Assembly (NCBI RefSeq): GCF_001518015.1
Contig: NZ_LPUY01000079.1
Location: forward strand, 1-64,000
Direction of reading: 5' to 3'
Length of the DNA stretch: 64,000 bases
Source: Tritonibacter horizontis
GTDB taxonomy: Bacteria > Pseudomonadota > Alphaproteobacteria > Rhodobacterales > Rhodobacteraceae
The notes below the pieces were generated by a model. It did no database searches and had not been told where the DNA came from. It worked only from the letters and a program-made list of their open reading frames with translations. Shown here piece after piece: positions 1-64,000 of the stretch. The first letter of the stretch is position 1, and every line of letters starts with the position of its first letter. Both the position numbers and the translations under genes were made by a program.

Positions 1-17
1 GGGCGGGGGGGACTGGC

Positions 18-3000
18 TCATGCGGTCCCCTCCAGTGCGGCAAGGATCGAATTGCGCCGGGTCACCCAGAGCCCTGCCGCGCGCAGGGCCTGAAACCTGT
101 CCCGCATCGCCTGTAGCGCGGCGGGGTTTTCACGTTGCAGAAAGGCGACCAGATCGTCGCGGCCCAGGGTGGCCTCGAAATAGAGATCGAACAGATGCGC
201 GGGCACCACCTGTGCCAGATGCGCAAAGGCGGCCATGTGATCGAGCGTGGCGGCGATCTCGGCCCCGCCGCGAAACCCGTGGTTCATCATCGCGCTGGCC
301 CAATGCGGATCGGCGGCGCGGGCGCGGGTGACGCGGGCGATTTCCTCTTGCAGGCTGCGCGCCTTGGGCTGGTCCAATTGCGTGGCATCCATGTGGTAAA
401 GCGCCGGCGCCCTGGCCCCGAGCCGGGTCATCGCGGCGGCAAACCCGGCCTCATGGGCGGCGTAATCCGATGCCACCAGCACATCGGTTTCGGCCAGATC
501 CTGAAGGTGGACAAAACTGTCTGCCCCCTGCAGGCGCTGCTCCAGCGCGGCGCGCGCCTCGGTGATGGCGCCTTTGGCGTCGATGGCGTGGGAGGAGGCG
601 GCCAGCCAGGCCTCGCCCGCCGCCGCGCGCGCCTCATCCGAGTAGTCGTCCAGATGGGCCGTCATGTTGAGGCCGTAGAGGCCGGGCTTGGGGCCAAAGA
701 CACGCGGGGTGGTGGTCAGGTAAGGGTTGTCGGCGGGGTCTTCTTCGCGGTTGGCCAGCGCGGCAGCGGCCAGTTCGAACATCTGCGCCAGACCGGGGAA
801 GACATCGCGAAACAGGCCCGACACCCGCAGCGTCACATCAATGCGGGGCCGGCCCAGCAGCGCCAGCGGGATCACCTCGAAGCCGGTGACCCGGCCCGTC
901 CCCGCATCCCATTGCGGCGCGAGGCCGGCCAGATGCAGCGCCATGGCGAATTCCTCGCCCGCGGTGCGCATGGTGGCAGAGCCCCAGAGATCCACCACCA
1001 GCCCGCGCGGCCAGTCGCCATGGTCCTGAAGATGGCGGCGCAGCAGCTCTTCCGCCAGTTTGACCCCCTGCGCCTGCGCCGCCTGCGAGGGCACCGCGCG
1101 CGGATCGGTGGTAAAGAGGTTGCGCCCAGTGGGCATCACATCGGAGCGCCCGCGATAGGGAGAGCCGGAGGGGCCGGGGGCCACCAGCCGTCCCGCCAGC
1201 GCCTCCAGCAGCCCGCGCATCTCTGCGCCGCCATGCTCGCCGCTGCCAAAGACATGCAGCCCCTCGCCATACTGGCTTTCCTTGATGTCACAGACAAAAC
1301 GGTCGATGCGGGTGATGGCCTCCGCCGCCGAGGCCGCCGCAGGGATGCCGAGGTCGTCTTCGACCCCGGTGCCCTGTGCCTCGGCACGGACATCGGCGAT
1401 CAGCCGGTCGCGGCGGGCCGGGTCCAGCCCGTCGGCGGTGGAGTATTCGTCCAGCAGCGCCTCAAGCCGCCCCATGCCGGCCGGCAGGCTGGTCTGGGCC
1501 AGCGGCGGCGGCATATGGCCGAGGGTCACGGCGCCGATGCGGCGTTTCGCCTGCGCCGCCTCGCCGGGGTCGTTGACGATAAAGGGGTAGATCACCGGCA
1601 GCCTGCCGGTCAGCACCTCGGGCCAGCAGGCGGCGGACAGCGCCACCGCCTTGCCCGGCAGCCATTCCAGCGTGCCATGGGCGCCCATGTGGATCAGCGC
1701 ATCAACCTGCTGCTGCAGCCAGAGATAGAAAGCCACATAGCCATGGCGCGGTGTGCGGTCGAGGTCGTGGTATTCGTCATCGCGCAGGCGCATGTCGCCG
1801 CGTTCCGGTTGCAGCGCGATCAGCCCGGAGCCGGAGCGCAGGGCGCGAAAGTGAAAGGCGCCATCGGTGACCGCGGGGTCGCGTTCTGGCGGCCCCCAGG
1901 CGGCGGCGAGGTCGTCGCGCAGGCTCTGCGGCAGATGTGCCAGCGCGGCAAGGTAGTCGGCCAGCGGCCAGCGCAGCGTCTGCTCTGACAGGCGCGCGCC
2001 CAGATCGGTGTCCGCCGCGACGTCATACCCGGCTGCCGCCAGGGCCGCCAGGGCCGCCTCGGTCGAGGCCAGCGCATCCAGGCCCACCGCATGGGCGAGG
2101 TTATAGTCGCGCCCCGGATAGGTCGACAGCACCAGCGCCAGACGTTTTTCGGCCGGGGCCAGCCGCGCCAGCCGCAGATGCGCCTCGACCCGGTTCAGCG
2201 CCGCCGTCACCCGGTCCGGGTCGGCCCGGTGCACAAAGCGGGAATATTGCAGGTCGGGATCGCGCCGGGTCGGCGATTTGAAGCTGACAACACCGGCAAA
2301 GAGCCGCCCGTCCACCTCTGGCAAGACCACATGCATGGCGAGATCGGCGGGCGACAGGCCGCGGTCGGCGAGGTCCCAATCCTTGCGCCGCGCCGTCGAC
2401 AGTGCCACCTGAAACACCGGGCATCCGGTCAGGTTCAGCGGCGAGGGGCTGCCGTCGCCGCCCTGGGCGGAAAAGGCGGTGGCGTTGATAATCGCCGCGG
2501 GCGCGCGTGCGGGCAGCTCGGTGTGCAGCCATTGAACCGCGGCGGGCGCCTTGAGGCTGCTGGCAAAGGCGCCATATGCGCAGTAGCCGCGTTCGCGCAA
2601 TTGGCGGATCAGCGCGTCGACCGGGGCCGTATCGGCCGAGGTCAGATAGGAGCGATAAAAACTCACCAATACCAGCGGTTTGTCCAGCGGCGGCAGCGTG
2701 GCCAGAACCCCGGAGCCAGGATCGTAATAGCCAAAATCGGGCACGGTTTTGGCGCCGATGACCGGCCCGGCATAGAGCCCCGCCGCCAGCGCCAATTGCG
2801 CCAGCGCCGCCTGCGCGGCCACCGCGCCCCCGGCATCGCAGAGCGCCTGAAGCCGACGCAGGGTGGAGACCGGCAGGGTCGACAGCGCGTCGAGACGGGC
2901 GTCTTCGCGGCCATCGGCGGGCAGGATCGCCAGGGCGATGCCCTTGCGCCGGGCGAGGTCCTGCAGCGTGGCAAGCCCGTAGGACCAATAGCTTTCACCG

Positions 3001-3263
3001 CCGATCAGCCGCACCAGCACGCCCTTTGCCCCCTCCAGCGTCTGTTCGGCATAGACATCGACCGAGAGCGGATGTTTCAGCGCCACCAGATTGGCCAGGC
3101 GGGTCGCGGGCAGCTTGCCGCCCGCACGGTGCCAGCCGGCCGCAAAAGCGCCCAGATCACTGTCGGAAAACGACAGCACCACCAGATCGCCGGGGGTCTG
3201 CCCGACGTCATAGGGGGTGTCTGTTTCTCCGAGCCCGTGGCTTTCGCGGAAGACGACGTGCAT
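18..3263 (-). CDS. cobN: Cobaltochelatase large subunit CobN
   Basis: This is the large subunit of the aerobic ATP-dependent cobalt chelatase, which with CobS and CobT inserts cobalt into hydrogenobyrinic acid a,c-diamide. The protein is 1081 residues. The chosen ATG gives the family-like N-terminus MHVVFRESHG; the open frame runs 40 codons further upstream but that part is low-complexity intergenic sequence. The conserved segment HMGAHGTLEWLPGK is at about residues 522-535. It is shorter than the roughly 1250-1280 residues of Pseudomonas-type CobN, but both ends look intact. It is the last gene of the DUF1636-cobW-cobN run controlled by the cobalamin riboswitch. cobS and cobT are not in the window. 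Confidence 0.95.
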   Translation of the reverse strand: MHVVFRESHGLGETDTPYDVGQTPGDLVVLSFSDSDLGAFAAGWHRAGGKLPATRLANLVALKHPLSVDVYAEQTLEGAKGVLVRLIGGESYWSYGLATLQDLARRKGIALAILPADGREDARLDALSTLPVSTLRRLQALCDAGGAVAAQAALAQLALAAGLYAGPVIGAKTVPDFGYYDPGSGVLATLPPLDKPLVLVSFYRSYLTSADTAPVDALIRQLRERGYCAYGAFASSLKAPAAVQWLHTELPARAPAAIINATAFSAQGGDGSPSPLNLTGCPVFQVALSTARRKDWDLADRGLSPADLAMHVVLPEVDGRLFAGVVSFKSPTRRDPDLQYSRFVHRADPDRVTAALNRVEAHLRLARLAPAEKRLALVLSTYPGRDYNLAHAVGLDALASTEAALAALAAAGYDVAADTDLGARLSEQTLRWPLADYLAALAHLPQSLRDDLAAAWGPPERDPAVTDGAFHFRALRSGSGLIALQPERGDMRLRDDEYHDLDRTPRHGYVAFYLWLQQQVDALIHMGAHGTLEWLPGKAVALSAACWPEVLTGRLPVIYPFIVNDPGEAAQAKRRIGAVTLGHMPPPLAQTSLPAGMGRLEALLDEYSTADGLDPARRDRLIADVRAEAQGTGVEDDLGIPAAASAAEAITRIDRFVCDIKESQYGEGLHVFGSGEHGGAEMRGLLEALAGRLVAPGPSGSPYRGRSDVMPTGRNLFTTDPRAVPSQAAQAQGVKLAEELLRRHLQDHGDWPRGLVVDLWGSATMRTAGEEFAMALHLAGLAPQWDAGTGRVTGFEVIPLALLGRPRIDVTLRVSGLFRDVFPGLAQMFELAAAALANREEDPADNPYLTTTPRVFGPKPGLYGLNMTAHLDDYSDEARAAAGEAWLAASSHAIDAKGAITEARAALEQRLQGADSFVHLQDLAETDVLVASDYAAHEAGFAAAMTRLGARAPALYHMDATQLDQPKARSLQEEIARVTRARAADPHWASAMMNHGFRGGAEIAATLDHMAAFAHLAQVVPAHLFDLYFEATLGRDDLVAFLQRENPAALQAMRDRFQALRAAGLWVTRRNSILAALEGTA

Positions 3264-3414
3264 TGGGTTTAGGTCCGCTTCGTTCAAATCGGAGAGGGCG
3301 GCGTCCGACCCTGGGGGGGCGTAGCGCCCTCCCCGGGGGGAGGGTCGGGCGCAGCCCGGCGTGTCCGCCGGGCGGGACCTCATGGCGAGAGGTCAGCGCC
3401 CTTGGTTCTTTGGA
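3264..3414 (-). other. Structured GC-rich spacer between cobW and cobN
   Basis: This 151-base spacer can form two hairpins. The first has an outer stem ccgaccct (3305-3312) with agggtcgg (3341-3348) around a G-run/C-run inner stem. The second pairs gcccggcg (3354-3361) with cgccgggc (3366-3373) across a four-base loop. Neither is followed by a T-run, so they may stabilise or process the mRNA rather than end it. A dispersed REP-like element is also possible. Confidence 0.4.
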
Positions 3415-4449
3415 TCAGGCCCCGAGGTCGGCGTGGATGCCTGCGGCGTCGATGTTATCATGCTCGGCAATGACCACCAGCTGGGTCTTGCGCGGCTGCG
3501 CGCCCCAGGGTTGGTCGTATTGCGCGCGCAGGCGTTCGCCCACAGCCTGCACCAGCATCCGCATCGGTTTTCCTTCCACGGCCACATAGCCCTTTACCCG
3601 CAGGATGTTGCGGCTGCGGGCCATTTCGATGATCCGTTTTTGCAGGTCTTCGGGGTCGGCGACTTCGCCCATTTCGACCACAATGGAGTCAAAATCGTCA
3701 TGTTCGTGATCGTGGTGACCGTCGTGGTGGCTGGGGCGGGCATCAAGGTCGTCTTCGGCGGCGGCTTCCAGCCCGAGGATGACGCGGGGGTCGATCACGC
3801 CTTCGGTCATCGGCAGGATCGGCAGCTTGCGCGGCGCTTCGGCCTCGATCACGGCGCGGGCTTTCTCGACACCGGCCGCGCCGGCCAGATCGGCCTTGGA
3901 CAGCAGCACAATATCGGCGCAGGAGATCTGATCCTCGAACACTTCCGACAGGGGTGTTTCGTGGTCGATGCTGTCATCCGCCTCGCGCTGGGCCTGCACC
4001 GCGTTCAGATCGGGGGCGAACTGACCCTTGGCGACGGCCTCGGCATCGGCCAGCGCAATGACGCCATCGACGGTGATGCGCGAGCGGATCGCGGGCCAGT
4101 CAAAGGCCTTCAGCAGCGGTTTCGGCAGCGCCAGACCGGAGGTTTCAATAACGATATGCTCGGGCGGTTGCGGCAGCGCCATCAGGCTTTCGATGGTGGG
4201 AATGAAATCATCCGCGACGGTGCAGCAGATGCAGCCGTTGGCCAGCTCCATGATGTTTTCCGCCGGGCAATTGTCGTCGGCGCAGGATTTCAGGATATCG
4301 CCATCGACACCGGCGGTGCCGAATTCATTGACCACCACGGCCAGACGCTTGCCCTGCGGGTTCTGCATCAGGTGGCGGATCAGCGTGGTTTTGCCGGCGC
4401 CAAGAAAGCCGGTGATGACGGTAACGGGGATCTTGTTGAGCGTGCTCAT
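3415..4449 (-). CDS. cobW: Cobalamin biosynthesis protein CobW (G3E GTPase)
   Basis: CobW is a COG0523/G3E-family metal-chaperone GTPase associated with cobalt handling in aerobic B12 synthesis. The 344-residue protein has a Walker A motif GFLGAGKTT at residues 14-22, the family metal-binding CxCC (CICC, 73-76), an ETSG motif, an SKAD guanine-specificity motif, and a histidine/aspartate-rich stretch at about 238-250 likely to bind metal. The start ATG sits just after the DUF1636 stop, and the reading frame continuing upstream overlaps that gene and is not used. It lies between DUF1636 and cobN on the same strand, as expected for a B12-regulated operon. Confidence 0.95.
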   Translation of the reverse strand: MSTLNKIPVTVITGFLGAGKTTLIRHLMQNPQGKRLAVVVNEFGTAGVDGDILKSCADDNCPAENIMELANGCICCTVADDFIPTIESLMALPQPPEHIVIETSGLALPKPLLKAFDWPAIRSRITVDGVIALADAEAVAKGQFAPDLNAVQAQREADDSIDHETPLSEVFEDQISCADIVLLSKADLAGAAGVEKARAVIEAEAPRKLPILPMTEGVIDPRVILGLEAAAEDDLDARPSHHDGHHDHEHDDFDSIVVEMGEVADPEDLQKRIIEMARSRNILRVKGYVAVEGKPMRMLVQAVGERLRAQYDQPWGAQPRKTQLVVIAEHDNIDAAGIHADLGA

Positions 4450-4456
4450 GGGGAGG

Positions 4457-4900
4457 TCAGTCCTTTGCCGTGGGATCTGCGGAGAGGTCGACGCCCGGCA
4501 TGTCCACGGGGGGAATGCGGGCGATGGATTGCTTGCGGAACACCACCGGGCGTTCGCGCCAGGGCACAAAGCCGTCCTCGGTGGCCGCATAGGCGGCGGC
4601 ACCGGCGAGAATATCATCAAGATGCGTGTCGGGATCGAGGTCGCCGTAGACATAGCTCCAGCGCGCCGGCCCCCCCGCGAGATGCAGCGTGCAGCTGCGG
4701 GTGCAGGCCGAGAGGCATTCCACACCGCGCACCCGCACGCCTGAGGGCTGGTCGTCGCCGCTGGCGGCGAGGCGGTCGGCCAGGCGGTCGGCCAGAAGAC
4801 GACCGGGGCGGGGGGCGTCCGGGTCGCTGCCTTCACGGCGGCAGGTGGTGCAGACGGTCAGCACGACCTCGTCTGCGGCTGGATTGCGGGGGATCCCCAT
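4457..4900 (-). CDS. DUF1636 family metal-binding protein
   Basis: This 147-residue protein belongs to the DUF1636 family, often found beside cobW in Rhodobacterales and Rhizobiales. Five cysteines are arranged as CTTC (17, 20) and CLSACTRSC (62, 66, 70), resembling a thioredoxin-like [2Fe-2S] ferredoxin fold. The function is unproven; delivery of electrons or metal for cobalt reduction or insertion is an inference from context. It is the first gene behind the riboswitch, with a strong Shine-Dalgarno sequence (AAGGAGGAG) about 10 bases before the ATG. The cobW start follows its stop by 7 bases. Confidence 0.85.
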   Translation of the reverse strand: MGIPRNPAADEVVLTVCTTCRREGSDPDAPRPGRLLADRLADRLAASGDDQPSGVRVRGVECLSACTRSCTLHLAGGPARWSYVYGDLDPDTHLDDILAGAAAYAATEDGFVPWRERPVVFRKQSIARIPPVDMPGVDLSADPTAKD

Positions 4901-5027
4901 GCGGCCTTGTCTCCTCCTTGCAGGGCGGGGTGGGGCAGGCCAGAAGGGGGCACGGAGCGCTCACGTCGAGGCACGGCCCTCAACCGGTCGCGGAACACCC
5001 CGTCCGCCGGTTCACGTCATCCGTTGG

Positions 5028-5243
5028 CAGGTCTCCCGGCTTGCGGATGCCAGAGCCAGGGGTGGCGCTGACGGTCTTCCCGCCTTCCCGGCCCATGCCC
5101 GGCGGCCTGAAGGCCTGGGCGGTGCCAGTGGCGTCTGGAGACCTCTCCGGTCACGGTCGCGGGGGCGGCTGTGCTTCGGGCCGATGGACGACCTGTATCA
5201 CATTCCCTCTTCGCCCAAAGGACATGCCTTCGGGAACCAACAA
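5028..5243 (-). promoter_or_regulatory. Cobalamin (B12) riboswitch
   Basis: Read on the minus strand, the leader has the conserved cobalamin riboswitch blocks in order. These are a 5' segment GGTTCCCGAAGG, then GAGGGAA, a GCCGCCCCCGCGACCG block, GCCACTGGC (about 5126-5134), GGGAAGGCGGGAAGACCG, and the B12 box AAGCCGGGAGACCTGCC (about 5033-5049). It ends about 130 bases before the DUF1636 start. No T-run terminator is visible between it and the gene, so control may be by hiding the ribosome-binding site. High adenosylcobalamin would be expected to shut down DUF1636-cobW-cobN. Confidence 0.93.
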
Positions 5244-5307
5244 AAACCCCTTGCGCCATGGCGGCACTCTTTGTCAAGACATGGGGCCAAACAGCAGGAG
5301 CGATGCG

Positions 5308-5955
5308 TTGAGCGACCAGACCCCCAAAACCGCCGAAAGCGACATTTCCGAAGAGGAAGCGGCGCGCCATGCCTCCAAGATGGCGAAGAAAAAAGCCGCC
5401 CGCGACCGGATGATGAAGACCAAGGACGGCGAGAAGGGGCTGATCATCGTGCACACCGGCCCCGGCAAGGGCAAATCCTCGTCGGGATTCGGCATGATCA
5501 TGCGCTGTATCGCCCATGGCATGCCCTCGGCCGTGGTGCAGTTCATCAAGGGCGCCTGGCAGACCGGCGAACGCACGCTGATCGAGGAGAATTTCGCCGA
5601 TCTGTGTCAGTTCTACGCGATGGGCGAGGGCTTTACCTGGGAAACGCAGGACAAGGCGCGGGATATCGCGGCGGCGCGGGCGGGCTGGGAAAAGGCCAAG
5701 GAGATGATCCTGGATCAGAAGAACACCATGGTGCTGCTGGACGAGATCAACATCGCGCTGCGCTATGAGTACCTCGACCTGCAGGAGGTGCTGGAGTTCC
5801 TGGTGGAGCACAAGCCACCGATGACCCATGTGGTACTGACCGGGCGCAACGCCAAGGAAGAGCTGATCGAGATTGCGGATTTGGTGACCGAGATGACCCA
5901 GGTGAAACACCCCTTCCGGGCTGGGATCAAGGCGCAGAAAGGGGTGGAATTCTGA
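5308..5955 (+). CDS. cobO: Cob(I)yrinic acid a,c-diamide adenosyltransferase CobO
   Basis: CobO (CobA/BtuR type) adds the 5'-deoxyadenosyl group to cob(I)yrinic acid a,c-diamide or cobalamin using ATP. The P-loop GPGKGKSS is at residues 51-58, followed by the family segments GFGMIMR, VVQFIKG, LDEIN and VLTGRNA. A TTG start at 5308 is chosen because AGGAG lies 7 bases upstream and the resulting N-terminus (SDQTPKT) matches relatives; an in-frame ATG at 5281 is the alternative. The protein is 215 residues. It is divergent from the riboswitch-controlled operon, so its promoter lies over the complement of the riboswitch. Confidence 0.94.
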   Translation: MSDQTPKTAESDISEEEAARHASKMAKKKAARDRMMKTKDGEKGLIIVHTGPGKGKSSSGFGMIMRCIAHGMPSAVVQFIKGAWQTGERTLIEENFADLCQFYAMGEGFTWETQDKARDIAAARAGWEKAKEMILDQKNTMVLLDEINIALRYEYLDLQEVLEFLVEHKPPMTHVVLTGRNAKEELIEIADLVTEMTQVKHPFRAGIKAQKGVEF

Positions 5956-6115
5956 ACGCGGCGCTCTGCGGCCATCGGTGCTGAGAGGGGGGGGCGCTTT
6001 GCCGGGCCCAACGCTTTTGACGGGGCCGCCCGGCCCGGGCAAAAGGGGCGGGAGCCCCCCCGAGTGCCCAACCGCTGCCGGTTCGGATCTGCTTTGGGTG
6101 TCGGTGCTATTAGGG

Positions 6116-6167
6116 CAGCATTGCTGACCTAATGTTTCGCGCGCGAAACAAACCGTCAGCAATGCTG
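6116..6167. repeat. Nested palindrome between convergent cobO and glpD
   Basis: Perfect 13-base arms cagcattgctgac (6116-6128) and gtcagcaatgctg (6155-6167) enclose a second perfect 16-base palindrome gtttcgcgcgcgaaac (6134-6149). A T-run (6172-6176) follows on the plus strand. The position between two convergent gene ends fits a bidirectional terminator, but the central palindrome is also shaped like a protein-binding site. Which role applies cannot be told from the sequence. Confidence 0.6.
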
Positions 6168-6246
6168 ATACTTTTTATGGGCGTTGCCTGGAGGGCGCGC
6201 GCATAGACCTTGTCTGCCCGCAACACCGGTTAACCCGATTGAAACC

Positions 6247-7827
6247 TTATGGCGCGGCGGCGGCGCGGATATAGGCATCCACGGCTGCGGCCTCAGGTTC
6301 GGTCAGACGCAGGCCGAGCTTGGTGCGCCGCCACAGGTAGTCCTCGCCGGTGCGCACCCATTCCCGCGCGACCACCCAGTCCAGTTCGCGCGCGGTGATG
6401 GTGGCGCCGAAGGCCTGTCCCAGATCCTCCGCGCGCTTGGCGTTGCCCAGGACCTCCCAAGCTTCGGTGCCATAGGCGCGGATCAGGCGGCGCAGGGCGT
6501 AGGGAGACAGGAACGGATAGTCGGCGGCGAGTTTTTCGCGCAATGCCGGCACATCGCCGACGGCAAAGTCGCCACCGGGCAGGGCGACGCCTGCGGTCCA
6601 ATCCTCGGGCAGGGACGGGAACACGCGAGTGATCTTGGCCAATGCGGCCTCTGCCAGTTTGCGATAGGTGGTGATCTTGCCACCAAAGACATTGAGCAAC
6701 GGTGCCTGGCTCTGATCCAGCGTCAGCACATATTCCCGCGTTGCGGCCGAGGCGGAACTGGCCCCATCGTCATAGAGCGGACGCACGCCGGAATAGGTCC
6801 ATACGATCTGCTCCCGCGTCACGGGGCAGTCGAAATAGGTTGAGGCAAAGGCCACGAGGTAGTCCTGTTCGGCCTCGGTGCAGACCGGTTTGGTGTCGGG
6901 ATCGGCGTGATCCGCATCGGTGGTGCCAATGAGGGTGAAATCCTCCTCATAGGGGATTGCAAAGATGATGCGCCCGTCCTGGCCCTGAAAGAAATAGCAG
7001 CGGTCGTGATCGTAGAGCTTTGGCACCACGATATGGCTGCCGCGCACCAGGCGCACGGTTTCGCGGCTGTTCTGGCCCAGGGTGTCGCGCAGCAGGTCGG
7101 CGACCCAGGGCCCGCCGGCATTGACCAGCATCCGGGCGCGGTGCAGGCTCTCGACGCCGGTTTCCGTGTCGCGCAGATGCACCTGCCAATGGTCGGCGTG
7201 ACGGGAGGCGCGGATGACTTCGGTCCGGGTCAGGATCCTGGCCCCGCGGGCGGCGGCATCGCGGGCGTTCAGCATCACGAGCCGGGCGTCCTCGACCCAG
7301 CAATCGGAATATTCAAACGCCTTTTTGAACTTGCTCTTCAACGGCTTGCCCGCCGGATCTGCGGTCAGATCCAGCGTCGCCGTGCCGGGCAGAATGCCGC
7401 GTTTGCCGAGGGTGTCATAGAGGAACAGCCCCAGACGGATCAGCCAATCGGGGCGGCGTCCCTTCATCCAGGGCATCACGGTGGTCAGCAGTTTCGAGGT
7501 CGGCGTGGTGTTGTCAAAGCGCATGTCGCGATGCATCGGCAAAACAAAGCGCATCGGCCAGGAGATATGCGGCATCGCCTTCAGCAGCACCTCGCGTTCG
7601 ATCAGGGCCTCGCGTACCAGCCGGAATTCGAAATACTCCAGATACCGCAAACCACCGTGAAACAGTTTGGTCGAGGCAGAGGAGGTGGCGGAGGCCAGGT
7701 CGTTTTTCTCGGCCAGCACGACCGACAGGCCGCGGCCTGCCGCGTCGCGGGCTATGCCGCAGCCATTGATGCCACCGCCGATCACAAAAAGGTCGGTCAT
7801 CGGGCTGTCGGGGTTTTGGTCAGTCAT
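6247..7827 (-). CDS. glpD: Aerobic glycerol-3-phosphate dehydrogenase GlpD
   Basis: This FAD enzyme oxidises sn-glycerol 3-phosphate to dihydroxyacetone phosphate and passes electrons to quinone at the inner membrane. The 526-residue protein starts with an FAD-binding GGGINGCG motif at residues 17-24 and continues with the family segments SSASTKLFHGGLRYLE, LVNAGGPW and YSGVRPL, plus a C-terminal DAO domain. The ATG at 7827 overlaps the stop of the upstream regulator by 8 bases, implying translational coupling; an internal ATG at 7800 is possible. No glycerol kinase or facilitator gene is adjacent. Confidence 0.95.
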   Translation of the reverse strand: MTDQNPDSPMTDLFVIGGGINGCGIARDAAGRGLSVVLAEKNDLASATSSASTKLFHGGLRYLEYFEFRLVREALIEREVLLKAMPHISWPMRFVLPMHRDMRFDNTTPTSKLLTTVMPWMKGRRPDWLIRLGLFLYDTLGKRGILPGTATLDLTADPAGKPLKSKFKKAFEYSDCWVEDARLVMLNARDAAARGARILTRTEVIRASRHADHWQVHLRDTETGVESLHRARMLVNAGGPWVADLLRDTLGQNSRETVRLVRGSHIVVPKLYDHDRCYFFQGQDGRIIFAIPYEEDFTLIGTTDADHADPDTKPVCTEAEQDYLVAFASTYFDCPVTREQIVWTYSGVRPLYDDGASSASAATREYVLTLDQSQAPLLNVFGGKITTYRKLAEAALAKITRVFPSLPEDWTAGVALPGGDFAVGDVPALREKLAADYPFLSPYALRRLIRAYGTEAWEVLGNAKRAEDLGQAFGATITARELDWVVAREWVRTGEDYLWRRTKLGLRLTEPEAAAVDAYIRAAAAP

Positions 7828-8614
7828 TTTCGCTGCTTTCGGTTTCAACCCGCCCCTCGGCCACGAGGATTCGGGTGCCCGCCCGGGCTGCGGCCTCGGC
7901 AAATTCTGCGGGCACAGGGCGGTCGGTTATCACAAGGTCCAGCTCGGCCAGGGCGCAGATGCGCACCGGGGCGGAGCGATCGAATTTGCTGCCGTCACAG
8001 ATCAGAATTCGGGTACGGGCATTGCGCAACAAGGCCCGCGCGACCGAGACTTCGCGCGGGTCGTGGTCCAAAATGGCGCCATCCGCATCCATGGCCGAGG
8101 CGCCGATGACGGCATAGTCCAGTTTGTAGCGGTTGATGAACTCCACCGCTTCTTCGCCGACGATGGCGCCGTCGCTTTGCCGGATGCTGCCGCCGACCAG
8201 GATCAGATCCCGGGTCTCCATCTCCATCATCATATTGATAATATTGATGTTATTAGACAGAACGGTCAGCCCCTTGTGGCTGGAGAGCGCACGGGCCACC
8301 TGTTCGGTAGAGGTGCCGATATTGAGCGCGAGCGAGCAGTTTTCGGGCAGCACCTCGGCGGCGATGGCGGCCATCGCGCGTTTGCCCGATGCATTCAGGC
8401 TGCGCCGTTCGGCATAGCCGCGATTGGCGGCGGAGGCGATGCGCACCGCACCACCATGCACCCGGCTGAGCTGGCCACGCCCGGAGAGGTCCCGCAGATC
8501 GGTACGCACGGTCTGCAAAGAGACTCCAAAGCGCCGCGCGAGATCCTCGACCTCGACACGGTCCTGCTGGTTGAGCAGGGTCAGGATTTCGTTTTGGCGG
8601 TCGTTTGCGTCCAT
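7820..8614 (-). CDS. glpR: DeoR-family glycerol-3-phosphate regulon repressor GlpR
   Basis: This 264-residue DeoR/GlpR-type repressor has an N-terminal winged helix-turn-helix (residues 1-60, VEDLARRFGVSLQTVRTDLRDL) and a C-terminal sugar-phosphate sensor domain with NIGTSTEQVARAL and VGGSIRQSDGAIVG. Family members repress glycerol-3-phosphate catabolism and are released by glycerol 3-phosphate. The gene lies directly upstream of and overlaps glpD, so autoregulation of glpR-glpD is likely. The 174-base region upstream carries T-rich stretches but no palindrome clear enough to name as an operator. Confidence 0.9.
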   Translation of the reverse strand: MDANDRQNEILTLLNQQDRVEVEDLARRFGVSLQTVRTDLRDLSGRGQLSRVHGGAVRIASAANRGYAERRSLNASGKRAMAAIAAEVLPENCSLALNIGTSTEQVARALSSHKGLTVLSNNINIINMMMEMETRDLILVGGSIRQSDGAIVGEEAVEFINRYKLDYAVIGASAMDADGAILDHDPREVSVARALLRNARTRILICDGSKFDRSAPVRICALAELDLVITDRPVPAEFAEAAARAGTRILVAEGRVETESSEND

Positions 8615-8697
8615 ATGCTTTCCTTTTCAGGGGATCACATAGGGTATTCCCTGCGTTTTGTCACGTCGTGTTTTCGTTTGACGCGCAGGCGGCACCA

Positions 8698-8745
8698 AAA
8701 GGAAACCCCCGCGCCGGGGAGGCGCGGCGGGAGGCGCGGCGGGGG
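8698..8745 (-). terminator. GC-rich hairpin downstream of the DUF1513 gene
   Basis: On the minus strand CCGCGCC (8721-8727) can pair with GGCGCGG (8709-8715). The hairpin can be extended with flanking C and G runs and is followed by TTTCCTTTT. It lies between the DUF1513 stop and the glpR start and would end the iron-locus transcript. Confidence 0.5.
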
Positions 8746-8788
8746 CTGGGGCCGGGATGGTCCGTGGTGTTTGCGGGGAGTGCAGGGG

Positions 8789-9874
8789 CTAGGCGAGAGG
8801 GATCAGGTGATTGTCCCAGGCCAGCGGCGCGGTGGTCAGGGGCACGACCTGTGCGCCAGTCTGCGCCCCGATCCGCGCGACGGTGCCAGTGCCGGTGCTG
8901 GCGAGAAAGCCGCCGGGCGTGGTGGCAAGGCCGCAGACATCGGCCAGGCGATGTTCGACGATCAGCGCGCCGCTGTCACAGGCCATCACGTGCACCACAC
9001 CACCGCGCGGCGAGGTGACGGCGACCTGGGTCGCATCGCCGGAAAAGGCGATCGAGCCGCCATAGCCATCGAGGTTGCGCAGGCGGGGGTCCCCTTCGGC
9101 CATCAACCGGGGCGACCGACCGGGATGATGCAGCCCGACAATCGGCACATCGGCCCCGACATCGCCCTGCCACTGCATCGCAAATCCGACAGTGCCATCA
9201 GGGCGCACAGCGATATGGCGGATCGAGTTCTTGTGCAGGTCGCGTGGCAATTCCATCTGCTCTTCGATCTCGCCGGCAAGGCTGAGGTAGCTGAGGTTGG
9301 GGCGCATGAACGGAATGTTGAGTTTGGCGCGGCCGCTGTCCGGGTGGGTTTCGATGCCCCCATTGGCGACCACCAGCCCGGCGGCGTCTCGGCGCAGGCG
9401 GATTTCATGCGGGCCGATGCCGCCGGAGGAGACCTGTCCGATGCGGCGATAGTCGCGGGCGTCCCAGATGCCGATGATTCCGTCGCCGCTTTCGTAGGCG
9501 TTTTCCGTGGTGAACATTCGGGTGCCATCGGGGGTGAAAACCCCGTGGCCGTAAAAGTGATGCCCCTGCGGCGGTGACAGCCGGGCCAATTGGGCGCCGC
9601 TGCGGCAGTCGATGACATCGGCAAACCGGCCCGGGCGGCGGGCGAAGGCAACCGCCTCGGGACGGCTGGGGTGGGCGCTGGCAGCGTGGCCGCGGTCCGG
9701 CAAAGGGTGGCGAAACAGCACTGCACCCGTTGCCGAGAGACCGGCAATCACAAAGAGCCCCAATTCGTCTCGCCCGGCCGATAAAAAGGCTGGGGCGCCG
9801 GCATCGGCCCAGGTCGCTTTGGGCGCGAGGCTTCCGGCCATCAACCCGGCGAGGAATTTACGTCTGGAGTGCAT
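8789..9874 (-). CDS. DUF1513 domain-containing exported protein
   Basis: This 361-residue protein matches the DUF1513 family, which co-occurs with imelysins and DUF1111 proteins in iron-uptake loci. The N-terminus MHSRRKFLAGLMAG resembles a Tat signal (SRRKFL at 3-8), so it probably folds before export to the periplasm. The body has WD40/beta-propeller-like repeats such as HGVFTPDGTRMFTTEN and IAVRPDGT. The biochemical role is unknown. It is the last gene of the minus-strand iron locus, 21 bases after the second imelysin. Confidence 0.85.
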   Translation of the reverse strand: MHSRRKFLAGLMAGSLAPKATWADAGAPAFLSAGRDELGLFVIAGLSATGAVLFRHPLPDRGHAASAHPSRPEAVAFARRPGRFADVIDCRSGAQLARLSPPQGHHFYGHGVFTPDGTRMFTTENAYESGDGIIGIWDARDYRRIGQVSSGGIGPHEIRLRRDAAGLVVANGGIETHPDSGRAKLNIPFMRPNLSYLSLAGEIEEQMELPRDLHKNSIRHIAVRPDGTVGFAMQWQGDVGADVPIVGLHHPGRSPRLMAEGDPRLRNLDGYGGSIAFSGDATQVAVTSPRGGVVHVMACDSGALIVEHRLADVCGLATTPGGFLASTGTGTVARIGAQTGAQVVPLTTAPLAWDNHLIPLA

Positions 9875-9895
9875 GTTCAGTCCTTCCCCCGGCGA

Positions 9896-10924
9896 TCAAT
9901 CGCCATCCAGCGCGTTAAATCCGGCCTCCACCCCGAGGCTGGGGCCAATTTTGGTGGCAGCGATGGTTTTGATGTCGTGCACGTCCTGTTGCAGCGCCTC
10001 GATGCGAAACCGCTGTTGCGGGTCGGTGACCCCGGCAAAGATCGGATCGTCCGAGAGCGCCTCTGCGTGGCGGTCGGCCTTGTCAAAGGCGCCCGCCAAT
10101 TGCGCCTGCAGGGCGGGATCCCCGGCGGTGAGCAGTCGGGCCAGGTCACGCAGCGCGGCCAATTGGATCTGGACGTGACGCAGCGACCGGCCGGAGCGAT
10201 AGGCCTCGGCGCGGTTGGGGCGGGGCTGTTCAAAGGTGCCAAGCGGGCGACCCAGCCGCATGTCGGCGAGGATCTCCAGCCCGGTGGTGAGCGCCTTGAA
10301 CAGTTCCTGATGCACTTCGGTGTCGGTGCGATAGCGGGGATTGGCCTGTTGGTCCGGGCGTTGCAGCGCGGCGGCGAAGTCGTCTTGCCAATCGGTCAGG
10401 ATGGCCGCGGCATTGGCCGAAAGATCGCCGCTGACGGCGCGGATCAGGGCGCAGCGATAGGCGGCCGTGCCGAGATCGGCATAATCGGGATCATGCAATA
10501 GGTATTCCAGCGTGTAAAATCCGCGCACCGCGATGGAGGCGGTGGCGAATTCCGTCGCCGTTTCCACCACCGGGTCGCGGTCCAGCAGGAGGCTGCGCAG
10601 CGCCTTGGGTGTTTTGGAACGGCTGTCGGGCCAGAAAGCAATGGCAAAGGCCCGGTTGTCGACCTCGCTGGGGCCAAATCGCAGATGGCTGGCCGCGACC
10701 CAGGCGTCAAAGGCGCGGCCCCAGGCCTCCTCCAGAACCGGGGAGGTGGGGGCGCAGTCCTGTTGGGCAACCTCTGCAAAAGCCGCCGTTTCCTGCGCAA
10801 GGCGGGTGTAGGTCGGCAGAATGTGGTGATCGACGACCCGATCCGTCAGCGCATCGGCGCCTGCGGTGGCAGCACAGGCCAGACCAAAACACAAAGCGGC
10901 GGCGAAAGGGGCAATGGGGCGCAT
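9896..10924 (-). CDS. Imelysin-family periplasmic protein (second copy)
   Basis: This 342-residue protein has a signal peptide (about 1-23, ending ATAGADA) and an imelysin (peptidase M75-like) fold. The equivalent of the imelysin GxHxxE motif reads FYTLEYLLHD, so the usual histidine is missing, unlike in the copy at 13412-14680. Imelysins are linked to iron acquisition, probably binding iron in the periplasm; peptidase activity is not expected. The start overlaps the upstream DUF1111 stop (TGATG), implying coupled translation. Confidence 0.88.
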   Translation of the reverse strand: MRPIAPFAAALCFGLACAATAGADALTDRVVDHHILPTYTRLAQETAAFAEVAQQDCAPTSPVLEEAWGRAFDAWVAASHLRFGPSEVDNRAFAIAFWPDSRSKTPKALRSLLLDRDPVVETATEFATASIAVRGFYTLEYLLHDPDYADLGTAAYRCALIRAVSGDLSANAAAILTDWQDDFAAALQRPDQQANPRYRTDTEVHQELFKALTTGLEILADMRLGRPLGTFEQPRPNRAEAYRSGRSLRHVQIQLAALRDLARLLTAGDPALQAQLAGAFDKADRHAEALSDDPIFAGVTDPQQRFRIEALQQDVHDIKTIAATKIGPSLGVEAGFNALDGD

Positions 10925-12459
10925 CAGAGGGACTCCAGGAAGGTGATAAGGGCGGCGCGATCCTCGGGCGGCAGGGCGACGATGTGATCGCGGGCGGGCT
11001 GGGCCTCGCCACCGTGCCAGAGGATCGCCTCCAGCAGCGTGCGGGCGCGACCGTCATGCAGGAAAGTGGCCTTGTCGGAGACCTGCTGCGCAAGGCCAAT
11101 CCCCCAGAGCGGCGCGGTGCGCCATTCACGCCCCGTTGCGCGGCCTTCGGGGCGATGATCGGCGAGGTCCTCGCCCATGTCGTGCAGCAGCAGGTCGGAA
11201 TAGGGCCAGATCAGTTGAAAGCTCTGTTCGGCGCGGTCCAGCAGGCGGTGGGTGACGAACTTGGGCCGGTGGCAGTCGGCGCAGCCTGCGGTGTAGAAAA
11301 CCGCCTTGCCCCGCAGCACCTCCGGGGCGCTGACGTCGCGGCGGGCAGGGACGGCGATGTTGCGGCTGTAGAAGGTGATCAGGTCCATATTGGGCTGATC
11401 TATTTCGGTGCCGCGCTTGTCCTTGTCGCCATGGCGCGCGGCGCGGCAGGCGGTCTGGTGCGGGGTGCAGTCACCGAAGGGGTGCGCAAACAGGGGTGTC
11501 GAGATGCCGATGTCCCCGGACAGGGCGGCGGCGGATTGTTCGTGGATCGTAGCGGTGCCGGCCTTGAGGCCAAACCGGCCCAGCAGGATCTGCTGGAATT
11601 CGGTCGACCAGACCAGATTGGCGCGGCCGGAAATCCCGTCGCCATCGGCGTCGTCCGGGTCCGCAAGCGCCAGAATGTCGGCGGCGGGGATCGCCTCCAG
11701 CAGGCCCAGGCCGATCATCGGCGGGGCCACGCGGGCAGAAAGCATCGCCGCCGGATCGAGCGGGCCGTATCTCAGCTCGGCCGGGCGGAAGCGGGGGCGG
11801 CGCAGGCTGACCTGTTCGCCGCCGTTCAGGGGGATGATGTCTTCGGTGAAGGTGACCTCAAGCCGGTATTCCGCATCCACCCCCGGCGCGGAGAAATCCT
11901 GCATCTGCCAGCCGTAGACCGGGTCCGGTGCGGTGCCGATATAGTCCGGGATCGCGGCCATTTCCGGCGGGACAGGCCCGGGCACCGAAAGGCGCAGGAA
12001 GGTGGAGGCAGAGCGATAGTCCGGTCCGTCCGGCAAGTGGCCGCGCCCGTCGCGGATGTGGCAGCGCTGGCAGGAGCGGGCGTTGTAGATCGGCCCGAGC
12101 CCATCTGACGCCAGGGTGGACGCCGGGGCAAAGACCCAGAGCTTGTCGAACAGCGCCTCGCCCAGGTGGAATTCAAGCCCTTGTTCAAAGGTCAGGTTCC
12201 CCGAGGCGGCGCTATAGGCCTCGCGGTCGCTGCGGGGCGGCACGGTGGCGGCGCCTGCGGGATTGTCCTCGAAGGGTTCGGCGCTGTCGAACTGGCCCGT
12301 GGGAGCGGTCACACGGGCCACGCGGGCGGCCTCGTCCCGGCTGCGCGGCAGGCTGGAGAGATGTGGTTCTGCCAGACCGGGGGGGATGTCGGCGGCAAAA
12401 AGCGGGGTGGCCAACCCCAGAATGGCGGCCAACCCCAGATGCCTGGCGGGCTTATTCAG
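10924..12459 (-). CDS. Di-haem oxidoreductase-like protein (DUF1111)
   Basis: This COG3488/DUF1111 protein has two c-type haem sites, CQRCH at residues 130-134 and CADCH at about 392-396. The start is uncertain. A CTG at 12459, overlapping the bacterioferritin stop, gives a convincing signal peptide ([21 protein letters not shown]) of about 22 residues; a TTG at 12432 is the alternative. With either start the mature protein is the same. Family members sit with imelysins and are thought to take part in periplasmic iron redox chemistry, but this is not proven. The length, 511 residues, is normal. Confidence 0.86.
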
Positions 12460-12937
12460 CCTCGTCCATCTTGGACGCGTTGAGGTGGGCGTAGTTCTCG
12501 GCGCCAACGCGGTCGTGCAGTTCAAGCTGGGTCTCCAGGAAATCGATATGGCCCTCTTCGTCGGCCAGAAGCTCCTTGAAGAGATCCATGGTGACGTAAT
12601 CGCCTGAGGACCTACAGTATTCCGATGCTTCCTTGTAGAGGGCGCGGGCCTCTTCCTCGGCCGCCAGATCACATTCCAGTGTTTCCTTGGGCGATTGGCC
12701 GATGCGCAGCGGGTCGAGCGTCTGGAGATTGGGATGACCCTCAAGGAAGATGATGCGATCCATCAGTTTGTCCGCATGCTGCATCTCTTCGATGCTTTCC
12801 TCGCGGCTTTTCTTGGCCATGTGGCCAAGGCCCCAGTCGTCCTGCAGGCGGTAGTGCAGCCAATACTGGCTGATCGCGGTCAACTCGCTCCTAAGTGCTT
12901 TGTTGAGATACTCGATGACTTTGGGGTCGCCCTTCAT
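12452..12937 (-). CDS. bfr: Bacterioferritin
   Basis: This is the haem-containing iron-storage protein. All the family ligands are visible: ferroxidase residues E18, Y25, E51, H54, E94, E125 and H128, and haem-binding M52. The protein is 161 residues, as expected. The ATG giving [12 protein letters not shown] is chosen; the frame extends upstream only within the bfd gene. It overlaps the end of bfd by 47 bases and its stop overlaps the likely start of the DUF1111 gene, so storage and transport genes appear translationally linked. It acts in the cytoplasm. Confidence 0.95.
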
Positions 12938-13178
12938 AATCGCTCTCCGAAGAAATGGCTGTGCGTAGGTTCTGCAGATGTGCAGGTACACTCACCTTAG
13001 CGTTAGAGCGCATGGTGTCCAGAAAGAGCGACATACAGCCGCCACAATCGGCCTTTTTGCCGAGGGCGCGGTAAATTTTTCCAGGCGTGATAATGGTTTG
13101 CTGGTCAGAAGCCCGCATCCAGTCGATCGCGGCATGGATGTCGCTATCGGAGATTCTCGTGCAGTGGCAAATGATCAT
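12891..13178 (-). CDS. bfd: Bacterioferritin-associated ferredoxin Bfd
   Basis: Bfd is a [2Fe-2S] protein that reduces the bacterioferritin haem to release stored iron. The four ligands are C4 and C6 (CHC) and C45 and C48 (CGGC). At 95 residues it is longer than the usual 60-70, with an unconserved tail (about 65-95) that lies over the start of bfr. The tail may exist only because of this overlap. The gene is first in bfd-bfr-DUF1111-imelysin-DUF1513. Confidence 0.92.
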
Positions 13179-13231
13179 GACCGGTCACCGATCCTTAGAG
13201 ATTCTATAGGCTACTTGCTTGCCTTCAGTAT

Positions 13232-13262
13232 CTGACTAAAAGACTATGTTTGCAAGTCAAAA
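13232..13262 (-). promoter_or_regulatory. Candidate promoter/iron-responsive site upstream of bfd
   Basis: On the minus strand TTGACT (13255-13260) looks like a -35 hexamer. TGACT and AGTCA form an inverted repeat with a 17-base centre. A similar TTGACTT arrangement precedes hemP. An iron regulator such as an IscR/RirA-type protein could bind here; this is inference. Confidence 0.35.
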
Positions 13263-13353
13263 AGCGGAGTGAAATAGTCAGGAAGGCGTGAGGCGGCAGG
13301 CAACAACCGCAAGATCCCTCCCCTCGGCGCCTTATTCCAAGCTGGGGGAGATG

Positions 13354-13384
13354 AAAAAGGAGCCGCATCCGCGATGCGACTCCT
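13354..13384 (-). terminator. Rho-independent terminator of the imelysin gene
   Basis: Read on the minus strand, AGGAGTCGCATC (13373-13384) pairs with GATGCGGCTCCT (13358-13369) across a GCG loop with one mismatch. It is followed by five T residues (13354-13358). It lies 28 bases past the imelysin stop and separates hemP-imelysin from bfd. Confidence 0.85.
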
Positions 13385-13411
13385 CATCGGTTTCGGGGAC
13401 TTAATTTGTGT

Positions 13412-14680
13412 TTATTCGAAAACCGCCGTGGGGTTGTCGAGCGAGTCGGAACCTTCAATCGCGACACCGTCCAGGTCGAGCGCGCTCACGACGCGTTCGA
13501 TAGAGCGGGTCTGATCCACCAGCGCTTCGACACCGCCCATGACCAGTGCTTCACCGGCTGCGTTGCCTTGTTCCAGCATCTGGTCGTAGGAGAAGCCCGC
13601 CTCGGCTGCGGTTTTGATCCGGCCGAGTTTCAGCATGGTGGTGGCCAGCTTGCCGGTCAGTTCTGCGTTCAGATCCGCATCGGCGGCGGCGACCAGATCG
13701 GCGAGGGCCGGACCGGAGACCAGTTCGCCATTCACCCGCACATATTCGCCGAGATAGACGTTCTGCACGCCGAGCCCGTCGAAATAGTGGCTGTTGTGGG
13801 TGTTGTCGGAAAAGCAATCGTGCTCTTCCTCGGGGTCGTTCAGCATCAGGCCAAGGCGCATCCGCTCGCCCGCGGTTTCGCCATAGGACAGGGAGCCCAT
13901 GCCGGTCAGCATGGCGGTGATGCCGGCGTTTTCATCCGACAGCAGGGTGTCGCGTGCCTCGCCATCGCTGCCCCATTGCGCGGTGATCCATTCCAGATCG
14001 GAGACCAGCAGGTCGGCGGCGGCCTTCAGATAGGCGCCCCGACGGTCGCAATTGCCGTTGGTGCACGCGTCGCCCGCCGCGTAATCGGTCCAGGGGCGAT
14101 TGCCTGCGCCATGTTCGGTGCCGTTCAGATCCTGACCCCAGAGCAGGAATTCGATGGCGTGATAGCCGGTGGCCACGTTGGATTCGACACCTTCGGCCTC
14201 GTGCAGCGCGCCTTCGAGCAGCGCGGGCGTGATGTCGGAAGCGTCGATGTTCTCGCCCGAGAGGGTGAAGGCCGGGTTGGCCACGACATTCAGCGCAGCG
14301 GCGGCGTTTTCGTCGGTGGCCCCGCCATAGGACGCGTCAACATAGTCGATCAGCCCCTCGTCCAGCGGCCAGGCGTTCACCTTGCCTTCCCAATCGTCCA
14401 CGATGGCATTGCCGAACCGAAAAACTTCGGATTGCTGATAGGGCACCCGTGCTGCCAGCCACGCGTCCTTGGCCGCCTGCAGGGCCTCGGCCGAGGGGGT
14501 GGCGATCAGCGCCTCGATTGCCGCCTGAAGCGTCTTGGCGGTGATCAGGCTGTCTTCGTATTTGGCTTCGGCGATATTGGCGTAGGTGGTCAGAACCTCC
14601 GCCTTGGAAGCTGCGAAAGCGGCCGGTGTGCCTACGGTCAAAGCCGCGATTGCGGCACCGGTGAGAAACGGCGTTTTCAT
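13412..14680 (-). CDS. Imelysin-family iron-regulated protein (IrpA type)
   Basis: This 422-residue exported protein has a signal peptide (about 1-23, ending PAAFA) and the canonical imelysin motif GYHAIEFLLWG at about residues 172-182, which holds the GxHxxE metal-binding signature. It resembles cyanobacterial IrpA and EfeO-like M75 proteins and probably binds ferric iron in the periplasm. A GAGGA ribosome-binding site lies about 8 bases before the ATG. It follows hemP by 57 bases and is closed by a strong terminator. Confidence 0.92.
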   Translation of the reverse strand: MKTPFLTGAAIAALTVGTPAAFAASKAEVLTTYANIAEAKYEDSLITAKTLQAAIEALIATPSAEALQAAKDAWLAARVPYQQSEVFRFGNAIVDDWEGKVNAWPLDEGLIDYVDASYGGATDENAAAALNVVANPAFTLSGENIDASDITPALLEGALHEAEGVESNVATGYHAIEFLLWGQDLNGTEHGAGNRPWTDYAAGDACTNGNCDRRGAYLKAAADLLVSDLEWITAQWGSDGEARDTLLSDENAGITAMLTGMGSLSYGETAGERMRLGLMLNDPEEEHDCFSDNTHNSHYFDGLGVQNVYLGEYVRVNGELVSGPALADLVAAADADLNAELTGKLATTMLKLGRIKTAAEAGFSYDQMLEQGNAAGEALVMGGVEALVDQTRSIERVVSALDLDGVAIEGSDSLDNPTAVFE

Positions 14681-14737
14681 AGGTAGTATCCTCGTTGGAC
14701 TTTGGAAAATTGCGGCAAATCGCCAGGGGGTGATCGG

Positions 14738-14917
14738 TTACTTGGTCAGAATCAGCTTGCCCGCGCGGGTGATGCGCAGCGAATAGATCTGTCCATTCAA
14801 AAGGATGCGGGCCTGGACGCCACCACGGGTGAGGTCCTCGGCGTGATAGGTCGGATAGGTTTCAGGTTGCGTTGCGGCAGCCATGTCTTCTTGGGAGATC
14901 GGTTTCAGATTTGTCAT
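14738..14917 (-). CDS. hemP: Haemin uptake protein HemP
   Basis: This 59-residue reading frame starts MTNLKPISQEDM and ends with the HemP signature YSLRITRAGKLILTK. HemP is a small conserved protein encoded next to haem and iron transport genes, and in some bacteria it activates haem-receptor expression. It lies 57 bases upstream of the imelysin gene on the same strand and is probably cotranscribed with it. The promoter region at about 15165-15205 has an iron-box-like palindrome. No haem receptor or haem ABC transporter is in the window. Confidence 0.87.
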   Translation of the reverse strand: MTNLKPISQEDMAAATQPETYPTYHAEDLTRGGVQARILLNGQIYSLRITRAGKLILTK

Positions 14918-15164
14918 CGAGCGCGCCTCTGTCTCTGCTCTGCATTGTCAAACAGCCACTCAAGGCAGAAACCCGTCTGTGGGGAGGTCTCGCACAGGGC
15001 GCTGGACCACAGGTCGACACGGGCCAGCCGATCACCCTCACAAGGAGTGTGCAGGTCGGGGTCCGGTGCGGGGACAGCAGGAGAGGAGCCAGAGAGGGTC
15101 AACATGGAGCAATAGCAATGTTCGGGTTGTCGGCTGGCCTGCGGTCGGACAGGTTGGCTGGATC

Positions 15165-15205
15165 TTCTTATACCTGATTTATTTGGTCAGATAAGTCAAT
15201 CCGAT
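15165..15205 (-). promoter_or_regulatory. Candidate hemP promoter with CTGA-N9-TCAG box
   Basis: On the minus strand TTGACT is followed by CTGACCAAATAAATCAG, a palindrome with CTGA and TCAG arms and a nine-base centre (15174-15190), then TATAAG. TGA-N9-TCA matches the published RirA-type iron-box pattern. The -35 to TATAAG distance is longer than ideal, so the exact promoter is uncertain. Confidence 0.45.
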
Positions 15206-15336
15206 AATTTTACTCGGAATTGATCGGCAGGCCTTTTGGCGCGGCGGGCAGTGTTCGGGGTCCGTGCGATAGCCCTGCGGGACCCGTGCGGGACCCGGTG
15301 GTCTTTGGTCCAGCGACCAATGCGTCCACCACGACG

Positions 15337-15370
15337 CATCAAGGCCGCCCGGTGTGGGGCGGCCTTGATG
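15337..15370 (-). terminator. Hairpin downstream of metG
   Basis: A perfect 13-base stem, catcaaggccgcc (15337-15349) with ggcggccttgatg (15358-15370), closes an eight-base loop. It lies 24 bases past the metG stop. There is no T-run, so termination or 3'-end protection are both possible. Confidence 0.65.
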
Positions 15371-15393
15371 TCTGTTGTCATCCTGTGGCGCGA

Positions 15394-17115
15394 TCAGTCC
15401 TTGCGGACACCGGCAAAGCGGGCCTGCCACTCTTCGCGCTGCTCGTCGGTGATCTTGGCAAAGAGCACTTCCGGCACGGTAAAGCTGTGACCGGCAGGCA
15501 GCGCGGACAGGGCGGCGGTGATGTCTTCGGGCCAGCTGCGGTCGTCGGTGCCGAGGGCCGCAAAAAGACCCTCCGCAGCCGTCGGAATGAACGGGGCCGA
15601 CAGAACGGCATAAAGCCGGATCAGGTTGAGGCCGAGACGGACCTGGGCTGCGGCCTGCTCCGGGTCTTGCTTGAACACCGACCAGGGTGCGGCGGATTGA
15701 AGGTATTCATTGCCCGCCACCCAGATCGCGCGGAGTTCCTGCGCCGATTTGCGCACGTCCATCGCCTCCATGTGGCGCTCATAGGCGCCGACCCGGGTTG
15801 TCAGCTCTTCGATGAGCGCCTGTTCCCGAGCGCCCCACGCGCCACCTGCGGGCACCTCTTCGCCGAATTTGGAGCGGCAGAATTTGGTGATGCGGGAGAC
15901 GAAGTTGCCCAGCACATCCGCCAGATCCTTGTTCACGGATTGCTGGAAATTCTCCCAGGTGAATTCGGAATCAGAACTTTCCGGGGCGTGCGACAACAGC
16001 CACCAGCGCCAGTAATCGGCCGGCAGCAGCTCCAGCGCCTGGTCCATAAAGACGCCGCGCCCCTGGCTGGTGGAGAATTGGCCACCGTCATAGTTCAGGT
16101 AGTTGAAGGACTTCAGGTGATCGACCATTTTCCACGGTTCGCCCGATCCAAGGATGGTCGCCGGGAAGGAGAGGGTGTGGAAGGGGACGTTGTCCTTGCC
16201 CATGAACTGCACATAACGCACGTCGTCAGCGCCCATGTCGGTGCGCCACCAGCGCTGCCAGGCCTCGTCACCCAAGCCCTGTGCCGCGGCCCATTCGCCG
16301 GCTGCGGCGATATATTCGATGGGGGCGTCGAACCAGACGTAGAAGACCTTGCCCTCCATGCCGGGCCAGTCCTTGTCGCCGTTCTTGACCGGCACCCCCC
16401 AGTCGAGATCGCGGGTGATGCCACGGTCCTGCAGGCCGTCGCCATCATGCAGCCATTTCTTTGCAATCGAGGTGGTCAGGATCGGCCAGTCCTGTTTGCT
16501 GTCGATCCACTGGTCGAGCTGGTCACGCAGGGCAGATTGACGCAGGAACAGGTGCTTGGTCTCGCGCACTTCCAGATCGGTGGAGCCGGAGATCGCCGAG
16601 CGCGGGTTGATCAGATCGGTCGGGTCGAGCTGCTTGGTGCATTCCTCGCACTGGTCGCCGCGCGCCTTGTCAAAGCCGCAGTTGGGGCAGGTGCCCTCGA
16701 TATAGCGATCCGGCAGGAAGCGGCCATCGGCGTTGGAATAGACCTGTTTTTCCGACACTTCGGAGATCAGGCCGGCCTCGGCCAGCTTGCCCGCGAAATG
16801 CTGGGTCAGCGCGTGGTTCTGCGGGCTGGACGAGCGCCCGTAGTGGTCAAACGACAGGCCAAACCGGTTGGCGATATCGGTCTGCACCCCGTGCATTTCG
16901 GCACAATAGTCCGCGACCGGTTTGCCGGCCTTGGCGGCGGCCAGTTCGGCGGGGGTGCCATGTTCGTCGGTGGCGCAGAGGAACAGCACCTCATTGCCGC
17001 GACCCCGGTTGTAACGGGCATAAAGATCCGCAGGCAGCTGGCTGCCCACGAGATTGCCGAGGTGCTTGATCCCGTTGATGTAGGGAAGTGCCGAGGTGAT
17101 GAGAATTCGGGCCAT
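15394..17115 (-). CDS. metG: Methionyl-tRNA synthetase
   Basis: This class I synthetase charges tRNA-Met. The HIGH-box variant is HLGN (18-21) in [13 protein letters not shown]. Paired cysteines CPNC (about 142-145) and CEEC (about 155-158) form the zinc knuckle. A WIP-like catalytic core and an anticodon-binding domain follow. The protein is 573 residues and lacks the C-terminal tRNA-binding EMAP domain of E. coli MetG. The position of the KMSKS loop reads FSTSQGRG (about 346-353), so the classical lysines are absent. The start MARILITS is chosen over an in-frame ATG three codons upstream. Confidence 0.95.
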
Positions 17116-17256
17116 ATCGTCCATCCACGTCGCTTGTCTGGCTGCCCGTCTATCGCATGCGGCAGGGCGCGAAAACCCCATGTTATGAGGCGGCGCGAAG
17201 AAACTGATGAAATGGCTTCATCCGGGTTGTGCGGGCGGGGTGTCGCGGGGACGGCG

Positions 17257-18483
17257 CTATTGCCGGCCCTCGCGCGCGCGTTTCAGCATCTTGCCAATGG
17301 TGAAGGAGGTGCGCGGCGCATAGACGTAGCGGGTGCGTTCCTCGGGCGCGGCGCGGGCCCGCATCCGGGCAAGACCAAAGAGGATCAACCCCAGGTGCCC
17401 AACCGCAATGAAGACAAACAGCGCCCCCGGACCGAAGGCTTCGATCAGGACGGAGGCGACCAGCGGGGCCGCGATGGCACCGGTGGCGTAAAAGAACATC
17501 AAGGCGGCCGAGAGTTCGACACGTTCCTCCGAGGTGGCGAAATCATTGGCATGAGCGGCGGAGACGGAAAAGATCGGCACCGTGGTCAGGCCAAAGAAGA
17601 TGGCAGAGCCCATGATTGCAACGGTGCCGCCGCCGCTGGCAGGAAGGGTGACGGCGCAGGCGATCATGGACACCGTCGAGAGCCAGATCAGCACCCAGCG
17701 GCGGTCGAACTTGTCCGCCAGCCAGCCGACCGGGTATTGCGCCAATGCCCCGCCCAGAACAAAGGCCGCGAGGAAGAAGGCGATCTGATCCACCACAAGG
17801 CCGACGCCCTGACCGTAGATGGGGCCGACCATCCGAAAGGAGGCCGAGCTGAGCGCGGAGACGATCACCCCCGCCACGCCGAGTGGTGAGCAGCGCCAGG
17901 CCAGTCCGGGTCGCAAGCGGGGCGCGGCGGGCAGTTTCGGCTGGCTGGCGCGCGACATCATCAGCGGCAAAAGCGTCGCGCAGCACATGATCGCCAGAAG
18001 ATTGTAGGAAATATAGGAGGCCGGCGGGAGCACCGCGATCAACAGCTGTGCGGCAAAAGAGGCGCCGGTATCCGCGATCCGGTAGATGCCGGAGGTACGA
18101 CCGCGATTTTCATTGGTGACCTTGGCATTGATCCAGGCCTCGATCACCGTGTAGCAGCCCGCGACACAGAGCCCCGAGGCGATCCGCATCGCCGCCCAGG
18201 CATAGGGGTTCTCGGTCAGGGTGTGGCCCAGCAGCCCCATCGCCCCAAGCGCGGTGCAGACCGCAAAGGCGCGCGAGTGACCGACCCGGCCCATCAGCCG
18301 GGGGGTCCACCAGCATCCGATAAAGAACCCGACGAAATGCGCCGACCCCAACAGGCCGATCTGGCGGTTGTCAAACCCCAGCGCGGCGCCAGAGAGCGCG
18401 TCCAGCGGCCCCACGCCCCCGGTCGAGAGCTGCAGCATGATGACGGACAGAAAGAGGGCGGTAAAGGAAAGAAGCGTGCGCAT
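17257..18483 (-). CDS. Major facilitator superfamily transporter
   Basis: This 408-residue protein has about twelve hydrophobic segments. It has MFS signatures GWLADKFDRRWVL in the loop between TM8 and TM9 and a related TPRLMGRVGHSRAF after TM2, resembling the YcaD group. The substrate is unknown. The start MRTLLSFTALFLS places the first membrane segment immediately after the initiator; an ATG seven codons upstream is possible. It is a single gene between metG and the rhodanese gene. Confidence 0.88.
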   Translation of the reverse strand: MRTLLSFTALFLSVIMLQLSTGGVGPLDALSGAALGFDNRQIGLLGSAHFVGFFIGCWWTPRLMGRVGHSRAFAVCTALGAMGLLGHTLTENPYAWAAMRIASGLCVAGCYTVIEAWINAKVTNENRGRTSGIYRIADTGASFAAQLLIAVLPPASYISYNLLAIMCCATLLPLMMSRASQPKLPAAPRLRPGLAWRCSPLGVAGVIVSALSSASFRMVGPIYGQGVGLVVDQIAFFLAAFVLGGALAQYPVGWLADKFDRRWVLIWLSTVSMIACAVTLPASGGGTVAIMGSAIFFGLTTVPIFSVSAAHANDFATSEERVELSAALMFFYATGAIAAPLVASVLIEAFGPGALFVFIAVGHLGLILFGLARMRARAAPEERTRYVYAPRTSFTIGKMLKRAREGRQ

Positions 18484-18650
18484 GTCAGGGCCGACCATAG
18501 GCAAACATCAGGGGCTTGCAGTAGTCTTTTCGACGTTAAATGTCGTTTCGTGACCGCGGCGCGGCGTGTCCATCGGATTTCCGGGGACACACCGCGTGGC
18601 GCGCAGCCCGCTCTGCAGCCGACTATACCGAGGGCTGCGGCCCGTCGCGC

Positions 18651-19052
18651 CTACCAGCGGTAGGGGGTCACGGGACCGCGCGCTTCGATCCAGGCATCCA
18701 GCCCGCCGCGCAGGCAATGGACGTTTTGCAGGCCCATTTCGGCGGCCAGTCGGGTGCTCAGAGTTGAGCGCCAGCCATTGTCGCAATAGAAAACGAACAT
18801 GGCGTCCTTGGCGAAGATGTCGCGGGCAAAGGGGCTGTCCTGGTCCAGCCAGAATTCAAGCAATCCGCGCGGGCAGGAATGGGCGCCGGGAATGACGCCG
18901 GTTTTTTGCAATTCGCGAAAAACGCGAAGGTCAACGAATTCAGCCTCTTTGCTTTCATAAAGCGCCAAGAGATCCTCGACCGAGAGAAAAGAAATCTGTG
19001 CTGCGGCCTCGTCCACGAGGTCCTTACAGCTTTTCTTCGAGATAAACGTCAT
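18651..19052 (-). CDS. Single-domain rhodanese-like protein
   Basis: This 133-residue rhodanese domain has the active-site loop CDNGWRS with catalytic cysteine C90, an N-terminal SVEDLLALYES helix, VDLR in the usual strand, and the GGLDAW motif near the C-terminus. It probably transfers sulfane sulfur from a donor such as thiosulfate to an acceptor; the in vivo partner is unknown. No signal peptide is seen. It is divergent from the aldo/keto reductase, with a 197-base region between them containing a palindrome. Confidence 0.9.
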   Translation of the reverse strand: MTFISKKSCKDLVDEAAAQISFLSVEDLLALYESKEAEFVDLRVFRELQKTGVIPGAHSCPRGLLEFWLDQDSPFARDIFAKDAMFVFYCDNGWRSTLSTRLAAEMGLQNVHCLRGGLDAWIEARGPVTPYRW

Positions 19053-19106
19053 GCTTTTGTGTCTCCTGCAACCGATCAACCCGGAATTGTGCACCAACGA
19101 ACCAAG

Positions 19107-19128
19107 CCAATATGACAGCGCATATTGG
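19107..19128. promoter_or_regulatory. Palindrome in the rhodanese/aldo-keto reductase divergent region
   Basis: Perfect 8-base arms ccaatatg (19107-19114) and catattgg (19121-19128) flank a six-base centre. It is 55 bases upstream of the rhodanese start and 122 bases before the reductase. The shape fits a dimeric repressor site; no regulator gene is adjacent. Confidence 0.45.
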
Positions 19129-19249
19129 TTTCAGATGTCGTTATATCAGCCGATAGTTAATCAGGCGTATGCGCATCAGGCGGGTCCCGCTTGCAATGGT
19201 GGCCCGAGGGGCTAGGGTCCGCCCGAGCATGACACGAGGAGATCGCGCA

Positions 19250-20296
19250 ATGAAAATGAACCGGCTTGGCCGCACGGAAATGAGGGTATCAGAGCTGTGC
19301 CTGGGGACCATGACCTTTGGCACCCAGACCTCTGAAGCGGATGCACATTCTCAGATCGACATGGCGCTGGCGGCAGGGATCAACTTTGTTGATACGGCGG
19401 AAATGTACCCTGTGAACCCGGTGCGGGCCGAGACCATGGGGCGCAGCGAAGCCTATATCGGCAGCTGGAACGAAAAGACCGGGCGGCGGCGGGACTATAT
19501 TCTGGCGACGAAACATTCCGGCGAAGGGTCGGTTGCGCGCGACGGGGCGATGATCTCCAGCGCCACAATTGCCCCTACCATCGAGGCCTCGCTGCGGCGG
19601 CTGAAGACCGACTATATTGATTTGTACCAGTTTCACTGGCCAAATCGCGGCAGCTATATGTTCCGTAAGAACTGGACCTACGACCCGACCACGTCGCCGC
19701 AATCCAAAGCAGAGGTGCTGGCTGATATGGAGGATTGTCTGGGCGCGTTGCAGCGCGAGGTGGATCGCGGCACCATTCGCGCCTTCGGCCTGTCGAACGA
19801 GAGCGCCTGGGGCACCGCGCAATGGCTGCGGCTGTCCGAGGCGGGCAAGGGGCCACGGGTGGCCTCGATCCAGAACGAATATTCGCTGTTGTGCCGTCTC
19901 TACGACACTGACCTCGCAGAGCTGAGCCATTTTGAGGACGTCGGCCTGTTGTCCTTCTCCCCGCTGGCCGCCGGGTTTTTGACCGGCAAGTATCAGAACG
20001 GGGCGGTGCCCGAGGGGTCGCGCAAGTCCATCGTTGCCGAGATGGGCGGCCGTCAGTCGGCCCATGTCGAGGCCGCGGTCGCGGCCTATCTCGACATCGC
20101 AGCAGAGCACGATCTGGACCCGGTTCACATGGCGCTGGCCTGGTGCAAGACGCGTCCCTTCATGGCCTCGGCCATCTTTGGAGCCACGACAGTGGATCAG
20201 CTGGCGCATCTGCTGAAGGGCGTTGATCTGGTGCTGAGCGACGCGGTTCTGGCGTCGATTGACCGGGCACACCGCGCCCATCCGATGCCCTATTGA
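19250..20296 (+). CDS. Aldo/keto reductase (Tas-like)
   Basis: This NADP(H)-dependent oxidoreductase of the aldo/keto reductase superfamily resembles E. coli Tas in length (348 residues) and layout. The catalytic tetrad is visible as D48, Y53, K88 and H129. The substrate-loop insertion after H129 (NRGSYMFRKNW) and SIQNEYSLLCR are typical of the Tas group. AGGAG lies 9 bases before the chosen ATG, which gives MKMNRLGRT; the longer open frame upstream is not used. The natural substrate is unknown. Confidence 0.92.
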   Translation: MKMNRLGRTEMRVSELCLGTMTFGTQTSEADAHSQIDMALAAGINFVDTAEMYPVNPVRAETMGRSEAYIGSWNEKTGRRRDYILATKHSGEGSVARDGAMISSATIAPTIEASLRRLKTDYIDLYQFHWPNRGSYMFRKNWTYDPTTSPQSKAEVLADMEDCLGALQREVDRGTIRAFGLSNESAWGTAQWLRLSEAGKGPRVASIQNEYSLLCRLYDTDLAELSHFEDVGLLSFSPLAAGFLTGKYQNGAVPEGSRKSIVAEMGGRQSAHVEAAVAAYLDIAAEHDLDPVHMALAWCKTRPFMASAIFGATTVDQLAHLLKGVDLVLSDAVLASIDRAHRAHPMPY

Positions 20297-20464
20297 TCTG
20301 ACAGATCCAGGTGCGGCCGGGGCAGATTATGTCTGCGCATCCCGGCTGCGCCGCAAAAGCCCGGGGCCTGGCCAGGAGGACGGGCTGCGGCTGGCCTGGC
20401 CCCGTCATAGGGCGCGAGTCATGGGACGCTGGTGGCTGAGGGCGTGCGTCGGCTCGGGGCGCGG

Positions 20465-21160
20465 CTACTCGGGAGCGTCTTCGAAAAATTCGGCATTCTC
20501 GTCGCGGATCTGACCCAGAATTCGCAAAATGCGCAGGAGATGCGCGCGCATCAGATCGCGGGCGCGGGTCTCGTCCTTGGCTGCCAGCGCATCGCGGATG
20601 CCGATATGTTCGTTCAGCGCAATATCAAGGCTGAAGGGCAGTGACAGGAACCGCACACGATCCACATGCGCCTTGTTGCCCCGGATCAGTTCCCAGACAT
20701 GCGCCCGGCCGATAATTTCGCAAATGGTGCGGTGAAACCGATCATCCCAGATGTGAAAGGCGGCGCCGTCTTTTTGCTGCACGGCCTGCTGCTGACGGGC
20801 GATGACCTCGTCAATCTGCGCCAGACCGGCATCGTCCATTTTCTGGATCGCCTCGCTGACACAGGCCAGTTCCAGCGCCAAGCGAACGAAAGCGGCCTGC
20901 TCGACGGCTTCGACCGAGATCTTGGTGATCAGCGTTGCCCGCTGCGGCCGGATCAGGAGAAACCCGAGCTTGGAGAGCCGGAAAAAGGCGTCGCGCACAG
21001 GCTGGCGCGAGATCTCCATTTGTTTCGCAATTTCGATCTCCGACACTTTGGTGCCGGGGGGCAGCTCGAAAGAGACGATTGCCTCGTATAGCGCCTCGAA
21101 AGCCTGGTCCGTCGTGGTCGTCGGAGCAGATGGATTTGTCGCCAAGGACAAGGTCGCCAT
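20465..21160 (-). CDS. GntR/FadR-family regulator of the uronate locus
   Basis: This 231-residue regulator has an N-terminal GntR winged helix (about 15-80, with ISRQPVRDAFFRLSKLGFL as recognition region) and a C-terminal all-helical FCD ligand domain (about 85-220). The FCD domain carries metal-site residues such as D138xxFH and later histidines. Position and family suggest an ExuR/UxuR-like repressor released by a hexuronate or KDG. It is divergent from uxaC, and two copies of an ACTRGCATATTAGT site lie between the genes, the second over the uxaC -10 box. Confidence 0.88.
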   Translation of the reverse strand: MATLSLATNPSAPTTTTDQAFEALYEAIVSFELPPGTKVSEIEIAKQMEISRQPVRDAFFRLSKLGFLLIRPQRATLITKISVEAVEQAAFVRLALELACVSEAIQKMDDAGLAQIDEVIARQQQAVQQKDGAAFHIWDDRFHRTICEIIGRAHVWELIRGNKAHVDRVRFLSLPFSLDIALNEHIGIRDALAAKDETRARDLMRAHLLRILRILGQIRDENAEFFEDAPE

Positions 21161-21226
21161 TTGAGAATTCCTCGAAAACAGATCGTCGTCGCATAGCAGT
21201 ATCTCATCCTTGGGCGCAACTAATCA

Positions 21227-21270
21227 ACTAGCATATTAGTTTGACAGACCTGCTGGACTGGCATATTAGT
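21227..21270 (+). promoter_or_regulatory. uxaC promoter with two tandem operators
   Basis: A sigma-70-like promoter has TTGACA (21241-21246), a 17-base spacer and TATTAG (21264-21269). Two near-identical 14-base sites, actagcatattagt (21227-21240) and actggcatattagt (21257-21270), are spaced exactly 30 bp apart, close to three helical turns. The first abuts the -35 box and the second covers the -10 box. Binding by the adjacent GntR regulator would block transcription. Confidence 0.75.
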
Positions 21271-21301
21271 ATGTCAAATTACGTGAATGCTGAGGACTCC
21301 C

Positions 21302-22708
21302 ATGCCGCTGCCGAATCAAGATCGTCTTTTCCCGGTCGAGCCGAACCTGCGCGGCCTTGCGCGGGCGCTGTACGAATCGGTTGAGGCGCTGCCGATCATC
21401 AGCCCGCATGGGCATTGCGATCCGCGTTGGTTTGCGCAAAACGAGCGGTTCCCGAACCCGGCCGAATTGTTCGTGATCCCCGATCACTATGTATTCCGGA
21501 TGCTGGTGTCGCAGGGGGTCCGGTTGGAGGATCTCGGCGTCCCGCGCGAGGACGGCGGCGCGGTGGAGCGCGATCCACGGGCCATCTGGCGCCGGTTCGC
21601 GGCGCATCAGAAGCTGTTCCGGGCGACTCCTTCGGCGATGTGGCTGGCCCATTCCTTTGACCAGGTCTTTGGTCTGACGGAGCCCCTGACCGAAGCCAAC
21701 GCCGATGAGTTCTACGACCGCATCGACACCATGCTGGGGCAGCCGGACTTCCGGCCGCGTGCGTTGTTTGACCGGTTCGGGATCGAAGTGCTCGCCACCA
21801 CCGAAAGCGCGCTGGATGATCTGGCCTGGCATCGCCAGATCGCCGAGAGCGGCTGGCAGGGGCGGGTCATCACCACCTATCGCCCGGACGCGGTCGTCGA
21901 TCCCGAGTTCGAAGGGTTTGCCGCCAATATTGCCCAGCTTGGTGCCCTGACCGGAGAGGACACGGGCACCTGGCAGGGGTATCTTGCGGCGCATCGGGCG
22001 CGGCGTGCGTTCTTCCGCGACCATGGGGCAACCGCAACCGACCACGGGCACCCGTCGGCGCGGACGATGGATCTGCCGCAGGCGGATGCGGCCGCACTCT
22101 ACCAGAAGATCCTGACGCAGGGGGCGACGGCGGCAGAGGCGGAGGCGTTCCGGGGCCAGATGCTGACCGAGATGGCGCGGATGAGCGTCGAGGACGGCAT
22201 GGTCATGCAGATCCATCCGGGGTCGCGGCGCAATCATCACGCAGGTGTCTTTGCCCGGCACGGGCGCGACAAGGGGTTCGATATTCCGGGGCGCACCGAT
22301 TATGTGTCAGACCTGCAGCCGTTGCTGGATGCAGTCGGCATGGAGCCGGGGCTGACGATCATTCTCTTTACCCTCGACGAGACCGCCTATGGGCGCGAGC
22401 TGGCCCCCCTCGCTGGCGTGTACCCGGCGCTGAAGCTGGGACCGCCCTGGTGGTTCTTTGACAGCTACGAGGGCATCCAGCGGTACCGCGAAACGGTCAC
22501 CGAAACCGCAGGGTTCTACAATACGGCCGGGTTCAACGATGACACCCGCGCCTTCTGTTCGATCCCCGCCCGGCATGATGTCGCCCGGCGGTCGGATTGC
22601 AGCTATCTCGCCAATTTGGTCGGCACTGGCCGGCTCTCTGAAAGCGAGGCACTCGAGGTCGCTCATGACCTCACATATCGACTGGCAAAGGACGCTTACC
22701 GTCTGTGA
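21302..22708 (+). CDS. uxaC: Glucuronate isomerase UxaC
   Basis: UxaC converts D-glucuronate to D-fructuronate and D-galacturonate to D-tagaturonate. The protein is 468 residues, matching the family. The metal-binding SPHGHCDP motif (H36, H38) of the amidohydrolase-related fold is near the N-terminus, and [10 protein letters not shown] and [10 protein letters not shown] are family segments. The ATG at 21302 is preceded by GAGG; an ATG at 21287 in frame is possible but leaves no leader. It is first in the plus-strand uronate operon. Confidence 0.95.
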
Positions 22709-22736
22709 CAGTCATTTTTCTGGGAGGAGAAAACTT

Positions 22737-23708
22737 ATGAAACTGGTGACTACGAGCCTTGCGGCTCTTGTCGTTGCGTCCGGTGCGGCGCAGGCCTGTG
22801 AAATCACGCTGCGGTCGTCGGACACACATCCCGAAGGATACCCGACGGTTGTTGCCGTCGAAGCCATGGGCGAGATGCTGGAAGAGCGTTCTGATGGCCG
22901 GATCTGTGTCGAGGTTTTTCACTCGGCTCAGCTGGGTGAGGAAAAGGACACCATCGAGCAGACTCAACTGGGGGTGATCGACCTGAACCGGGTCTCGCTT
23001 GGGCCCTTCAATAACATCATCGAGGAAACCAAGGTCTTCTCTCTGCCCTATATATTCCGCTCGACCGACCACATGCACGCGGTGGTCGACGGTGAGGTCG
23101 GCGCGGATATTCTTGCTGAATTCTCGAACCATGATCTGGTCGGACTGGCCTATTTCGATGGCGGTTCGCGGTCCTTTTACAACAGCAAGAAGCCGATCAC
23201 CTCTGTTGCAGACATCGAAGGGCTGAAGTTCCGCGTGATGCAGTCCGACGTGTTTGTGGACATGGTCGACGCGCTGGGCGGCAACGCCACGCCGCTGCCC
23301 TATGGCGAGGTCTATTCCTCGATCCAGACCGGTGTGATCGACGGGGCCGAGAACAACTGGCCGTCGTTCGAAAGCTCGGGTCACTATGAGGTTGCGGGCT
23401 ATTACACGCTCGACCAGCACCTGATCGTGCCCGAAGTTCTGGTGATGTCGAAAACCAAAATGGAAAGCCTCAGCGCCGAAGATCAGGCCCTGATCCGTCA
23501 AGCTGCCAAAGACGCAGTGCCGGTCATGCGGGACCTTTGGGCCAAGCGTGAGAAAGCCTCTGAAGAAAAGGTACGCGCCGCCGGTGTGGAGATCGTCGAT
23601 GATATCGACAAGACCCCTTTCATCGACGCGATGGACGTTGTCTACGAAAAGCATGTCACCTCTGACAAGCTGAAGGATCTCGTCACGCGCATCCGCGCCG
23701 TCGAATAA
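22737..23708 (+). CDS. dctP: TRAP transporter solute-binding protein (DctP family)
   Basis: This 323-residue periplasmic binding protein has a 20-residue signal peptide ending GAAQA before C21. The DctP fold follows, with [12 protein letters not shown], the [10 protein letters not shown] hinge region, [12 protein letters not shown] (an arginine that usually salt-bridges the substrate carboxylate) and the [10 protein letters not shown] segment. Operon context points to a hexuronate or related sugar acid as ligand. A strong GGGAGGAG ribosome site lies 7 bases before the ATG. A perfect hairpin follows the gene. Confidence 0.93.
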
Positions 23709-23716
23709 AACATGAC

Positions 23717-23746
23717 GGGTCATCCGGCATGCGTGCCGGATGACCC
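23717..23746 (+). terminator. Intercistronic hairpin between dctP and dctQ
   Basis: A perfect 13-base stem, gggtcatccggca (23717-23729) with tgccggatgaccc (23734-23746), closes a four-base loop. There is no T-run. Such structures often protect the upstream message, allowing more binding protein than membrane subunits. Confidence 0.75.
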
Positions 23747-23768
23747 AATGTCTTGAGAGGCGGGCGAC

Positions 23769-24293
23769 GTGAGAAAATTTGTAGAGAAATTGTCCGCCGT
23801 GCTGGATCACGTGGCGGATCTATCCATTCGCATAGCCGGTATCGGCTTGTTCCTGATGACTGTGTTCATCGCCTGGCAGGTTTTTGGCCGGTTTGTGCTG
23901 AACGACACGCCGACCTGGACCGAAACCAGTTCGATCCTGATCATGGGCTGGTTCCTGCTGCTCGGCGCTGCGGCCGGCATTCGGGAGGGCAACCATCTCA
24001 GTTTTGATGTGGTGCTGTTTCTTGTCAACGACAAAGCCAAGAGCGTGGCCTTCACCATATCCGATTTCGTGGTCATCGCCTTTGGAATGGGGATGGTGGT
24101 GTACGGGTTGCAGCTGGCACTGAAAACCTGGCCGACAACCATTCCCAATCTTGGAATTTCAGGTGGCGTCGCCTTTCTGGCGCTGATTACAGGCGGGGCG
24201 CTTCTGGTGATCTATTCCGTTGAACGACTTTTGCGCCGTGCGGTCGGGCTGCCGACCACCCGGTTCTCTGACAAACTGGCGGAGGCCGACTGA
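23769..24293 (+). CDS. dctQ: TRAP transporter small permease (DctQ family)
   Basis: This 174-residue membrane protein has four predicted membrane segments (about 18-40, 53-70, 92-112 and 133-155). It carries the DctQ features WQVFGRF and TWTETSSILIMGW. The start is GTG, with GAGAGG about 8 bases upstream. It pairs with the large permease that follows after one base. Together with DctP they form a sodium-driven secondary uptake system in the inner membrane. Confidence 0.92.
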   Translation: MRKFVEKLSAVLDHVADLSIRIAGIGLFLMTVFIAWQVFGRFVLNDTPTWTETSSILIMGWFLLLGAAAGIREGNHLSFDVVLFLVNDKAKSVAFTISDFVVIAFGMGMVVYGLQLALKTWPTTIPNLGISGGVAFLALITGGALLVIYSVERLLRRAVGLPTTRFSDKLAEAD

Positions 24294-24294
24294 T

Positions 24295-25575
24295 ATGGAA
24301 CTTCTTGTCCTGTTCGGGACCTTCACCTTCTTGCTGCTCATCGGCACGCCAGTGGCGTTCTGCCTGGGGGCGTCGTCCTTTGCGACCATCGCCTTTATCG
24401 GCCTGCCGCCTGTCGTGGTCTTTCAGCGGCTGAACTCCGGCATTTCTGTCTTTGCGCTGATGGCGATCCCCTTTTTCATCTATGCGGGCGAGCTGATGGT
24501 GCGGGGGGATATCGCCCGACGGCTGGTTGCGTTGGCGGGCGGCATCGTTGGCCACCTGCGCGGCGGTCTGGGTCAGGTGAATATCTCGGCGTCGGTGTTG
24601 TTTGGCGGGATCTCCGGGTCGGCCGCTGCAGATGCGACGGCCATCGGGGGCATCATGATCCCGCAGATGGCAGAGCGCGGCTATGGCCGGGATTATGCGG
24701 TCAGCGTGACTGTGATGTCCTCCATCATCGCGCTGATGCTGCCGCCCTCGCATAACCTGATCATCTATTCGATCTCTGCCGGCGGGCGGCTGTCGATTGC
24801 CGATCTCTTTACCGCCGGGATCATTCCGGGACTGGTGCTGGCGATGTCGCTGATGCTGGTGGCCTGGTGGATCGCCCGTCGGCGCGGTTACCCGACCGAG
24901 CGGTTCCCCGGTTTTGGTGTCCTGGCGGGGCTGCTCATCAACGCGGTGCCGGGGCTGATCCTGGTCGCAATCATCTTTGGCGGCGTGCGCTCTGGCATCT
25001 TCACCGCCTCCGAAAGCTCTTGTATCGCGGTGGTCTATGCGATCCTGGTGACCATCTTTGCCTATCGGACGCTAAGCTGGACCGCCTTTGTCGAGGCGAC
25101 CCTGAATGCGGTGCGGACCTCGTCGATGGTGCTGTTGGTGATCGGTAGCGCGGCGGCCTTTGGCTGGTTGCTGGCCTATATGCGGGTGCCAACGGCGCTG
25201 GTCGAGGCCCTGAAGGATGTGTCGGACAATCCGATCATCATCCTGCTGATGCTGAACGTGGTGCTGCTGTTGCTTGGCACCTTCATGGATATGTCGCCGC
25301 TGATCGTCATCACCACGCCGATCTTTTTGCCCGTGGCCACCGCCTATGGTGTTGATCCCGTGCATTTCGGCATTATCCTGATCCTGAACTTGGGCATCGG
25401 CCTGTGTACGCCGCCAGTGGGGGCTGTGCTCTTTGTCGGCTGTGCCGTGGGGCGGGTGTCTGTCGGTCAGGCGATGCGTTCGATCGTGCCCTTCTACATT
25501 GCTGCTGTCGCGACACTGATGCTGGTCACCTATATGCCTGCCCTGTCGCTCTGGCTGCCTTCCCTGTTCCATTGA
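24295..25575 (+). CDS. dctM: TRAP transporter large permease (DctM family)
   Basis: This 426-residue protein has about twelve to thirteen hydrophobic segments and typical DctM motifs: IPFFIYAGELM, the SGSAAADATAIGGIMIPQM re-entrant hairpin region, TASESSCIAVVYAI and GLCTPPVGAVLFVG. It is the sodium-coupled transport channel of the TRAP system. It starts one base after the dctQ stop, indicating translational coupling. Confidence 0.95.
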   Translation: MELLVLFGTFTFLLLIGTPVAFCLGASSFATIAFIGLPPVVVFQRLNSGISVFALMAIPFFIYAGELMVRGDIARRLVALAGGIVGHLRGGLGQVNISASVLFGGISGSAAADATAIGGIMIPQMAERGYGRDYAVSVTVMSSIIALMLPPSHNLIIYSISAGGRLSIADLFTAGIIPGLVLAMSLMLVAWWIARRRGYPTERFPGFGVLAGLLINAVPGLILVAIIFGGVRSGIFTASESSCIAVVYAILVTIFAYRTLSWTAFVEATLNAVRTSSMVLLVIGSAAAFGWLLAYMRVPTALVEALKDVSDNPIIILLMLNVVLLLLGTFMDMSPLIVITTPIFLPVATAYGVDPVHFGIILILNLGIGLCTPPVGAVLFVGCAVGRVSVGQAMRSIVPFYIAAVATLMLVTYMPALSLWLPSLFH

Positions 25576-25585
25576 GGTGACCCCG

Positions 25586-25900
25586 ATGAACCCTGTAAAG
25601 TCCTTTCCGGCCGTTCCGCTTGAGGGGGTCACCCGTCAGGTGCTGGCGGACAGTGCCGAGCTGATGGTCGTGTCCTTTGCCTTTGATCGTGGCGGCGAAG
25701 GGGCGTTGCACAGCCATCCGCATGTGCAATCCACCTATGTCGAAAGCGGCCGCTTCACCTTTGAAATCGACGGGGAGCGGTTTGAGGTCGGGCCGGGCGA
25801 CAGCTTTGTCATCCCGTCCGGCGCAACACATGGGTGCACCTGCACCGAGGCGGGGCGTCTGATCGACACCTTCACCCCCCGCCGCGATGATTTTCTTTAA
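25586..25900 (+). CDS. kdgF: Cupin protein KdgF (unsaturated uronate conversion)
   Basis: This 104-residue single-domain cupin has the metal motif HSHPHVQSTYVESG (histidines in the first cupin box) and PGDSFVIPSGATHG in the second. KdgF speeds ring opening of 4,5-unsaturated monouronates from pectin or alginate to 5-keto-4-deoxyuronate (DKI). Placement directly before kduI and kduD supports this role. The ATG at 25586 is preceded by GAGGTGA; a GTG three codons upstream is less likely. Confidence 0.85.
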   Translation: MNPVKSFPAVPLEGVTRQVLADSAELMVVSFAFDRGGEGALHSHPHVQSTYVESGRFTFEIDGERFEVGPGDSFVIPSGATHGCTCTEAGRLIDTFTPRRDDFL

Positions 25901-25911
25901 AGGAGCTTGAA

Positions 25912-26736
25912 ATGCTGACCGTAGAAACAAGACATGCCGTTCACCAGGACCACGCCAAGGGCATGAATACAGACGCGCTGCGCAAGAACTTCCTGGCCGA
26001 AGACATGTTTCGCGCGGGCGAAATCCGCCTCGTCTACACCCACTATGATCGCTTTACGATTGGTGCTGCGGTGCCCGCGGGGGGATCGCTGGTGCTGGGC
26101 AGGGTCGACGAGACCCGGACCGAAACCTTTCTTGAACGGCGCGAAATGGGCATCGTCAATATCGGCGATGCCGGTACCGTCAAGGCGGGCGGCGAGAGCT
26201 GGACATTGGAGCGGGGCGATGTGCTTTACCTCGGACGGGGCGCCGGGGCGGTGACCTTTGAAGGGCAGGGGCGGTTCTATATCACTTCGGCCCCGGCCCA
26301 CGCGACCTTCCCCAACCGTCTGATCACCCTTGCGGATGCGGTCAAGGTGGAACTGGGCGAGACGGCGACCTCGAACAAGCGGATCATCAACCAGTTCATC
26401 CATCCGCTGGTGATGGAAAGCTGCCAGCTGGTGCTGGGCTATACGGAGCTGCTGGAGGGATCGGTCTGGAACACCATGCCCGCCCATGTCCATGACCGCC
26501 GGATGGAGGCCTATCTGTACTGGGGCATGGATGACGCATCGCGGGTGATGCATTTCATGGGTGAACCGCAAGAGACCCGGCATCTGGTGGTTGCCAATGA
26601 ACAGGCGACATTGTCGCCGCCCTGGTCGATCCACTCCGGCGCGGGGATCGGGGCCTATACGTTTATCTGGGCGATGGCGGGTGACAACATCGACTATACC
26701 GACATGGACTTCGTTCAGCCCGGAGATCTGCGATGA
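25912..26736 (+). CDS. kduI: 5-dehydro-4-deoxy-D-glucuronate isomerase KduI
   Basis: KduI isomerises 5-keto-4-deoxyuronate (DKI) to 2,5-diketo-3-deoxygluconate (DKII). The 274-residue protein matches the family length (278 in E. coli). The zinc site is visible as AHVHDRRME (two histidines and a glutamate, about 190-200) and a later histidine in SIHSGAG. The tract KRIINQFIHP is typical. AAGGAG precedes the ATG by 7 bases. The last four bases overlap the kduD start. Confidence 0.95.
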   Translation: MLTVETRHAVHQDHAKGMNTDALRKNFLAEDMFRAGEIRLVYTHYDRFTIGAAVPAGGSLVLGRVDETRTETFLERREMGIVNIGDAGTVKAGGESWTLERGDVLYLGRGAGAVTFEGQGRFYITSAPAHATFPNRLITLADAVKVELGETATSNKRIINQFIHPLVMESCQLVLGYTELLEGSVWNTMPAHVHDRRMEAYLYWGMDDASRVMHFMGEPQETRHLVVANEQATLSPPWSIHSGAGIGAYTFIWAMAGDNIDYTDMDFVQPGDLR

Positions 26737-27476
26737 GCCTTTTTTCGCTCGACGGTCGCCGGGCGCTGGTCACCGGTGCAAACACCGGGATCGGCCAGGC
26801 CATCGCGGTGTCCCTGGCGGCGCAGGGGGCAAATGTCACCTGCGCCGGGCGGCGCGATTGCGACGAGACGCTGGAGAAAATTCACGCCGCCGGCGGTACG
26901 GGCGAAGGGTTGCGGCTGGATTTTGCCGACCCCATGGCGGCGGGAGATGTCTTTGACGGGGCGGGGTATTCGATCCTGGTCAACAATGCCGGCATCATCC
27001 GCCGCGCGGACAGTCTTGAGTTTTCCGAAGCCGACTGGGACGCGGTGATGGACGTGAACCTGAAGGCGCTGTTCTTTACCACGCAGGCCTTTGCGCGGGC
27101 CTGTTTGACGGCTGGCAACACCCCGGCGTCGGTGGTCAATATTGCTTCGCTGCTGTCGTTTCAGGGCGGCATTCGCGTGCCATCTTATACGGCGTCAAAG
27201 CATGGCGTGGCCGGGTTGACCAAGATCCTCGCGAATGAATGGGCGGCCAAGGGCATCAATGTGAATGCCATCGCACCCGGCTATATCGCGACCAACAACA
27301 CCGAAGCGTTGCGCGAAGACGCGGACCGCAACCGGGCGATCCTGGAGCGTATTCCGGCAGGACGCTGGGGCGAGGCCGAAGACATCGGTGGCACCGCCGC
27401 TTTCCTGTGCTCCCGCGCGGCACAGTACATCCACGGGGCGGTGCTGAATGTCGATGGAGGCTGGCTTGCCCGCTGA
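26733..27476 (+). CDS. kduD: 2-dehydro-3-deoxy-D-gluconate 5-dehydrogenase KduD
   Basis: This 247-residue short-chain dehydrogenase reduces 2,5-diketo-3-deoxygluconate to KDG. It has the cofactor motif TGANTGIGQA (about 14-23), NNAG, the catalytic YTASK and the family N-terminus SLFSLDGRRALVTG. It starts at the ATGA overlap with kduI, so the two are translationally coupled. Confidence 0.94.
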   Translation: MSLFSLDGRRALVTGANTGIGQAIAVSLAAQGANVTCAGRRDCDETLEKIHAAGGTGEGLRLDFADPMAAGDVFDGAGYSILVNNAGIIRRADSLEFSEADWDAVMDVNLKALFFTTQAFARACLTAGNTPASVVNIASLLSFQGGIRVPSYTASKHGVAGLTKILANEWAAKGINVNAIAPGYIATNNTEALREDADRNRAILERIPAGRWGEAEDIGGTAAFLCSRAAQYIHGAVLNVDGGWLAR

Positions 27477-28923
27477 TCCGGCCCAGGCGGGGCCGCGTTT
27501 GTCCCGCCGCACGCCCGCGGCCCGGACCGGGATCGTGCATCTTGGTCCGGGGGCGTTCTTTCGGGCATTCAACGCGGTCTACACCCATGAAGCGATGGCG
27601 GCGTCCGGTGGCGACTGGGGCATTCTGGCGGTCAGCCTGCAAAGCCCGACCGCCCGCGACCAGTTGATGCCACAGGGCGGCGCCTATCATGCGGTGACGC
27701 GGGGGCCAAACGGGGACGTGCCAGAGGTGATCGAGGCCATCACTGGGGTCCTCGTGGCGCCGGAGAACCCGGCGGCCGTGGTGGCGGCCATGTCGGATCC
27801 TGCGGTGCGGATTGTCTCGCTGACGATCACCGAAAAAGGATACCGTCACGCGCCTGCGACCGGGCGGTTGAAGATGGACGATCCGGATGTTCGTCATGAT
27901 CTGGCGCATCTTGACCGGCCGGTGACGGCTGTCGGTTTCATCGTTGCGGCGCTGATGCAGCGTCGGGCAAGGGGCGCGCGCCCCTTTACCGTGCAATCCT
28001 GCGACAACCTTCCCGACAATGGCAGGCTGGCGCGGGGCGTGGTGCTGGAGTTTGCCACAGCCATCGACCCGGATCTGGCGGCATGGATCGCTGCCGAAGG
28101 GCGTTTTCCATCGGCGATGGTCGATCGGATCACCCCGGCCACCACGACTGAGGATCTGGACCGTCTGGCCCGTCAGACCGGGCTGGCCGATGCGGCGGCG
28201 GTGTTTTGCGAACCCTTCCGCCAATGGGTCGTCGAAGATGACTTCGTCGATGGGGCCCGCCCCGCCTGGGACAGGGCCGGCGTGCAAATGGTGCGCGATG
28301 TCACCGCGCATGAAGCGATGAAACTGCGCTGTCTGAATGGTACCCATTCGACGCTGGCCTATCTGGGCTATCTTGCGGGGTTTGAGACCATTTCACAGAC
28401 CGTTGCGGCAGAAGGCTACGCCGGGATGCTGCAGCGTCTGTGGCGGGAGGAGATCCTGCCGACGGTGCCCCAGCCCGAAGGCGAAGACCTGCCGGGGTAT
28501 TGTGCGGCTTTGCTGGCGCGCTACAGCAACCCGGCCATTCGTCACCGCACATGGCAGATCGCCATGGATGGCAGCCAGAAACTGCCGCAGCGGTTGCTTG
28601 CGACCCTGGCCGAGCGGCTTGCAGTGGGAGAGCCGGCACCGGGCCTGATCCTCGCCGTTGCGGCCTGGATGCGTTACATGGGCGGAGTCGATGACGCGGG
28701 CGCCGCAATCGCGCTGAAGGACCCGCTGGCGGCAGAGCTGAAAGCGGCCTCCGACAGGGCCGCGACCGCCGCCGACAGGGTGGCCGCCTTCCTCGCCTTT
28801 GACGCGATTTTTCCGGCCGAACTGGCGGGATCACCCACGTGTGCCGCGGCTCTGACCCGCGCGTATGAAACTTTGCAAACACGGGGCGCCCATGCCTGCG
28901 TGAAGGAATATGCCGATGCTTGA
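27448..28923 (+). CDS. uxuB: D-fructuronate reductase UxuB (mannitol dehydrogenase family)
   Basis: UxuB reduces D-fructuronate to D-mannonate with NADH. The protein is up to 491 residues with VHLGPGAFFRAFNA (nucleotide-binding), TITEKGY, SCDNLPDNG and the catalytic-helix region KLRCLNGTHSTLAYLG. The start is uncertain. ATGs at 27448 and 27454 lie inside kduD without a clear ribosome site, while a TTG at 27466 has GGAGG 4 bases upstream. All give overlap with kduD. Together with UxaC and UxuA it completes the saturated uronate branch. Confidence 0.92.
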   Translation: MSMEAGLPADPAQAGPRLSRRTPAARTGIVHLGPGAFFRAFNAVYTHEAMAASGGDWGILAVSLQSPTARDQLMPQGGAYHAVTRGPNGDVPEVIEAITGVLVAPENPAAVVAAMSDPAVRIVSLTITEKGYRHAPATGRLKMDDPDVRHDLAHLDRPVTAVGFIVAALMQRRARGARPFTVQSCDNLPDNGRLARGVVLEFATAIDPDLAAWIAAEGRFPSAMVDRITPATTTEDLDRLARQTGLADAAAVFCEPFRQWVVEDDFVDGARPAWDRAGVQMVRDVTAHEAMKLRCLNGTHSTLAYLGYLAGFETISQTVAAEGYAGMLQRLWREEILPTVPQPEGEDLPGYCAALLARYSNPAIRHRTWQIAMDGSQKLPQRLLATLAERLAVGEPAPGLILAVAAWMRYMGGVDDAGAAIALKDPLAAELKAASDRAATAADRVAAFLAFDAIFPAELAGSPTCAAALTRAYETLQTRGAHACVKEYADA

Positions 28924-30103
28924 AACCTGGCGCTGGTTCGGACCACTTGACGACATCTCCCTGGCTGAAATCGTTCAGACGGGCGCGCGCGGGATTGTCA
29001 CTGCCTTGCATGAAATCCCCTATGGCGAGGTCTGGAGCCGCGATGCGATTGCCGCGCGCAAGGGGCTGGTCGAGGCCCAGCCGGGCCTGCATTGGTCGGT
29101 CGTCGAAAGCTTGCCCGTGCACGAGGATATCAAGCTTGGCACCGGTGCGCTGGAGCCGTTGTTTGCTGCCTATCGCCAATCGCTGGCCAACCTGGCCGCC
29201 GAGGGGATCACGACGGTCTGCTATAACTTCATGCCGTTGCTGGACTGGACCCGCACCGACCTTGAGGTGGTGCAACCGACCGGGGCGACCGCGCTGCGGT
29301 TCGACATCGTCCGGATGGTGGCATTTGATTGCTTCATGCTGGAACGCGCCGGAGCCGAGGATGACTACACGGCCGATGTGCGCGCACAGGCCGCCGCCTG
29401 GATCGAAACGGCCACGCCAGAGGACCGCGAAACGCTGTTGTCGTCGATCATGGCCGGTCTACCGGGGGCCTATGCACGGTTTGACGTGGCGGGCCTGCGC
29501 GAGGCGCTGATCCCCTGGGCCGGGTTCACGGCCGACGATCTGCGCGCGACGCTGGCGCGGTTTCTGGCCGAGGTGGTGCCCACGGCGGAGGAGCTGGGGG
29601 TGAACCTCTGTATCCATCCCGATGATCCGCCGCGTCCGATCCTGGGCCTGCCGCGTATTGTCTCTGGCGAGGACGATATCGCCTATCTTCTTGGCCTGCA
29701 GGACAGCCGTGCCAATGGTCTGACCCTCTGCACAGGATCCCTCGGGGCCGGGCCGGACAATGATCCCGTCCGGATCGCCCAGCGGTTCAGCGACCGGATC
29801 CATTTTGCCCATCTGCGCAATGTCAGCAAGGACGCCGATGGCTCCTTTCAGGAGGCAGAGCATCTGGCGGGCGATACTGATATGCCGGCCGTTCTGGCGG
29901 CCTTGCTGGCCGAGGAAACCCGGCGGCAGGCCGAGGGGCGGGCGGATGCCGTGATCCCGTTTCGCCCGGATCATGGCCATGCCATGTTGCAGGACATCGG
30001 GCGCAAGACCCATCCCGGCTATCCGCTGATCGGGCGCATGCGCGGTCTGGCAGAGCTGCGCGGTGTGATCGCGGGTCTGCAATCCAGGGCTTCCAACCCC
30101 TAG
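28916..30103 (+). CDS. uxuA: Mannonate dehydratase UxuA
   Basis: UxuA dehydrates D-mannonate to 2-keto-3-deoxygluconate. The 395-residue protein fits the family (394 in E. coli) and contains WRWFGPLD, ESLPVHEDIK, YNFMPLLDWTRTDL, CIHPDDPP, HLRNV and PDHGHAML, which include the metal-binding Cys/His/Asp residues of the TIM barrel. The ATG at 28916 has AAGGA 8 bases upstream and overlaps the uxuB stop by 8 bases; an ATG two codons earlier is too close to the ribosome site. It is the last gene of the operon, convergent with the next regulator. Confidence 0.95.
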   Translation: MLETWRWFGPLDDISLAEIVQTGARGIVTALHEIPYGEVWSRDAIAARKGLVEAQPGLHWSVVESLPVHEDIKLGTGALEPLFAAYRQSLANLAAEGITTVCYNFMPLLDWTRTDLEVVQPTGATALRFDIVRMVAFDCFMLERAGAEDDYTADVRAQAAAWIETATPEDRETLLSSIMAGLPGAYARFDVAGLREALIPWAGFTADDLRATLARFLAEVVPTAEELGVNLCIHPDDPPRPILGLPRIVSGEDDIAYLLGLQDSRANGLTLCTGSLGAGPDNDPVRIAQRFSDRIHFAHLRNVSKDADGSFQEAEHLAGDTDMPAVLAALLAEETRRQAEGRADAVIPFRPDHGHAMLQDIGRKTHPGYPLIGRMRGLAELRGVIAGLQSRASNP

Positions 30104-30124
30104 GACCTGATCCGGAGCGTGGGC

Positions 30125-31156
30125 TCAGTTGCTGCTGTGACTGGCGTGACTGTTGGCCTGTCGCGCCGGGTAGGAGGACAGCGGCGTGGCGTCCTGCGTC
30201 TGGCGCAAATCGCGCGCCGAGCTGCCATGGGCGGTGCGAAACGCCCGTGCAAAGCTGGATTGCGAGGTAAAACCCGTTGCCATCGCGATCTCCATCAGCG
30301 GCAGGGCGGTGTCGGTCACCAGGCGGCGGGCCTCGGCCAGACGCAGTTGCAGGTAATGGTCCTGCGGCGTGGTGTTCAGACGCAGGCGGAACTGCTGCTG
30401 CAGGCTGCGCGGGCTGGTGCCGAGCACCTCTGCGATCTCGGCCAGCGGCTTGGGATCATCCAGCGCCGATTCCATGATCGCATTGGCCTTGGCGGTGATA
30501 GCGTTGTGCTTGTGATGACCCAGGCGGCTTTGTGGCCGCTGAGGGGACGAGATGCCATCGTAGAGGAACAGCCCGGCCACGCGCGAGGCAAAGCCATGGC
30601 CGTGGCGGGCGCCGATGATATGCAGCATCATCTCGATCGCCGGGGTTGCCCCGCCGGAGGTCAGCCGCCCGTCCGAGACCGTGAACCGGTCTGTGCGGCA
30701 GTGGATGTCGGGGAACCGGGCCGAAAAATTTTCCAGATCTTCCCAGTGGGTGGTCGCGGGGTGGCCGTCCAGCAGGCCGGCCTCCGCCATCAGCCAGGGG
30801 CCCCCGTCGATGCCTGCGATGGTCGCCCCAGTGCCTGCAATCCGGCGCAGACCCGCCAGGAGGCTTGGGGTGGCGTGACGGGCCAGCTGGAACCCGGCCA
30901 CCACCAGCAGCAGATCGCAGCGATCCAGCCGCGCCAGCGGCGTTGACGGGACGCTCAGCCCGGAGGTCAGCATCGGTGCCTCTGCCGTGGCGCTGATGTA
31001 GTCCCAATCAAAGGCCGCCCGACCGGCCAGACGGTTGGCCGCCCGCATCGGGTCGACGGCGGCGGCAAAGGACAGGGTATTGCACTCGTCCATCACCAAA
31101 ACGGCCGTCTTCAGGGGGCGGGATTCCGGCTCTAGTATGTTTTTTGCGGATTTCAT
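30125..31156 (-). CDS. GlxA-family AraC-type regulator, probably of carnitine catabolism
   Basis: This 343-residue regulator has an N-terminal DJ-1/PfpI-like ligand domain (about 15-195) and a C-terminal AraC/XylS double helix-turn-helix (about 220-318, with [19 protein letters not shown] and [17 protein letters not shown]). The same architecture is found in CdhR, the carnitine-dehydrogenase activator of Pseudomonas. It is divergent from the BKACE and carnitine dehydrogenase genes, so activation of that operon is likely. The ATG at 31156 is preferred; a TTG one codon upstream is also open. Confidence 0.85.
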
Positions 31157-31289
31157 CAACTTCGATTCGCTTCATGCCAACTCTTGCCGCCAAGGCTGGG
31201 CGAGAGTCCGGGGCAGCGCAAATTGGAATCCGGGGAGAAGCCTGGGGATAACCCACGGCACAACCCTGTACATCAAAGGGAAAACAAAA

Positions 31290-32207
31290 ATGCCGCTTTC
31301 CATGAACCGCGAGGTCTTTATCACCTGTGCCGTGACCGGCTCCGGAGGCACGCAGGATCGCAGTCCGCATGTGCCCCGGTCGCCAAAAGAAATCGCCGAC
31401 AGCGCCCTTGCGGCGGCCAAGGCGGGGGCGGCCATCGTGCACTGCCATGTGCGGGATCCCGAAACCGGTGCCCCCTCGCGCGATCTCGCGCTTTACCGTG
31501 AAGTCACGGACCGTATCCGCGACAGCGACACGGATGTGGTGCTGAACCTCACGGCCGGCATGGGCGGCGATATCACCTTTGGCGGTGTCGAAAGCCCTCT
31601 GCCGGTGAAATCCGAAGGCACCGATATGGTTGGCGCGACCGAGCGCGTGGCCCATGTGGCGGAGTGCCTGCCGGAGATCTGCACGCTCGACTGTGGCACC
31701 ATGAATTTTGCCGAAGCCGACTATGTGATGACCAACACGCCCGGCATGTTGCGCGCCATGGGTCAGATGATGACCGATCTGGGTGTCAAACCCGAGATCG
31801 AGGCATTCGATACCGGCCATCTTTGGTATGCCAAGCAGCTGGTCAAAGAGGGTATTCTTGAGGCCAACGCCTTGGTGCAGCTCTGCATGGGGGTGCCCTG
31901 GGGGGCGCCCAATGACCTCAATACCTTTATGGCGATGGTCAACAATGTGCCCGCCGACTGGAACTGGTCGGCCTTTTCGCTGGGTCGCGATCAGATGGCC
32001 TATGTGGCGGCGTCGGTGCTGGCGGGTGGCAATGTGCGCGTCGGGCTGGAAGACAACCTTTACCTCGACAAGGGCGTGCTGGCGGAAAACTGGCAGCTGG
32101 TTGAACGCGCGGGCACCATCATCAGCAACCTTGGGGCCCGGGTCATCACCCCCGCCGAGGTGCGCACGCGTCTCGGGCTGACAAAACAGGCACCCGTGGC
32201 AGGCTAG
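31290..32207 (+). CDS. BKACE (DUF849) enzyme, probable 3-dehydrocarnitine:acetyl-CoA cleavage
   Basis: This beta-keto acid cleavage enzyme is 305 residues. The zinc site HCHVRDP (H51, H53) and GLEDN near residues 253-257 are the family hallmarks, as is the N-terminus [18 protein letters not shown] enzymes condense a beta-keto acid with acetyl-CoA; for 3-dehydrocarnitine the products are betainyl-CoA and acetoacetate. The specificity is inferred from the next gene, which encodes carnitine dehydrogenase and thioesterase. An ATG four codons later (MNREVF) could also start it. Confidence 0.88.
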
Positions 32208-32319
32208 CGACAGGCCTGCCTGTCTGGTGCGGTGATTTCGACAGGCTGACCCCGACCGGGGTCGGCCAGAGCTGGGGCGCAGGCGACGAGGGTTCGCTGC
32301 CGCAATCGGAGAAAACAAC

Positions 32320-33792
32320 ATGAAAACAGCAGCAATTATTGGCGGCGGTGTGATCGGTGGCGGCTGGGCTGCGCGGTTCCTGCTGAACGGCTGGGCGGTG
32401 CGGGTGTTCGACCCGGATCCCGATGCGGAGCGAAAGCTTGCGGATGTCCTGGCCAATGCCCGCCGCGCGCTGCCGGGTCTGGGCAATGTTGCCCTGCCGG
32501 CAGAAGGTGAGCTGAGCTTTCACAGCACCATCGCCGAGACGGTCGCGGGCGCGGATTGGGTGCAGGAGAGCGTGCCAGAACGGCTGGACCTGAAGCAAAA
32601 GGTTTATGCCGAATTGCAGCAGCACACGCCCGCAGCGGCGGTGATCGGGTCGTCGACCTCCGGCTACAAACCTTCGCAGCTGCAAGACGGTTTCGACAAC
32701 GCGGCCCGGATCGTGGTCGCGCATCCCTTCAACCCGGTCTATCTGATGCCGCTGGTGGAGGTGGTCACGACGCCGGTCAACCCGCCCGAGGTGATCGAGA
32801 CAGCAAAGGCCATCATCACCTCCGTCGGCATGTATCCCCTGCATCTGAAAAAGGAAATCGACGCCCATGTGGCGGATCGGTTCCTGGAGGCGGTCTGGCG
32901 CGAGGCGCTGTGGCTGGTCAAGGATGGCATCGCCACCACCGAAGAGATCGACAATGCCATCCGCTATGGGTTTGGCATCCGTTGGGCGCAAATGGGCCTG
33001 TTCGAGACCTACCGCGTGGCGGGCGGCGAAGCGGGCATGAAGCATTTCCTGGCACAGTTCGGCCCCTGCCTGACCTGGCCCTGGACCAAGCTGATGGATG
33101 TGCCGGAGTTCAACGACGAATTGGTCGATCTGATCGCCGGGCAATCCGATGCGCAATCCGGCCGCCATTCCATCCGGGAACTGGAGCGCATCCGCGATGA
33201 CAACCTTGTTGGCATGATGCGGGCCCTGTCGGCCAACGACTGGGGGGCGGGGGCGTTGCAAAATGCCCATGATGTGGCCCGTATGAGCGAGGCGGGTCTG
33301 GCCCGCACGCTGGATGAGGTTGCCGACCCCAGCCAGCCGGTGCTGACCCTGAACCGCGTGGTGCCGCTGGATTGGACCGATTACAATGGGCACATGACCG
33401 AGAGCCGCTATCTCGATGCCTTTGCCCAGTCCACGGACCGGCTGATGGAGATCATTGGTTGCGATGCTGCCTATATCGCCGCGGGCGGCAGCTATTTCAC
33501 CGCCGAGACCCATATCCGCCACTTGGACGAGGTGCACGCGGGGCAGCCGATTCAGGTGCGCACACGGGTGATCCTGGGGCAGGGCAAGAAGATGCATCTG
33601 TGGCATGAGATGTACGAAGGCGAACGGCTGCTGGCGACCGGCGAACACATGTTGCTGCATGTGGATCTGAAAACCCGCCGCTCCGCCCCGCCAGCGGCGC
33701 ATATCGAAGCGAAGCTGACACAACTGGCCGAGGGTCAGGCGGGTTTGCCCACGCCAGAGGGGCTGGGGCGCGCCATCGGAGCCCCACGGTGA
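32320..33792 (+). CDS. lcdH: Carnitine 3-dehydrogenase fused to betainyl-CoA thioesterase
   Basis: This 490-residue fusion has two parts. Residues 1 to about 325 are a 3-hydroxyacyl-CoA dehydrogenase-like NAD enzyme with GGGVIGGGWAARF (8-20), SSTSGYKPSQLQ, the catalytic HPFNPVYLMPLVEVV and an FGIRWA motif, matching L-carnitine dehydrogenase. From about 340 a hot-dog thioesterase domain follows, with DWTDYNGHMTESRY (about 351-364). The fused form is known in Rhizobium-type carnitine dehydrogenases. With the BKACE enzyme it would convert carnitine to glycine betaine, with the CoA ester cleaved by the second domain. Confidence 0.9.
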   Translation: MKTAAIIGGGVIGGGWAARFLLNGWAVRVFDPDPDAERKLADVLANARRALPGLGNVALPAEGELSFHSTIAETVAGADWVQESVPERLDLKQKVYAELQQHTPAAAVIGSSTSGYKPSQLQDGFDNAARIVVAHPFNPVYLMPLVEVVTTPVNPPEVIETAKAIITSVGMYPLHLKKEIDAHVADRFLEAVWREALWLVKDGIATTEEIDNAIRYGFGIRWAQMGLFETYRVAGGEAGMKHFLAQFGPCLTWPWTKLMDVPEFNDELVDLIAGQSDAQSGRHSIRELERIRDDNLVGMMRALSANDWGAGALQNAHDVARMSEAGLARTLDEVADPSQPVLTLNRVVPLDWTDYNGHMTESRYLDAFAQSTDRLMEIIGCDAAYIAAGGSYFTAETHIRHLDEVHAGQPIQVRTRVILGQGKKMHLWHEMYEGERLLATGEHMLLHVDLKTRRSAPPAAHIEAKLTQLAEGQAGLPTPEGLGRAIGAPR

Positions 33793-34556
33793 GCCAGCCT
33801 GCAAAACGGGTCCTGATCACCGCAGGCGCCTCCGGAATCGGGCGCGCCATGGCGGCGGGGTTTGCCGAGACGGGCGCCGAAGTCTGGGTGACGGATGTCA
33901 ATGCCGCCGCGCTGGCGCAGGTGCCCGACAGCTGGCAGGCGCGCGTGGTCGATGCCGCCGATGAGACCGCCGTTGCCGCGCTCTTTGCCGAGATCGGGGC
34001 AGGGGGCGGTCTGGATGTGCTTTGTGCCAATGCCGGTGTCGCCGGGCCGACCGCGCCGGTCGAGGATGTGGCGCTTGCGGATTGGCGCAGCTGCGTCAGC
34101 GTCAACCTCGAAGGTGCATTTCTGGCCGCGAAATACGCCGCCCCGCTGATGAAAGCGGCGGGACAGGGCAGCATCGTGCTGACCTCCTCGACCGCCGGGA
34201 TCTATGGCTATCCCAACCGGGCGCCTTATGCGGCGGCGAAATGGGCGGTGATCGGGTTGATGAAAACCCTGGCAATGGAGCTTGGCCCCTTTGGCATCCG
34301 CGCCAATGCGATTTGCCCCGGCGCGGTCGAAGGCCCCCGGATGGAGGGCGTGCTGCAACGCGAGGCCGCGCTGAAAGGGATGAGCCGGGCGGCGGTCTAT
34401 GACGGCTATGCGGCGGGCACCTCGATGCGGACCTGGGTCACTGCCGAAGATGTGGCCAATATGGCGGTCTTCCTTGGCTCGCCGGCGGCCCGGCGGGTCT
34501 CTGGCCAGATCATCGCGGTGGACGGTCACACGGAAAACCCCGACCCGAAGGTCTAG
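33789..34556 (+). CDS. Short-chain dehydrogenase/reductase, carnitine locus
   Basis: This 255-residue classical SDR has the cofactor motif TAGASGIGRA (about 11-20), the CANAG motif, the serine tract TSSTAGIYGY and the catalytic YAAAK (about 146-150). It starts with GTG overlapping the lcdH stop (GTGA), indicating coupled translation. The substrate is unknown; acetoacetate (the co-product of BKACE) or a carnitine-related alcohol are possibilities from context only. Confidence 0.88.
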   Translation: MSQPAKRVLITAGASGIGRAMAAGFAETGAEVWVTDVNAAALAQVPDSWQARVVDAADETAVAALFAEIGAGGGLDVLCANAGVAGPTAPVEDVALADWRSCVSVNLEGAFLAAKYAAPLMKAAGQGSIVLTSSTAGIYGYPNRAPYAAAKWAVIGLMKTLAMELGPFGIRANAICPGAVEGPRMEGVLQREAALKGMSRAAVYDGYAAGTSMRTWVTAEDVANMAVFLGSPAARRVSGQIIAVDGHTENPDPKV

Positions 34557-34625
34557 GGCCGGACCAGCCATCGTGCCATCCATGGCGATGCCCGCAGCCG
34601 GATGCAGGGGCGGCCGCCGAGCGGA

Positions 34626-35495
34626 TCAGTCGATTTGGCCAATCTGTGCTCTCAGGGCATGCACCCTGCGGGGCATTTGCCGGGCGGTGATGTCTGCCTC
34701 CCGAACCAGCCTGTCGAAATGCCCCGTGAAGGTCTCTACCCGTTCGCGATCCCGAAACGCCATGTAGTGGCTGCCGGCGTAGAATACACAAAGCAGCGGC
34801 CCGAAGATGGTCAGGGGCGAGGAATACAAGCGTTTCGCGTCAAAGAGATAGATCCTCAGACGTGGATAGAGTTGCGTCGTCAGCCGTTCCAGATGCTCCA
34901 GCTGTTCGATCCGGGTCTGCACCGCAAGACCCTCGTAATAGCCGACGCCCTTGGCAAAGCTGTCGATTTCATAGATGGGCATGGCGATTTCGTAGTCCGA
35001 TCCCGATTGTCGCATCCACGACAGGCGATCCTCTGACGCGCCGATTGCCTGATGCGCGGTGCGACCCAGATGCGGCGCATATTCCCATTCCAGCACGGCG
35101 CGGGTCTTGAGCATATCTGGCAGGGTCGCGGGCACATGGCGGATCTTGTAGCCTGCGGCCTCGCGGTGCCATTCATAGATCTTTGCATCCACCAGCGCCC
35201 GGGGGGCTTCGGACATCGCGATGGAAGAGGCGAGCAGCTCTGCCGCGCTTTCAGGTCGATCCGACAGACTGAGAAGCCAATCTGCCGACACCCCGAGCGC
35301 AGAGGCACAGGCCCCGACCACATGCGCGTTGGGCAAGCGCGCACCGTCATCCGTCAGCAATTGCGAGATCGTTGAGCGGTCGACGCCGGTGGACCGGGCC
35401 AGGGCGCTTTGGCTGACGCCGCTTTCGCGCAAGGCCCGGTTCAGTCGCTCGCGGAACTGGGCGGCTCGCCGACGTTTGTCGATATTGTCCATCAT
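34626..35495 (-). CDS. XRE-family regulator with unknown C-terminal domain
   Basis: This 289-residue protein has an N-terminal HTH_XRE domain (about 12-72, SQSALARSTGVDRSTISQLL) and a long C-terminal region of about 200 residues with no domain I recognise. The tail is rich in aromatics (YEGLAVQTRIEQLEHLERL, YLFDAKRLYSSPLTIFGPLL) and may bind a ligand. It is divergent from the DUF2061-desaturase pair, and two ATCACATA repeats lie between them. Control of that pair is likely but inferred. Confidence 0.82.
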   Translation of the reverse strand: MMDNIDKRRRAAQFRERLNRALRESGVSQSALARSTGVDRSTISQLLTDDGARLPNAHVVGACASALGVSADWLLSLSDRPESAAELLASSIAMSEAPRALVDAKIYEWHREAAGYKIRHVPATLPDMLKTRAVLEWEYAPHLGRTAHQAIGASEDRLSWMRQSGSDYEIAMPIYEIDSFAKGVGYYEGLAVQTRIEQLEHLERLTTQLYPRLRIYLFDAKRLYSSPLTIFGPLLCVFYAGSHYMAFRDRERVETFTGHFDRLVREADITARQMPRRVHALRAQIGQID

Positions 35496-35507
35496 GTGCT
35501 GATATTT

Positions 35508-35538
35508 ATCACATATGTTTGGTTTTGTTAATCACATA
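35508..35538. promoter_or_regulatory. Direct repeats ATCACATA in the XRE/DUF2061 divergent region
   Basis: The octamer atcacata occurs at 35508-35515 and again at 35531-35538, 23 bp apart (about two helical turns), in an AT-rich stretch in an otherwise GC-rich window. A reverse-orientation partial copy, tgtgctgata, is nearby at 35496-35505. This is a candidate operator for the divergent XRE regulator. Confidence 0.45.
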
Positions 35539-35600
35539 CAGAATTTTGCACAGCTCCTCGTTCCGGTACCGTCGCCCGAGATCAAAACATCGGAGGTCAT

Positions 35601-35807
35601 ATGGAAACGCGTGGGCGCTCCCTCGTGAAAGCAGTGCTGTGGAATGTGATCGGGCTGGTCTCGATGACAGCGGTGGGTTTTCTGGCCACGGGCTCGCTCC
35701 GGGCGGGGGGGCTGACGGCAGCGATCAACACTGTGTTGGGGTTCGTCACCTATCTGATCTACGAGCGGGTCTGGTCCCGGATCACATGGGGGCGGCGCCA
35801 TGCGTGA
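35601..35807 (+). CDS. DUF2061 small membrane protein
   Basis: This 68-residue protein of the DUF2061 family has two membrane segments (about 10-28 and 37-54) with the conserved RSLVKAVLWNVIGL start and YLIYERVWSRITWG end. The molecular function is unknown. CGGAGGT precedes the ATG by 5-8 bases. It overlaps the following desaturase gene by 8 bases, which suggests the two are made in a fixed ratio and work on the same membrane process. Confidence 0.88.
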   Translation: METRGRSLVKAVLWNVIGLVSMTAVGFLATGSLRAGGLTAAINTVLGFVTYLIYERVWSRITWGRRHA

Positions 35808-36801
35808 TCTGACCGAAGAGGACCGGTTGGCGGCCGAACAGGCGCAACAGACGGTGGAGATAGATCCGGCCCCGGTCGATGCGGCGGCGCGCGCCGCCCT
35901 GCCGCAGCGCGCCGAATGGGGAACCTTCGTGTTGATCCTGGCCTGTCACCTGATCTGGGGCGGGGCGCTGTTCGGGTTGGCGCAACTGTCGCAGAGTGCT
36001 GCGGTGCTGGTGATCGGGGTGATGGTGGTGCTGCATTCCTCGCTCTGTCACGAGGTCCTGCATGGGCATCCTTTCAGAAATCGCCTGCTGAACGAAGCGC
36101 TGGTGTTCCTGCCGTTGAACCTCTGCGTGCCCTTTGGCCGGTTTCGGGACACCCATCTTCAGCATCACCAGGATGAGAATCTGACCGATCCCTATGATGA
36201 TCCCGAGAGCAATTTTCAGGACCCTGCCGTCTGGGCGCAGTTGCCGGTCTGGCACCGCAGTCTGTTGCGTGTGAACAATACGCTGATGGGGCGGATGGTG
36301 CTGGGGCCGGTGATCGGGCAGCTGTGCTTTATGCGGCTGGATCTTGACCTGGCGCGGCGCGGTCAGCCAGGCATTGCACGCGACTGGGCGTTACACGGTA
36401 TCGGCGTGCTCTTGGTGATCGGGATGGTGGCGCTGTCGTCGCTTCCGTTCTGGGCCTATTGCCTTGGGGCCTATCTGGGCCTGGCCGTGTTGAAAATACG
36501 CACCTACCTCGAACATCAGGCGCATCTGGATCAAAACGGTCGCACCGCCATCGTCGAAGGTCGCGGCCTGCTCGGCGGTGTGCTGGGCTTTCTCTTTTTG
36601 CACAACAATCTCCATATTGTGCATCACCTTTATCCCGGCGTGCCCTGGCATCAAATGCCGGCGCTGTACCGGCGGCACCGGCAGAGCTTTCAGACGCGCA
36701 ATGATGGCTATGTCCTCGACAGCTATGCCAGCGTGTTCAGGCGGTATCTGTTCAAGGCAAAGGACCCGGTGCCGCATCCGCACTGGAACTCTGCCGAGTA
36801 G
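35800..36801 (+). CDS. Membrane fatty acid desaturase-type di-iron protein
   Basis: This 333-residue integral membrane protein has the three histidine boxes of the desaturase/hydroxylase superfamily: HEVLH (84-88), HLQHH (119-123) and HIVHH (about 272-276). Several membrane segments lie between them (about 41-80, 190-230). The substrate could be a fatty acyl chain of a lipid, or a carotenoid or other hydrophobic molecule; the sequence alone does not decide. It is coupled to DUF2061 and divergent from an XRE regulator. Confidence 0.88.
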   Translation: MRDLTEEDRLAAEQAQQTVEIDPAPVDAAARAALPQRAEWGTFVLILACHLIWGGALFGLAQLSQSAAVLVIGVMVVLHSSLCHEVLHGHPFRNRLLNEALVFLPLNLCVPFGRFRDTHLQHHQDENLTDPYDDPESNFQDPAVWAQLPVWHRSLLRVNNTLMGRMVLGPVIGQLCFMRLDLDLARRGQPGIARDWALHGIGVLLVIGMVALSSLPFWAYCLGAYLGLAVLKIRTYLEHQAHLDQNGRTAIVEGRGLLGGVLGFLFLHNNLHIVHHLYPGVPWHQMPALYRRHRQSFQTRNDGYVLDSYASVFRRYLFKAKDPVPHPHWNSAE

Positions 36802-36859
36802 TCGGCCATAGACAGGGCAGTCGACCGGGGGCGTTTCCCCTCTCTGTAAAGGGTCAGTC

Positions 36860-37762
36860 ATGCCATTGTGGATCTTCGTCACGCTTGCAGCCGCGACATT
36901 TCAAACCGTGCGCTTCATGCTGCAAAAGGTGCTGAGTTCAGTCACCCTCAGCCCCGCCGGGGCGACTTTTTCCCGCTTTGTCTACTCCGCTCCGCTGATC
37001 CTGCTGTTGCTGTGGATCTATATGCGGACGACCGAGGCGGCGCTTCCGGCGATGTCCCTTCGGTTCTGGGTTTTTGCCGTTGTGGGCGGCCTGTCCCAGA
37101 TCCTCGCGACAATCTGTGTCGTGGCCTTGTTCAAATCCCGCAACTTCGCTGTTGGCATCACCTTCAAGAAGACCGAAGTCATTCAGACCGCGATTGTCGG
37201 ATTGGTGGTTCTGGGCGATGAGGTGTCTTTGCTTGGCTGGGTCGCCATCTGCATCGGCCTGGCCGCTGTGCTGGTGCTGTCAAAGACCAAGGACGGCCCG
37301 GTCGGCCTCTGGCGGCAATTGACCGGTCGGGGGCCGCTTCTGGGGCTTGCCTCTGGGGTGCTTTTTGCCTTTTCCGCCGTAAGCTACCGCGGCGCGTCCC
37401 TGCAATTGCAGGCGCCGGATGCGATCTTGCGGGCGGCGGTGACGCTTGGGGTGGTTGTCTGCCTGCAAACCACGATGATGCTGGTCTGGCTGGCCCTGCG
37501 CGACCCCGGCGAAATCCGGCGGGTCTGGTCGGCGCGCCGGGTGGCCGTCTGGGTCGGGCTGACCAGCATGGCCGGTTCGTTCTGCTGGTTCCTCGCCTTT
37601 ACCCTGCAGAATGCCGCCTATGTGAAGGCCCTGGGGCAGGTGGAGCTGTTGTTGTCACTGCTGGCGTCGCTGATCTTCTTCAAGGAAACGGTTACCCGAC
37701 GCGAGATCGTCGGGATGGGGCTTCTGGTGCTGTCGATCCTGGCCTTGGTTCTGGCGCTGTAA
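36860..37762 (+). CDS. EamA/DMT-superfamily transporter
   Basis: This 300-residue protein has ten predicted membrane segments in two EamA-type repeats. Each half is closed by the usual pattern: LGDEVSLLGWVAICIGLAAVL in the first and FFKETVTRREIVGMGLLVLSI in the second. Members export small metabolites; the substrate here is unknown. It follows the desaturase by 58 bases on the same strand but has its own AAAGGG ribosome site. Confidence 0.88.
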   Translation: MPLWIFVTLAAATFQTVRFMLQKVLSSVTLSPAGATFSRFVYSAPLILLLLWIYMRTTEAALPAMSLRFWVFAVVGGLSQILATICVVALFKSRNFAVGITFKKTEVIQTAIVGLVVLGDEVSLLGWVAICIGLAAVLVLSKTKDGPVGLWRQLTGRGPLLGLASGVLFAFSAVSYRGASLQLQAPDAILRAAVTLGVVVCLQTTMMLVWLALRDPGEIRRVWSARRVAVWVGLTSMAGSFCWFLAFTLQNAAYVKALGQVELLLSLLASLIFFKETVTRREIVGMGLLVLSILALVLAL

Positions 37763-37801
37763 TCGCCATCTGATCTGCAGGGGGCCGGGCGGGCTGTGTC
37801 G

Positions 37802-38521
37802 TCACCCGGCGTCCTGCATGGGGCGACCGTGGAGGCGCAGAAACAGGCTCTCTTCGTCATCGTTGCGAAAAAAGGGCGTGCTGTCGGGCAGGTGCCCGGA
37901 TCGCAGGTTCGCGGTGACCTCTGCCAGGACCACTTCGGTGATGAAGGGCAGGTCAAAGCTGCGCACCTGGCTGAGCGGGATCCACTGAAGATGGGACAAC
38001 TCGTCCGAGGCGCGGGAGAAATCGTCGAGATCCCCCGTCAGCGCCTCGGCATCCAGAAGGAAAAACCGCGCATCAAAGCGGCGGGGGCGTCCGGGGGGCG
38101 TCAGGGCGCGAAACACAAAGGTCAGGGCGGCGGCATCGGGCACGTGACCCGTCGCCGCGTAATCGCGCCAATCGGCGGGCACGGGATCAGCCCAGCGGCC
38201 CGGCTGACCGAGGATCAAACCGGTCTCTTCCCAAAGCTCGCGTATGGCGGCGACACAGAGCGCCTGCCAGATTTCGGCCCCGCCATCGGCACAGAGCCGG
38301 TCGCGGCAGGGCTGTGGGATCGCGCGCCCAAGCGGGATCTGCCTGTCAGCGGCATCGACCGCGCCGCCTGGAAACACGAATTTGTTTGGCATGAAGGCCG
38401 CTTTGGCCCCGCGTTGCCCCATCAGGACTTGCGGGTCGGCGCTGTCGCGGTCGCGCACGGCAATCAGGGTTGCGGCGTCGCGGATTGCTGTCTTGTCCCC
38501 TGTCGCGGCGATCGCGGTCAT
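37802..38521 (-). CDS. NUDIX hydrolase
   Basis: This 239-residue NUDIX protein has a broken-up Nudix region: GGAVDAADR near residue 52, a long insertion, then the catalytic helix AAIRELWEETGL (about 91-102). This arrangement is typical of the NUDT7/NUDT19-like CoA-pyrophosphatase group often found in Rhodobacterales. The substrate is probably a nucleoside-diphosphate derivative such as a CoA ester, by family inference. It lies 110 bases downstream of the DUF983 gene on the same strand, with which it may be cotranscribed. Confidence 0.88.
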   Translation of the reverse strand: MTAIAATGDKTAIRDAATLIAVRDRDSADPQVLMGQRGAKAAFMPNKFVFPGGAVDAADRQIPLGRAIPQPCRDRLCADGGAEIWQALCVAAIRELWEETGLILGQPGRWADPVPADWRDYAATGHVPDAAALTFVFRALTPPGRPRRFDARFFLLDAEALTGDLDDFSRASDELSHLQWIPLSQVRSFDLPFITEVVLAEVTANLRSGHLPDSTPFFRNDDEESLFLRLHGRPMQDAG

Positions 38522-38631
38522 GCCTGGTCCCTTCGGTTCGAAATCTGATGTGGCCGGGCCTTGCAGCCCTGCCCAGGCGTCACTGTCTCGCCTTTTTGCC
38601 CGAAAGGGAAGGCCCCGCTGGCCCGGTCCCG

Positions 38632-39054
38632 TCAGTCCGGGGATTTGATCTTGGCCGTTTCAAATCCATACATCCGGCGCGCCCATTGGTAGGCGACAAC
38701 GGCCCCCTTCAGTCGTGGCAGCAGATAGAGCGACGCCGCCAGGCAGCCGATAGAGAACACGCTGGCCATGACCCAGGGTGAGGGCCGCCATTCAAACGCG
38801 GTATAGTGCATCAGCGGCGCCATCAGATGCCCGACGACGAGGATGGTCAGATAGGCCGGCCCGTCGTCTGCGCGGTGGTGGTAGAAGGCTTCGCCACACT
38901 GGTCGCAATGATCCCTGACCTTGAGATACCGATAGAGCAGCGGCCCTTCGCCACAATTGGGGCACCGCCGCCGCCAGCCCTTCCACAGGGCGGGTTTGGT
39001 GGGGCGGTCGTCAGGGGCGCGATCCTGCGCGGCAAGGGCTTGGCTCCGTGTCAT
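38632..39054 (-). CDS. DUF983 zinc-ribbon membrane protein
   Basis: This 140-residue DUF983 protein has an N-terminal zinc ribbon, CPNC (31, 34) and CDQC (50, 53), followed by two hydrophobic segments (about 68-86 and 95-117). It faces the cytoplasm with its zinc ribbon by the positive-inside rule. The function is unknown. The start MTRSQALAAQ is chosen; the frame extends 47 codons upstream through intergenic sequence with no family match. Confidence 0.87.
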   Translation of the reverse strand: MTRSQALAAQDRAPDDRPTKPALWKGWRRRCPNCGEGPLLYRYLKVRDHCDQCGEAFYHHRADDGPAYLTILVVGHLMAPLMHYTAFEWRPSPWVMASVFSIGCLAASLYLLPRLKGAVVAYQWARRMYGFETAKIKSPD

Positions 39055-39332
39055 CTTGGGCTCCGTCACTTGATCGTGGCCGCATCGCTTGGGGGGAGCG
39101 GGCGGGGCCAGTGTCGCCTGTTGCGTCGGTTTATGCAAACCCGGCCGAAAATGCGCTGTGACCGGGTGACGCGGCGACCTGGAGCCGGAAGGCACTCCAC
39201 AGAGCGTTCCGCAGCGTCAACGGGGGGGGCAAAAAATAATTGGCCGATCCGCGACGGAAACCCCGCCACGGCCCGTTTGACTTCTACATCGGGCGGCACA
39301 GTGCTGCCGAGGCTGAAACAAGGAACAAAGTT

Positions 39333-39830
39333 ATGAAGAAACGAATTCTGATTGCCACGCTTGTGTCCCTCTCTACCGCAGCGGCGGGCACCCTTGCGGT
39401 TGCAAAGCCGGGCTTTGGTCCCGAGCGTCAGAAGCTGACTTTTGAACAACTGGACGCGGATGGCAATGGCGCGCTTTCAGACGCAGAACTTGCTGCCACC
39501 GGCCAGAAACGGTTTGATGCGGTTGATACCAATAGCGATGGCCTGCTGTCCCTGGAAGAAATGAACGCCAAGGCGCAGGAAAGGATTGCCAAACGGACCG
39601 CGTCTATGATCGAACGGTTCGACAAAAACGGCGATGGCGCGCTGAGCGTTGAGGAAATGCCCGAACGCCCCGGTCCGCACAAGCTGCTGGCCAAGGCAGA
39701 TACCGACGGTGACGGGTCCATCTCCAAGGCGGAGTTCGACACGGCGCAGGCCATCGTTGACGCGGTGATGAAGAAGAAACATCACCACGGCGGCCAGCAT
39801 AAGAAAGGCCCACGTGGCGATTCGGAGTAA
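39333..39830 (+). CDS. Secreted four-EF-hand protein
   Basis: This 165-residue exported protein has a signal peptide of about 24 residues (ending TLAVA) and four canonical EF-hand loops: D41-E52, D65-E76, D97-E108 and D123-E134. Each has acidic or Asn/Ser ligands at positions 1, 3, 5 and 9 and glutamate at 12, so all four should bind calcium. The tail has a histidine/lysine cluster (147-158, KKKHHHGGQHKK) that could bind a transition metal. AAGGAAC precedes the ATG. It is 73 bases upstream of an ECF sigma gene and likely part of the same unit. Confidence 0.88.
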   Translation: MKKRILIATLVSLSTAAAGTLAVAKPGFGPERQKLTFEQLDADGNGALSDAELAATGQKRFDAVDTNSDGLLSLEEMNAKAQERIAKRTASMIERFDKNGDGALSVEEMPERPGPHKLLAKADTDGDGSISKAEFDTAQAIVDAVMKKKHHHGGQHKKGPRGDSE

Positions 39831-39903
39831 GTCTGATCTGGACTGAAGAGTGTATACTTGGGCCAATTGCCCTGCGTCTCCCCTGGTTTGGGGGGGCGCG
39901 CGC

Positions 39904-40527
39904 GTGATAGCGGGGCCTGGCGGTGCGGCCCGTGCGTCGGTCCAGGCGACGGCGCGCGCCCCGGACATCAGCGACGAAGCGTTGCTGATCTGCTTCGCAA
40001 ATGGCGACACCTCGGTTGCGGGTGAGCTGACCCAGCGGCTTGGTCCGCGCGTGTTGGGGGTGGCGATGCGGGTGCTTGGCAATCGCGCCGAGGCCGAAGA
40101 TGTCACCCAGGAAGCCATGATCCGGCTGTGGAAGATTGCACCGGACTGGCGCCAGGGAGAGGCACAGGTCTCCACCTGGCTCTATCGGGTGACTATGAAC
40201 CTTTGTATCGACGTCAAGCGACGCGCAAGGGGCGGGCATCTCGATCTGGATGCGGTGCCTGAGCCCGCTGATCCGGCCGCCAGTGCGGCCGAGAGTTTGC
40301 AGAACCGCGCGCGCAGCGATGCGCTGCAGGCGGCGCTGATGACATTGCCGGAGCGTCAGCGTCAGGCCGTGGTGCTGAGACATATCGAAGAGCTGACGAA
40401 CCCGGAAATCGCCGGGATCATGGAGATCGGCGTCGAGGCCGTGGAAAGTCTGACAGCGCGGGGCAAGCGGGCCTTGGCGGTGGCGTTGTCCGGACGACGG
40501 GAAGAATTGGGGTATCAGGATGACTGA
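39904..40527 (+). CDS. ECF-type RNA polymerase sigma factor
   Basis: This sigma-70-family factor is about 207 residues, containing region 2 (about 35-95, with AEAEDVTQEAMIRLW and WLYRVTMNLCIDVKRR) and region 4 (about 140-195, with LPERQRQAVVLRHIEELTNPEIA). The short linker and missing region 3 are typical of ECF factors. A GTG at 39904 is chosen; a GTG at 39850 is also in frame. It is followed, with 8-base and 4-base overlaps, by a small one-TM protein and a periplasmic metal-sensor-like protein, as in Cnr-type regulation. Confidence 0.88.
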   Translation: MIAGPGGAARASVQATARAPDISDEALLICFANGDTSVAGELTQRLGPRVLGVAMRVLGNRAEAEDVTQEAMIRLWKIAPDWRQGEAQVSTWLYRVTMNLCIDVKRRARGGHLDLDAVPEPADPAASAAESLQNRARSDALQAALMTLPERQRQAVVLRHIEELTNPEIAGIMEIGVEAVESLTARGKRALAVALSGRREELGYQDD

Positions 40528-40927
40528 TCATCACACAGAGCGTGACGAAACAGACAAGCTGGAGGCGCTGTTCTCTCAGGCGCGCGCGACCCCGGTTGCG
40601 CTGCCGGACCATCTTGTTGCGACCATTCTTGCCGAGGCTGAAACCGAACAGTCGCGCTGGCAGGCAACGAGGGCCACACGCGCCCCGGCGACGGGTGGGG
40701 GGGCGCTCTCGATCCTGGTGGCCGCATTGGGGGGCTGGGCATCCGTGAGTGGCATGGTCGCGGCCAGTTGTACCGGGCTTTGGATTGGCTTTGCCGGGCC
40801 GGAGGCGATCCTGTCCCTGCCCGGACTGAACGCGATCGGCCAACCCACAGTGTCGGTGAGCGGCGAGGACTATGCCGCCTATGAAACCTTCGATCTGGCC
40901 ACGGTTCTGGCCGAGGATATGCAATGA
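40520..40927 (+). CDS. Small one-TM protein, probable anti-sigma factor
   Basis: This 135-residue protein overlaps the sigma gene by 8 bases. It has a charged cytoplasmic N-terminal part (about 1-58, with a helix DKLEALFSQARATP and LPDHLVATILAEAE) and one long hydrophobic segment (about 60-93). A short acidic C-terminal part follows on the other side of the membrane. No domain is recognised. Its place between an ECF factor and a Metal_resist protein makes an anti-sigma role (CnrY-like) the simplest reading. Confidence 0.75.
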   Translation: MTDHHTERDETDKLEALFSQARATPVALPDHLVATILAEAETEQSRWQATRATRAPATGGGALSILVAALGGWASVSGMVAASCTGLWIGFAGPEAILSLPGLNAIGQPTVSVSGEDYAAYETFDLATVLAEDMQ

Positions 40928-41478
40928 CGGATACATCGGATACCAAGAGCACTTCGCGTTGGCCGCGCTGGTTGAAGCTGGTCTTTGCGTTGTCGCTGGG
41001 GGCCAATCTGGTCGTGGTCGGGGTGCTGGCCGGGGCGATGCTGCGCGATGATCCGCAAGCGGGCAAGCGCCGCCACAAGGCACCACCGCCACCGGCGGCG
41101 GCGGATGCGATTGGCGGCGTCATGTATCGCAGCTTTGATCCGGCGGAGCGCGAGAAATTGCGCCGACTGGCCGAAGGCAACTACGAAAACATCGTTGAGC
41201 GTCGCGTGGCCGAGCTGAATGAGCTGCTGGAAGTGATCCGCCAGGACAGGCTGGATGTTGCCGAGTTGCGGCGCCGGATCACCGAGCAGTCCGAAGAGAT
41301 AGACCTTTTTCACAACACGATGCAGGAGGCCTGGATCGGGCAGCTGCAGCAGATGAGCGCGCCGGAGCGCGCCGCTTTTGCCGTCAAGGTGGATCGCCAT
41401 ATTTCCCGTTTCCGCAAACCTTCGCCCCATGACAGGCTGCGGGACAGTTCAAAAGACGGCGCGGCAAAACGCAACTGA
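40924..41478 (+). CDS. Periplasmic metal-sensor-like protein (Metal_resist/CnrX type)
   Basis: This 184-residue protein is anchored by one N-terminal membrane segment (about 16-38). It has a proline-rich linker and then a mostly helical periplasmic part (about 60-165, FDPAEREKLRRLAEG through QMSAPERAAFAVKVDRHI) of the Metal_resist/heavy-metal-sensor fold seen in CnrX, ZraP and CpxP. It overlaps the preceding gene by four bases (ATGA). It probably senses metal or envelope state and controls release of the ECF factor. Confidence 0.82.
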   Translation: MTDTSDTKSTSRWPRWLKLVFALSLGANLVVVGVLAGAMLRDDPQAGKRRHKAPPPPAAADAIGGVMYRSFDPAEREKLRRLAEGNYENIVERRVAELNELLEVIRQDRLDVAELRRRITEQSEEIDLFHNTMQEAWIGQLQQMSAPERAAFAVKVDRHISRFRKPSPHDRLRDSSKDGAAKRN

Positions 41479-41720
41479 GCGTTTGGGGGACGTTCTGGAG
41501 TTTTGATGACGTTCTGGAAGGGGGCTTGCGGTGACGGGGCCTGCGGTGACGGGGGCTGCTCAGCGACATCTGTCAGTCTGGTGCGACTGAAAAGGTGCGG
41601 ACAGGTAGAGACTGTGCCGCAGGTGAGACGGCCTACTGCCGCCCCGCGCGCGTCGTCGCCCGCACCGCTATAGGCTCTGGCACATGGTCCGGCGCGGCCT
41701 GCGCGGATCCAAGAGTGGCG
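41479..41720. other. Intergenic region with short direct repeats
   Basis: No gene is seen in these 242 bases between convergent genes. GACGTTCTGGA occurs at 41489-41499 and 41508-41518 (19-bp period). TGCGGTGACGGGG occurs twice at about 41527-41555 (15-16 bp period). No hairpin with a T-run was found. Confidence 0.5.
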
Positions 41721-43121
41721 TCAGGCGGCGGCTGAGTGGCCGGACTCTCGGATCGATGAGCGATTGCGACCGGCATGTTTGGCATCATAAAGCGCGCGGT
41801 CTGCAAGCGCGATGAGGTCATCGACCAGCGCCTCGGGCTTGCCATGTCCGCCGACGACCGCCCCGACACTGATGGTGACCTCTATGGGAGCCGCCACGCC
41901 CGCGACCGTGAACGGGGTGGCGTTGATCGCGGCGCAGAGACGCGCGGCCATGCTGGCAACCTCGTTGCTGGAAATGCCAGGCATGACCACCATGAATTCC
42001 TCGCCGCCGATCCGGGCCAGAAGGTCGCATCCGCGCAGCGCAACCTGCAGGCGACGGGCGGCCTCGACCAGAACGGCGTCACCGACCGGGTGGCCGTATT
42101 GATCGTTGATCTTCTTGAAGTGATCGAGATCCGCAACCATGACCGCAAATTGCTGACCGGTCTGGTCGGCTTCTTGCACGACACGCTCCAGAAAGGGCTT
42201 GGCATAGCGCCGATTGTAAAGACCCGTCATCGGGTCCTCCATCGCGGCACGAAGGCCGCTGCGCAGGTTGTCACGGATCATTTCCGCGCGGTGTTTGTAT
42301 TGCAGCTGGGTGTTGATCCGCAGGGCAAGCTCTTCGACCTGAAATCCGCAGTGCAACACATCATGTGCCCCACGATCCAGCGCTTCGGCCGCGATATTGG
42401 CGTCCGCCGGGTTGGGCACGGCAATCACGACACAGTCGCGGGTGGTAACGCGCGCCCGCAGATCCGCCAGCAACCGCAGCGACAGACCTGCCGATAATTC
42501 ATTGAGCTCGATGACGATGACATCGGGTACCGGCGAGCGCATCAGTTCCTGGATGGCGTCCACCGTGTGAGTCCGCAGGGTATAGCCAACCTGAGACGAA
42601 AGCCGGCCTTTCCATTTCTGCGCGGTCTGCAGATCGTGGCAAACCAGCGCAACATTGGTGTTCGCGCGCGGCGCCTGGGATACCGCATCTTTCAGGGGCA
42701 TCATCAGGGAATGGGGGCCGTCCTCGCGCAGATGCAGATCTTCATCCTGCATGCGCATGCGCAGCAGGCTGCGGATGCGCGCCTGGAGGATCATCTCGTC
42801 CACCGGCTGCGGCAGAACCTCGTCGATGCCGGCAGACAGTGCCTTGATCCGCGTGCTGCGATCGTTTTCCGTGCTGAGCGCAATAACCGGCACATTGGCA
42901 AGCTGAGGATGGCGCGCCAAGCCGCGTTTGACATCGGCGGCGTCGCCGTCCGGCAGGGTAATGGCCGTCAAAACCAGATCGGGACGATTGTCCCCGGTCA
43001 GCGCCATTGCAGCCGCGACACTATCCGCCTGCAGCACCTGAAAACAGGCCGCTGTCAGTTGCACCTTCAGAACGATGCGATTGATGGAGACCCCATCTAT
43101 GAGGAGGACCGTGCCTTGCAA
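41721..43121 (-). CDS. PleD-like diguanylate cyclase with degenerate receiver domains
   Basis: The protein has a REC-REC-GGDEF layout (about 466 residues). The first receiver (about 1-115) has LVLTAITLP where PleD has the phospho-acceptor aspartate, and only one acidic residue in LLIDGVS. The second receiver (about 135-255) has VIVIELNELS, with glutamate at the equivalent place. The C-terminal GGDEF domain has the active motif GGEEF in LARIGGEEFMVVMP and an upstream RGCD (RxxD) inhibitory site, so it should make and sense c-di-GMP. A TTG start at 43121 with AAAGGG upstream is preferred; an ATG at 43181 also opens the frame. Confidence 0.87.
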   Translation of the reverse strand: MQGTVLLIDGVSINRIVLKVQLTAACFQVLQADSVAAAMALTGDNRPDLVLTAITLPDGDAADVKRGLARHPQLANVPVIALSTENDRSTRIKALSAGIDEVLPQPVDEMILQARIRSLLRMRMQDEDLHLREDGPHSLMMPLKDAVSQAPRANTNVALVCHDLQTAQKWKGRLSSQVGYTLRTHTVDAIQELMRSPVPDVIVIELNELSAGLSLRLLADLRARVTTRDCVVIAVPNPADANIAAEALDRGAHDVLHCGFQVEELALRINTQLQYKHRAEMIRDNLRSGLRAAMEDPMTGLYNRRYAKPFLERVVQEADQTGQQFAVMVADLDHFKKINDQYGHPVGDAVLVEAARRLQVALRGCDLLARIGGEEFMVVMPGISSNEVASMAARLCAAINATPFTVAGVAAPIEVTISVGAVVGGHGKPEALVDDLIALADRALYDAKHAGRNRSSIRESGHSAAA

Positions 43122-43234
43122 GTCAAAACCCTTTATTTCTTCACTCTTAGTGACTTGAGTGTTGATGAGACTGGTTAACAAACCGTTTCGAGTTTAAAGC
43201 AAATTGACCTAAAAGTGTCGAGAAGGAGGCCAGG

Positions 43235-43519
43235 ATGCCATTTTCCGCCGATCGTGCAGAGGTTTTGAGCCTAAAAGCGCTGAGCTGGCTGGCGGCCAAC
43301 GACGAATTGTTGCCCGTGTTTCTTAACGCCAGCGGCGCATCGCTGGCGGATCTGCGGGCCCGTGTGGAGGACGCGGCATTTCTCGGGGCTGTTCTTGATT
43401 TCCTGCTGATGGACGATGCCTGGGTCATGGCGTTTTGCGACAGCGAGGGGGTTGCCTATACCACGCTGGTCGAAGCCCGGGCCGCATTGCCGGGCGGCGA
43501 CCAGATGCACTGGACCTGA
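43235..43519 (+). CDS. DUF3572 family protein
   Basis: This 94-residue DUF3572 protein has the conserved ALSWLAANDELLPVFLNASG and AVLDFLLMDDAWVMAFCDSEG segments. The function is unknown. It is divergent from the PleD-like gene, a neighbourhood kept in many alphaproteobacteria, which hints at a shared signalling or cell-cycle role. AGGAGG precedes the ATG by 7 bases. Confidence 0.87.
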   Translation: MPFSADRAEVLSLKALSWLAANDELLPVFLNASGASLADLRARVEDAAFLGAVLDFLLMDDAWVMAFCDSEGVAYTTLVEARAALPGGDQMHWT

Positions 43520-43570
43520 CCGGGGATTTCGGCCCGCTGTCCTGACGACCACATTTCAAGGAAACGCCTC

Positions 43571-44260
43571 ATGACTCTTTCTGCGCTCTTGTTTGACAAG
43601 GACGGCACGCTGTTCGATTTCGCCAGCACCTGGAATGGGTGGTCGAAATCCATGCTGACGCAACTGGCCGCGGGGGATGCGGGCCGTCTTGCGGCGATGG
43701 CCGATGCGCTGCGGTTCGATCTGCAGGAGGGCGCGTTTTATCCGGACAGCATTGCCATCGCAGGGACAAACGAGGAAATCGCCCTCTGTCTGGCGCCCTA
43801 TGTGACGGCAATGAGTGTGGAGGAGATCGCGCAATACCTGACCCGTAGCGCCGCCGAGGCAGACCTGGCGCAAGCTGTGCCTTTGGCGCCGTTTCTCGAT
43901 GGGTTGCGGGCGCTGGGCCTAAAGCTGGGGGTGATGACAAATGATGGCGAACACTCCGCACGTCGGCATCTGACCCGAACGGGCGTGATCGACCGGTTCG
44001 ATATGGTGATCGGTGCGGATAGTGGGTTCGGGGCGAAGCCCGCCCCCGACCCCTTGCTGGCCTTCTGCGAGGCGGTGTCGGTTGCCCCTGCTGCCACTGC
44101 GATGGTGGGTGACAGTCTGCACGACCTGATCGCCGGACGGGCGGCGGGCATGCAGACGATCGGCGTTCTGACGGGCATGGCCGGAGAAGTGGACCTTGCG
44201 CCGATGGCCGATGTGGTCTTGCCCAATATCGGTCATATCCCGGCCTGGCTGGCGCGTTAA
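43571..44260 (+). CDS. HAD-superfamily hydrolase (phosphoglycolate phosphatase-like)
   Basis: This 229-residue HAD hydrolase has motif I DKDGTLF (nucleophile D9, D11), motif II in VMTND, a lysine in GFGAKPAPDP (motif III) and motif IV MVGDSLHDL. A helical cap of about residues 16-85 places it with Gph/PGP-like C1-cap enzymes. It is a phosphatase of small phospho-metabolites, probably 2-phosphoglycolate, though specificity is not certain. It lies 51 bases after DUF3572. Confidence 0.9.
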   Translation: MTLSALLFDKDGTLFDFASTWNGWSKSMLTQLAAGDAGRLAAMADALRFDLQEGAFYPDSIAIAGTNEEIALCLAPYVTAMSVEEIAQYLTRSAAEADLAQAVPLAPFLDGLRALGLKLGVMTNDGEHSARRHLTRTGVIDRFDMVIGADSGFGAKPAPDPLLAFCEAVSVAPAATAMVGDSLHDLIAGRAAGMQTIGVLTGMAGEVDLAPMADVVLPNIGHIPAWLAR

Positions 44261-44386
44261 CCCGAACCTGTGCGGCAGGTGCCGACGGGAAAACGACATG
44301 GCGTGTCGGTAATGGACAGGTGTGTCCGGGGAGGTCTGGCCCATTGTGACAGGATATCCAGATTTCAGACCCAGGAGAGGGGCACC

Positions 44387-45946
44387 ATGTCGCAGACAGT
44401 TGCGCGCAAACGCCGCGGGGGCGGCAGGGCAGGGGCCGCGGCCCGTCGCGGCACGGCCACGCTCGAACAGATGCCCTGGGCGCCGCCCCTCAATATCGAC
44501 CGCCCCGTTGAGCCGCTGACACCGGAAGGGATCGCCGCCATTCACGATGGCGCGATGCGTATCCTCGAAGAAATCGGCGTGATGTTCCTCAATGACGAGG
44601 CGCTTGCGATCTTTCGGCAGGCCGGGGTCAAGGTCGATGGCGCGCTGGTGCGGATGGATCGTGATTTTGTCATGGAGATGATCGCCAAGGCGCCATCTGA
44701 ATTCACCCTCACACCGCGCAATCCGGATCACGCAATCCGCATCGGCGGCAACACGATGGTGTTCGGCAATGTCTCCTCGCCGCCGAACTACTGGGATCTC
44801 GATCTGAACAAAAAAGTCCCCGGTACGCGGGTGCATTGTCAGAATTTGTTGAAGCTGACGCAGTACTTCAACTGTATCCATTTTGCAGGCGGCTACCCGG
44901 TTGAACCCGTGGACCTGCATGCCTCCACCCGCCATCTGGATGTTCTCTATGACAAGCTGACGCTGACCGACAAAGTCATGCATGCCTATTCGCTCGGCAA
45001 GGAGCGGGTCGAGGATGTGATGGAAATGGTGCGGATTGCGGGCGGATTGAGCGAGGCCGAGTTCGAGGCCAAGCCGCATATGTACACCAATATCAATTCC
45101 ACCTCGCCGCTCAAACATGACGAGCCGATGATCGACGGGTCTTTGCGTCTCATCCGGCGTGGCCAGCCTGTAGTGGTGTCGCCCTTTACGCTGGCGGGGG
45201 CGATGGCGCCGGTAACGATGGCGGGGGCGGTCGCACAGTCCCTGGCGGAATCTCTCTGTGCAATTGCGTTGTTTCAATATGTCCGTCCCGGCGCCCCTTG
45301 CGCCATTGGCACGTTCACGTCGAATGTTGATATGAAATCCGGCGCGCCTGCCTTTGGCACGCCGGAATACATGCGGGCGACCCAGATGACAGGTCAGATG
45401 GCGCGCTTCTATAACCTGCCGCTGCGCTCCTCCGGGGTCTGCGCCGCGAATGTCCCCGATGGCCAAGCGATGTGGGAGACATCAAATTCGCTCTGGGCGG
45501 CGGTGCAATCCGGCACCCATATGGTCTATCACGCCGCTGGCTGGCTGGAGGGCGGGCTGATCGCAAGCCCGGAAAAATTCATTATGGACTGCGAAGTGCT
45601 GCAGATGATCCAGCGATATATGGATCCGTCGATCAACGCGACCGGAGTGGATGAAATCGCGCTGGATGCGATCCGCGAGGTCGGCAACGAGGGGCATTTC
45701 TTTGGCATCCAGCACACCCAGGATCGCTATGCCACCGCGTTCTATCAGCCGTTTCTGAGCGATTGGCGCAACTACGAAGCCTGGGAGGCGGCGGGCAGTG
45801 TCTGGACCGCGGAACGCGCCAACAAGATGTTCAAGGATATTCTGGCCGAATATCAGGAACCTGAAATGGATCCGGCCATCCGCGAGGAACTTGCTGCCTT
45901 TGTCGCCCGTCGCAAGGCCGAGGGCGGCGCCCCTACAGATTTTTAA
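44387..45946 (+). CDS. MttB-family (non-pyrrolysine) methyltransferase
   Basis: This 519-residue member of the trimethylamine methyltransferase superfamily has the conserved FGNVSSPPNYWDLD, NINSTSPLKHDEPMIDG and SPFTLAGAMAPVTMAG segments. There is no in-frame amber codon, so it is not a pyrrolysine enzyme. Non-pyrrolysine members such as MtgB demethylate glycine betaine with a corrinoid protein. No corrinoid protein or MtgA partner is adjacent, so the acceptor is unclear. The N-terminus (ARKRRGGGRAGAAARRG) is unusually basic. GGAGAGG precedes the ATG. Confidence 0.88.
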   Translation: MSQTVARKRRGGGRAGAAARRGTATLEQMPWAPPLNIDRPVEPLTPEGIAAIHDGAMRILEEIGVMFLNDEALAIFRQAGVKVDGALVRMDRDFVMEMIAKAPSEFTLTPRNPDHAIRIGGNTMVFGNVSSPPNYWDLDLNKKVPGTRVHCQNLLKLTQYFNCIHFAGGYPVEPVDLHASTRHLDVLYDKLTLTDKVMHAYSLGKERVEDVMEMVRIAGGLSEAEFEAKPHMYTNINSTSPLKHDEPMIDGSLRLIRRGQPVVVSPFTLAGAMAPVTMAGAVAQSLAESLCAIALFQYVRPGAPCAIGTFTSNVDMKSGAPAFGTPEYMRATQMTGQMARFYNLPLRSSGVCAANVPDGQAMWETSNSLWAAVQSGTHMVYHAAGWLEGGLIASPEKFIMDCEVLQMIQRYMDPSINATGVDEIALDAIREVGNEGHFFGIQHTQDRYATAFYQPFLSDWRNYEAWEAAGSVWTAERANKMFKDILAEYQEPEMDPAIREELAAFVARRKAEGGAPTDF

Positions 45947-46350
45947 CTTTCTGTCTTGCGCTGCCTTTGTTCGGTAACTTTCCTAACGAATTGACCCGCC
46001 GCGCTCACAAATTGTTGGAGCGCGGGAGGTTTTGCACTATGGTGCCCACGTTACGAGCAACACGGAAACGATAGGGAACGAGTAAAAACTCCCGCCTAGC
46101 AGGCGTATCAGGCGCTGAAAGCGGTGCTGGGAGAGTAAAACGAGCGATTCGCGACGTCAGGATGATTGAGTTCATGGGCCCGGTCCCATTGGCTCTTGTT
46201 CTGTATTTTCGGTGGCCGGACGGGATGGCATGCACACCTGCGTGACGCCGCCAGTGAATGCGTTATGAAGAATACGAAATTGTAAATATTCGGCCTTTCT
46301 TAAGCATGCGCGTTTAAGTCTGGTCCAAAGGTGAAATAGGGAAAGACCGT
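45947..46350. other. Intergenic region before the H-NOX gene
   Basis: No convincing gene was found in these 404 bases; a 76-codon minus-strand frame at 46005-46235 has no family match. The region contains a possible folded element at 46087-46136. It also contains a palindrome-like cttaa...ttaag at 46299-46318, 33 bases before the H-NOX start, and a duplicated taactttc near 45952 and 45974. Confidence 0.5.
46299..46318. promoter_or_regulatory. Palindromic site upstream of the H-NOX gene
   Basis: The arms cttaa (46299-46303) and ttaag (46314-46318) flank a GC-rich ten-base centre that itself contains gcatgc. It is 33 bases before the start codon, where an operator or the 3' part of the promoter would lie. 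Confidence 0.3.
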
Positions 46351-46938
46351 ATGCACGGTTTGATCAACAGGGCCGTTCAGGCGTTTGTCACCAGTACCTA
46401 TGGGGCAAAACGTTGGGATGAAATCATGGATGCGAGCGAGCTTGGGTTTGCCGAGTTCGAAGCCATGCTTGTGTACCCGGAAGATCAATCCATGCGGATG
46501 CTGCGCGCGGTGGAGCGCCGCCTGGAGCGTCCGTTGCCGGAAATTCTGGAAGACGTCGGCACGTTTCTTGTCTCGAACCCGCAGGTCGAGGCACTGCGAC
46601 GGCTCTTGCGGTTTGGCGGCGTCAACTATGTCGATTTCCTGCACTCTCTGGACGATCTGCCGGATCGCGCCCGCTTGGCTGTTTCTGACCTGCATTTGCC
46701 GGGGCTGGAATTGATCGAACAGGCGCCTGGTCAGTTCGATCTGCTCTGTCATCCCGGCGTCCCCGGCTATGCACAGGTCATGACCGGCGTTCTGCGGGCA
46801 ATGGCCGATGACTATGGTGCCCTGGTCATTCTCGATCAAACCGGAACGCAGGACGGGGCGGATGTGATTTCCATCACGTTGATCGAGAGCGAGTTCTCCG
46901 AAGGCCGGAGCTTTGATCTGGGGGCGCATCCACTATGA
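46351..46938 (+). CDS. H-NOX-like protein lacking haem-binding residues
   Basis: This 195-residue protein has the H-NOX (HNOB) fold signature: N-terminus MHGLINRAVQ, DVGTFLVSNP in place of FG-x-F and a final GADVISITLIE strand. By alignment to soluble guanylate cyclase, the proximal histidine position (LDALHDHL) is P104 in SLDDLPDRA. The YxSxR motif that holds the haem propionates reads CHPGV (133-137). Haem binding is therefore unlikely. Its stop overlaps the HNOBA-GGDEF gene by four bases, so it probably acts as an input or partner of that protein. Confidence 0.83.
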   Translation: MHGLINRAVQAFVTSTYGAKRWDEIMDASELGFAEFEAMLVYPEDQSMRMLRAVERRLERPLPEILEDVGTFLVSNPQVEALRRLLRFGGVNYVDFLHSLDDLPDRARLAVSDLHLPGLELIEQAPGQFDLLCHPGVPGYAQVMTGVLRAMADDYGALVILDQTGTQDGADVISITLIESEFSEGRSFDLGAHPL

Positions 46939-47951
46939 TGAGTTTTGATGACCTGAAGGCTTTGGCCAATCAAATCTGCCCCTTGCATGTGATCATCAAC
47001 GCCGAGGGCAAGATCGTCAGCTTCGGTCCCACATTGCAAAAACTCAGCAGCGGAGCCAGCTGGGCTGACCAGCCCTTCTTTGACATCTTCGAATTGCAGC
47101 GGCCCCGCTGGGTCAAGTCGATCGCCGACCTGTTGGAAACCACCGGCAGCAAGCTGCATTTCCAGCTTCGTTCGGAACCGCATACCCGCATGAAAGGGGT
47201 GCTGGTGCCACTGCCGGAGGGGCGGGGGGCCTTTATCAACCTGTCTTTTGGGATCTCTGTCCTGGATGCCGTCCGCGACTTCAACCTGACGAGCCAGGAC
47301 TTCTCGCCCACGGATCTGACCATCGAGATGCTCTATCTCGTGGAAGCAAAATCCGCCGCGATGGAAGCGTCGCGGCAGCTGAACCTGCGGCTTCAGGGGG
47401 CAAAGATCGCCGCGGAAGAGCAGGCCTTTACCGACACGCTGACCGGTTTGAAAAACCGTCGGGCGATGGATCATGTGTTGAACCGCCTGATCACAAGCGG
47501 CCGCGATTTTGCGCTCATGCATGTGGATCTCGACTTCTTTAAACAGGTCAACGACACTTTTGGCCATGCGGCGGGGGATGCTGTGTTGCAGCGGGTTGCC
47601 GCCATCATGGTGGAATGCACCCGCAAGTCCGACACCGTTGCCCGGGTCGGCGGCGATGAATTTGTCCTCATCTTCGAAGGGTTGATGGATCGCGACCGCC
47701 TCAATGAGCTCGCCAATCGGTTGATCTCCCGGTTGGAGGAACCGATCATGTATGGGGCCGAAACCTGCAAGATCTCGGCCTCGGTCGGCACATCGCTGTC
47801 GTCGTCCATGCTGGCACCGGATGCGGCGCAGCTGCTGCACCAGGCCGATGTGGCGCTTTATGCGGCCAAACGGGCGGGACGGGCGCAGCATATGTTCTAC
47901 GCGCCCCAGCAAGAGGCGCAAATGATGGAACAGGACAGCAAAACTGCGTGA
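46935..47951 (+). CDS. HNOBA-domain diguanylate cyclase
   Basis: This 338-residue cytoplasmic protein has an N-terminal HNOBA/PAS-like domain (about 8-135, CPLHVIINAEGKIVSFGPTL and FFDIFELQRP). A helical linker (about 135-165) leads to a C-terminal GGDEF domain with the intact motif GGDEF (about 239-243) and an RKSD inhibitory site before it. It should synthesise c-di-GMP. HNOBA domains normally bind H-NOX partners, and the overlapping upstream gene supplies one. Confidence 0.87.
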   Translation: MMSFDDLKALANQICPLHVIINAEGKIVSFGPTLQKLSSGASWADQPFFDIFELQRPRWVKSIADLLETTGSKLHFQLRSEPHTRMKGVLVPLPEGRGAFINLSFGISVLDAVRDFNLTSQDFSPTDLTIEMLYLVEAKSAAMEASRQLNLRLQGAKIAAEEQAFTDTLTGLKNRRAMDHVLNRLITSGRDFALMHVDLDFFKQVNDTFGHAAGDAVLQRVAAIMVECTRKSDTVARVGGDEFVLIFEGLMDRDRLNELANRLISRLEEPIMYGAETCKISASVGTSLSSSMLAPDAAQLLHQADVALYAAKRAGRAQHMFYAPQQEAQMMEQDSKTA

Positions 47952-48233
47952 GCTGATGCTTGGTCCTGCTAGCTTTTCTGTCCTTGGCAGGCAGGCAGGG
48001 TGAGGCTGGGGCGCTGGATGGCGCTGCCCTGCCGCCCGCGCCCGATGGGGCCCATCTGATCAACCGACCCTGTCAGGGGGCAGGCGCGGTCTGTGACTCA
48101 TCTCCTTCAGCTGGGTCAGCACGGCTGTGACGGGTCAAAGTGGTCTGGCGAAAATGATTGATAGTGGCGCTTTGTACCGTGCTGCCTGATCGGTATCACC
48201 GCGATGGAGAACACCACCAAGCGGAGCGATTTC

Positions 48234-50312
48234 ATGTCTCAAACCCGTCCAGAGATCGAGGTTCAGACCCTCGCCAGCGTCTGCCCTTTGGACTGCCCGG
48301 ACACCTGCAGCCTGAGTGTTGAGGTCGCCGATGGACGTGTGCTGGCGGTCCGGGGCTCTGATGCCAATCCTTATACTGCAGGGGTGGTCTGCAACAAGGT
48401 GGCGCGGGCCTATCCGGATTTCGTGCACGGGGCCGCGCGTCTGACCCATCCGCTTCGCCGTAGCGGTCCACGGGGCTCTGGCCAGTACGAACAGATCAGC
48501 TGGGATGTGGCGCTGGATGCGGTTCATGCCGGGCTGCAGGCCTCCATCGACCGCTATGGCGCGCAATCTGTCCTGCCGCTGAACTATGCCGGCCCGCATG
48601 GGGAACTGGCCGGCGGGTCGCTGGACAGGCGGTTTTTCTACCGGCTGGGGGCGACACGGATGGACCGGGGGCCGCTGTGTGGCGGTGTCCGCGGATTGGC
48701 CTACGAGAGCCTTTATGGAAACGTTCCCGGCATGCCGCCGGAGCAGGCGGTTCTGTCCGATCTGATTCTGGTCTGGGGCAACAATGTCTCGGTTTCGAAC
48801 CTGCACTTCACCCGGGTGATCAAGGCGGCCCGCGCCAAAGGCGCGCGGCTGGTGGTCATTGATCCCAAGCGGATCAAAATCGCACAACAGGCGGATCTGT
48901 ATCTGCAAGTGCGTCCCGGCACTGACGTGGTTCTGGCGCAGGGCCTCGCATCCGAACTGGAACGCCGGGCGGCTTTCGATCTGGAGTTTATCGGGCAGTG
49001 GACCGTCGGCGTTGAGGCCTATATGGCCGAGGCGCGCACCTACTCGCTGGCTGCCACGGCGGATATCTGCGGCGTGGCCGAGGCGGATCTGCGGCAGCTG
49101 GTCGATTGGTTGCAGACGGCCAAGAACATGGCGACCTCGACCGGAAACGGGATGGAGCGTGGACGTTCGGGTGGCTCGGGCCTGCGCGCGGCGATGGCGC
49201 TGAATGCTCTGCTGGGGCAGCACGGTCGTCCGGGCGCGGGGGTGATTGCGAAATCCGGGCTGGCCGCGCCAAAGACGCGGGCCCGGTTGCAGGGCGATCA
49301 TCTGATTGATCCCGGCACGCGGGTGGTCAATATCCTTGATGTCGCGCGGCTGATGCTGGACCGCAAGCAGGCGACCCCGGTGGGGGCCGTGATGATCTAC
49401 AATCACAACCCGGTTGCCACGCATCCGGATCAGACCCGGATGATCGAGGCGCTGAGCCAGGAAGAGCTGTTTGTAGTGGGGTGCGATGTGGTGATGACCG
49501 ATAGCATGGCCTATTGCGACATCATCCTGCCCGCAGCCAGCCATTTTGAACATGACGAGATCTTTGCCGCCTACGGTCAGAACTATGTTCAACGGGCCGA
49601 GCCGGTGATTGCCACGGTGGGGGAAAGCCTGCCCAACACCGAAATTTTTCGTCGCTTGGCGGCCCGTTTTGGTTTCACCGAAGACGCCCACCAGGCCAGC
49701 GATATCGCATTGATGGATGACGCCATGGATGCCAGCCATCCTCAGTTCGCGGGCCGTCGGCCGAGCGAGATGGGGACCGACCGCGCGTTGGAAATGCAGG
49801 CAGCGGAAGGCGCGGCGCTGGTTCTGTGCGATACCGTTCGCCCGGCGACCAAGTCCGGCCGTATCGAGTTGTTCAGCGACGCGCTTCAGGAGAGGTTCGG
49901 ATTCGGCGTGCCGCGTTATGACCCGGCGCGGCAGGATCTCCCCCTGGTTCTGATCACGCCAAGTTCGGAAAAGCGCATCAATTCGATCTTTGGCAGCGCC
50001 CCGTTGTCAGAGGGGCCTGAACATCTCGAGGTGCATCCCAGGGACGCCGCTGCGCGTGGCCTGAAAGACGGAGCCTTGGTCGAAATTCGCAACGCTCGCG
50101 GTGCGGTGACATTCGTGCTGCGGATTTCAGACGCGATGCAGCCCGGCGTGGTCTATGCGCCCAAAGGGGCCTGGCGGAAAACATCTCGCACCGGTTTGAC
50201 GGCGAATGCTTTGATCTCATCCAGCCTGCGCACCGATATCGGGGACGGGGCCTGCTACAACGAGACATTCGTCGAACTTTTGGCCTGTCCTGTTGATCCG
50301 GCCTCCGCTTAG
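48234..50312 (+). CDS. Molybdopterin oxidoreductase with N-terminal [4Fe-4S] site
   Basis: This 692-residue member of the DMSO-reductase superfamily (COG0243) has a [4Fe-4S] binding set at C17, C21, C25 and C53. A probable molybdenum-ligand cysteine is at about residue 149 in GPLCGG. Conserved pieces such as DLILVWGNNVS, VVIDPKRIK, CDIILPAASHFEHDE and a C-terminal MopB domain follow. No Tat signal is visible, so it is probably cytoplasmic. No electron-transfer subunit is next to it. The physiological substrate is unknown. The start MSQTRPEIE is preceded by GGAG. Confidence 0.87.
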   Translation: MSQTRPEIEVQTLASVCPLDCPDTCSLSVEVADGRVLAVRGSDANPYTAGVVCNKVARAYPDFVHGAARLTHPLRRSGPRGSGQYEQISWDVALDAVHAGLQASIDRYGAQSVLPLNYAGPHGELAGGSLDRRFFYRLGATRMDRGPLCGGVRGLAYESLYGNVPGMPPEQAVLSDLILVWGNNVSVSNLHFTRVIKAARAKGARLVVIDPKRIKIAQQADLYLQVRPGTDVVLAQGLASELERRAAFDLEFIGQWTVGVEAYMAEARTYSLAATADICGVAEADLRQLVDWLQTAKNMATSTGNGMERGRSGGSGLRAAMALNALLGQHGRPGAGVIAKSGLAAPKTRARLQGDHLIDPGTRVVNILDVARLMLDRKQATPVGAVMIYNHNPVATHPDQTRMIEALSQEELFVVGCDVVMTDSMAYCDIILPAASHFEHDEIFAAYGQNYVQRAEPVIATVGESLPNTEIFRRLAARFGFTEDAHQASDIALMDDAMDASHPQFAGRRPSEMGTDRALEMQAAEGAALVLCDTVRPATKSGRIELFSDALQERFGFGVPRYDPARQDLPLVLITPSSEKRINSIFGSAPLSEGPEHLEVHPRDAAARGLKDGALVEIRNARGAVTFVLRISDAMQPGVVYAPKGAWRKTSRTGLTANALISSSLRTDIGDGACYNETFVELLACPVDPASA

Positions 50313-50393
50313 GCGGGGGCGGCAGATGGTTGCATCCGATTTGGTCTGGTCGTAGCTTTGCCCGCGAAGAAACGTACCAAGGCCAATTCCGTG

Positions 50394-51788
50394 ATGCTTG
50401 CCCCTGCGGGAGTTCTGCTGGACCGCAATTCCGAGCTGCCGATCTTTGAACAGATCTGCGCGGCGATCCGCAGCCGTATTCGCTCTGGCGGGCTGGGCTC
50501 GGGCGCGCGCCTGCCCGCGACCCGGGCGCTGGCGGCAGATCTGGGGGTGGCGCGGGCAACCGTGGTCACCGCCTATGAACAACTGGTAGCCGAAGGATAT
50601 CTCGCGGCGCGGCGCGGGTCCGGCTACCGGGTGTGCGCCATGGGCGAGGTGGAGCTGCCGCCCGATGTGCGTCCGCCGCCGGTGCAGGAGCTTACGGTGC
50701 AGGGCCCGTTGCTGCTCGAGGCGGGAGAGCCCGATATGCGGCTGTTCCCGCATGGCGCCTGGGCGAAATGTGTGTCCCGGCTCTGTCGGACGCGTCCGAC
50801 GGATCTGTTGACCGGCTGCGGTCCCTTTGGCCATCCGCAGTTGCGCCAGGCGATTGCCGCCCATGTGCGGGACTGGCGTGGGATTGCGGCCCGCCCCGAG
50901 CAGGTGTTTGTCACCTCCGGCGCCACCGAGGCGCTCGATCTCTGCCTGTCTGCGCTGGCCTCCGGCAGCGGCACCATTGGGGTCGAGGATCCGGGGTTCC
51001 CGCCGATCCGCCAGTTCGCCGAGGCCCAGGGCCATCTGATCCGCGATCTCTGCCTGGATGATCAGGGCGCGGAGGTCCCGACCGTCGGCGATGGGACAGA
51101 TGTGGTGGCATTGACCCCCTCGCACCAATATCCTTTGGGCGGCGCGATGAGCGCCGGGCGACGGCAAAGCTTTGTCGCCTGGGCGGCCCAGTCGCAGGGA
51201 TGGATCATCGAAGACGACTATGATTCCGAATTCCGTTATGCAGGGCGGCCGATCCCAGCGCTGGCGAGCGTCGATAGCCAGGGACGCACCGTCTATATCG
51301 GCAGCTTTTCAAAGATTTTCTCGAACGGTTTGCGTCTGGGCTATATTGTCGCGCCGGACAGGCTGGTTGAACAGATGCGGCGCACCATCCTCCGCAAGGG
51401 GGCCCGGGCCAGCGCAATGCCACAGGCCGCCCTTGCGGATTTCATGCTGCAGGGCGAGTTCTATCGCCATCTGCGCCGGGTGCGCCGTGTCTATGCCGAA
51501 CGGCACCGCACCCTGATCGAACGGCTGGGACGTGATTTTGCGGATGTGGGCGAGGTTGTCGATCATCATGCCGGCATGCAGGTGGTGCTGCATCTGCGGC
51601 CAGGGTTGAGTGACAGCAAGATCGCAGCAGAGGCCCGGAAAAATGGCGTTGGCGTAGATGCATTGTCGAGCTTCAGCCGTCGCGCCGGGGCCTTTAACGG
51701 CGCGGTTCTCGGGGCCTGTCTCAATGATCTGGATGAACAGCAGGACGCGTTGCAACGCCTGCGACGGGTCATTTCCTCAACAGAGTAA
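50394..51788 (+). CDS. MocR-type GntR/aminotransferase regulator
   Basis: This 464-residue MocR-family protein has a GntR winged helix (about 10-75, LPIFEQICAAIRSRI and RATVVTAYEQLVAEGYL) and a class I aminotransferase-like domain with the PLP-lysine motif GSFSKIFSNGLRLGY. Members bind PLP or amino acids and control linked genes. No pdxST or GABA genes are near, so its target is not evident; the upstream oxidoreductase gene, in the same direction, is one option. The ATG at 50394 is chosen; a TTG at 50358 is also open. Confidence 0.88.
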   Translation: MLAPAGVLLDRNSELPIFEQICAAIRSRIRSGGLGSGARLPATRALAADLGVARATVVTAYEQLVAEGYLAARRGSGYRVCAMGEVELPPDVRPPPVQELTVQGPLLLEAGEPDMRLFPHGAWAKCVSRLCRTRPTDLLTGCGPFGHPQLRQAIAAHVRDWRGIAARPEQVFVTSGATEALDLCLSALASGSGTIGVEDPGFPPIRQFAEAQGHLIRDLCLDDQGAEVPTVGDGTDVVALTPSHQYPLGGAMSAGRRQSFVAWAAQSQGWIIEDDYDSEFRYAGRPIPALASVDSQGRTVYIGSFSKIFSNGLRLGYIVAPDRLVEQMRRTILRKGARASAMPQAALADFMLQGEFYRHLRRVRRVYAERHRTLIERLGRDFADVGEVVDHHAGMQVVLHLRPGLSDSKIAAEARKNGVGVDALSSFSRRAGAFNGAVLGACLNDLDEQQDALQRLRRVISSTE

Positions 51789-51852
51789 TCCCCGCCGCAA
51801 GCGCGGTCTTGACGTATGTGAGTGGTGGATTGCGCCAGCGTATAAAAAAAAT

Positions 51853-51927
51853 TGGCAGCCCGTAGGGGAATCGAACCCCTCTTTCCAGGTTGAAAACCTG
51901 GCGTCCTAACCGATAGACGAACGGGCC
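51853..51927 (-). tRNA. tRNA-Glu (TTC), first copy
   Basis: Read on the minus strand it forms a complete cloverleaf. The acceptor GGCCCGT pairs with ACGGGCT (first pair G-U), followed by the D arm, anticodon stem CCAGG/CCTGG with loop TTTTCAA (anticodon TTC), T arm GAGGGGTTCGATTCCCCT and an encoded CCA end. It is identical to the copy 290 bp further on. Confidence 0.97.
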
Positions 51928-52142
51928 GCGCTGCGCGTGAGGGGGTGTTTACTCAGTCCCCCATGGCTACGCAAGAGGGAAACGGCAGAAAGTTCAAAGT
52001 TTTTGCGACAGGCCCAAGGGATTTCAAAAACGCTTTTAAAACAGCGCCATAAGCCAGTGCGTTTGCCAGACGCAACCCGAGCGGCGTCTTCGCCAAAGGC
52101 GAGACAACAGATCAAAAGCAGTATTGTGTTAGGAGGGTAAAG

Positions 52143-52217
52143 TGGCAGCCCGTAGGGGAATCGAACCCCTCTTTCCAGGTTGAAAACCTGGCGTCCTAAC
52201 CGATAGACGAACGGGCC
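52143..52217 (-). tRNA. tRNA-Glu (TTC), second copy
   Basis: This is a second identical 75-base tRNA-Glu on the same strand, with anticodon TTC and encoded CCA. The spacer between the copies (51928-52142) is unlike the tRNA and shows no gene. Confidence 0.97.
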
Positions 52218-52328
52218 ACGCGGTGTGAGCGCGTATCTAGGGTTTTGCGCTCCGCCCCGCAAGCGAAAAAGCGCTGTCCGGGAGAAATTTCTTATACACA
52301 GGCGAAAGCAGGCGCGAAACCGGCGGGC

Positions 52329-54071
52329 CTAGGCTTCGGCGGCATCTTCCAGACGCAATTGCGCGCTTTGCCGTCCGCCCCAGGTGTTGACCTCAAGCCG
52401 CCCCGCGACGTGAAAGCGCGCGCCGCCATGTTCCAGCAGCCGAGGCCCCAGTGCCGTGTCAAATGCGCCAAAGCTGATGGCGTCAATATTACCGCCCATC
52501 CCGTCGGCGAGGCTGACCTTGAGATGGGATTCGCCGACACGTTTGGCAAAGCGCACTGCCAGGTCCGGAAACCCATACCGCGGGGCAGGGGCGCCCGCCC
52601 CGAAGGGGCCGGCCTGTTCGATCTGTTCGATGAGGTCCACCGTCGCCGCGCCGGGCATCAACATGCCATCGAGCTTCAGATCGGAGGGACCGAGGTCCCC
52701 GGCGCCCTGTTTCTCCAACAGCTCGGACAGGCGTGCCATTGCCGGTTCCAGCTGGTCACGCGCAACCGTGAGACCGGCCGCCATGCGGTGGCCGCCGCCT
52801 TTGAGCAAATACCCGTCCTGGGCCATCCGCTGGATCGCAGCGCCGAGGTCAATGCCCGCAACGGAGCGGCCAGACCCCTTGCCTTCGTCGCCATCCAGCC
52901 CGATGACGACGGCGGGGCGTCCGGTTGCCTCTTTCAGGCGCGAGGCCACGATCCCGACAACGCCAGGATGCCAGCCCTCGCCCGCCGCCCAGACCAAGGG
53001 GGCATCAAAACCGCGTGCCTCTGCCTGTTCCAGGGCTGCGGCGCGAACGGCGTTTTCGATGTCACGCCGGTCGGTGTTGAGCTGATCCAGCCTCTCGGCA
53101 AGGGCGGCGGCCTCGTGCGGGTTCTCGCAGGCCAGCAGGCGGGCGCCCAGATCCGCCTGTCCAATGCGCCCACCAGCATTGATGCGGGGCCCCAGCAAGA
53201 AACCAAGGTGGTAGGTCGAGGGCGCGGAATCCATCCGGGACACATCGGCCAGCGCCACAAGGCCGACGCGCGCGCGTCTTGCCATGACCTTCAGCCCCTG
53301 CCGGACCAGCGCCCGGTTGGCGTCGATCAGCGGCGCCACATCAGCAACCGTTGCGAGCGCGACAAGATCCAGCAAGGCCATAAGGTCCGGCCCCATGCCC
53401 AAGCCTTTTTCGCGGGCCTGACGGCGCACGTCCACCAGCATCAGAAACACCACACCCGCCGCACAGAGATAGCCAAGATCGCCGGTCTCATCCTGTCGGT
53501 TCGGGTTCACAACGGCGACACAGTCGGGCAGCGTTTCTGCACCGAGGTGGTGATCCAGCACCACCACATCTGCGCCCTTGGCAGCTGCGATCGGCGCATG
53601 TGACAGGGTTCCGCAATCGACGCAGACGATCAGGTCGTGATCGCGGGCAAGGGCGGCCATCGCCTGCTCGTTGGGGCCATAGCCTTCGTCGATGCGGTCG
53701 GGAATATAAAGCGTCGCATCCCGGCCCATCTGACGCAGGTACACCAGCAGCAGGGCGGCAGAGGCGCCGCCATCGACGTCGTAGTCGGCAAAGATCGCGA
53801 TCTTCTGCCGCGCCTCGATGGCTTGCAAGAACCGGGCGGCTGCGGCTTCCATATCCTTCAGGCGGCGGGGATCGGGCAGCAGTTCCTTAAGTTGCGGCGA
53901 CAGAAATCCCATCGCTTCATGTGCGGGCACTCCGCGCCGCGCCAGCACCTGACAGACCGCAGCGGGCAGTCCGCTGTCTTGTGCCAGCTGTTCGCTGGCG
54001 CGCGCCTGATCAACACCGGGGCCAATCCAGCGGCGTCCCGTCAAAGAAGTCTCGACACCCAGAAAGCTCAA
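52329..54071 (-). CDS. recJ: Single-stranded-DNA exonuclease RecJ
   Basis: RecJ is a 5'-to-3' single-strand DNA exonuclease used in mismatch repair and recombination. The 580-residue protein has the DHH-family motifs DYDVDG (96-101), VDCG (151-154) and DHH (172-174), and the DHHA1 motif GGGHRMAAG near residue 425. A TTG start at 54071 is used, with no strong ribosome site; later ATGs would cut conserved sequence. It lies between tRNA-Glu and glpX. Confidence 0.95.
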   Translation of the reverse strand: MSFLGVETSLTGRRWIGPGVDQARASEQLAQDSGLPAAVCQVLARRGVPAHEAMGFLSPQLKELLPDPRRLKDMEAAAARFLQAIEARQKIAIFADYDVDGGASAALLLVYLRQMGRDATLYIPDRIDEGYGPNEQAMAALARDHDLIVCVDCGTLSHAPIAAAKGADVVVLDHHLGAETLPDCVAVVNPNRQDETGDLGYLCAAGVVFLMLVDVRRQAREKGLGMGPDLMALLDLVALATVADVAPLIDANRALVRQGLKVMARRARVGLVALADVSRMDSAPSTYHLGFLLGPRINAGGRIGQADLGARLLACENPHEAAALAERLDQLNTDRRDIENAVRAAALEQAEARGFDAPLVWAAGEGWHPGVVGIVASRLKEATGRPAVVIGLDGDEGKGSGRSVAGIDLGAAIQRMAQDGYLLKGGGHRMAAGLTVARDQLEPAMARLSELLEKQGAGDLGPSDLKLDGMLMPGAATVDLIEQIEQAGPFGAGAPAPRYGFPDLAVRFAKRVGESHLKVSLADGMGGNIDAISFGAFDTALGPRLLEHGGARFHVAGRLEVNTWGGRQSAQLRLEDAAEA

Positions 54072-54110
54072 ATTCCACGGCTCCGTTTCACAAACACAAG
54101 ATCATAGGCA

Positions 54111-54138
54111 AAGGCCGGACCCGTCAGGACCCGGCCTC
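54111..54138 (-). terminator. Terminator hairpin after glpX
   Basis: On the minus strand AGGCCGGGTCC and GGGTCCGGCCT can pair around a short loop (54111-54138), followed by TTTG. It lies 59 bases past the glpX stop and before recJ. Confidence 0.6.
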
Positions 54139-54196
54139 TCATTCCAATCAGATACTCAGGTCCGGGCAGCTGGCGCAGGTGCGGCCGCCTGGCGTA

Positions 54197-55180
54197 TTAC
54201 TGATGCGCGCTGAGCGGCGTGCGATAGGTCATCCGCCGCACCGAACCGGTTTTCGAGCGCATCAGCAGCGTCGTGGTCTCGACCCAACCGGGCTGGCGTT
54301 TGATGCTGGGCAGGAGCGAGCCGCCGGTGACGCCGGTCGCGGCAAAGATCACGTCCTGGGTGACCATCTCGTCGCGGGTGTAGATCCGGTCCAGATCGGT
54401 GATGCCGGCCTTGGCTGCGCGGCCTTTCTCGTCGTCGTTGCGGAACAGCAAACGGCCAAAGATCTGCCCGCCCATGCATTTCAGCGCCGCCGCGGCCAGA
54501 ACGCCTTCGGGCGCGCCACCGGAGCCCATGTACATGTCGATACCGGTCAGCTCAGCTTCGGCGCAATGCATCACGCCGGCCACGTCGCCATCGGTGATCA
54601 GCCGGATCGAGGCGCCGGTTTCGCGCACTTCTGCGATCATCGCTTCGTGGCGCGGACGTTCCAGAATGCAGACGGTGATATCGGCAGGGGCGCAGCCCTT
54701 GGCGCGGGCCAGGGCCTCCACCCGTTCGCGCGGGGTCATGTCCAGCGTCACGACACCATCTGCATAGCCCGGACCGATTGCCAGCTTTTCCATATAGGTG
54801 TCCGGCGCGTGCAGCATGGAGCCACGCGGCCCCATGGCGATCACGGTCAGCGCGTTTGGCATGTCCTTGGCGGTCAGCGTGGTGCCTTCGAGCGGGTCGA
54901 GGGCGATGTCAACGCCGGGTCCATTTCCGGTGCCGACTTCTTCGCCGATGAACAGCATGGGCGCCTCGTCCCGTTCGCCTTCACCGATCACCACCACGCC
55001 GGCAATGTCCAGCAGGTTCAGCTGCTCGCGCATGGCGTTGACGGCCGCCTGGTCGGCGGCTTTTTCGTCGCCCCGCCCGATCAGGGGCGCTGAGGCCAGC
55101 GCGGCCTGTTCGGCGACCCGGGCCAGGCCCAGGGACAGCATACGATCATGGAAGGGGGCGTCGGCGGTCGTCGTGGTCAT
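54197..55180 (-). CDS. glpX: Class II fructose-1,6-bisphosphatase GlpX
   Basis: GlpX hydrolyses fructose 1,6-bisphosphate in gluconeogenesis. The 327-residue protein has the metal-binding DPLEGTT (about 92-98), the GEGERDEAPM segment and GSGGAPEGVLAAAALK, all diagnostic of the class II family. It lies between hom and recJ on the same strand, a neighbourhood common in Rhodobacterales. Confidence 0.95.
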   Translation of the reverse strand: MTTTTADAPFHDRMLSLGLARVAEQAALASAPLIGRGDEKAADQAAVNAMREQLNLLDIAGVVVIGEGERDEAPMLFIGEEVGTGNGPGVDIALDPLEGTTLTAKDMPNALTVIAMGPRGSMLHAPDTYMEKLAIGPGYADGVVTLDMTPRERVEALARAKGCAPADITVCILERPRHEAMIAEVRETGASIRLITDGDVAGVMHCAEAELTGIDMYMGSGGAPEGVLAAAALKCMGGQIFGRLLFRNDDEKGRAAKAGITDLDRIYTRDEMVTQDVIFAATGVTGGSLLPSIKRQPGWVETTTLLMRSKTGSVRRMTYRTPLSAHQ

Positions 55181-55337
55181 GCGAAAAATCCTATTTCAAT
55201 CTCTGGCGTTGCCATCTGGCATATCCCGCCCTTGGCCACAGGGGCAAGGGTGGCGGCGCGATGGTGTCGCTAACGGGGTCCGTTTCATGCGCCTTCTGTC
55301 CTGTGTGGAGGCGCGGGATTGGTATAGGCGGGAATTG

Positions 55338-56624
55338 TCACAGTTCTTCGATGCGCAAGGCGACCGGCGCCCCTTCGACGACACCGGTGCCGTCAAGCCC
55401 GTCAAGCGCCTGTTCCAGCATGGAGGAGGTGCATTTGTGGGTCACGATCAGGACCGGCGCGATTGTGGTCGTGTGGTCGTACTGGCGCATCCGGTGGATC
55501 GACACCCCGGCATTGCCCAGAGCGGCCGCGACCTTGGCCATTGCGCCGGGTTTGTCCTGCAGGGACATCCGCACATAGTGCGCGGCGGGCAGGCCGGTCT
55601 GGGCCGATGGGGCCGGTTCCAGGGTTTCGGCAGGCTGGCCAAAGGTCGCGATCCGCAGGCCCCGGGCAATATCCAGCACATCCCCCATCACGGCGCTGGC
55701 TGTGGGGCCTTCGCCCGCGCCGGGACCACGCAGGACAACCTGATCAATGGAGTCGCCTTCGATCACCACCATATTGGTGCCCCCTTCCAGCTGGCCAAGG
55801 GGCGAATCCGCCGGCACCAGGCAGGGCGTCATCCGCTGCTCCAGCCCCCGCGCAGAGCGTTGCGCGACCCCGAGCAATTTGATGCGGTAGCCCATGTCGG
55901 CGGCATGGCGAATGTCTTCGATCGCGATGCGCTGGATGCCTTCCAGCTTAACATCGTCGAATGCAGGCCGGGTGCCAAACGCGATAGAGGCCAGCAGCGC
56001 CAGTTTGTGCCCGGCGTCGATCCCGCCCACATCCAGGGTGGGGTCGGCTTCGAGATAGCCCAGATCGTCTGCTTCCTTGAACACGGTCGCATAGGGCAGG
56101 CCGGAGGTCTCCATCCGCGTCAGGATATAGTTGCAGGTGCCGTTCATCACCCCCATGACGCGGGTGATCTCATTGCCTGCCAGCCCTTCGAGCAGTGACT
56201 TGATGACCGGTATGCCACCGGCGACGGCGGCCTCGAAACGAATGACGGACCCTTTGGATTCCGCCAGTTCAGCCAGCGCCTGTCCGTGAATGGCCAGCAG
56301 CGCCTTGTTGGCGGTGACCACATCCTTGCCCGCTGCAAGCGCGGCCTGGGTGGCGTCTTTGGCAGGCCCCTCATGGCCGCCCATCAGTTCGACAAACACA
56401 TCGACATCGTCGCGGGTCGCCAGCGCAACCGGGTCGGTCTCCCAGGCGTAATCCTTGAGAGATACGCCACGGTCCTTGCTGGCGTCACGGGCGCAGACGG
56501 CGGAAATCACCACCGGGCGGCCCGTCCGCGCCTCCAGCAGGGCGGCATGCCGGCGGATGATTTTGACGACGCCAATGCCGACCGTGCCCAGACCTGCAAT
56601 CCCCAATCGAAGTGGTTCAGTCAT
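55338..56624 (-). CDS. hom: Homoserine dehydrogenase
   Basis: This enzyme reduces aspartate semialdehyde to homoserine in threonine and methionine synthesis. The 428-residue protein has a Rossmann motif GLGTVG (11-16), the substrate motif GGIPVIKSL, NGTCNYILT and EADPTLDVGGIDAGHKL, and a C-terminal ACT domain (about 345-425, VRMSLQDKPGAMAKV) that likely mediates threonine feedback. It is 157 bases upstream of glpX on the same strand. Confidence 0.96.
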   Translation of the reverse strand: MTEPLRLGIAGLGTVGIGVVKIIRRHAALLEARTGRPVVISAVCARDASKDRGVSLKDYAWETDPVALATRDDVDVFVELMGGHEGPAKDATQAALAAGKDVVTANKALLAIHGQALAELAESKGSVIRFEAAVAGGIPVIKSLLEGLAGNEITRVMGVMNGTCNYILTRMETSGLPYATVFKEADDLGYLEADPTLDVGGIDAGHKLALLASIAFGTRPAFDDVKLEGIQRIAIEDIRHAADMGYRIKLLGVAQRSARGLEQRMTPCLVPADSPLGQLEGGTNMVVIEGDSIDQVVLRGPGAGEGPTASAVMGDVLDIARGLRIATFGQPAETLEPAPSAQTGLPAAHYVRMSLQDKPGAMAKVAAALGNAGVSIHRMRQYDHTTTIAPVLIVTHKCTSSMLEQALDGLDGTGVVEGAPVALRIEEL

Positions 56625-56720
56625 GGTGGGAGGTCCTTGTGAAATGAGATCTGTTGATTTGGGGAGGACTTAGCCGTTCAGGCCAGAGGGTGCAACGTTC
56701 CAAAGGGCAAAGGCGGCCGC

Positions 56721-57065
56721 TCAGGGCGTTCGACGGCGCAACGCTTCGGCTCTCTTGCGCAGCTGTGCGGCGCGGCTGTCCAGACTGTCGGACAGGGCGG
56801 CGCCGCCCTGCTGTGGCGACGGGTGGGCGGCAAGGGCGGTCCCAAGCGGCAGCAGGTCGGGATAGGGCTCGCCTGCCAGCTCTGGCGGCAGCCGATCCTC
56901 AAGCTGCGGAATTCGGGTGCAGGCGGTCAGGGCGACAAGTGTTCCAAGGGCCGCGCCACACAGGATACGGGCTGTCGGCAGACCGGTTTGCGACCGTCGC
57001 AGGGGCAAAGGGCGCGATGCGAAAAATTGCCAGACAGGAAGCCGGACATGAAAGGGGCGAGACAT
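56721..57065 (-). CDS. Small probable lipoprotein
   Basis: This protein of up to 114 residues has a hydrophobic stretch ending in the lipobox LTAC (C49). The likely mature form begins CTRIPQLEDRLPPELAG, followed by an arginine/alanine-rich tail. The 30 residues before the signal core are long for a lipoprotein signal, so translation may begin later at an alternative codon. No known domain. It is divergent from a TetR regulator and shares the control region with it. Confidence 0.6.
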   Translation of the reverse strand: MSRPFHVRLPVWQFFASRPLPLRRSQTGLPTARILCGAALGTLVALTACTRIPQLEDRLPPELAGEPYPDLLPLGTALAAHPSPQQGGAALSDSLDSRAAQLRKRAEALRRRTP

Positions 57066-57132
57066 GATGACACTGGTCCTTGTTCTCGCCCTTGATGCAC
57101 AAATGTGTCTGTTGGTACAAGACGTGGCAGGC

Positions 57133-57169
57133 ATCTGAACAGATGGGTTTTATCTGAACATTTGTTCAG
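57133..57169. promoter_or_regulatory. Probable TetR operator
   Basis: A perfect palindrome, ctgaaca (57154-57160) and tgttcag (57163-57169) with a TT centre, lies 15 bases before the TetR start. An extra half-site atctgaaca is found at 57133-57141, 19 bp upstream of the same nonamer at 57152-57160. Autoregulation is likely. Confidence 0.65.
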
Positions 57170-57183
57170 TTATTCATGTCTCC

Positions 57184-57771
57184 ATGGCACGTACGCAAGG
57201 TTCTCATTCCGACATCACTGGCCCCCGCATCCGCGCGGCGGCGCAAGAGCTGTTTGCCCGACATGGCTTTGCGGCCGTATCGATGCGCCAGATTGCATCG
57301 CATGTCGGGTTACAGGCCGGGGCGCTTTATAACTATACCTCGGACAAGCAGAGCCTGCTGGTGGAACTGATGCAGGCGCATATGGAAGATCTGCTGACGG
57401 CCTGGGCCGCAGAGCCGAAGCCGGGCGATGTGATGGGCTGTCTGGAAGCCTTTGTGCGGTTTCACATCCGCTACAATCTGCAGCGCTCCGACGCGGTGTT
57501 TATCGCCTATATGGAGCTGCGCAATCTGACGCCGGACAATTTCCGCCAGATCGAAGCGCACCGGCGCGCCTATGAAGATCAGCTTGAAGGCGTACTGAAA
57601 GACGGTGTCGAGCAAGGTGTGTTCGATGTCCCGGACACCAAAATCGCGGCGCTGGCGGTCATTGCCATGCTGAATGGTGTGCTGACCTGGTATCGCGACA
57701 GCGGTCGGCTGTCGCTGGTCGAGGTGGAAACGATTTATTGGGACATGGTGCGCAAGGCGGTCGGCGTCTGA
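57184..57771 (+). CDS. TetR-family transcriptional regulator
   Basis: This 195-residue regulator has an N-terminal TetR helix-turn-helix (about 10-55, AAQELFARHGFAAVSMRQIASHVGLQAGALYNYTSDKQSL) and a mostly helical C-terminal ligand domain with a conserved YIAYMELRNL helix. The ligand is unknown. It is divergent from the small lipoprotein gene, with a palindrome between them. Confidence 0.9.
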   Translation: MARTQGSHSDITGPRIRAAAQELFARHGFAAVSMRQIASHVGLQAGALYNYTSDKQSLLVELMQAHMEDLLTAWAAEPKPGDVMGCLEAFVRFHIRYNLQRSDAVFIAYMELRNLTPDNFRQIEAHRRAYEDQLEGVLKDGVEQGVFDVPDTKIAALAVIAMLNGVLTWYRDSGRLSLVEVETIYWDMVRKAVGV

Positions 57772-57896
57772 GCCGCAATTTGCGGTAATCCAAAGGAGCG
57801 CTTCCGCGCGCTCTTGATCTGCTGGGAGCCAAATGATGGCCTGCAGATCTGTGGTGCGGCGCGCGGGAGGCTTCAGGGGGCGATCGGGACCTGCGG

Positions 57897-58027
57897 GCGG
57901 GCTTGATACGCCGCTCGCAGGGAAAAGTGGGGGGCGGTTTTGCCGACCAGAGGGCGGGTTTGATACGCCGCTCACAGGGGAAAAGTGGGGACCGGTTTTG
58001 CCGATCAGTGAGCGGGCTTGATAAACG
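57897..58027. repeat. Short tandem repeat (57-58 bp units) after pirin
   Basis: Two near-identical units (57897-57953 and 57954-58011) start gcgggcttgata or gcgggtttgata and contain cgccgctcrcaggg, aaaagtgggg and cggttttgccga. A third partial copy (58012-58027) runs into the 3' end of the pirin gene. There are few differences between units. Confidence 0.8.
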
Positions 58028-58916
58028 TCCCGTTGCGCAGTTCGGCAAAGGCTTTTTGCAGCTCCGCCTGCGTGTTCATCACGATCGGCCCATGCCAGGC
58101 GACGGGTTCCTGGATCGGCGCGCCGGAAATCAGCAGGAACCGGACACCTTCGGGGCCGGCCTGGACCGTGATTTCATCCCCGGTTCCAAAGCGCACCAAG
58201 GTGCGGTCCCCAGACATATCGCGGATGTTCACCTCTTGGCCCGCGACCTCTTTTTCCAGCAGGACCCCTTGCGGCGCGGAAGCATCGGCAAAGGCGGCCT
58301 GGCCCTCGAACACATAGGCAAAGGCACGGCGGTAGGTGTCAATGCGAAAGGTCTTTCGGATCCCGGCCGGCACGGCGATATCGAGATATTGCGGATCGGC
58401 GGCAATGCCGTCGACCGGGCCGCGCTTGCCCCAGAACTCGCCCACGATGACCTTGACGCGGGTGCCGTCGTCATCGGTTACCTCGGGGATCTCCTTGCCC
58501 TGAACATCCTGATAGCGGGGCGCGCACATTTTCTGGCTGCCGGGCAGGTTGCCCCAGAGCTGAAACCCATGCATCTGACCGTTGATATTGCCGGTTGGCA
58601 TTTCCTGGTGAAGGATGCCGGACCCGGCCGTCATCCACTGCACGTCGCCCGCGCCCAGCTGGCCGGTGTTGCCCAGACTGTCGCCATGTTCGACAGAGCC
58701 AGCCAGCACGTAGGTGATGGTCTCGATGCCGCGATGCGGATGCCAGGGAAACCCCTGAGCGTAGAGCTCGGGGTGGTCGTTGCGAAAGTCGTCGAACAGC
58801 AGGAACGGGTCGAGCTCACTTGGGTCCTGAAATCCAAAGGCGCGGTGCAAATGGACCCCTGCGCCTTCCATGGTTGGCTGGGCGGCACGGGTTTCGAGGA
58901 TCGGACGCAGTGACAT
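58005..58916 (-). CDS. Pirin family protein
   Basis: This 303-residue bicupin of the pirin family has the N-terminal metal motif HPHRG (59-63), HxxE in GILHQEMPTG near residue 100, and FQLWGNLP. Pirins bind iron; some act as quercetinases, others as redox-sensitive regulators. The role here is unknown. The start MSLRPILETR is used. The gene ends within a short tandem repeat that supplies its stop region. Confidence 0.9.
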   Translation of the reverse strand: MSLRPILETRAAQPTMEGAGVHLHRAFGFQDPSELDPFLLFDDFRNDHPELYAQGFPWHPHRGIETITYVLAGSVEHGDSLGNTGQLGAGDVQWMTAGSGILHQEMPTGNINGQMHGFQLWGNLPGSQKMCAPRYQDVQGKEIPEVTDDDGTRVKVIVGEFWGKRGPVDGIAADPQYLDIAVPAGIRKTFRIDTYRRAFAYVFEGQAAFADASAPQGVLLEKEVAGQEVNIRDMSGDRTLVRFGTGDEITVQAGPEGVRFLLISGAPIQEPVAWHGPIVMNTQAELQKAFAELRNGTFIKPAH

Positions 58917-59149
58917 TCGGGCTCTCCTGATGAGATGGTGACAGTCCAAAGATAGGGGTTTCGGGCCGAAACGATAGTCTGTGTTCGCTCACGGCCTCTG
59001 TGCATTCCTGCAGAGATGTCTGCGATCGGGGGAGGCGTCCCGGCCCCGGCGATGGCGGAGGGCCGGGCAAGGACATCCGGGCAAAAAGGGGTGTTCGTGA
59101 CGGTGGTTTTTCGCTACCTCTGCCGGACAAGTTCGAGGGAGAGCAATCC

Positions 59150-59641
59150 ATGACCAGCCCAAACGGCGCTGACGAAATTCTGACCATCATCGAGGCTTCA
59201 CCGGCGCGCCGGATGATGGGGGTCGCGATGTTGGTGGGGCTGGGGGGGCTGACGCTGTACCTGGCGATGACGAGCGCACCTGGTTTCATCTGGCAGCTGT
59301 TCTTGCTGGCGGTGTCCGGTGGCGCGATCTGGATCGGGTATCGCATGTGGCAGGCCACCTCGCTGCGGCTGGAGCTCACATCCGAAGCCCTGCGCTGCTC
59401 TGACGGCGAAGTGCTGGTGCGGATCGCGGATCTGGAAGCGCTTGATCGGGGCGCCTTTGCCTTCAAGCCGTCCAACGGGTTCCTGATGCGCAGCACAGTG
59501 GCGGGCCCGCGCCGCTGGTATCCGGGTCTTTGGTGGCGCATGGGGCGGCGGATCGGCGTCGGTGGGGTGACCGCTGGATCGCAGACCAAGACCGCCAGCG
59601 AAATCATGTCCGCCCTGATGCTACAGCGCGACGCCGGCTAA
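59150..59641 (+). CDS. Hypothetical two-TM membrane protein
   Basis: I do not recognise this 163-residue protein. It has two membrane segments (about 25-42 and 48-65) and then a cytoplasmic part with a PH-like pattern (LRLELTSEALRCSDGEVLVRIADLEAL, RWYPGLWWRMGRRIGVGGVT). That region looks like a membrane-linked beta-sandwich domain. The start at 59150 is preceded by GAGGGA. The longer open frame upstream (to 59000) is non-coding in character. Confidence 0.7.
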   Translation: MTSPNGADEILTIIEASPARRMMGVAMLVGLGGLTLYLAMTSAPGFIWQLFLLAVSGGAIWIGYRMWQATSLRLELTSEALRCSDGEVLVRIADLEALDRGAFAFKPSNGFLMRSTVAGPRRWYPGLWWRMGRRIGVGGVTAGSQTKTASEIMSALMLQRDAG

Positions 59642-59846
59642 GGCGGTCCTCCGGGTGGCTTGACGCAGCCAGTGGCGGGTCTTATGCAGCGATGAGGGTC
59701 GCAGACACCCGCCACCCGCTGGCACAACGCCTTGGTGAAGCTCTGCAGGCAGATATGTCTTGGAACATCCTCCACGCCTCTCGCGCGGATGGCAATGCGG
59801 GTCCCATCCTTTCCTTGCGCGGGCATTGCAAGAGGAGTTCGGGGAT

Positions 59847-61244
59847 ATGACTCACCCCGCTGAGAAGACCGAGAATACCTTCACCACAGGACCCATGGGT
59901 CCGATCTATGCCAGAACCGCGCTGCCGATCATCTTTGTGATGGGTATGAATGGCTGCCTAACGGTCGCGGATGCGCTGTTCCTGGGGCATTACGTCGGCC
60001 CCGCCGCCCTGGCGGCCGTCACCCTGATGTTTCCGGCCTATATGCTGATCGTCGCCCTCTCGACGCTGGTGGGCACGGGCATGTCGAGCCGCATCGCGCG
60101 CCACCTTGGGGCCGGGCAACTGGCTCAGGCAGGCGCGGATTTTGCCGGTGCGCATGGCCTGGCGCTTGCTCTCGGGGCTGTGCTGATGGGGCTTTTCGCG
60201 CTGTTTGGCGAGACCGTCACGAGCCTGGCGGCAGGCGGCAATGCGACGCTTGCGGAGATGGGATATACCTACCTTCGCATCACGGTCGGCTGTGCGCCGC
60301 TGCTGTTTGTGCTGACGGTCAATTCGGACGCGTTGCGCAATGAGGGGCGGGCGGGGCTGATGGCCCTGATGAGCCTTGTGGTCTCGCTGGCGAATATCCT
60401 GTTCAACTATGTCCTGATTGCGCAGGCGGGGCTGGGTGTTGCTGGTTCCGCGCTGGGCACCGCGCTGGCACAGGTGCTGGCCCTGTCGCTGATCCTGGGG
60501 TTTCGTTTCCTGGGCGAGCCCCCCCTGAAACCCGCCGCGCTGCTGCAGCACAGTCTCTTGCAGGGGTGGGGGCGACTCCTCGCGCTTGGTGCGCCACAAA
60601 GCCTGGGGTTTGTCGGGTTGGCGCTTAGCTCTGGCGCCACCATGTTCGCCCTGCAATGGGTCGACACCCCGGCCTATGCCCAAACGGTGTCGGCCTATGG
60701 GGTGATCACCCGGGTGATGACATTCGCCTATTTGCCGCTTCTGGGGCTGAGCTTTGCCATGCAGACTATCACCGGGAATGTCTATGGCGCCGGGCAGCCG
60801 CAGCGGGTGCGAAAAAGCCTGCATATCGCGTTAGCGGTATCGCTGGTCTATTGCCTCACTATGCAGCTTGGGATGACGCTTGCTGCCGACCGGATCGGCG
60901 GCTGGTTTGTCACCGATCCGCCTGTGATCGCCGAAGTGGCGCGGATTCTGCCGGTCATCGTGGCGCTGTTCTGTCTGTCCGGACCATTGATGCTGATCGG
61001 AATGCACTTTCAGGCTTTGGGGGACGCGTCCCGCGCAGCACTTCTCGGGCTGGCAAAAACCTATATCTTTGCCATTCCGCTGACCTTTGCGCTGGCGGCG
61101 CATTGGGGCGAAGGCGGGATCTGGTGGGCCGGGCCGATGGCGGAGGGGTTCTTGCTTGTCTTGACCATTGCCGTTCTGTGGCAATGGAGCGCCAGCGGGC
61201 GACGGGTCGGCCGGGTTTCCGCGATGCCGGAGCCGAAGCCATGA
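59847..61244 (+). CDS. MATE-family multidrug/cation exporter
   Basis: This 465-residue protein of the MATE family has twelve predicted membrane segments, with the N-lobe segments LPIIFVMGMNGCLTVADALFLGHYVG and GTGMSSRIARHLGAG. The drive would be a sodium or proton gradient. The substrate is unknown. AGAGGAG lies 10 bases before the chosen ATG. Its last bases overlap the next gene (ATGA). Confidence 0.92.
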   Translation: MTHPAEKTENTFTTGPMGPIYARTALPIIFVMGMNGCLTVADALFLGHYVGPAALAAVTLMFPAYMLIVALSTLVGTGMSSRIARHLGAGQLAQAGADFAGAHGLALALGAVLMGLFALFGETVTSLAAGGNATLAEMGYTYLRITVGCAPLLFVLTVNSDALRNEGRAGLMALMSLVVSLANILFNYVLIAQAGLGVAGSALGTALAQVLALSLILGFRFLGEPPLKPAALLQHSLLQGWGRLLALGAPQSLGFVGLALSSGATMFALQWVDTPAYAQTVSAYGVITRVMTFAYLPLLGLSFAMQTITGNVYGAGQPQRVRKSLHIALAVSLVYCLTMQLGMTLAADRIGGWFVTDPPVIAEVARILPVIVALFCLSGPLMLIGMHFQALGDASRAALLGLAKTYIFAIPLTFALAAHWGEGGIWWAGPMAEGFLLVLTIAVLWQWSASGRRVGRVSAMPEPKP

Positions 61245-61804
61245 GCCCTCCATCGCCGCTGCCCGGTCTGCGCGAGGCAAAAGCGCGGGCGCGTCGCTTG
61301 CGTCAGGATGTGGCGGCGGATGGCGCCTCCCTGTCGCACGGCGCGGCGTTGGAGCGGGTCGCAAAGAGCCTTGGCTTTCGGGATTGGAACGCCTGTTCGG
61401 CTGTTCTGTCGCGGCAGGACAGCGCCGCCACGACACCTGACCCGGCGCGCCCGGTTGGTCCCTTGCCGCTTGCGGTCGGGGATCCGGTGCGCGGACATTA
61501 CCTGAGACAGCCCTTTACCGCGCGGGTGGTGCGGATCGAGACCCTTGCCGCCGACCGCCCGAACTGGGTCCGGCTGGACCTGCAGCTGGACGAAGCGGTG
61601 GATGTTGTCCGCTCGACGCGGTTTTCCAATTTCCGGCGTCGGGTGGTGGGGGTGATCGGCCCAGACGGTATCAGCGCAGAACGGACCTCGGATGGCGCGC
61701 CGCATCTGGTGATCGAGTTGCCTTTGCAGCCAGCTTTGCCCGGCTGCAAGGGGGCTACATCACGGAGTCGTCGATTTCGTCATCGTGGACGGAGCCATCA
61801 CTGA
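61241..61804 (+). CDS. Glyoxalase-related small protein
   Basis: This 187-residue protein resembles the glyoxalase-related domain often seen in Rhodobacterales. A helical N-terminal part (LREAKARARRLRQDVAADG, ALERVAKSLGFRDWNACSA) precedes a beta-rich part with GHYLRQPFTARVVRIE. The role is not known. It overlaps the MATE gene start-to-stop, so the two are made together. The last 50 bases run over the end of the convergent pilin gene, and its arginine-rich C-terminus (SRSRRFRHRGRSHH) is likely a by-product of that overlap. Confidence 0.75.
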   Translation: MSPPSPLPGLREAKARARRLRQDVAADGASLSHGAALERVAKSLGFRDWNACSAVLSRQDSAATTPDPARPVGPLPLAVGDPVRGHYLRQPFTARVVRIETLAADRPNWVRLDLQLDEAVDVVRSTRFSNFRRRVVGVIGPDGISAERTSDGAPHLVIELPLQPALPGCKGATSRSRRFRHRGRSHH

Positions 61805-62363
61805 AGACCTCGCCCTCGAAGGCCACCCGAGACGCAAAGCGGGGGCGGGTGAACACCAGATTGTAGATGTTGCGGGTCGAAAAGCCGATGTTGAAGGCGG
61901 GTTCGACGTCGTTCCAGGTTTCGACCAGGATCACCCGTTCCTGATCCGGCATCGTGGGCAGGCTGTCCTTGATGTCGTTGATATTCCCGTCTGTCCAGAC
62001 GTTCAGAAGATCGCCGCGCTCGACAGACCAATCCACATAATAGCTGTTGTCGGTGTCGTCCCAAAAGACCACCGACAGCCGCATCGACATGCCGGAATCC
62101 GACCGGACCAGCAGCTGGGCCAGGGCAAACATGCTGTCGACGTAGTCATCGTTGAGCGCGGTGGTTTCGCGCGAAATCAGGTCGGATACGGTATAGGCGG
62201 CCTTGGTGTTGATCGTTTCCTGGCGGAACAGATCGAACAGGGTGTAGGTCGCCGCAAAGATCCCAAGCAGAAACGGCAGGTAGATCGCCGTCTCGATCGA
62301 GACATTCCCGTCGTCACGCCGGCGAAAGCGGCGCAGACTAGTGCAAATTCCCTGTGCCTTCAT
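61755..62363 (-). CDS. TadE/TadG-like pilus assembly protein
   Basis: This minor pseudopilin-like protein of about 202 residues has an N-terminal positively charged part RRFRRRDDGNVSIE, one membrane segment (about 25-42) and a periplasmic C-terminal domain. The DDGNVSIE processing-like site and single TM match the TadE family of Flp/Tad pilus systems. It overlaps the preceding pilin gene at TGATG. Confidence 0.82.
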   Translation of the reverse strand: MKAQGICTSLRRFRRRDDGNVSIETAIYLPFLLGIFAATYTLFDLFRQETINTKAAYTVSDLISRETTALNDDYVDSMFALAQLLVRSDSGMSMRLSVVFWDDTDNSYYVDWSVERGDLLNVWTDGNINDIKDSLPTMPDQERVILVETWNDVEPAFNIGFSTRNIYNLVFTRPRFASRVAFEGEVFSDGSVHDDEIDDSVM

Positions 62364-62929
62364 CACTTCGGCTCCTGAACAAATGCGCTTGCGGCGTAAA
62401 GGCGGATACGTCCGTCGCCATCCTTCTGCATGCTGTCGGCCAGCCCCCAGTGCGGAAACAGCGGATCAAAGCTCATGCAGGCGCGCAGAAACATCAGATC
62501 GTTCGAGCCGCCGTTGCGGAAGGTGGTCACCGCATCGACTTCTTCGACCGAATTGACGCAGTCCGGCTCTGCCCCCACGCCGGTCCATTCAAACGGGTCG
62601 AGCTGGACCATCTCCAGCCTCAGGGAGGTTTCGCAATCGTCGATAAAACCGGACCGCGCGCAGATCGTATCGCGAATATCGTCATGTTGCATGTTGCCGC
62701 CGGTGCCGAGGCGGATGTCGCGCACGGTGGTGTCCATCGCCCGTTCCAGCATGATCTGGCGGACGGTGATGACACCCAGCTCGACCGAGGCAAAGAGCAC
62801 CAGCAGCATCAGCGGGAACAGCACCGCGAATTCAATGGTGGCATTGCCCTCGTCGGCGGCGCGGAAGCGGCGCAAGCGGGTCACGAGCCGGGCCATGCAG
62901 CCGACGGGATTGTCCAGCGCGCCGCTCAT
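62363..62929 (-). CDS. TadE-like pilus assembly protein
   Basis: This 188-residue Tad pseudopilin homologue has RRFRAADEGNATIEFAVLFPLMLLVLFASVEL at about 20-51, holding the G-x-x-x-E-F site and the membrane segment, and a cysteine-containing periplasmic part. It belongs to the TadE family that supports adherence pilus assembly. It starts four bases inside the end of the TadG-like gene. Confidence 0.86.
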   Translation of the reverse strand: MSGALDNPVGCMARLVTRLRRFRAADEGNATIEFAVLFPLMLLVLFASVELGVITVRQIMLERAMDTTVRDIRLGTGGNMQHDDIRDTICARSGFIDDCETSLRLEMVQLDPFEWTGVGAEPDCVNSVEEVDAVTTFRNGGSNDLMFLRACMSFDPLFPHWGLADSMQKDGDGRIRLYAASAFVQEPK

Positions 62930-64000
62930 TCTGTCAGCCTCAGCTGGCGGATCGCCGAGGCGATGGATTTGAAGGCGTCGGCGATCTCAAGCCCATCCAC
63001 GTCATAGTAGTGGGAGTCGGAACTGGCACAGTCCTGCAGGACGCTTTGGCCACTGCTCGGAGCCTCAAACCCGATGGTGAAGACGATGATGCCCTGGGCC
63101 TTGGCCGCGTCACAGATGGCCTCTGTGCGGTTGTCCTTGGTGTTGGAGCCAACGTAGCTGTAGACGTCATAGTACCATTCGTCGCGGGCGTCGTAGTAGT
63201 TCATCCAGTCGTAAAACAGATAGTAAAAGATGTACTGAAGCGAGGTATCTGCAAAGAGATCTGCAAACTGCAACTCTTCGGAAGAGCCGCTTTCCGTCAT
63301 GCGGGTTCGGGCCTCGCAACGACCATCGTCGTCCCATCGATAGCAATACCTTATGGATTCGTCCCCGTCACCAAACGGATGCGGCCCCCAGGTCCCGGAA
63401 CCGGTATTCGGATCGTGCCAGAAATACTCCCGAGTATCCTGGTTATAGGTCGAATAGACGTTTTCCGATGCGTTGTACCAGACTTTGGACCCGCCCTCGC
63501 GCCGGTCGTCGTTCACGTAATACTGGCTGGTATTCTGACCATCGGTCATCAATACGATCACCTTGAGCGTTTCATGGTCGGAATAGGACACCGGACGATC
63601 GGCATATTGCGGGTCAATCTCCGGGTTCTCGCCCGCAGAGAGGCTGGCGACAATCGGCTGCATCGACGGGTCCAGCAGAGCGACGCCCCATTTCATGCCA
63701 AGGTCGATTGACGTGTTGTCGCTATGGTCGAAATCATCAATGTAGTCTTGCAGCGTGTCGACATCGTCTTCGAACAACAATGCCGTCCGCTCCGGGTTGT
63801 CGGAATGGGCGGCGCAGGTCGCGTCGTTCACCAGTCGCGAACTTCTGCGGTAATCCGAACTGCCCCAAATGGAAAAATGCATCGTGCGCTGGTATTCATC
63901 CACCTGGCTTATCGCGGTGGTGTTGAAATCGCTGCCTTCAAAGTTGATGCAGTGGGAATAGTCGTGCTCATTGCTGACCTGCATCAGGTCGAGCACGCTT
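62926..64000 (-). CDS. TadG-like VWA-domain protein (partial)
   Basis: The reading frame enters from beyond the window edge and runs at least 358 codons to a stop at 62926. The visible part is the C-terminal half of a VWA-domain Tad protein: KVIVLMTDGQN (metal-site region), a large tyrosine/aspartate-rich insertion (YYVNDDRREGG through YYDARDEWYYDVYSY) and IIVFTIGFEAP. The N-terminal pilin-like part is missing only because the window ends. It leads the TadG-TadE-TadE run. Confidence 0.87.
   Translation of the reverse strand, partial: SVLDLMQVSNEHDYSHCINFEGSDFNTTAISQVDEYQRTMHFSIWGSSDYRRSSRLVNDATCAAHSDNPERTALLFEDDVDTLQDYIDDFDHSDNTSIDLGMKWGVALLDPSMQPIVASLSAGENPEIDPQYADRPVSYSDHETLKVIVLMTDGQNTSQYYVNDDRREGGSKVWYNASENVYSTYNQDTREYFWHDPNTGSGTWGPHPFGDGDESIRYCYRWDDDGRCEARTRMTESGSSEELQFADLFADTSLQYIFYYLFYDWMNYYDARDEWYYDVYSYVGSNTKDNRTEAICDAAKAQGIIVFTIGFEAPSSGQSVLQDCASSDSHYYDVDGLEIADAFKSIASAIRQLRLTE

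Follow-up and report, generated by a model that had tools for sequence, protein, structure and literature searches.

Soluble guanylate cyclase (sGC) is arranged in the order H-NOX, HNOBA/PAS, coiled coil and cyclase, and the H-NOX of its alpha subunit carries no haem. The H-NOX of Shewanella woodyi and Hnox1 of Legionella pneumophila are described as haem/NO sensors that act directly on an adjoining c-di-GMP enzyme (PMC8846402, PMC8738867), which in S. woodyi combines GGDEF with EAL (PMC8846402). In Dinoroseobacter shibae, the NO-bound H-NOX is reported to inhibit the cyclase Dgc1 (PMC7232146, PMC8846402), and PMC8846402 counts this H-NOX among the haem NO sensors.

Using a similarity network, Lee-Lopez and Yukl described in 2022 a "group 5" of H-NOX proteins, built from Paracoccus denitrificans Pden_3719 (hnoX)/Pden_3720 (dgcA), in which less than 10% of the members keep the proximal histidine, most have proline, and the signal is unknown (PMC8738867). 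The group is described as being without a conserved cysteine, and the legend of the neighbourhood figure includes GGDEF, HAD, and MTTB among its Pfam abbreviations, which the part of the review available to us ties to no particular group (PMC8738867). According to a 2017 study, the H-NOX proteins of P. denitrificans and Rhodobacter sphaeroides both lack the histidine, and hnoX of P. denitrificans overlaps the cyclase gene; the authors read the phenotype of the hnoX mutant as a loss of DgcA inhibition (PMC5588039). Direct quantitation of c-di-GMP is reported to have failed in P. denitrificans (PMC12582929). How the large His-less group senses anything is the question raised in this literature (PMC8738867).

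The H-NOX and cyclase genes of Tritonibacter horizontis

We analysed a 64,000-nucleotide stretch of the genome of the marine bacterium Tritonibacter horizontis (hereafter the window), in which an initial annotation had pointed to an H-NOX-like gene coupled to an HNOBA-GGDEF gene. The first open reading frame (46351..46938, + strand) encodes a protein of 195 aa with MHGLI at its N-terminus, which matched the Pfam profile HNOB (PF07700) with an E-value of 2e-20 and 73.8 bits against a cut-off of 25.5, and was the single H-NOX match in the whole genome. In a HMMER pairwise alignment that was gap-free around the site, Pro104 (codon 46660..46662, + strand) was placed onto H105 of the Nostoc H-NOX Alr2278, and multiple alignments of the H-NOX proteins from the collected loci gave the same placement. 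The haem-propionate motif Y134-x-S136-x-R138 of Alr2278 corresponded in the multiple alignment to C133-H134-P135-G136-V137 (codons 46747..46761, + strand), indicating that both the S and the R of the motif are absent.

A structure model based on a 69-sequence alignment had a mean pLDDT of 82.9 and a pTM of 0.78, with residues 182-195 below 50, and Pro104 lay inside a predicted helix (93-110). A PDB search with this model returned 52 matches at E ≤0.001; all of the 50 listed were H-NOX or sGC chains, identified by title except for a few, such as 3m0b and 3nvr, which we take to be chains of this kind. The top matches were the Nostoc H-NOX structures 4iae and 2o09 (TM 0.79/0.84). Since the pairwise and multiple alignments concurred and the fold matched, chance or misalignment at position 104 was ruled out. 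The proline at the position of the proximal His, CHPGV in place of YxSxR, and the otherwise kept fold signature with its MHGLI start, all of which the initial annotation had read from the letters, were borne out by these results.

The two reading frames share the 4 bases ATGA (46935..46938, + strand), and the second frame (46935..47951, + strand) matched HNOBA (PF07701, E 6e-8) and GGDEF (PF00990, E 1.5e-42), as the initial annotation had stated. Its translation reads RKSD-TVARV-GGDEF, with the RxxD inhibitory site (I-site) five residues ahead of GGDEF. The model of this partner showed a PAS-like domain, a 40-residue helix (125-164), and a GGDEF domain, with a mean pLDDT of 92.4 and a pTM of only 0.58; it matched best, at TM values over the query of about 0.5 or less, a PAS-GGDEF-EAL protein and further diguanylate cyclases. 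Judged from its sequence, the partner is expected to be an I-site diguanylate cyclase with an HNOBA domain and c-di-GMP as its product. The pair has the part order of sGC, but its H-NOX forms a chain of its own, and c-di-GMP is what the enzyme is expected to make. The partner combines HNOBA with GGDEF, unlike the GGDEF and EAL of the S. woodyi enzyme, and the haem/NO sensors of S. woodyi and L. pneumophila differ from the His-less protein of the window.

A contig scan gave at least 512 relatives, and the best 80, picked for closeness to the window, were analysed. Of these 80, 68 have ATGA at the stop of the H-NOX gene. An MTTB-family gene, which in the window lies at 44270..45946 (+ strand, profile match), precedes the pair in the same orientation in 70 of the 80, and at least one of the other ten (L061) has too little upstream DNA to show one; this conserved neighbour served as a synteny marker and lies outside the mechanism proposed below. 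In a set of 188 distinct pairs, chosen because the partner has a GGDEF-type motif, every partner carried GGDEF itself and 186 the I-site.

Distribution of the proximal histidine

The H-NOX gene was present in 17 of 18 genomes of the genus, the lone genome without it being 67% complete, and in 17/17 of those at least 90% complete. Position 104 was Pro in 16 of the 17 copies and Ser in one, and His in none. Likewise, all 80 close relatives (the best 80 of at least 512) were without His at this position.

Because these relatives were selected for closeness, rates were taken from 129 Rhodobacteraceae genomes, evenly drawn with one per genus; an earlier family search had matched 296 of 394 genomes, and some of the members listed in it entered the alignments and the tree but had no part in the rates. 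All 94 genomes with a match in the even sample were read, giving 107 rows, each assigned by the higher-scoring of two profiles (near-relative or Y-x-S-x-R-type), with none within 25 bits of a tie. The divergent group comprised 91 rows in 90 of the 129 genomes and was absent from 39. Two of the 91 rows were unreadable at the site, one (G078) where the contig end cuts the gene and one (G053) where the gene is split and the row holds its first piece, the other piece being read as Gln at position 104. The 89 readable copies had Pro (67), His (6), Asn (4), Ala (3), Gly (2), or Gln (2), and one each had Thr, Asp, Lys, Arg, and Glu; the position was therefore non-His in 83 of 89. Canonical H-NOX accounted for 16 rows in 15 genomes, with His in 15 and Gln in one, and 14 of the 16 had the full Y-x-S-x-R, a figure favoured by how the profile was built. 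Both kinds occurred together in 11 sampled genomes. A GGDEF gene came next after the divergent H-NOX in 86 of 91 rows, compared with 1 of 16 for the canonical type.

Across the class, 10 of 385 genomes matched the window protein, a query that would miss very distant relatives, and five of the ten lay outside the family; the four of these that were read all had His and Y-x-S-x-R, and the fifth was a short partial match. Two kinds of unusual sequence were seen during the survey. L142 (G103) is an otherwise canonical H-NOX with an intact Y-x-S-x-R and Gln for the proximal His. In one genus (G040, G413, and G430), the H-NOX is very divergent, reaching no more than 25-48 bits with the Pfam HNOB profile, which perhaps reflects further decay or fast divergence.

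The sample figures of 6/89 His and 67/89 Pro agree with the less than 10% His given for group 5 (PMC8738867). These rates and the GGDEF adjacency place the window H-NOX, compared with Pden_3719 through its published description, as a new member of this group, in which the proximal His is likewise replaced, mostly by Pro, and the gene overlaps that of a GGDEF enzyme. A possible difference lies in the cysteine at the old Y position: group 5 is described as lacking a conserved Cys (PMC8738867), whereas Cys133 was present in 79 of the 80 close relatives (best 80 of at least 512), compared with 47 of 89 copies in the even sample. The initial annotation had set this pair against the well-known NO-responsive H-NOX/cyclase pairs. 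The survey of homologues that it had called for showed that loss is the rule in the even sample, as in the published group as far as described (PMC8738867, PMC5588039), and the His-less H-NOX is the usual form of a widespread group, not an oddity of one genome.

We compared the window with the locus of D. shibae DFL 12 (genome G052, one H-NOX match). The H-NOX proteins were 48.7% and the cyclases 49.1% identical, the 4-base overlap was common to both, and an MTTB gene 74% identical to that of the window lay upstream in D. shibae, where one extra long open frame separates it from the H-NOX gene. On account of the identity, the overlap, and the MTTB neighbour, D. shibae H-NOX (Dshi_2815) and Dgc1 were taken as orthologs of the window pair. 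However, D. shibae reads DDLHDRARL where the window has DDLPDRARL, and C-I-W-H-R at the C-H-P-G-V site, so that it keeps the proximal His and the motif Arg (C-x-W-x-R), neither of which is found in the window. The sensor with experimental support for NO control is therefore a rare His-keeper, and homology alone should not be used to extend that control to the window. In the passages of H-NOX literature surveyed, to which the original D. shibae report did not belong, this point was not encountered; those of the 2022 review do not mention Dinoroseobacter (PMC8738867). The pair is real and conserved and its group already described, and the D. shibae comparison is what is added here. It sharpens the question of sensing, as it warns against taking NO control of the His-less majority for granted, and two orthologs that are 49% identical and unlike at the ligand position offer a ready system for studying a sensor after cofactor loss.

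The same comparison bears on the YxSxR motif, whose loss had been taken as a sign against haem. Y-x-S-x-R was absent in all 12 distinct His-keeping group members, and one of them, the D. shibae protein, figures among the haem NO sensors in PMC8846402, indicating that loss of the motif alone is no argument against haem.

Conservation and possible ligands of the His-less proteins

Against five congeners, the dN/dS of the H-NOX gene was 0.02-0.08, and three more distant relatives gave 0.09-0.15; these ratios are rough, given that dS was 0.9-2.3, near saturation. For the cyclase gene, dN/dS was 0.09-0.10 against the five congeners; values for L053-L055 were excluded, as indels throw the ungapped comparison out of register. 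The His-less H-NOX gene is under purifying selection. That the gene is decaying and functionless would fit its absence from 39 of the 129 sampled genomes and the broken copies in G053 (L277, in two frames) and G288 (L152, in-frame stop), which hint that the gene is under loss in some genera. For the window, decay was rejected on dN/dS, and the conserved columns described below, the GGDEF neighbour in 86 of 91 rows, and the presence of the gene in every near-complete genome of the genus also speak against it, making this reading hardly credible. A different ligand or a structural role, as the initial annotation proposed, is possible and fits the purifying selection.

To compare columns, 182 distinct His-less and 11 His-keeping group sequences were aligned with 44 canonical ones. 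Forty-six columns were conserved at ≥93% in the His-less set, and every one of them reached ≥82% in the His-keepers, whereas 35 of the 46 fell below 50% in the canonical sequences. The surfaces of the His-less and His-keeping proteins thus do not visibly differ, and the best-conserved part of the protein is unaltered where the ligand has been lost. R83-R84 and D153-D154-Y155 are examples of columns conserved in both kinds of copy. Gly70 and Pro117 were invariant (182/182 His-less, 11/11 His-keepers, and the canonical set), and Gly146 had a printed frequency of 1.0 in all three sets. Matched by alignment, G70 and G146 are the hinge glycines and P117 the haem-bending proline, with roles as given in PMC7108781, and all are kept in the window.

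A tree was built from 154 rows, comprising 146 group members less than 80% identical and 8 outgroup rows. The group formed one clade (SH-aLRT 99), and the window's branch of 73 rows contained zero His (support 93, not starred). The His state switched 11 times inside the group and 12 times including the outgroup, of which starred branches force just two. The tree fits repeated loss or occasional regain of His alike and cannot tell them apart; regain is possible, as H to P is a one-base change. In a tree-based test with two independent pairs on supported branches, no substitution was significantly coupled to the His state. This included partner Cys15 (2 usable pairs, median p 1), H-NOX Cys133, and Trp at the old Ser, for which the raw counts (6 of 12 His-keepers vs 6 of 183 His-less) were suggestive.

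Haem might still be bound through another residue or pocket contacts, in which case the protein would still sense NO or redox state. A screen of the H, C, M, and Y columns (≥40% in either set) gave none exclusive to His-less copies; a replacement ligand gained with the loss of His was rejected on this basis. The largest skews between His-less copies and the His-keepers, which numbered only 11, were at Tyr93 (49% vs 9%), at the start of the former ligand helix, Cys133 (73% vs 45%), and Met144 (53% vs 27%). His2 is found in 93% of His-less copies and is absent from canonical ones, but it is just as frequent in His-keepers (91%), indicating that it was not gained as a replacement. Cys133 occupies the old Y position in 133 of 183 distinct His-less copies, yet it exchanges with Val, Ile, and Leu, which suggests a buried structural residue. 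The retained fold and haem-bending proline are consistent with bound haem, and NO stimulates biofilm formation in P. denitrificans, part of which the authors placed in the H-NOX pathway in proposing NO control through H-NOX (PMC5588039). Against this stands the absence of the propionate-motif S and R from the window protein. Overall, we regard retention of haem as unlikely.

A non-haem ligand could instead have moved into the emptied pocket, or a thiol switch could operate, so that the pair reports another signal. The top structural match, 4iae, is Nostoc H-NOX with BAY 60-2770, presumably a drug occupying the place of haem, which indicates that the H-NOX fold can accept a non-haem ligand. The hinge residues are retained, and their strict conservation implies that movement still matters, making another input a serious rival. 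Cys15 of the partner was present in 131 of 178 pairs with a His-less H-NOX and in 0 of 10 with a His-keeper, exchanging mainly with Met; however, this association did not hold in the tree-based test. The haem-free H-NOX of Vibrio cholerae is reported to answer oxidation through cysteines (PMC7108781), but Cys133 is the sole Cys column at ≥40% in the His-less set, so a three-Cys zinc site like that of V. cholerae is lacking. His-less and His-keeping proteins are not clearly split by any of the 46 most conserved columns. We consider this reading unlikely. His2, Tyr93, Cys133, and partner Cys15 are leads, none of them established.

Proposed control of the partner cyclase

Judged by its motifs, the output side of the pair looks intact, and the haem-NO input looks missing. 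With moderate confidence, we read the window H-NOX as a pseudosensor, a regulatory subunit that works without haem and most likely inhibits the adjoining diguanylate cyclase. The intact partner, the locked gene pair, the unchanged columns and hinges, and the loss of the ligand make this the simplest account, in which we infer the absence of haem, the docking, and the inhibitory sign. The initial annotation had proposed a sensor that apparently cannot bind haem; the ligand His is truly lost, leaving the usual Fe-His switch unavailable, while inability to bind haem would be a step beyond that.

As a haem-independent subunit, the H-NOX would no longer use His-ligated haem, and surfaces common to haem-binding orthologs would let it dock on the HNOBA/PAS-coiled-coil part of the cyclase; the conserved columns indicate constraint and are no proof of docking. 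With no Fe-His bond to break, the protein would either hold a permanent signalling-like shape or be moved by something besides NO on haem. A shape locked in an NO-bound-like state is plausible. The H103G mutant of the Shewanella H-NOX was reportedly used as a mimic of the signalling state, and the entry 2kil, which we take to be this mutant, is in the list of PDB matches of the window model. A constitutively "on" protein need not keep its hinges strictly, which favours some remaining switch. As for the sign, the H-NOX would most likely inhibit the cyclase. Inhibition is the likelier direction because of the analogy with D. shibae and the mutant phenotype of P. denitrificans, and it is borrowed from this His-keeping ortholog and that phenotype.

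More tentatively, a broader history could be proposed, in which a haem NO receptor of Rhodobacteraceae became a haem-free allosteric subunit in several lineages while keeping the same cyclase output, in parallel to the haem-less alpha subunit of sGC; in lineages without the His, a thiol or a metabolite would provide the input in place of haem. We hold this extended version to be possible but doubtful.

Other elements of the genome and of the locus were recorded. No FIST/NosP match and no copper nitrite reductase above the cut-off were found in the window's own genome, which has nine GGDEF matches, eight of them above the cut-off. A second GGDEF-type protein of 486 aa (41721-43181, - strand) is encoded some 3 kb ahead of the H-NOX gene and, judged from sequence, has the look of a PleD-type receiver-receiver-GGEEF protein. 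In D. shibae, hnox is reported to belong to the CtrA regulon (PMC7232146); the CtrA site TTAA-N7-TTAA occurred in 0 of 79 upstream stretches, the window's among them, where the shuffle control covered single-base content only. The region ahead of the H-NOX start (about 46270-46350) is partly conserved in close relatives, with patches around TTTCTTAAG and GGTGA..TAGGGAA in L048-L052, and possibly contains a promoter or leader element.
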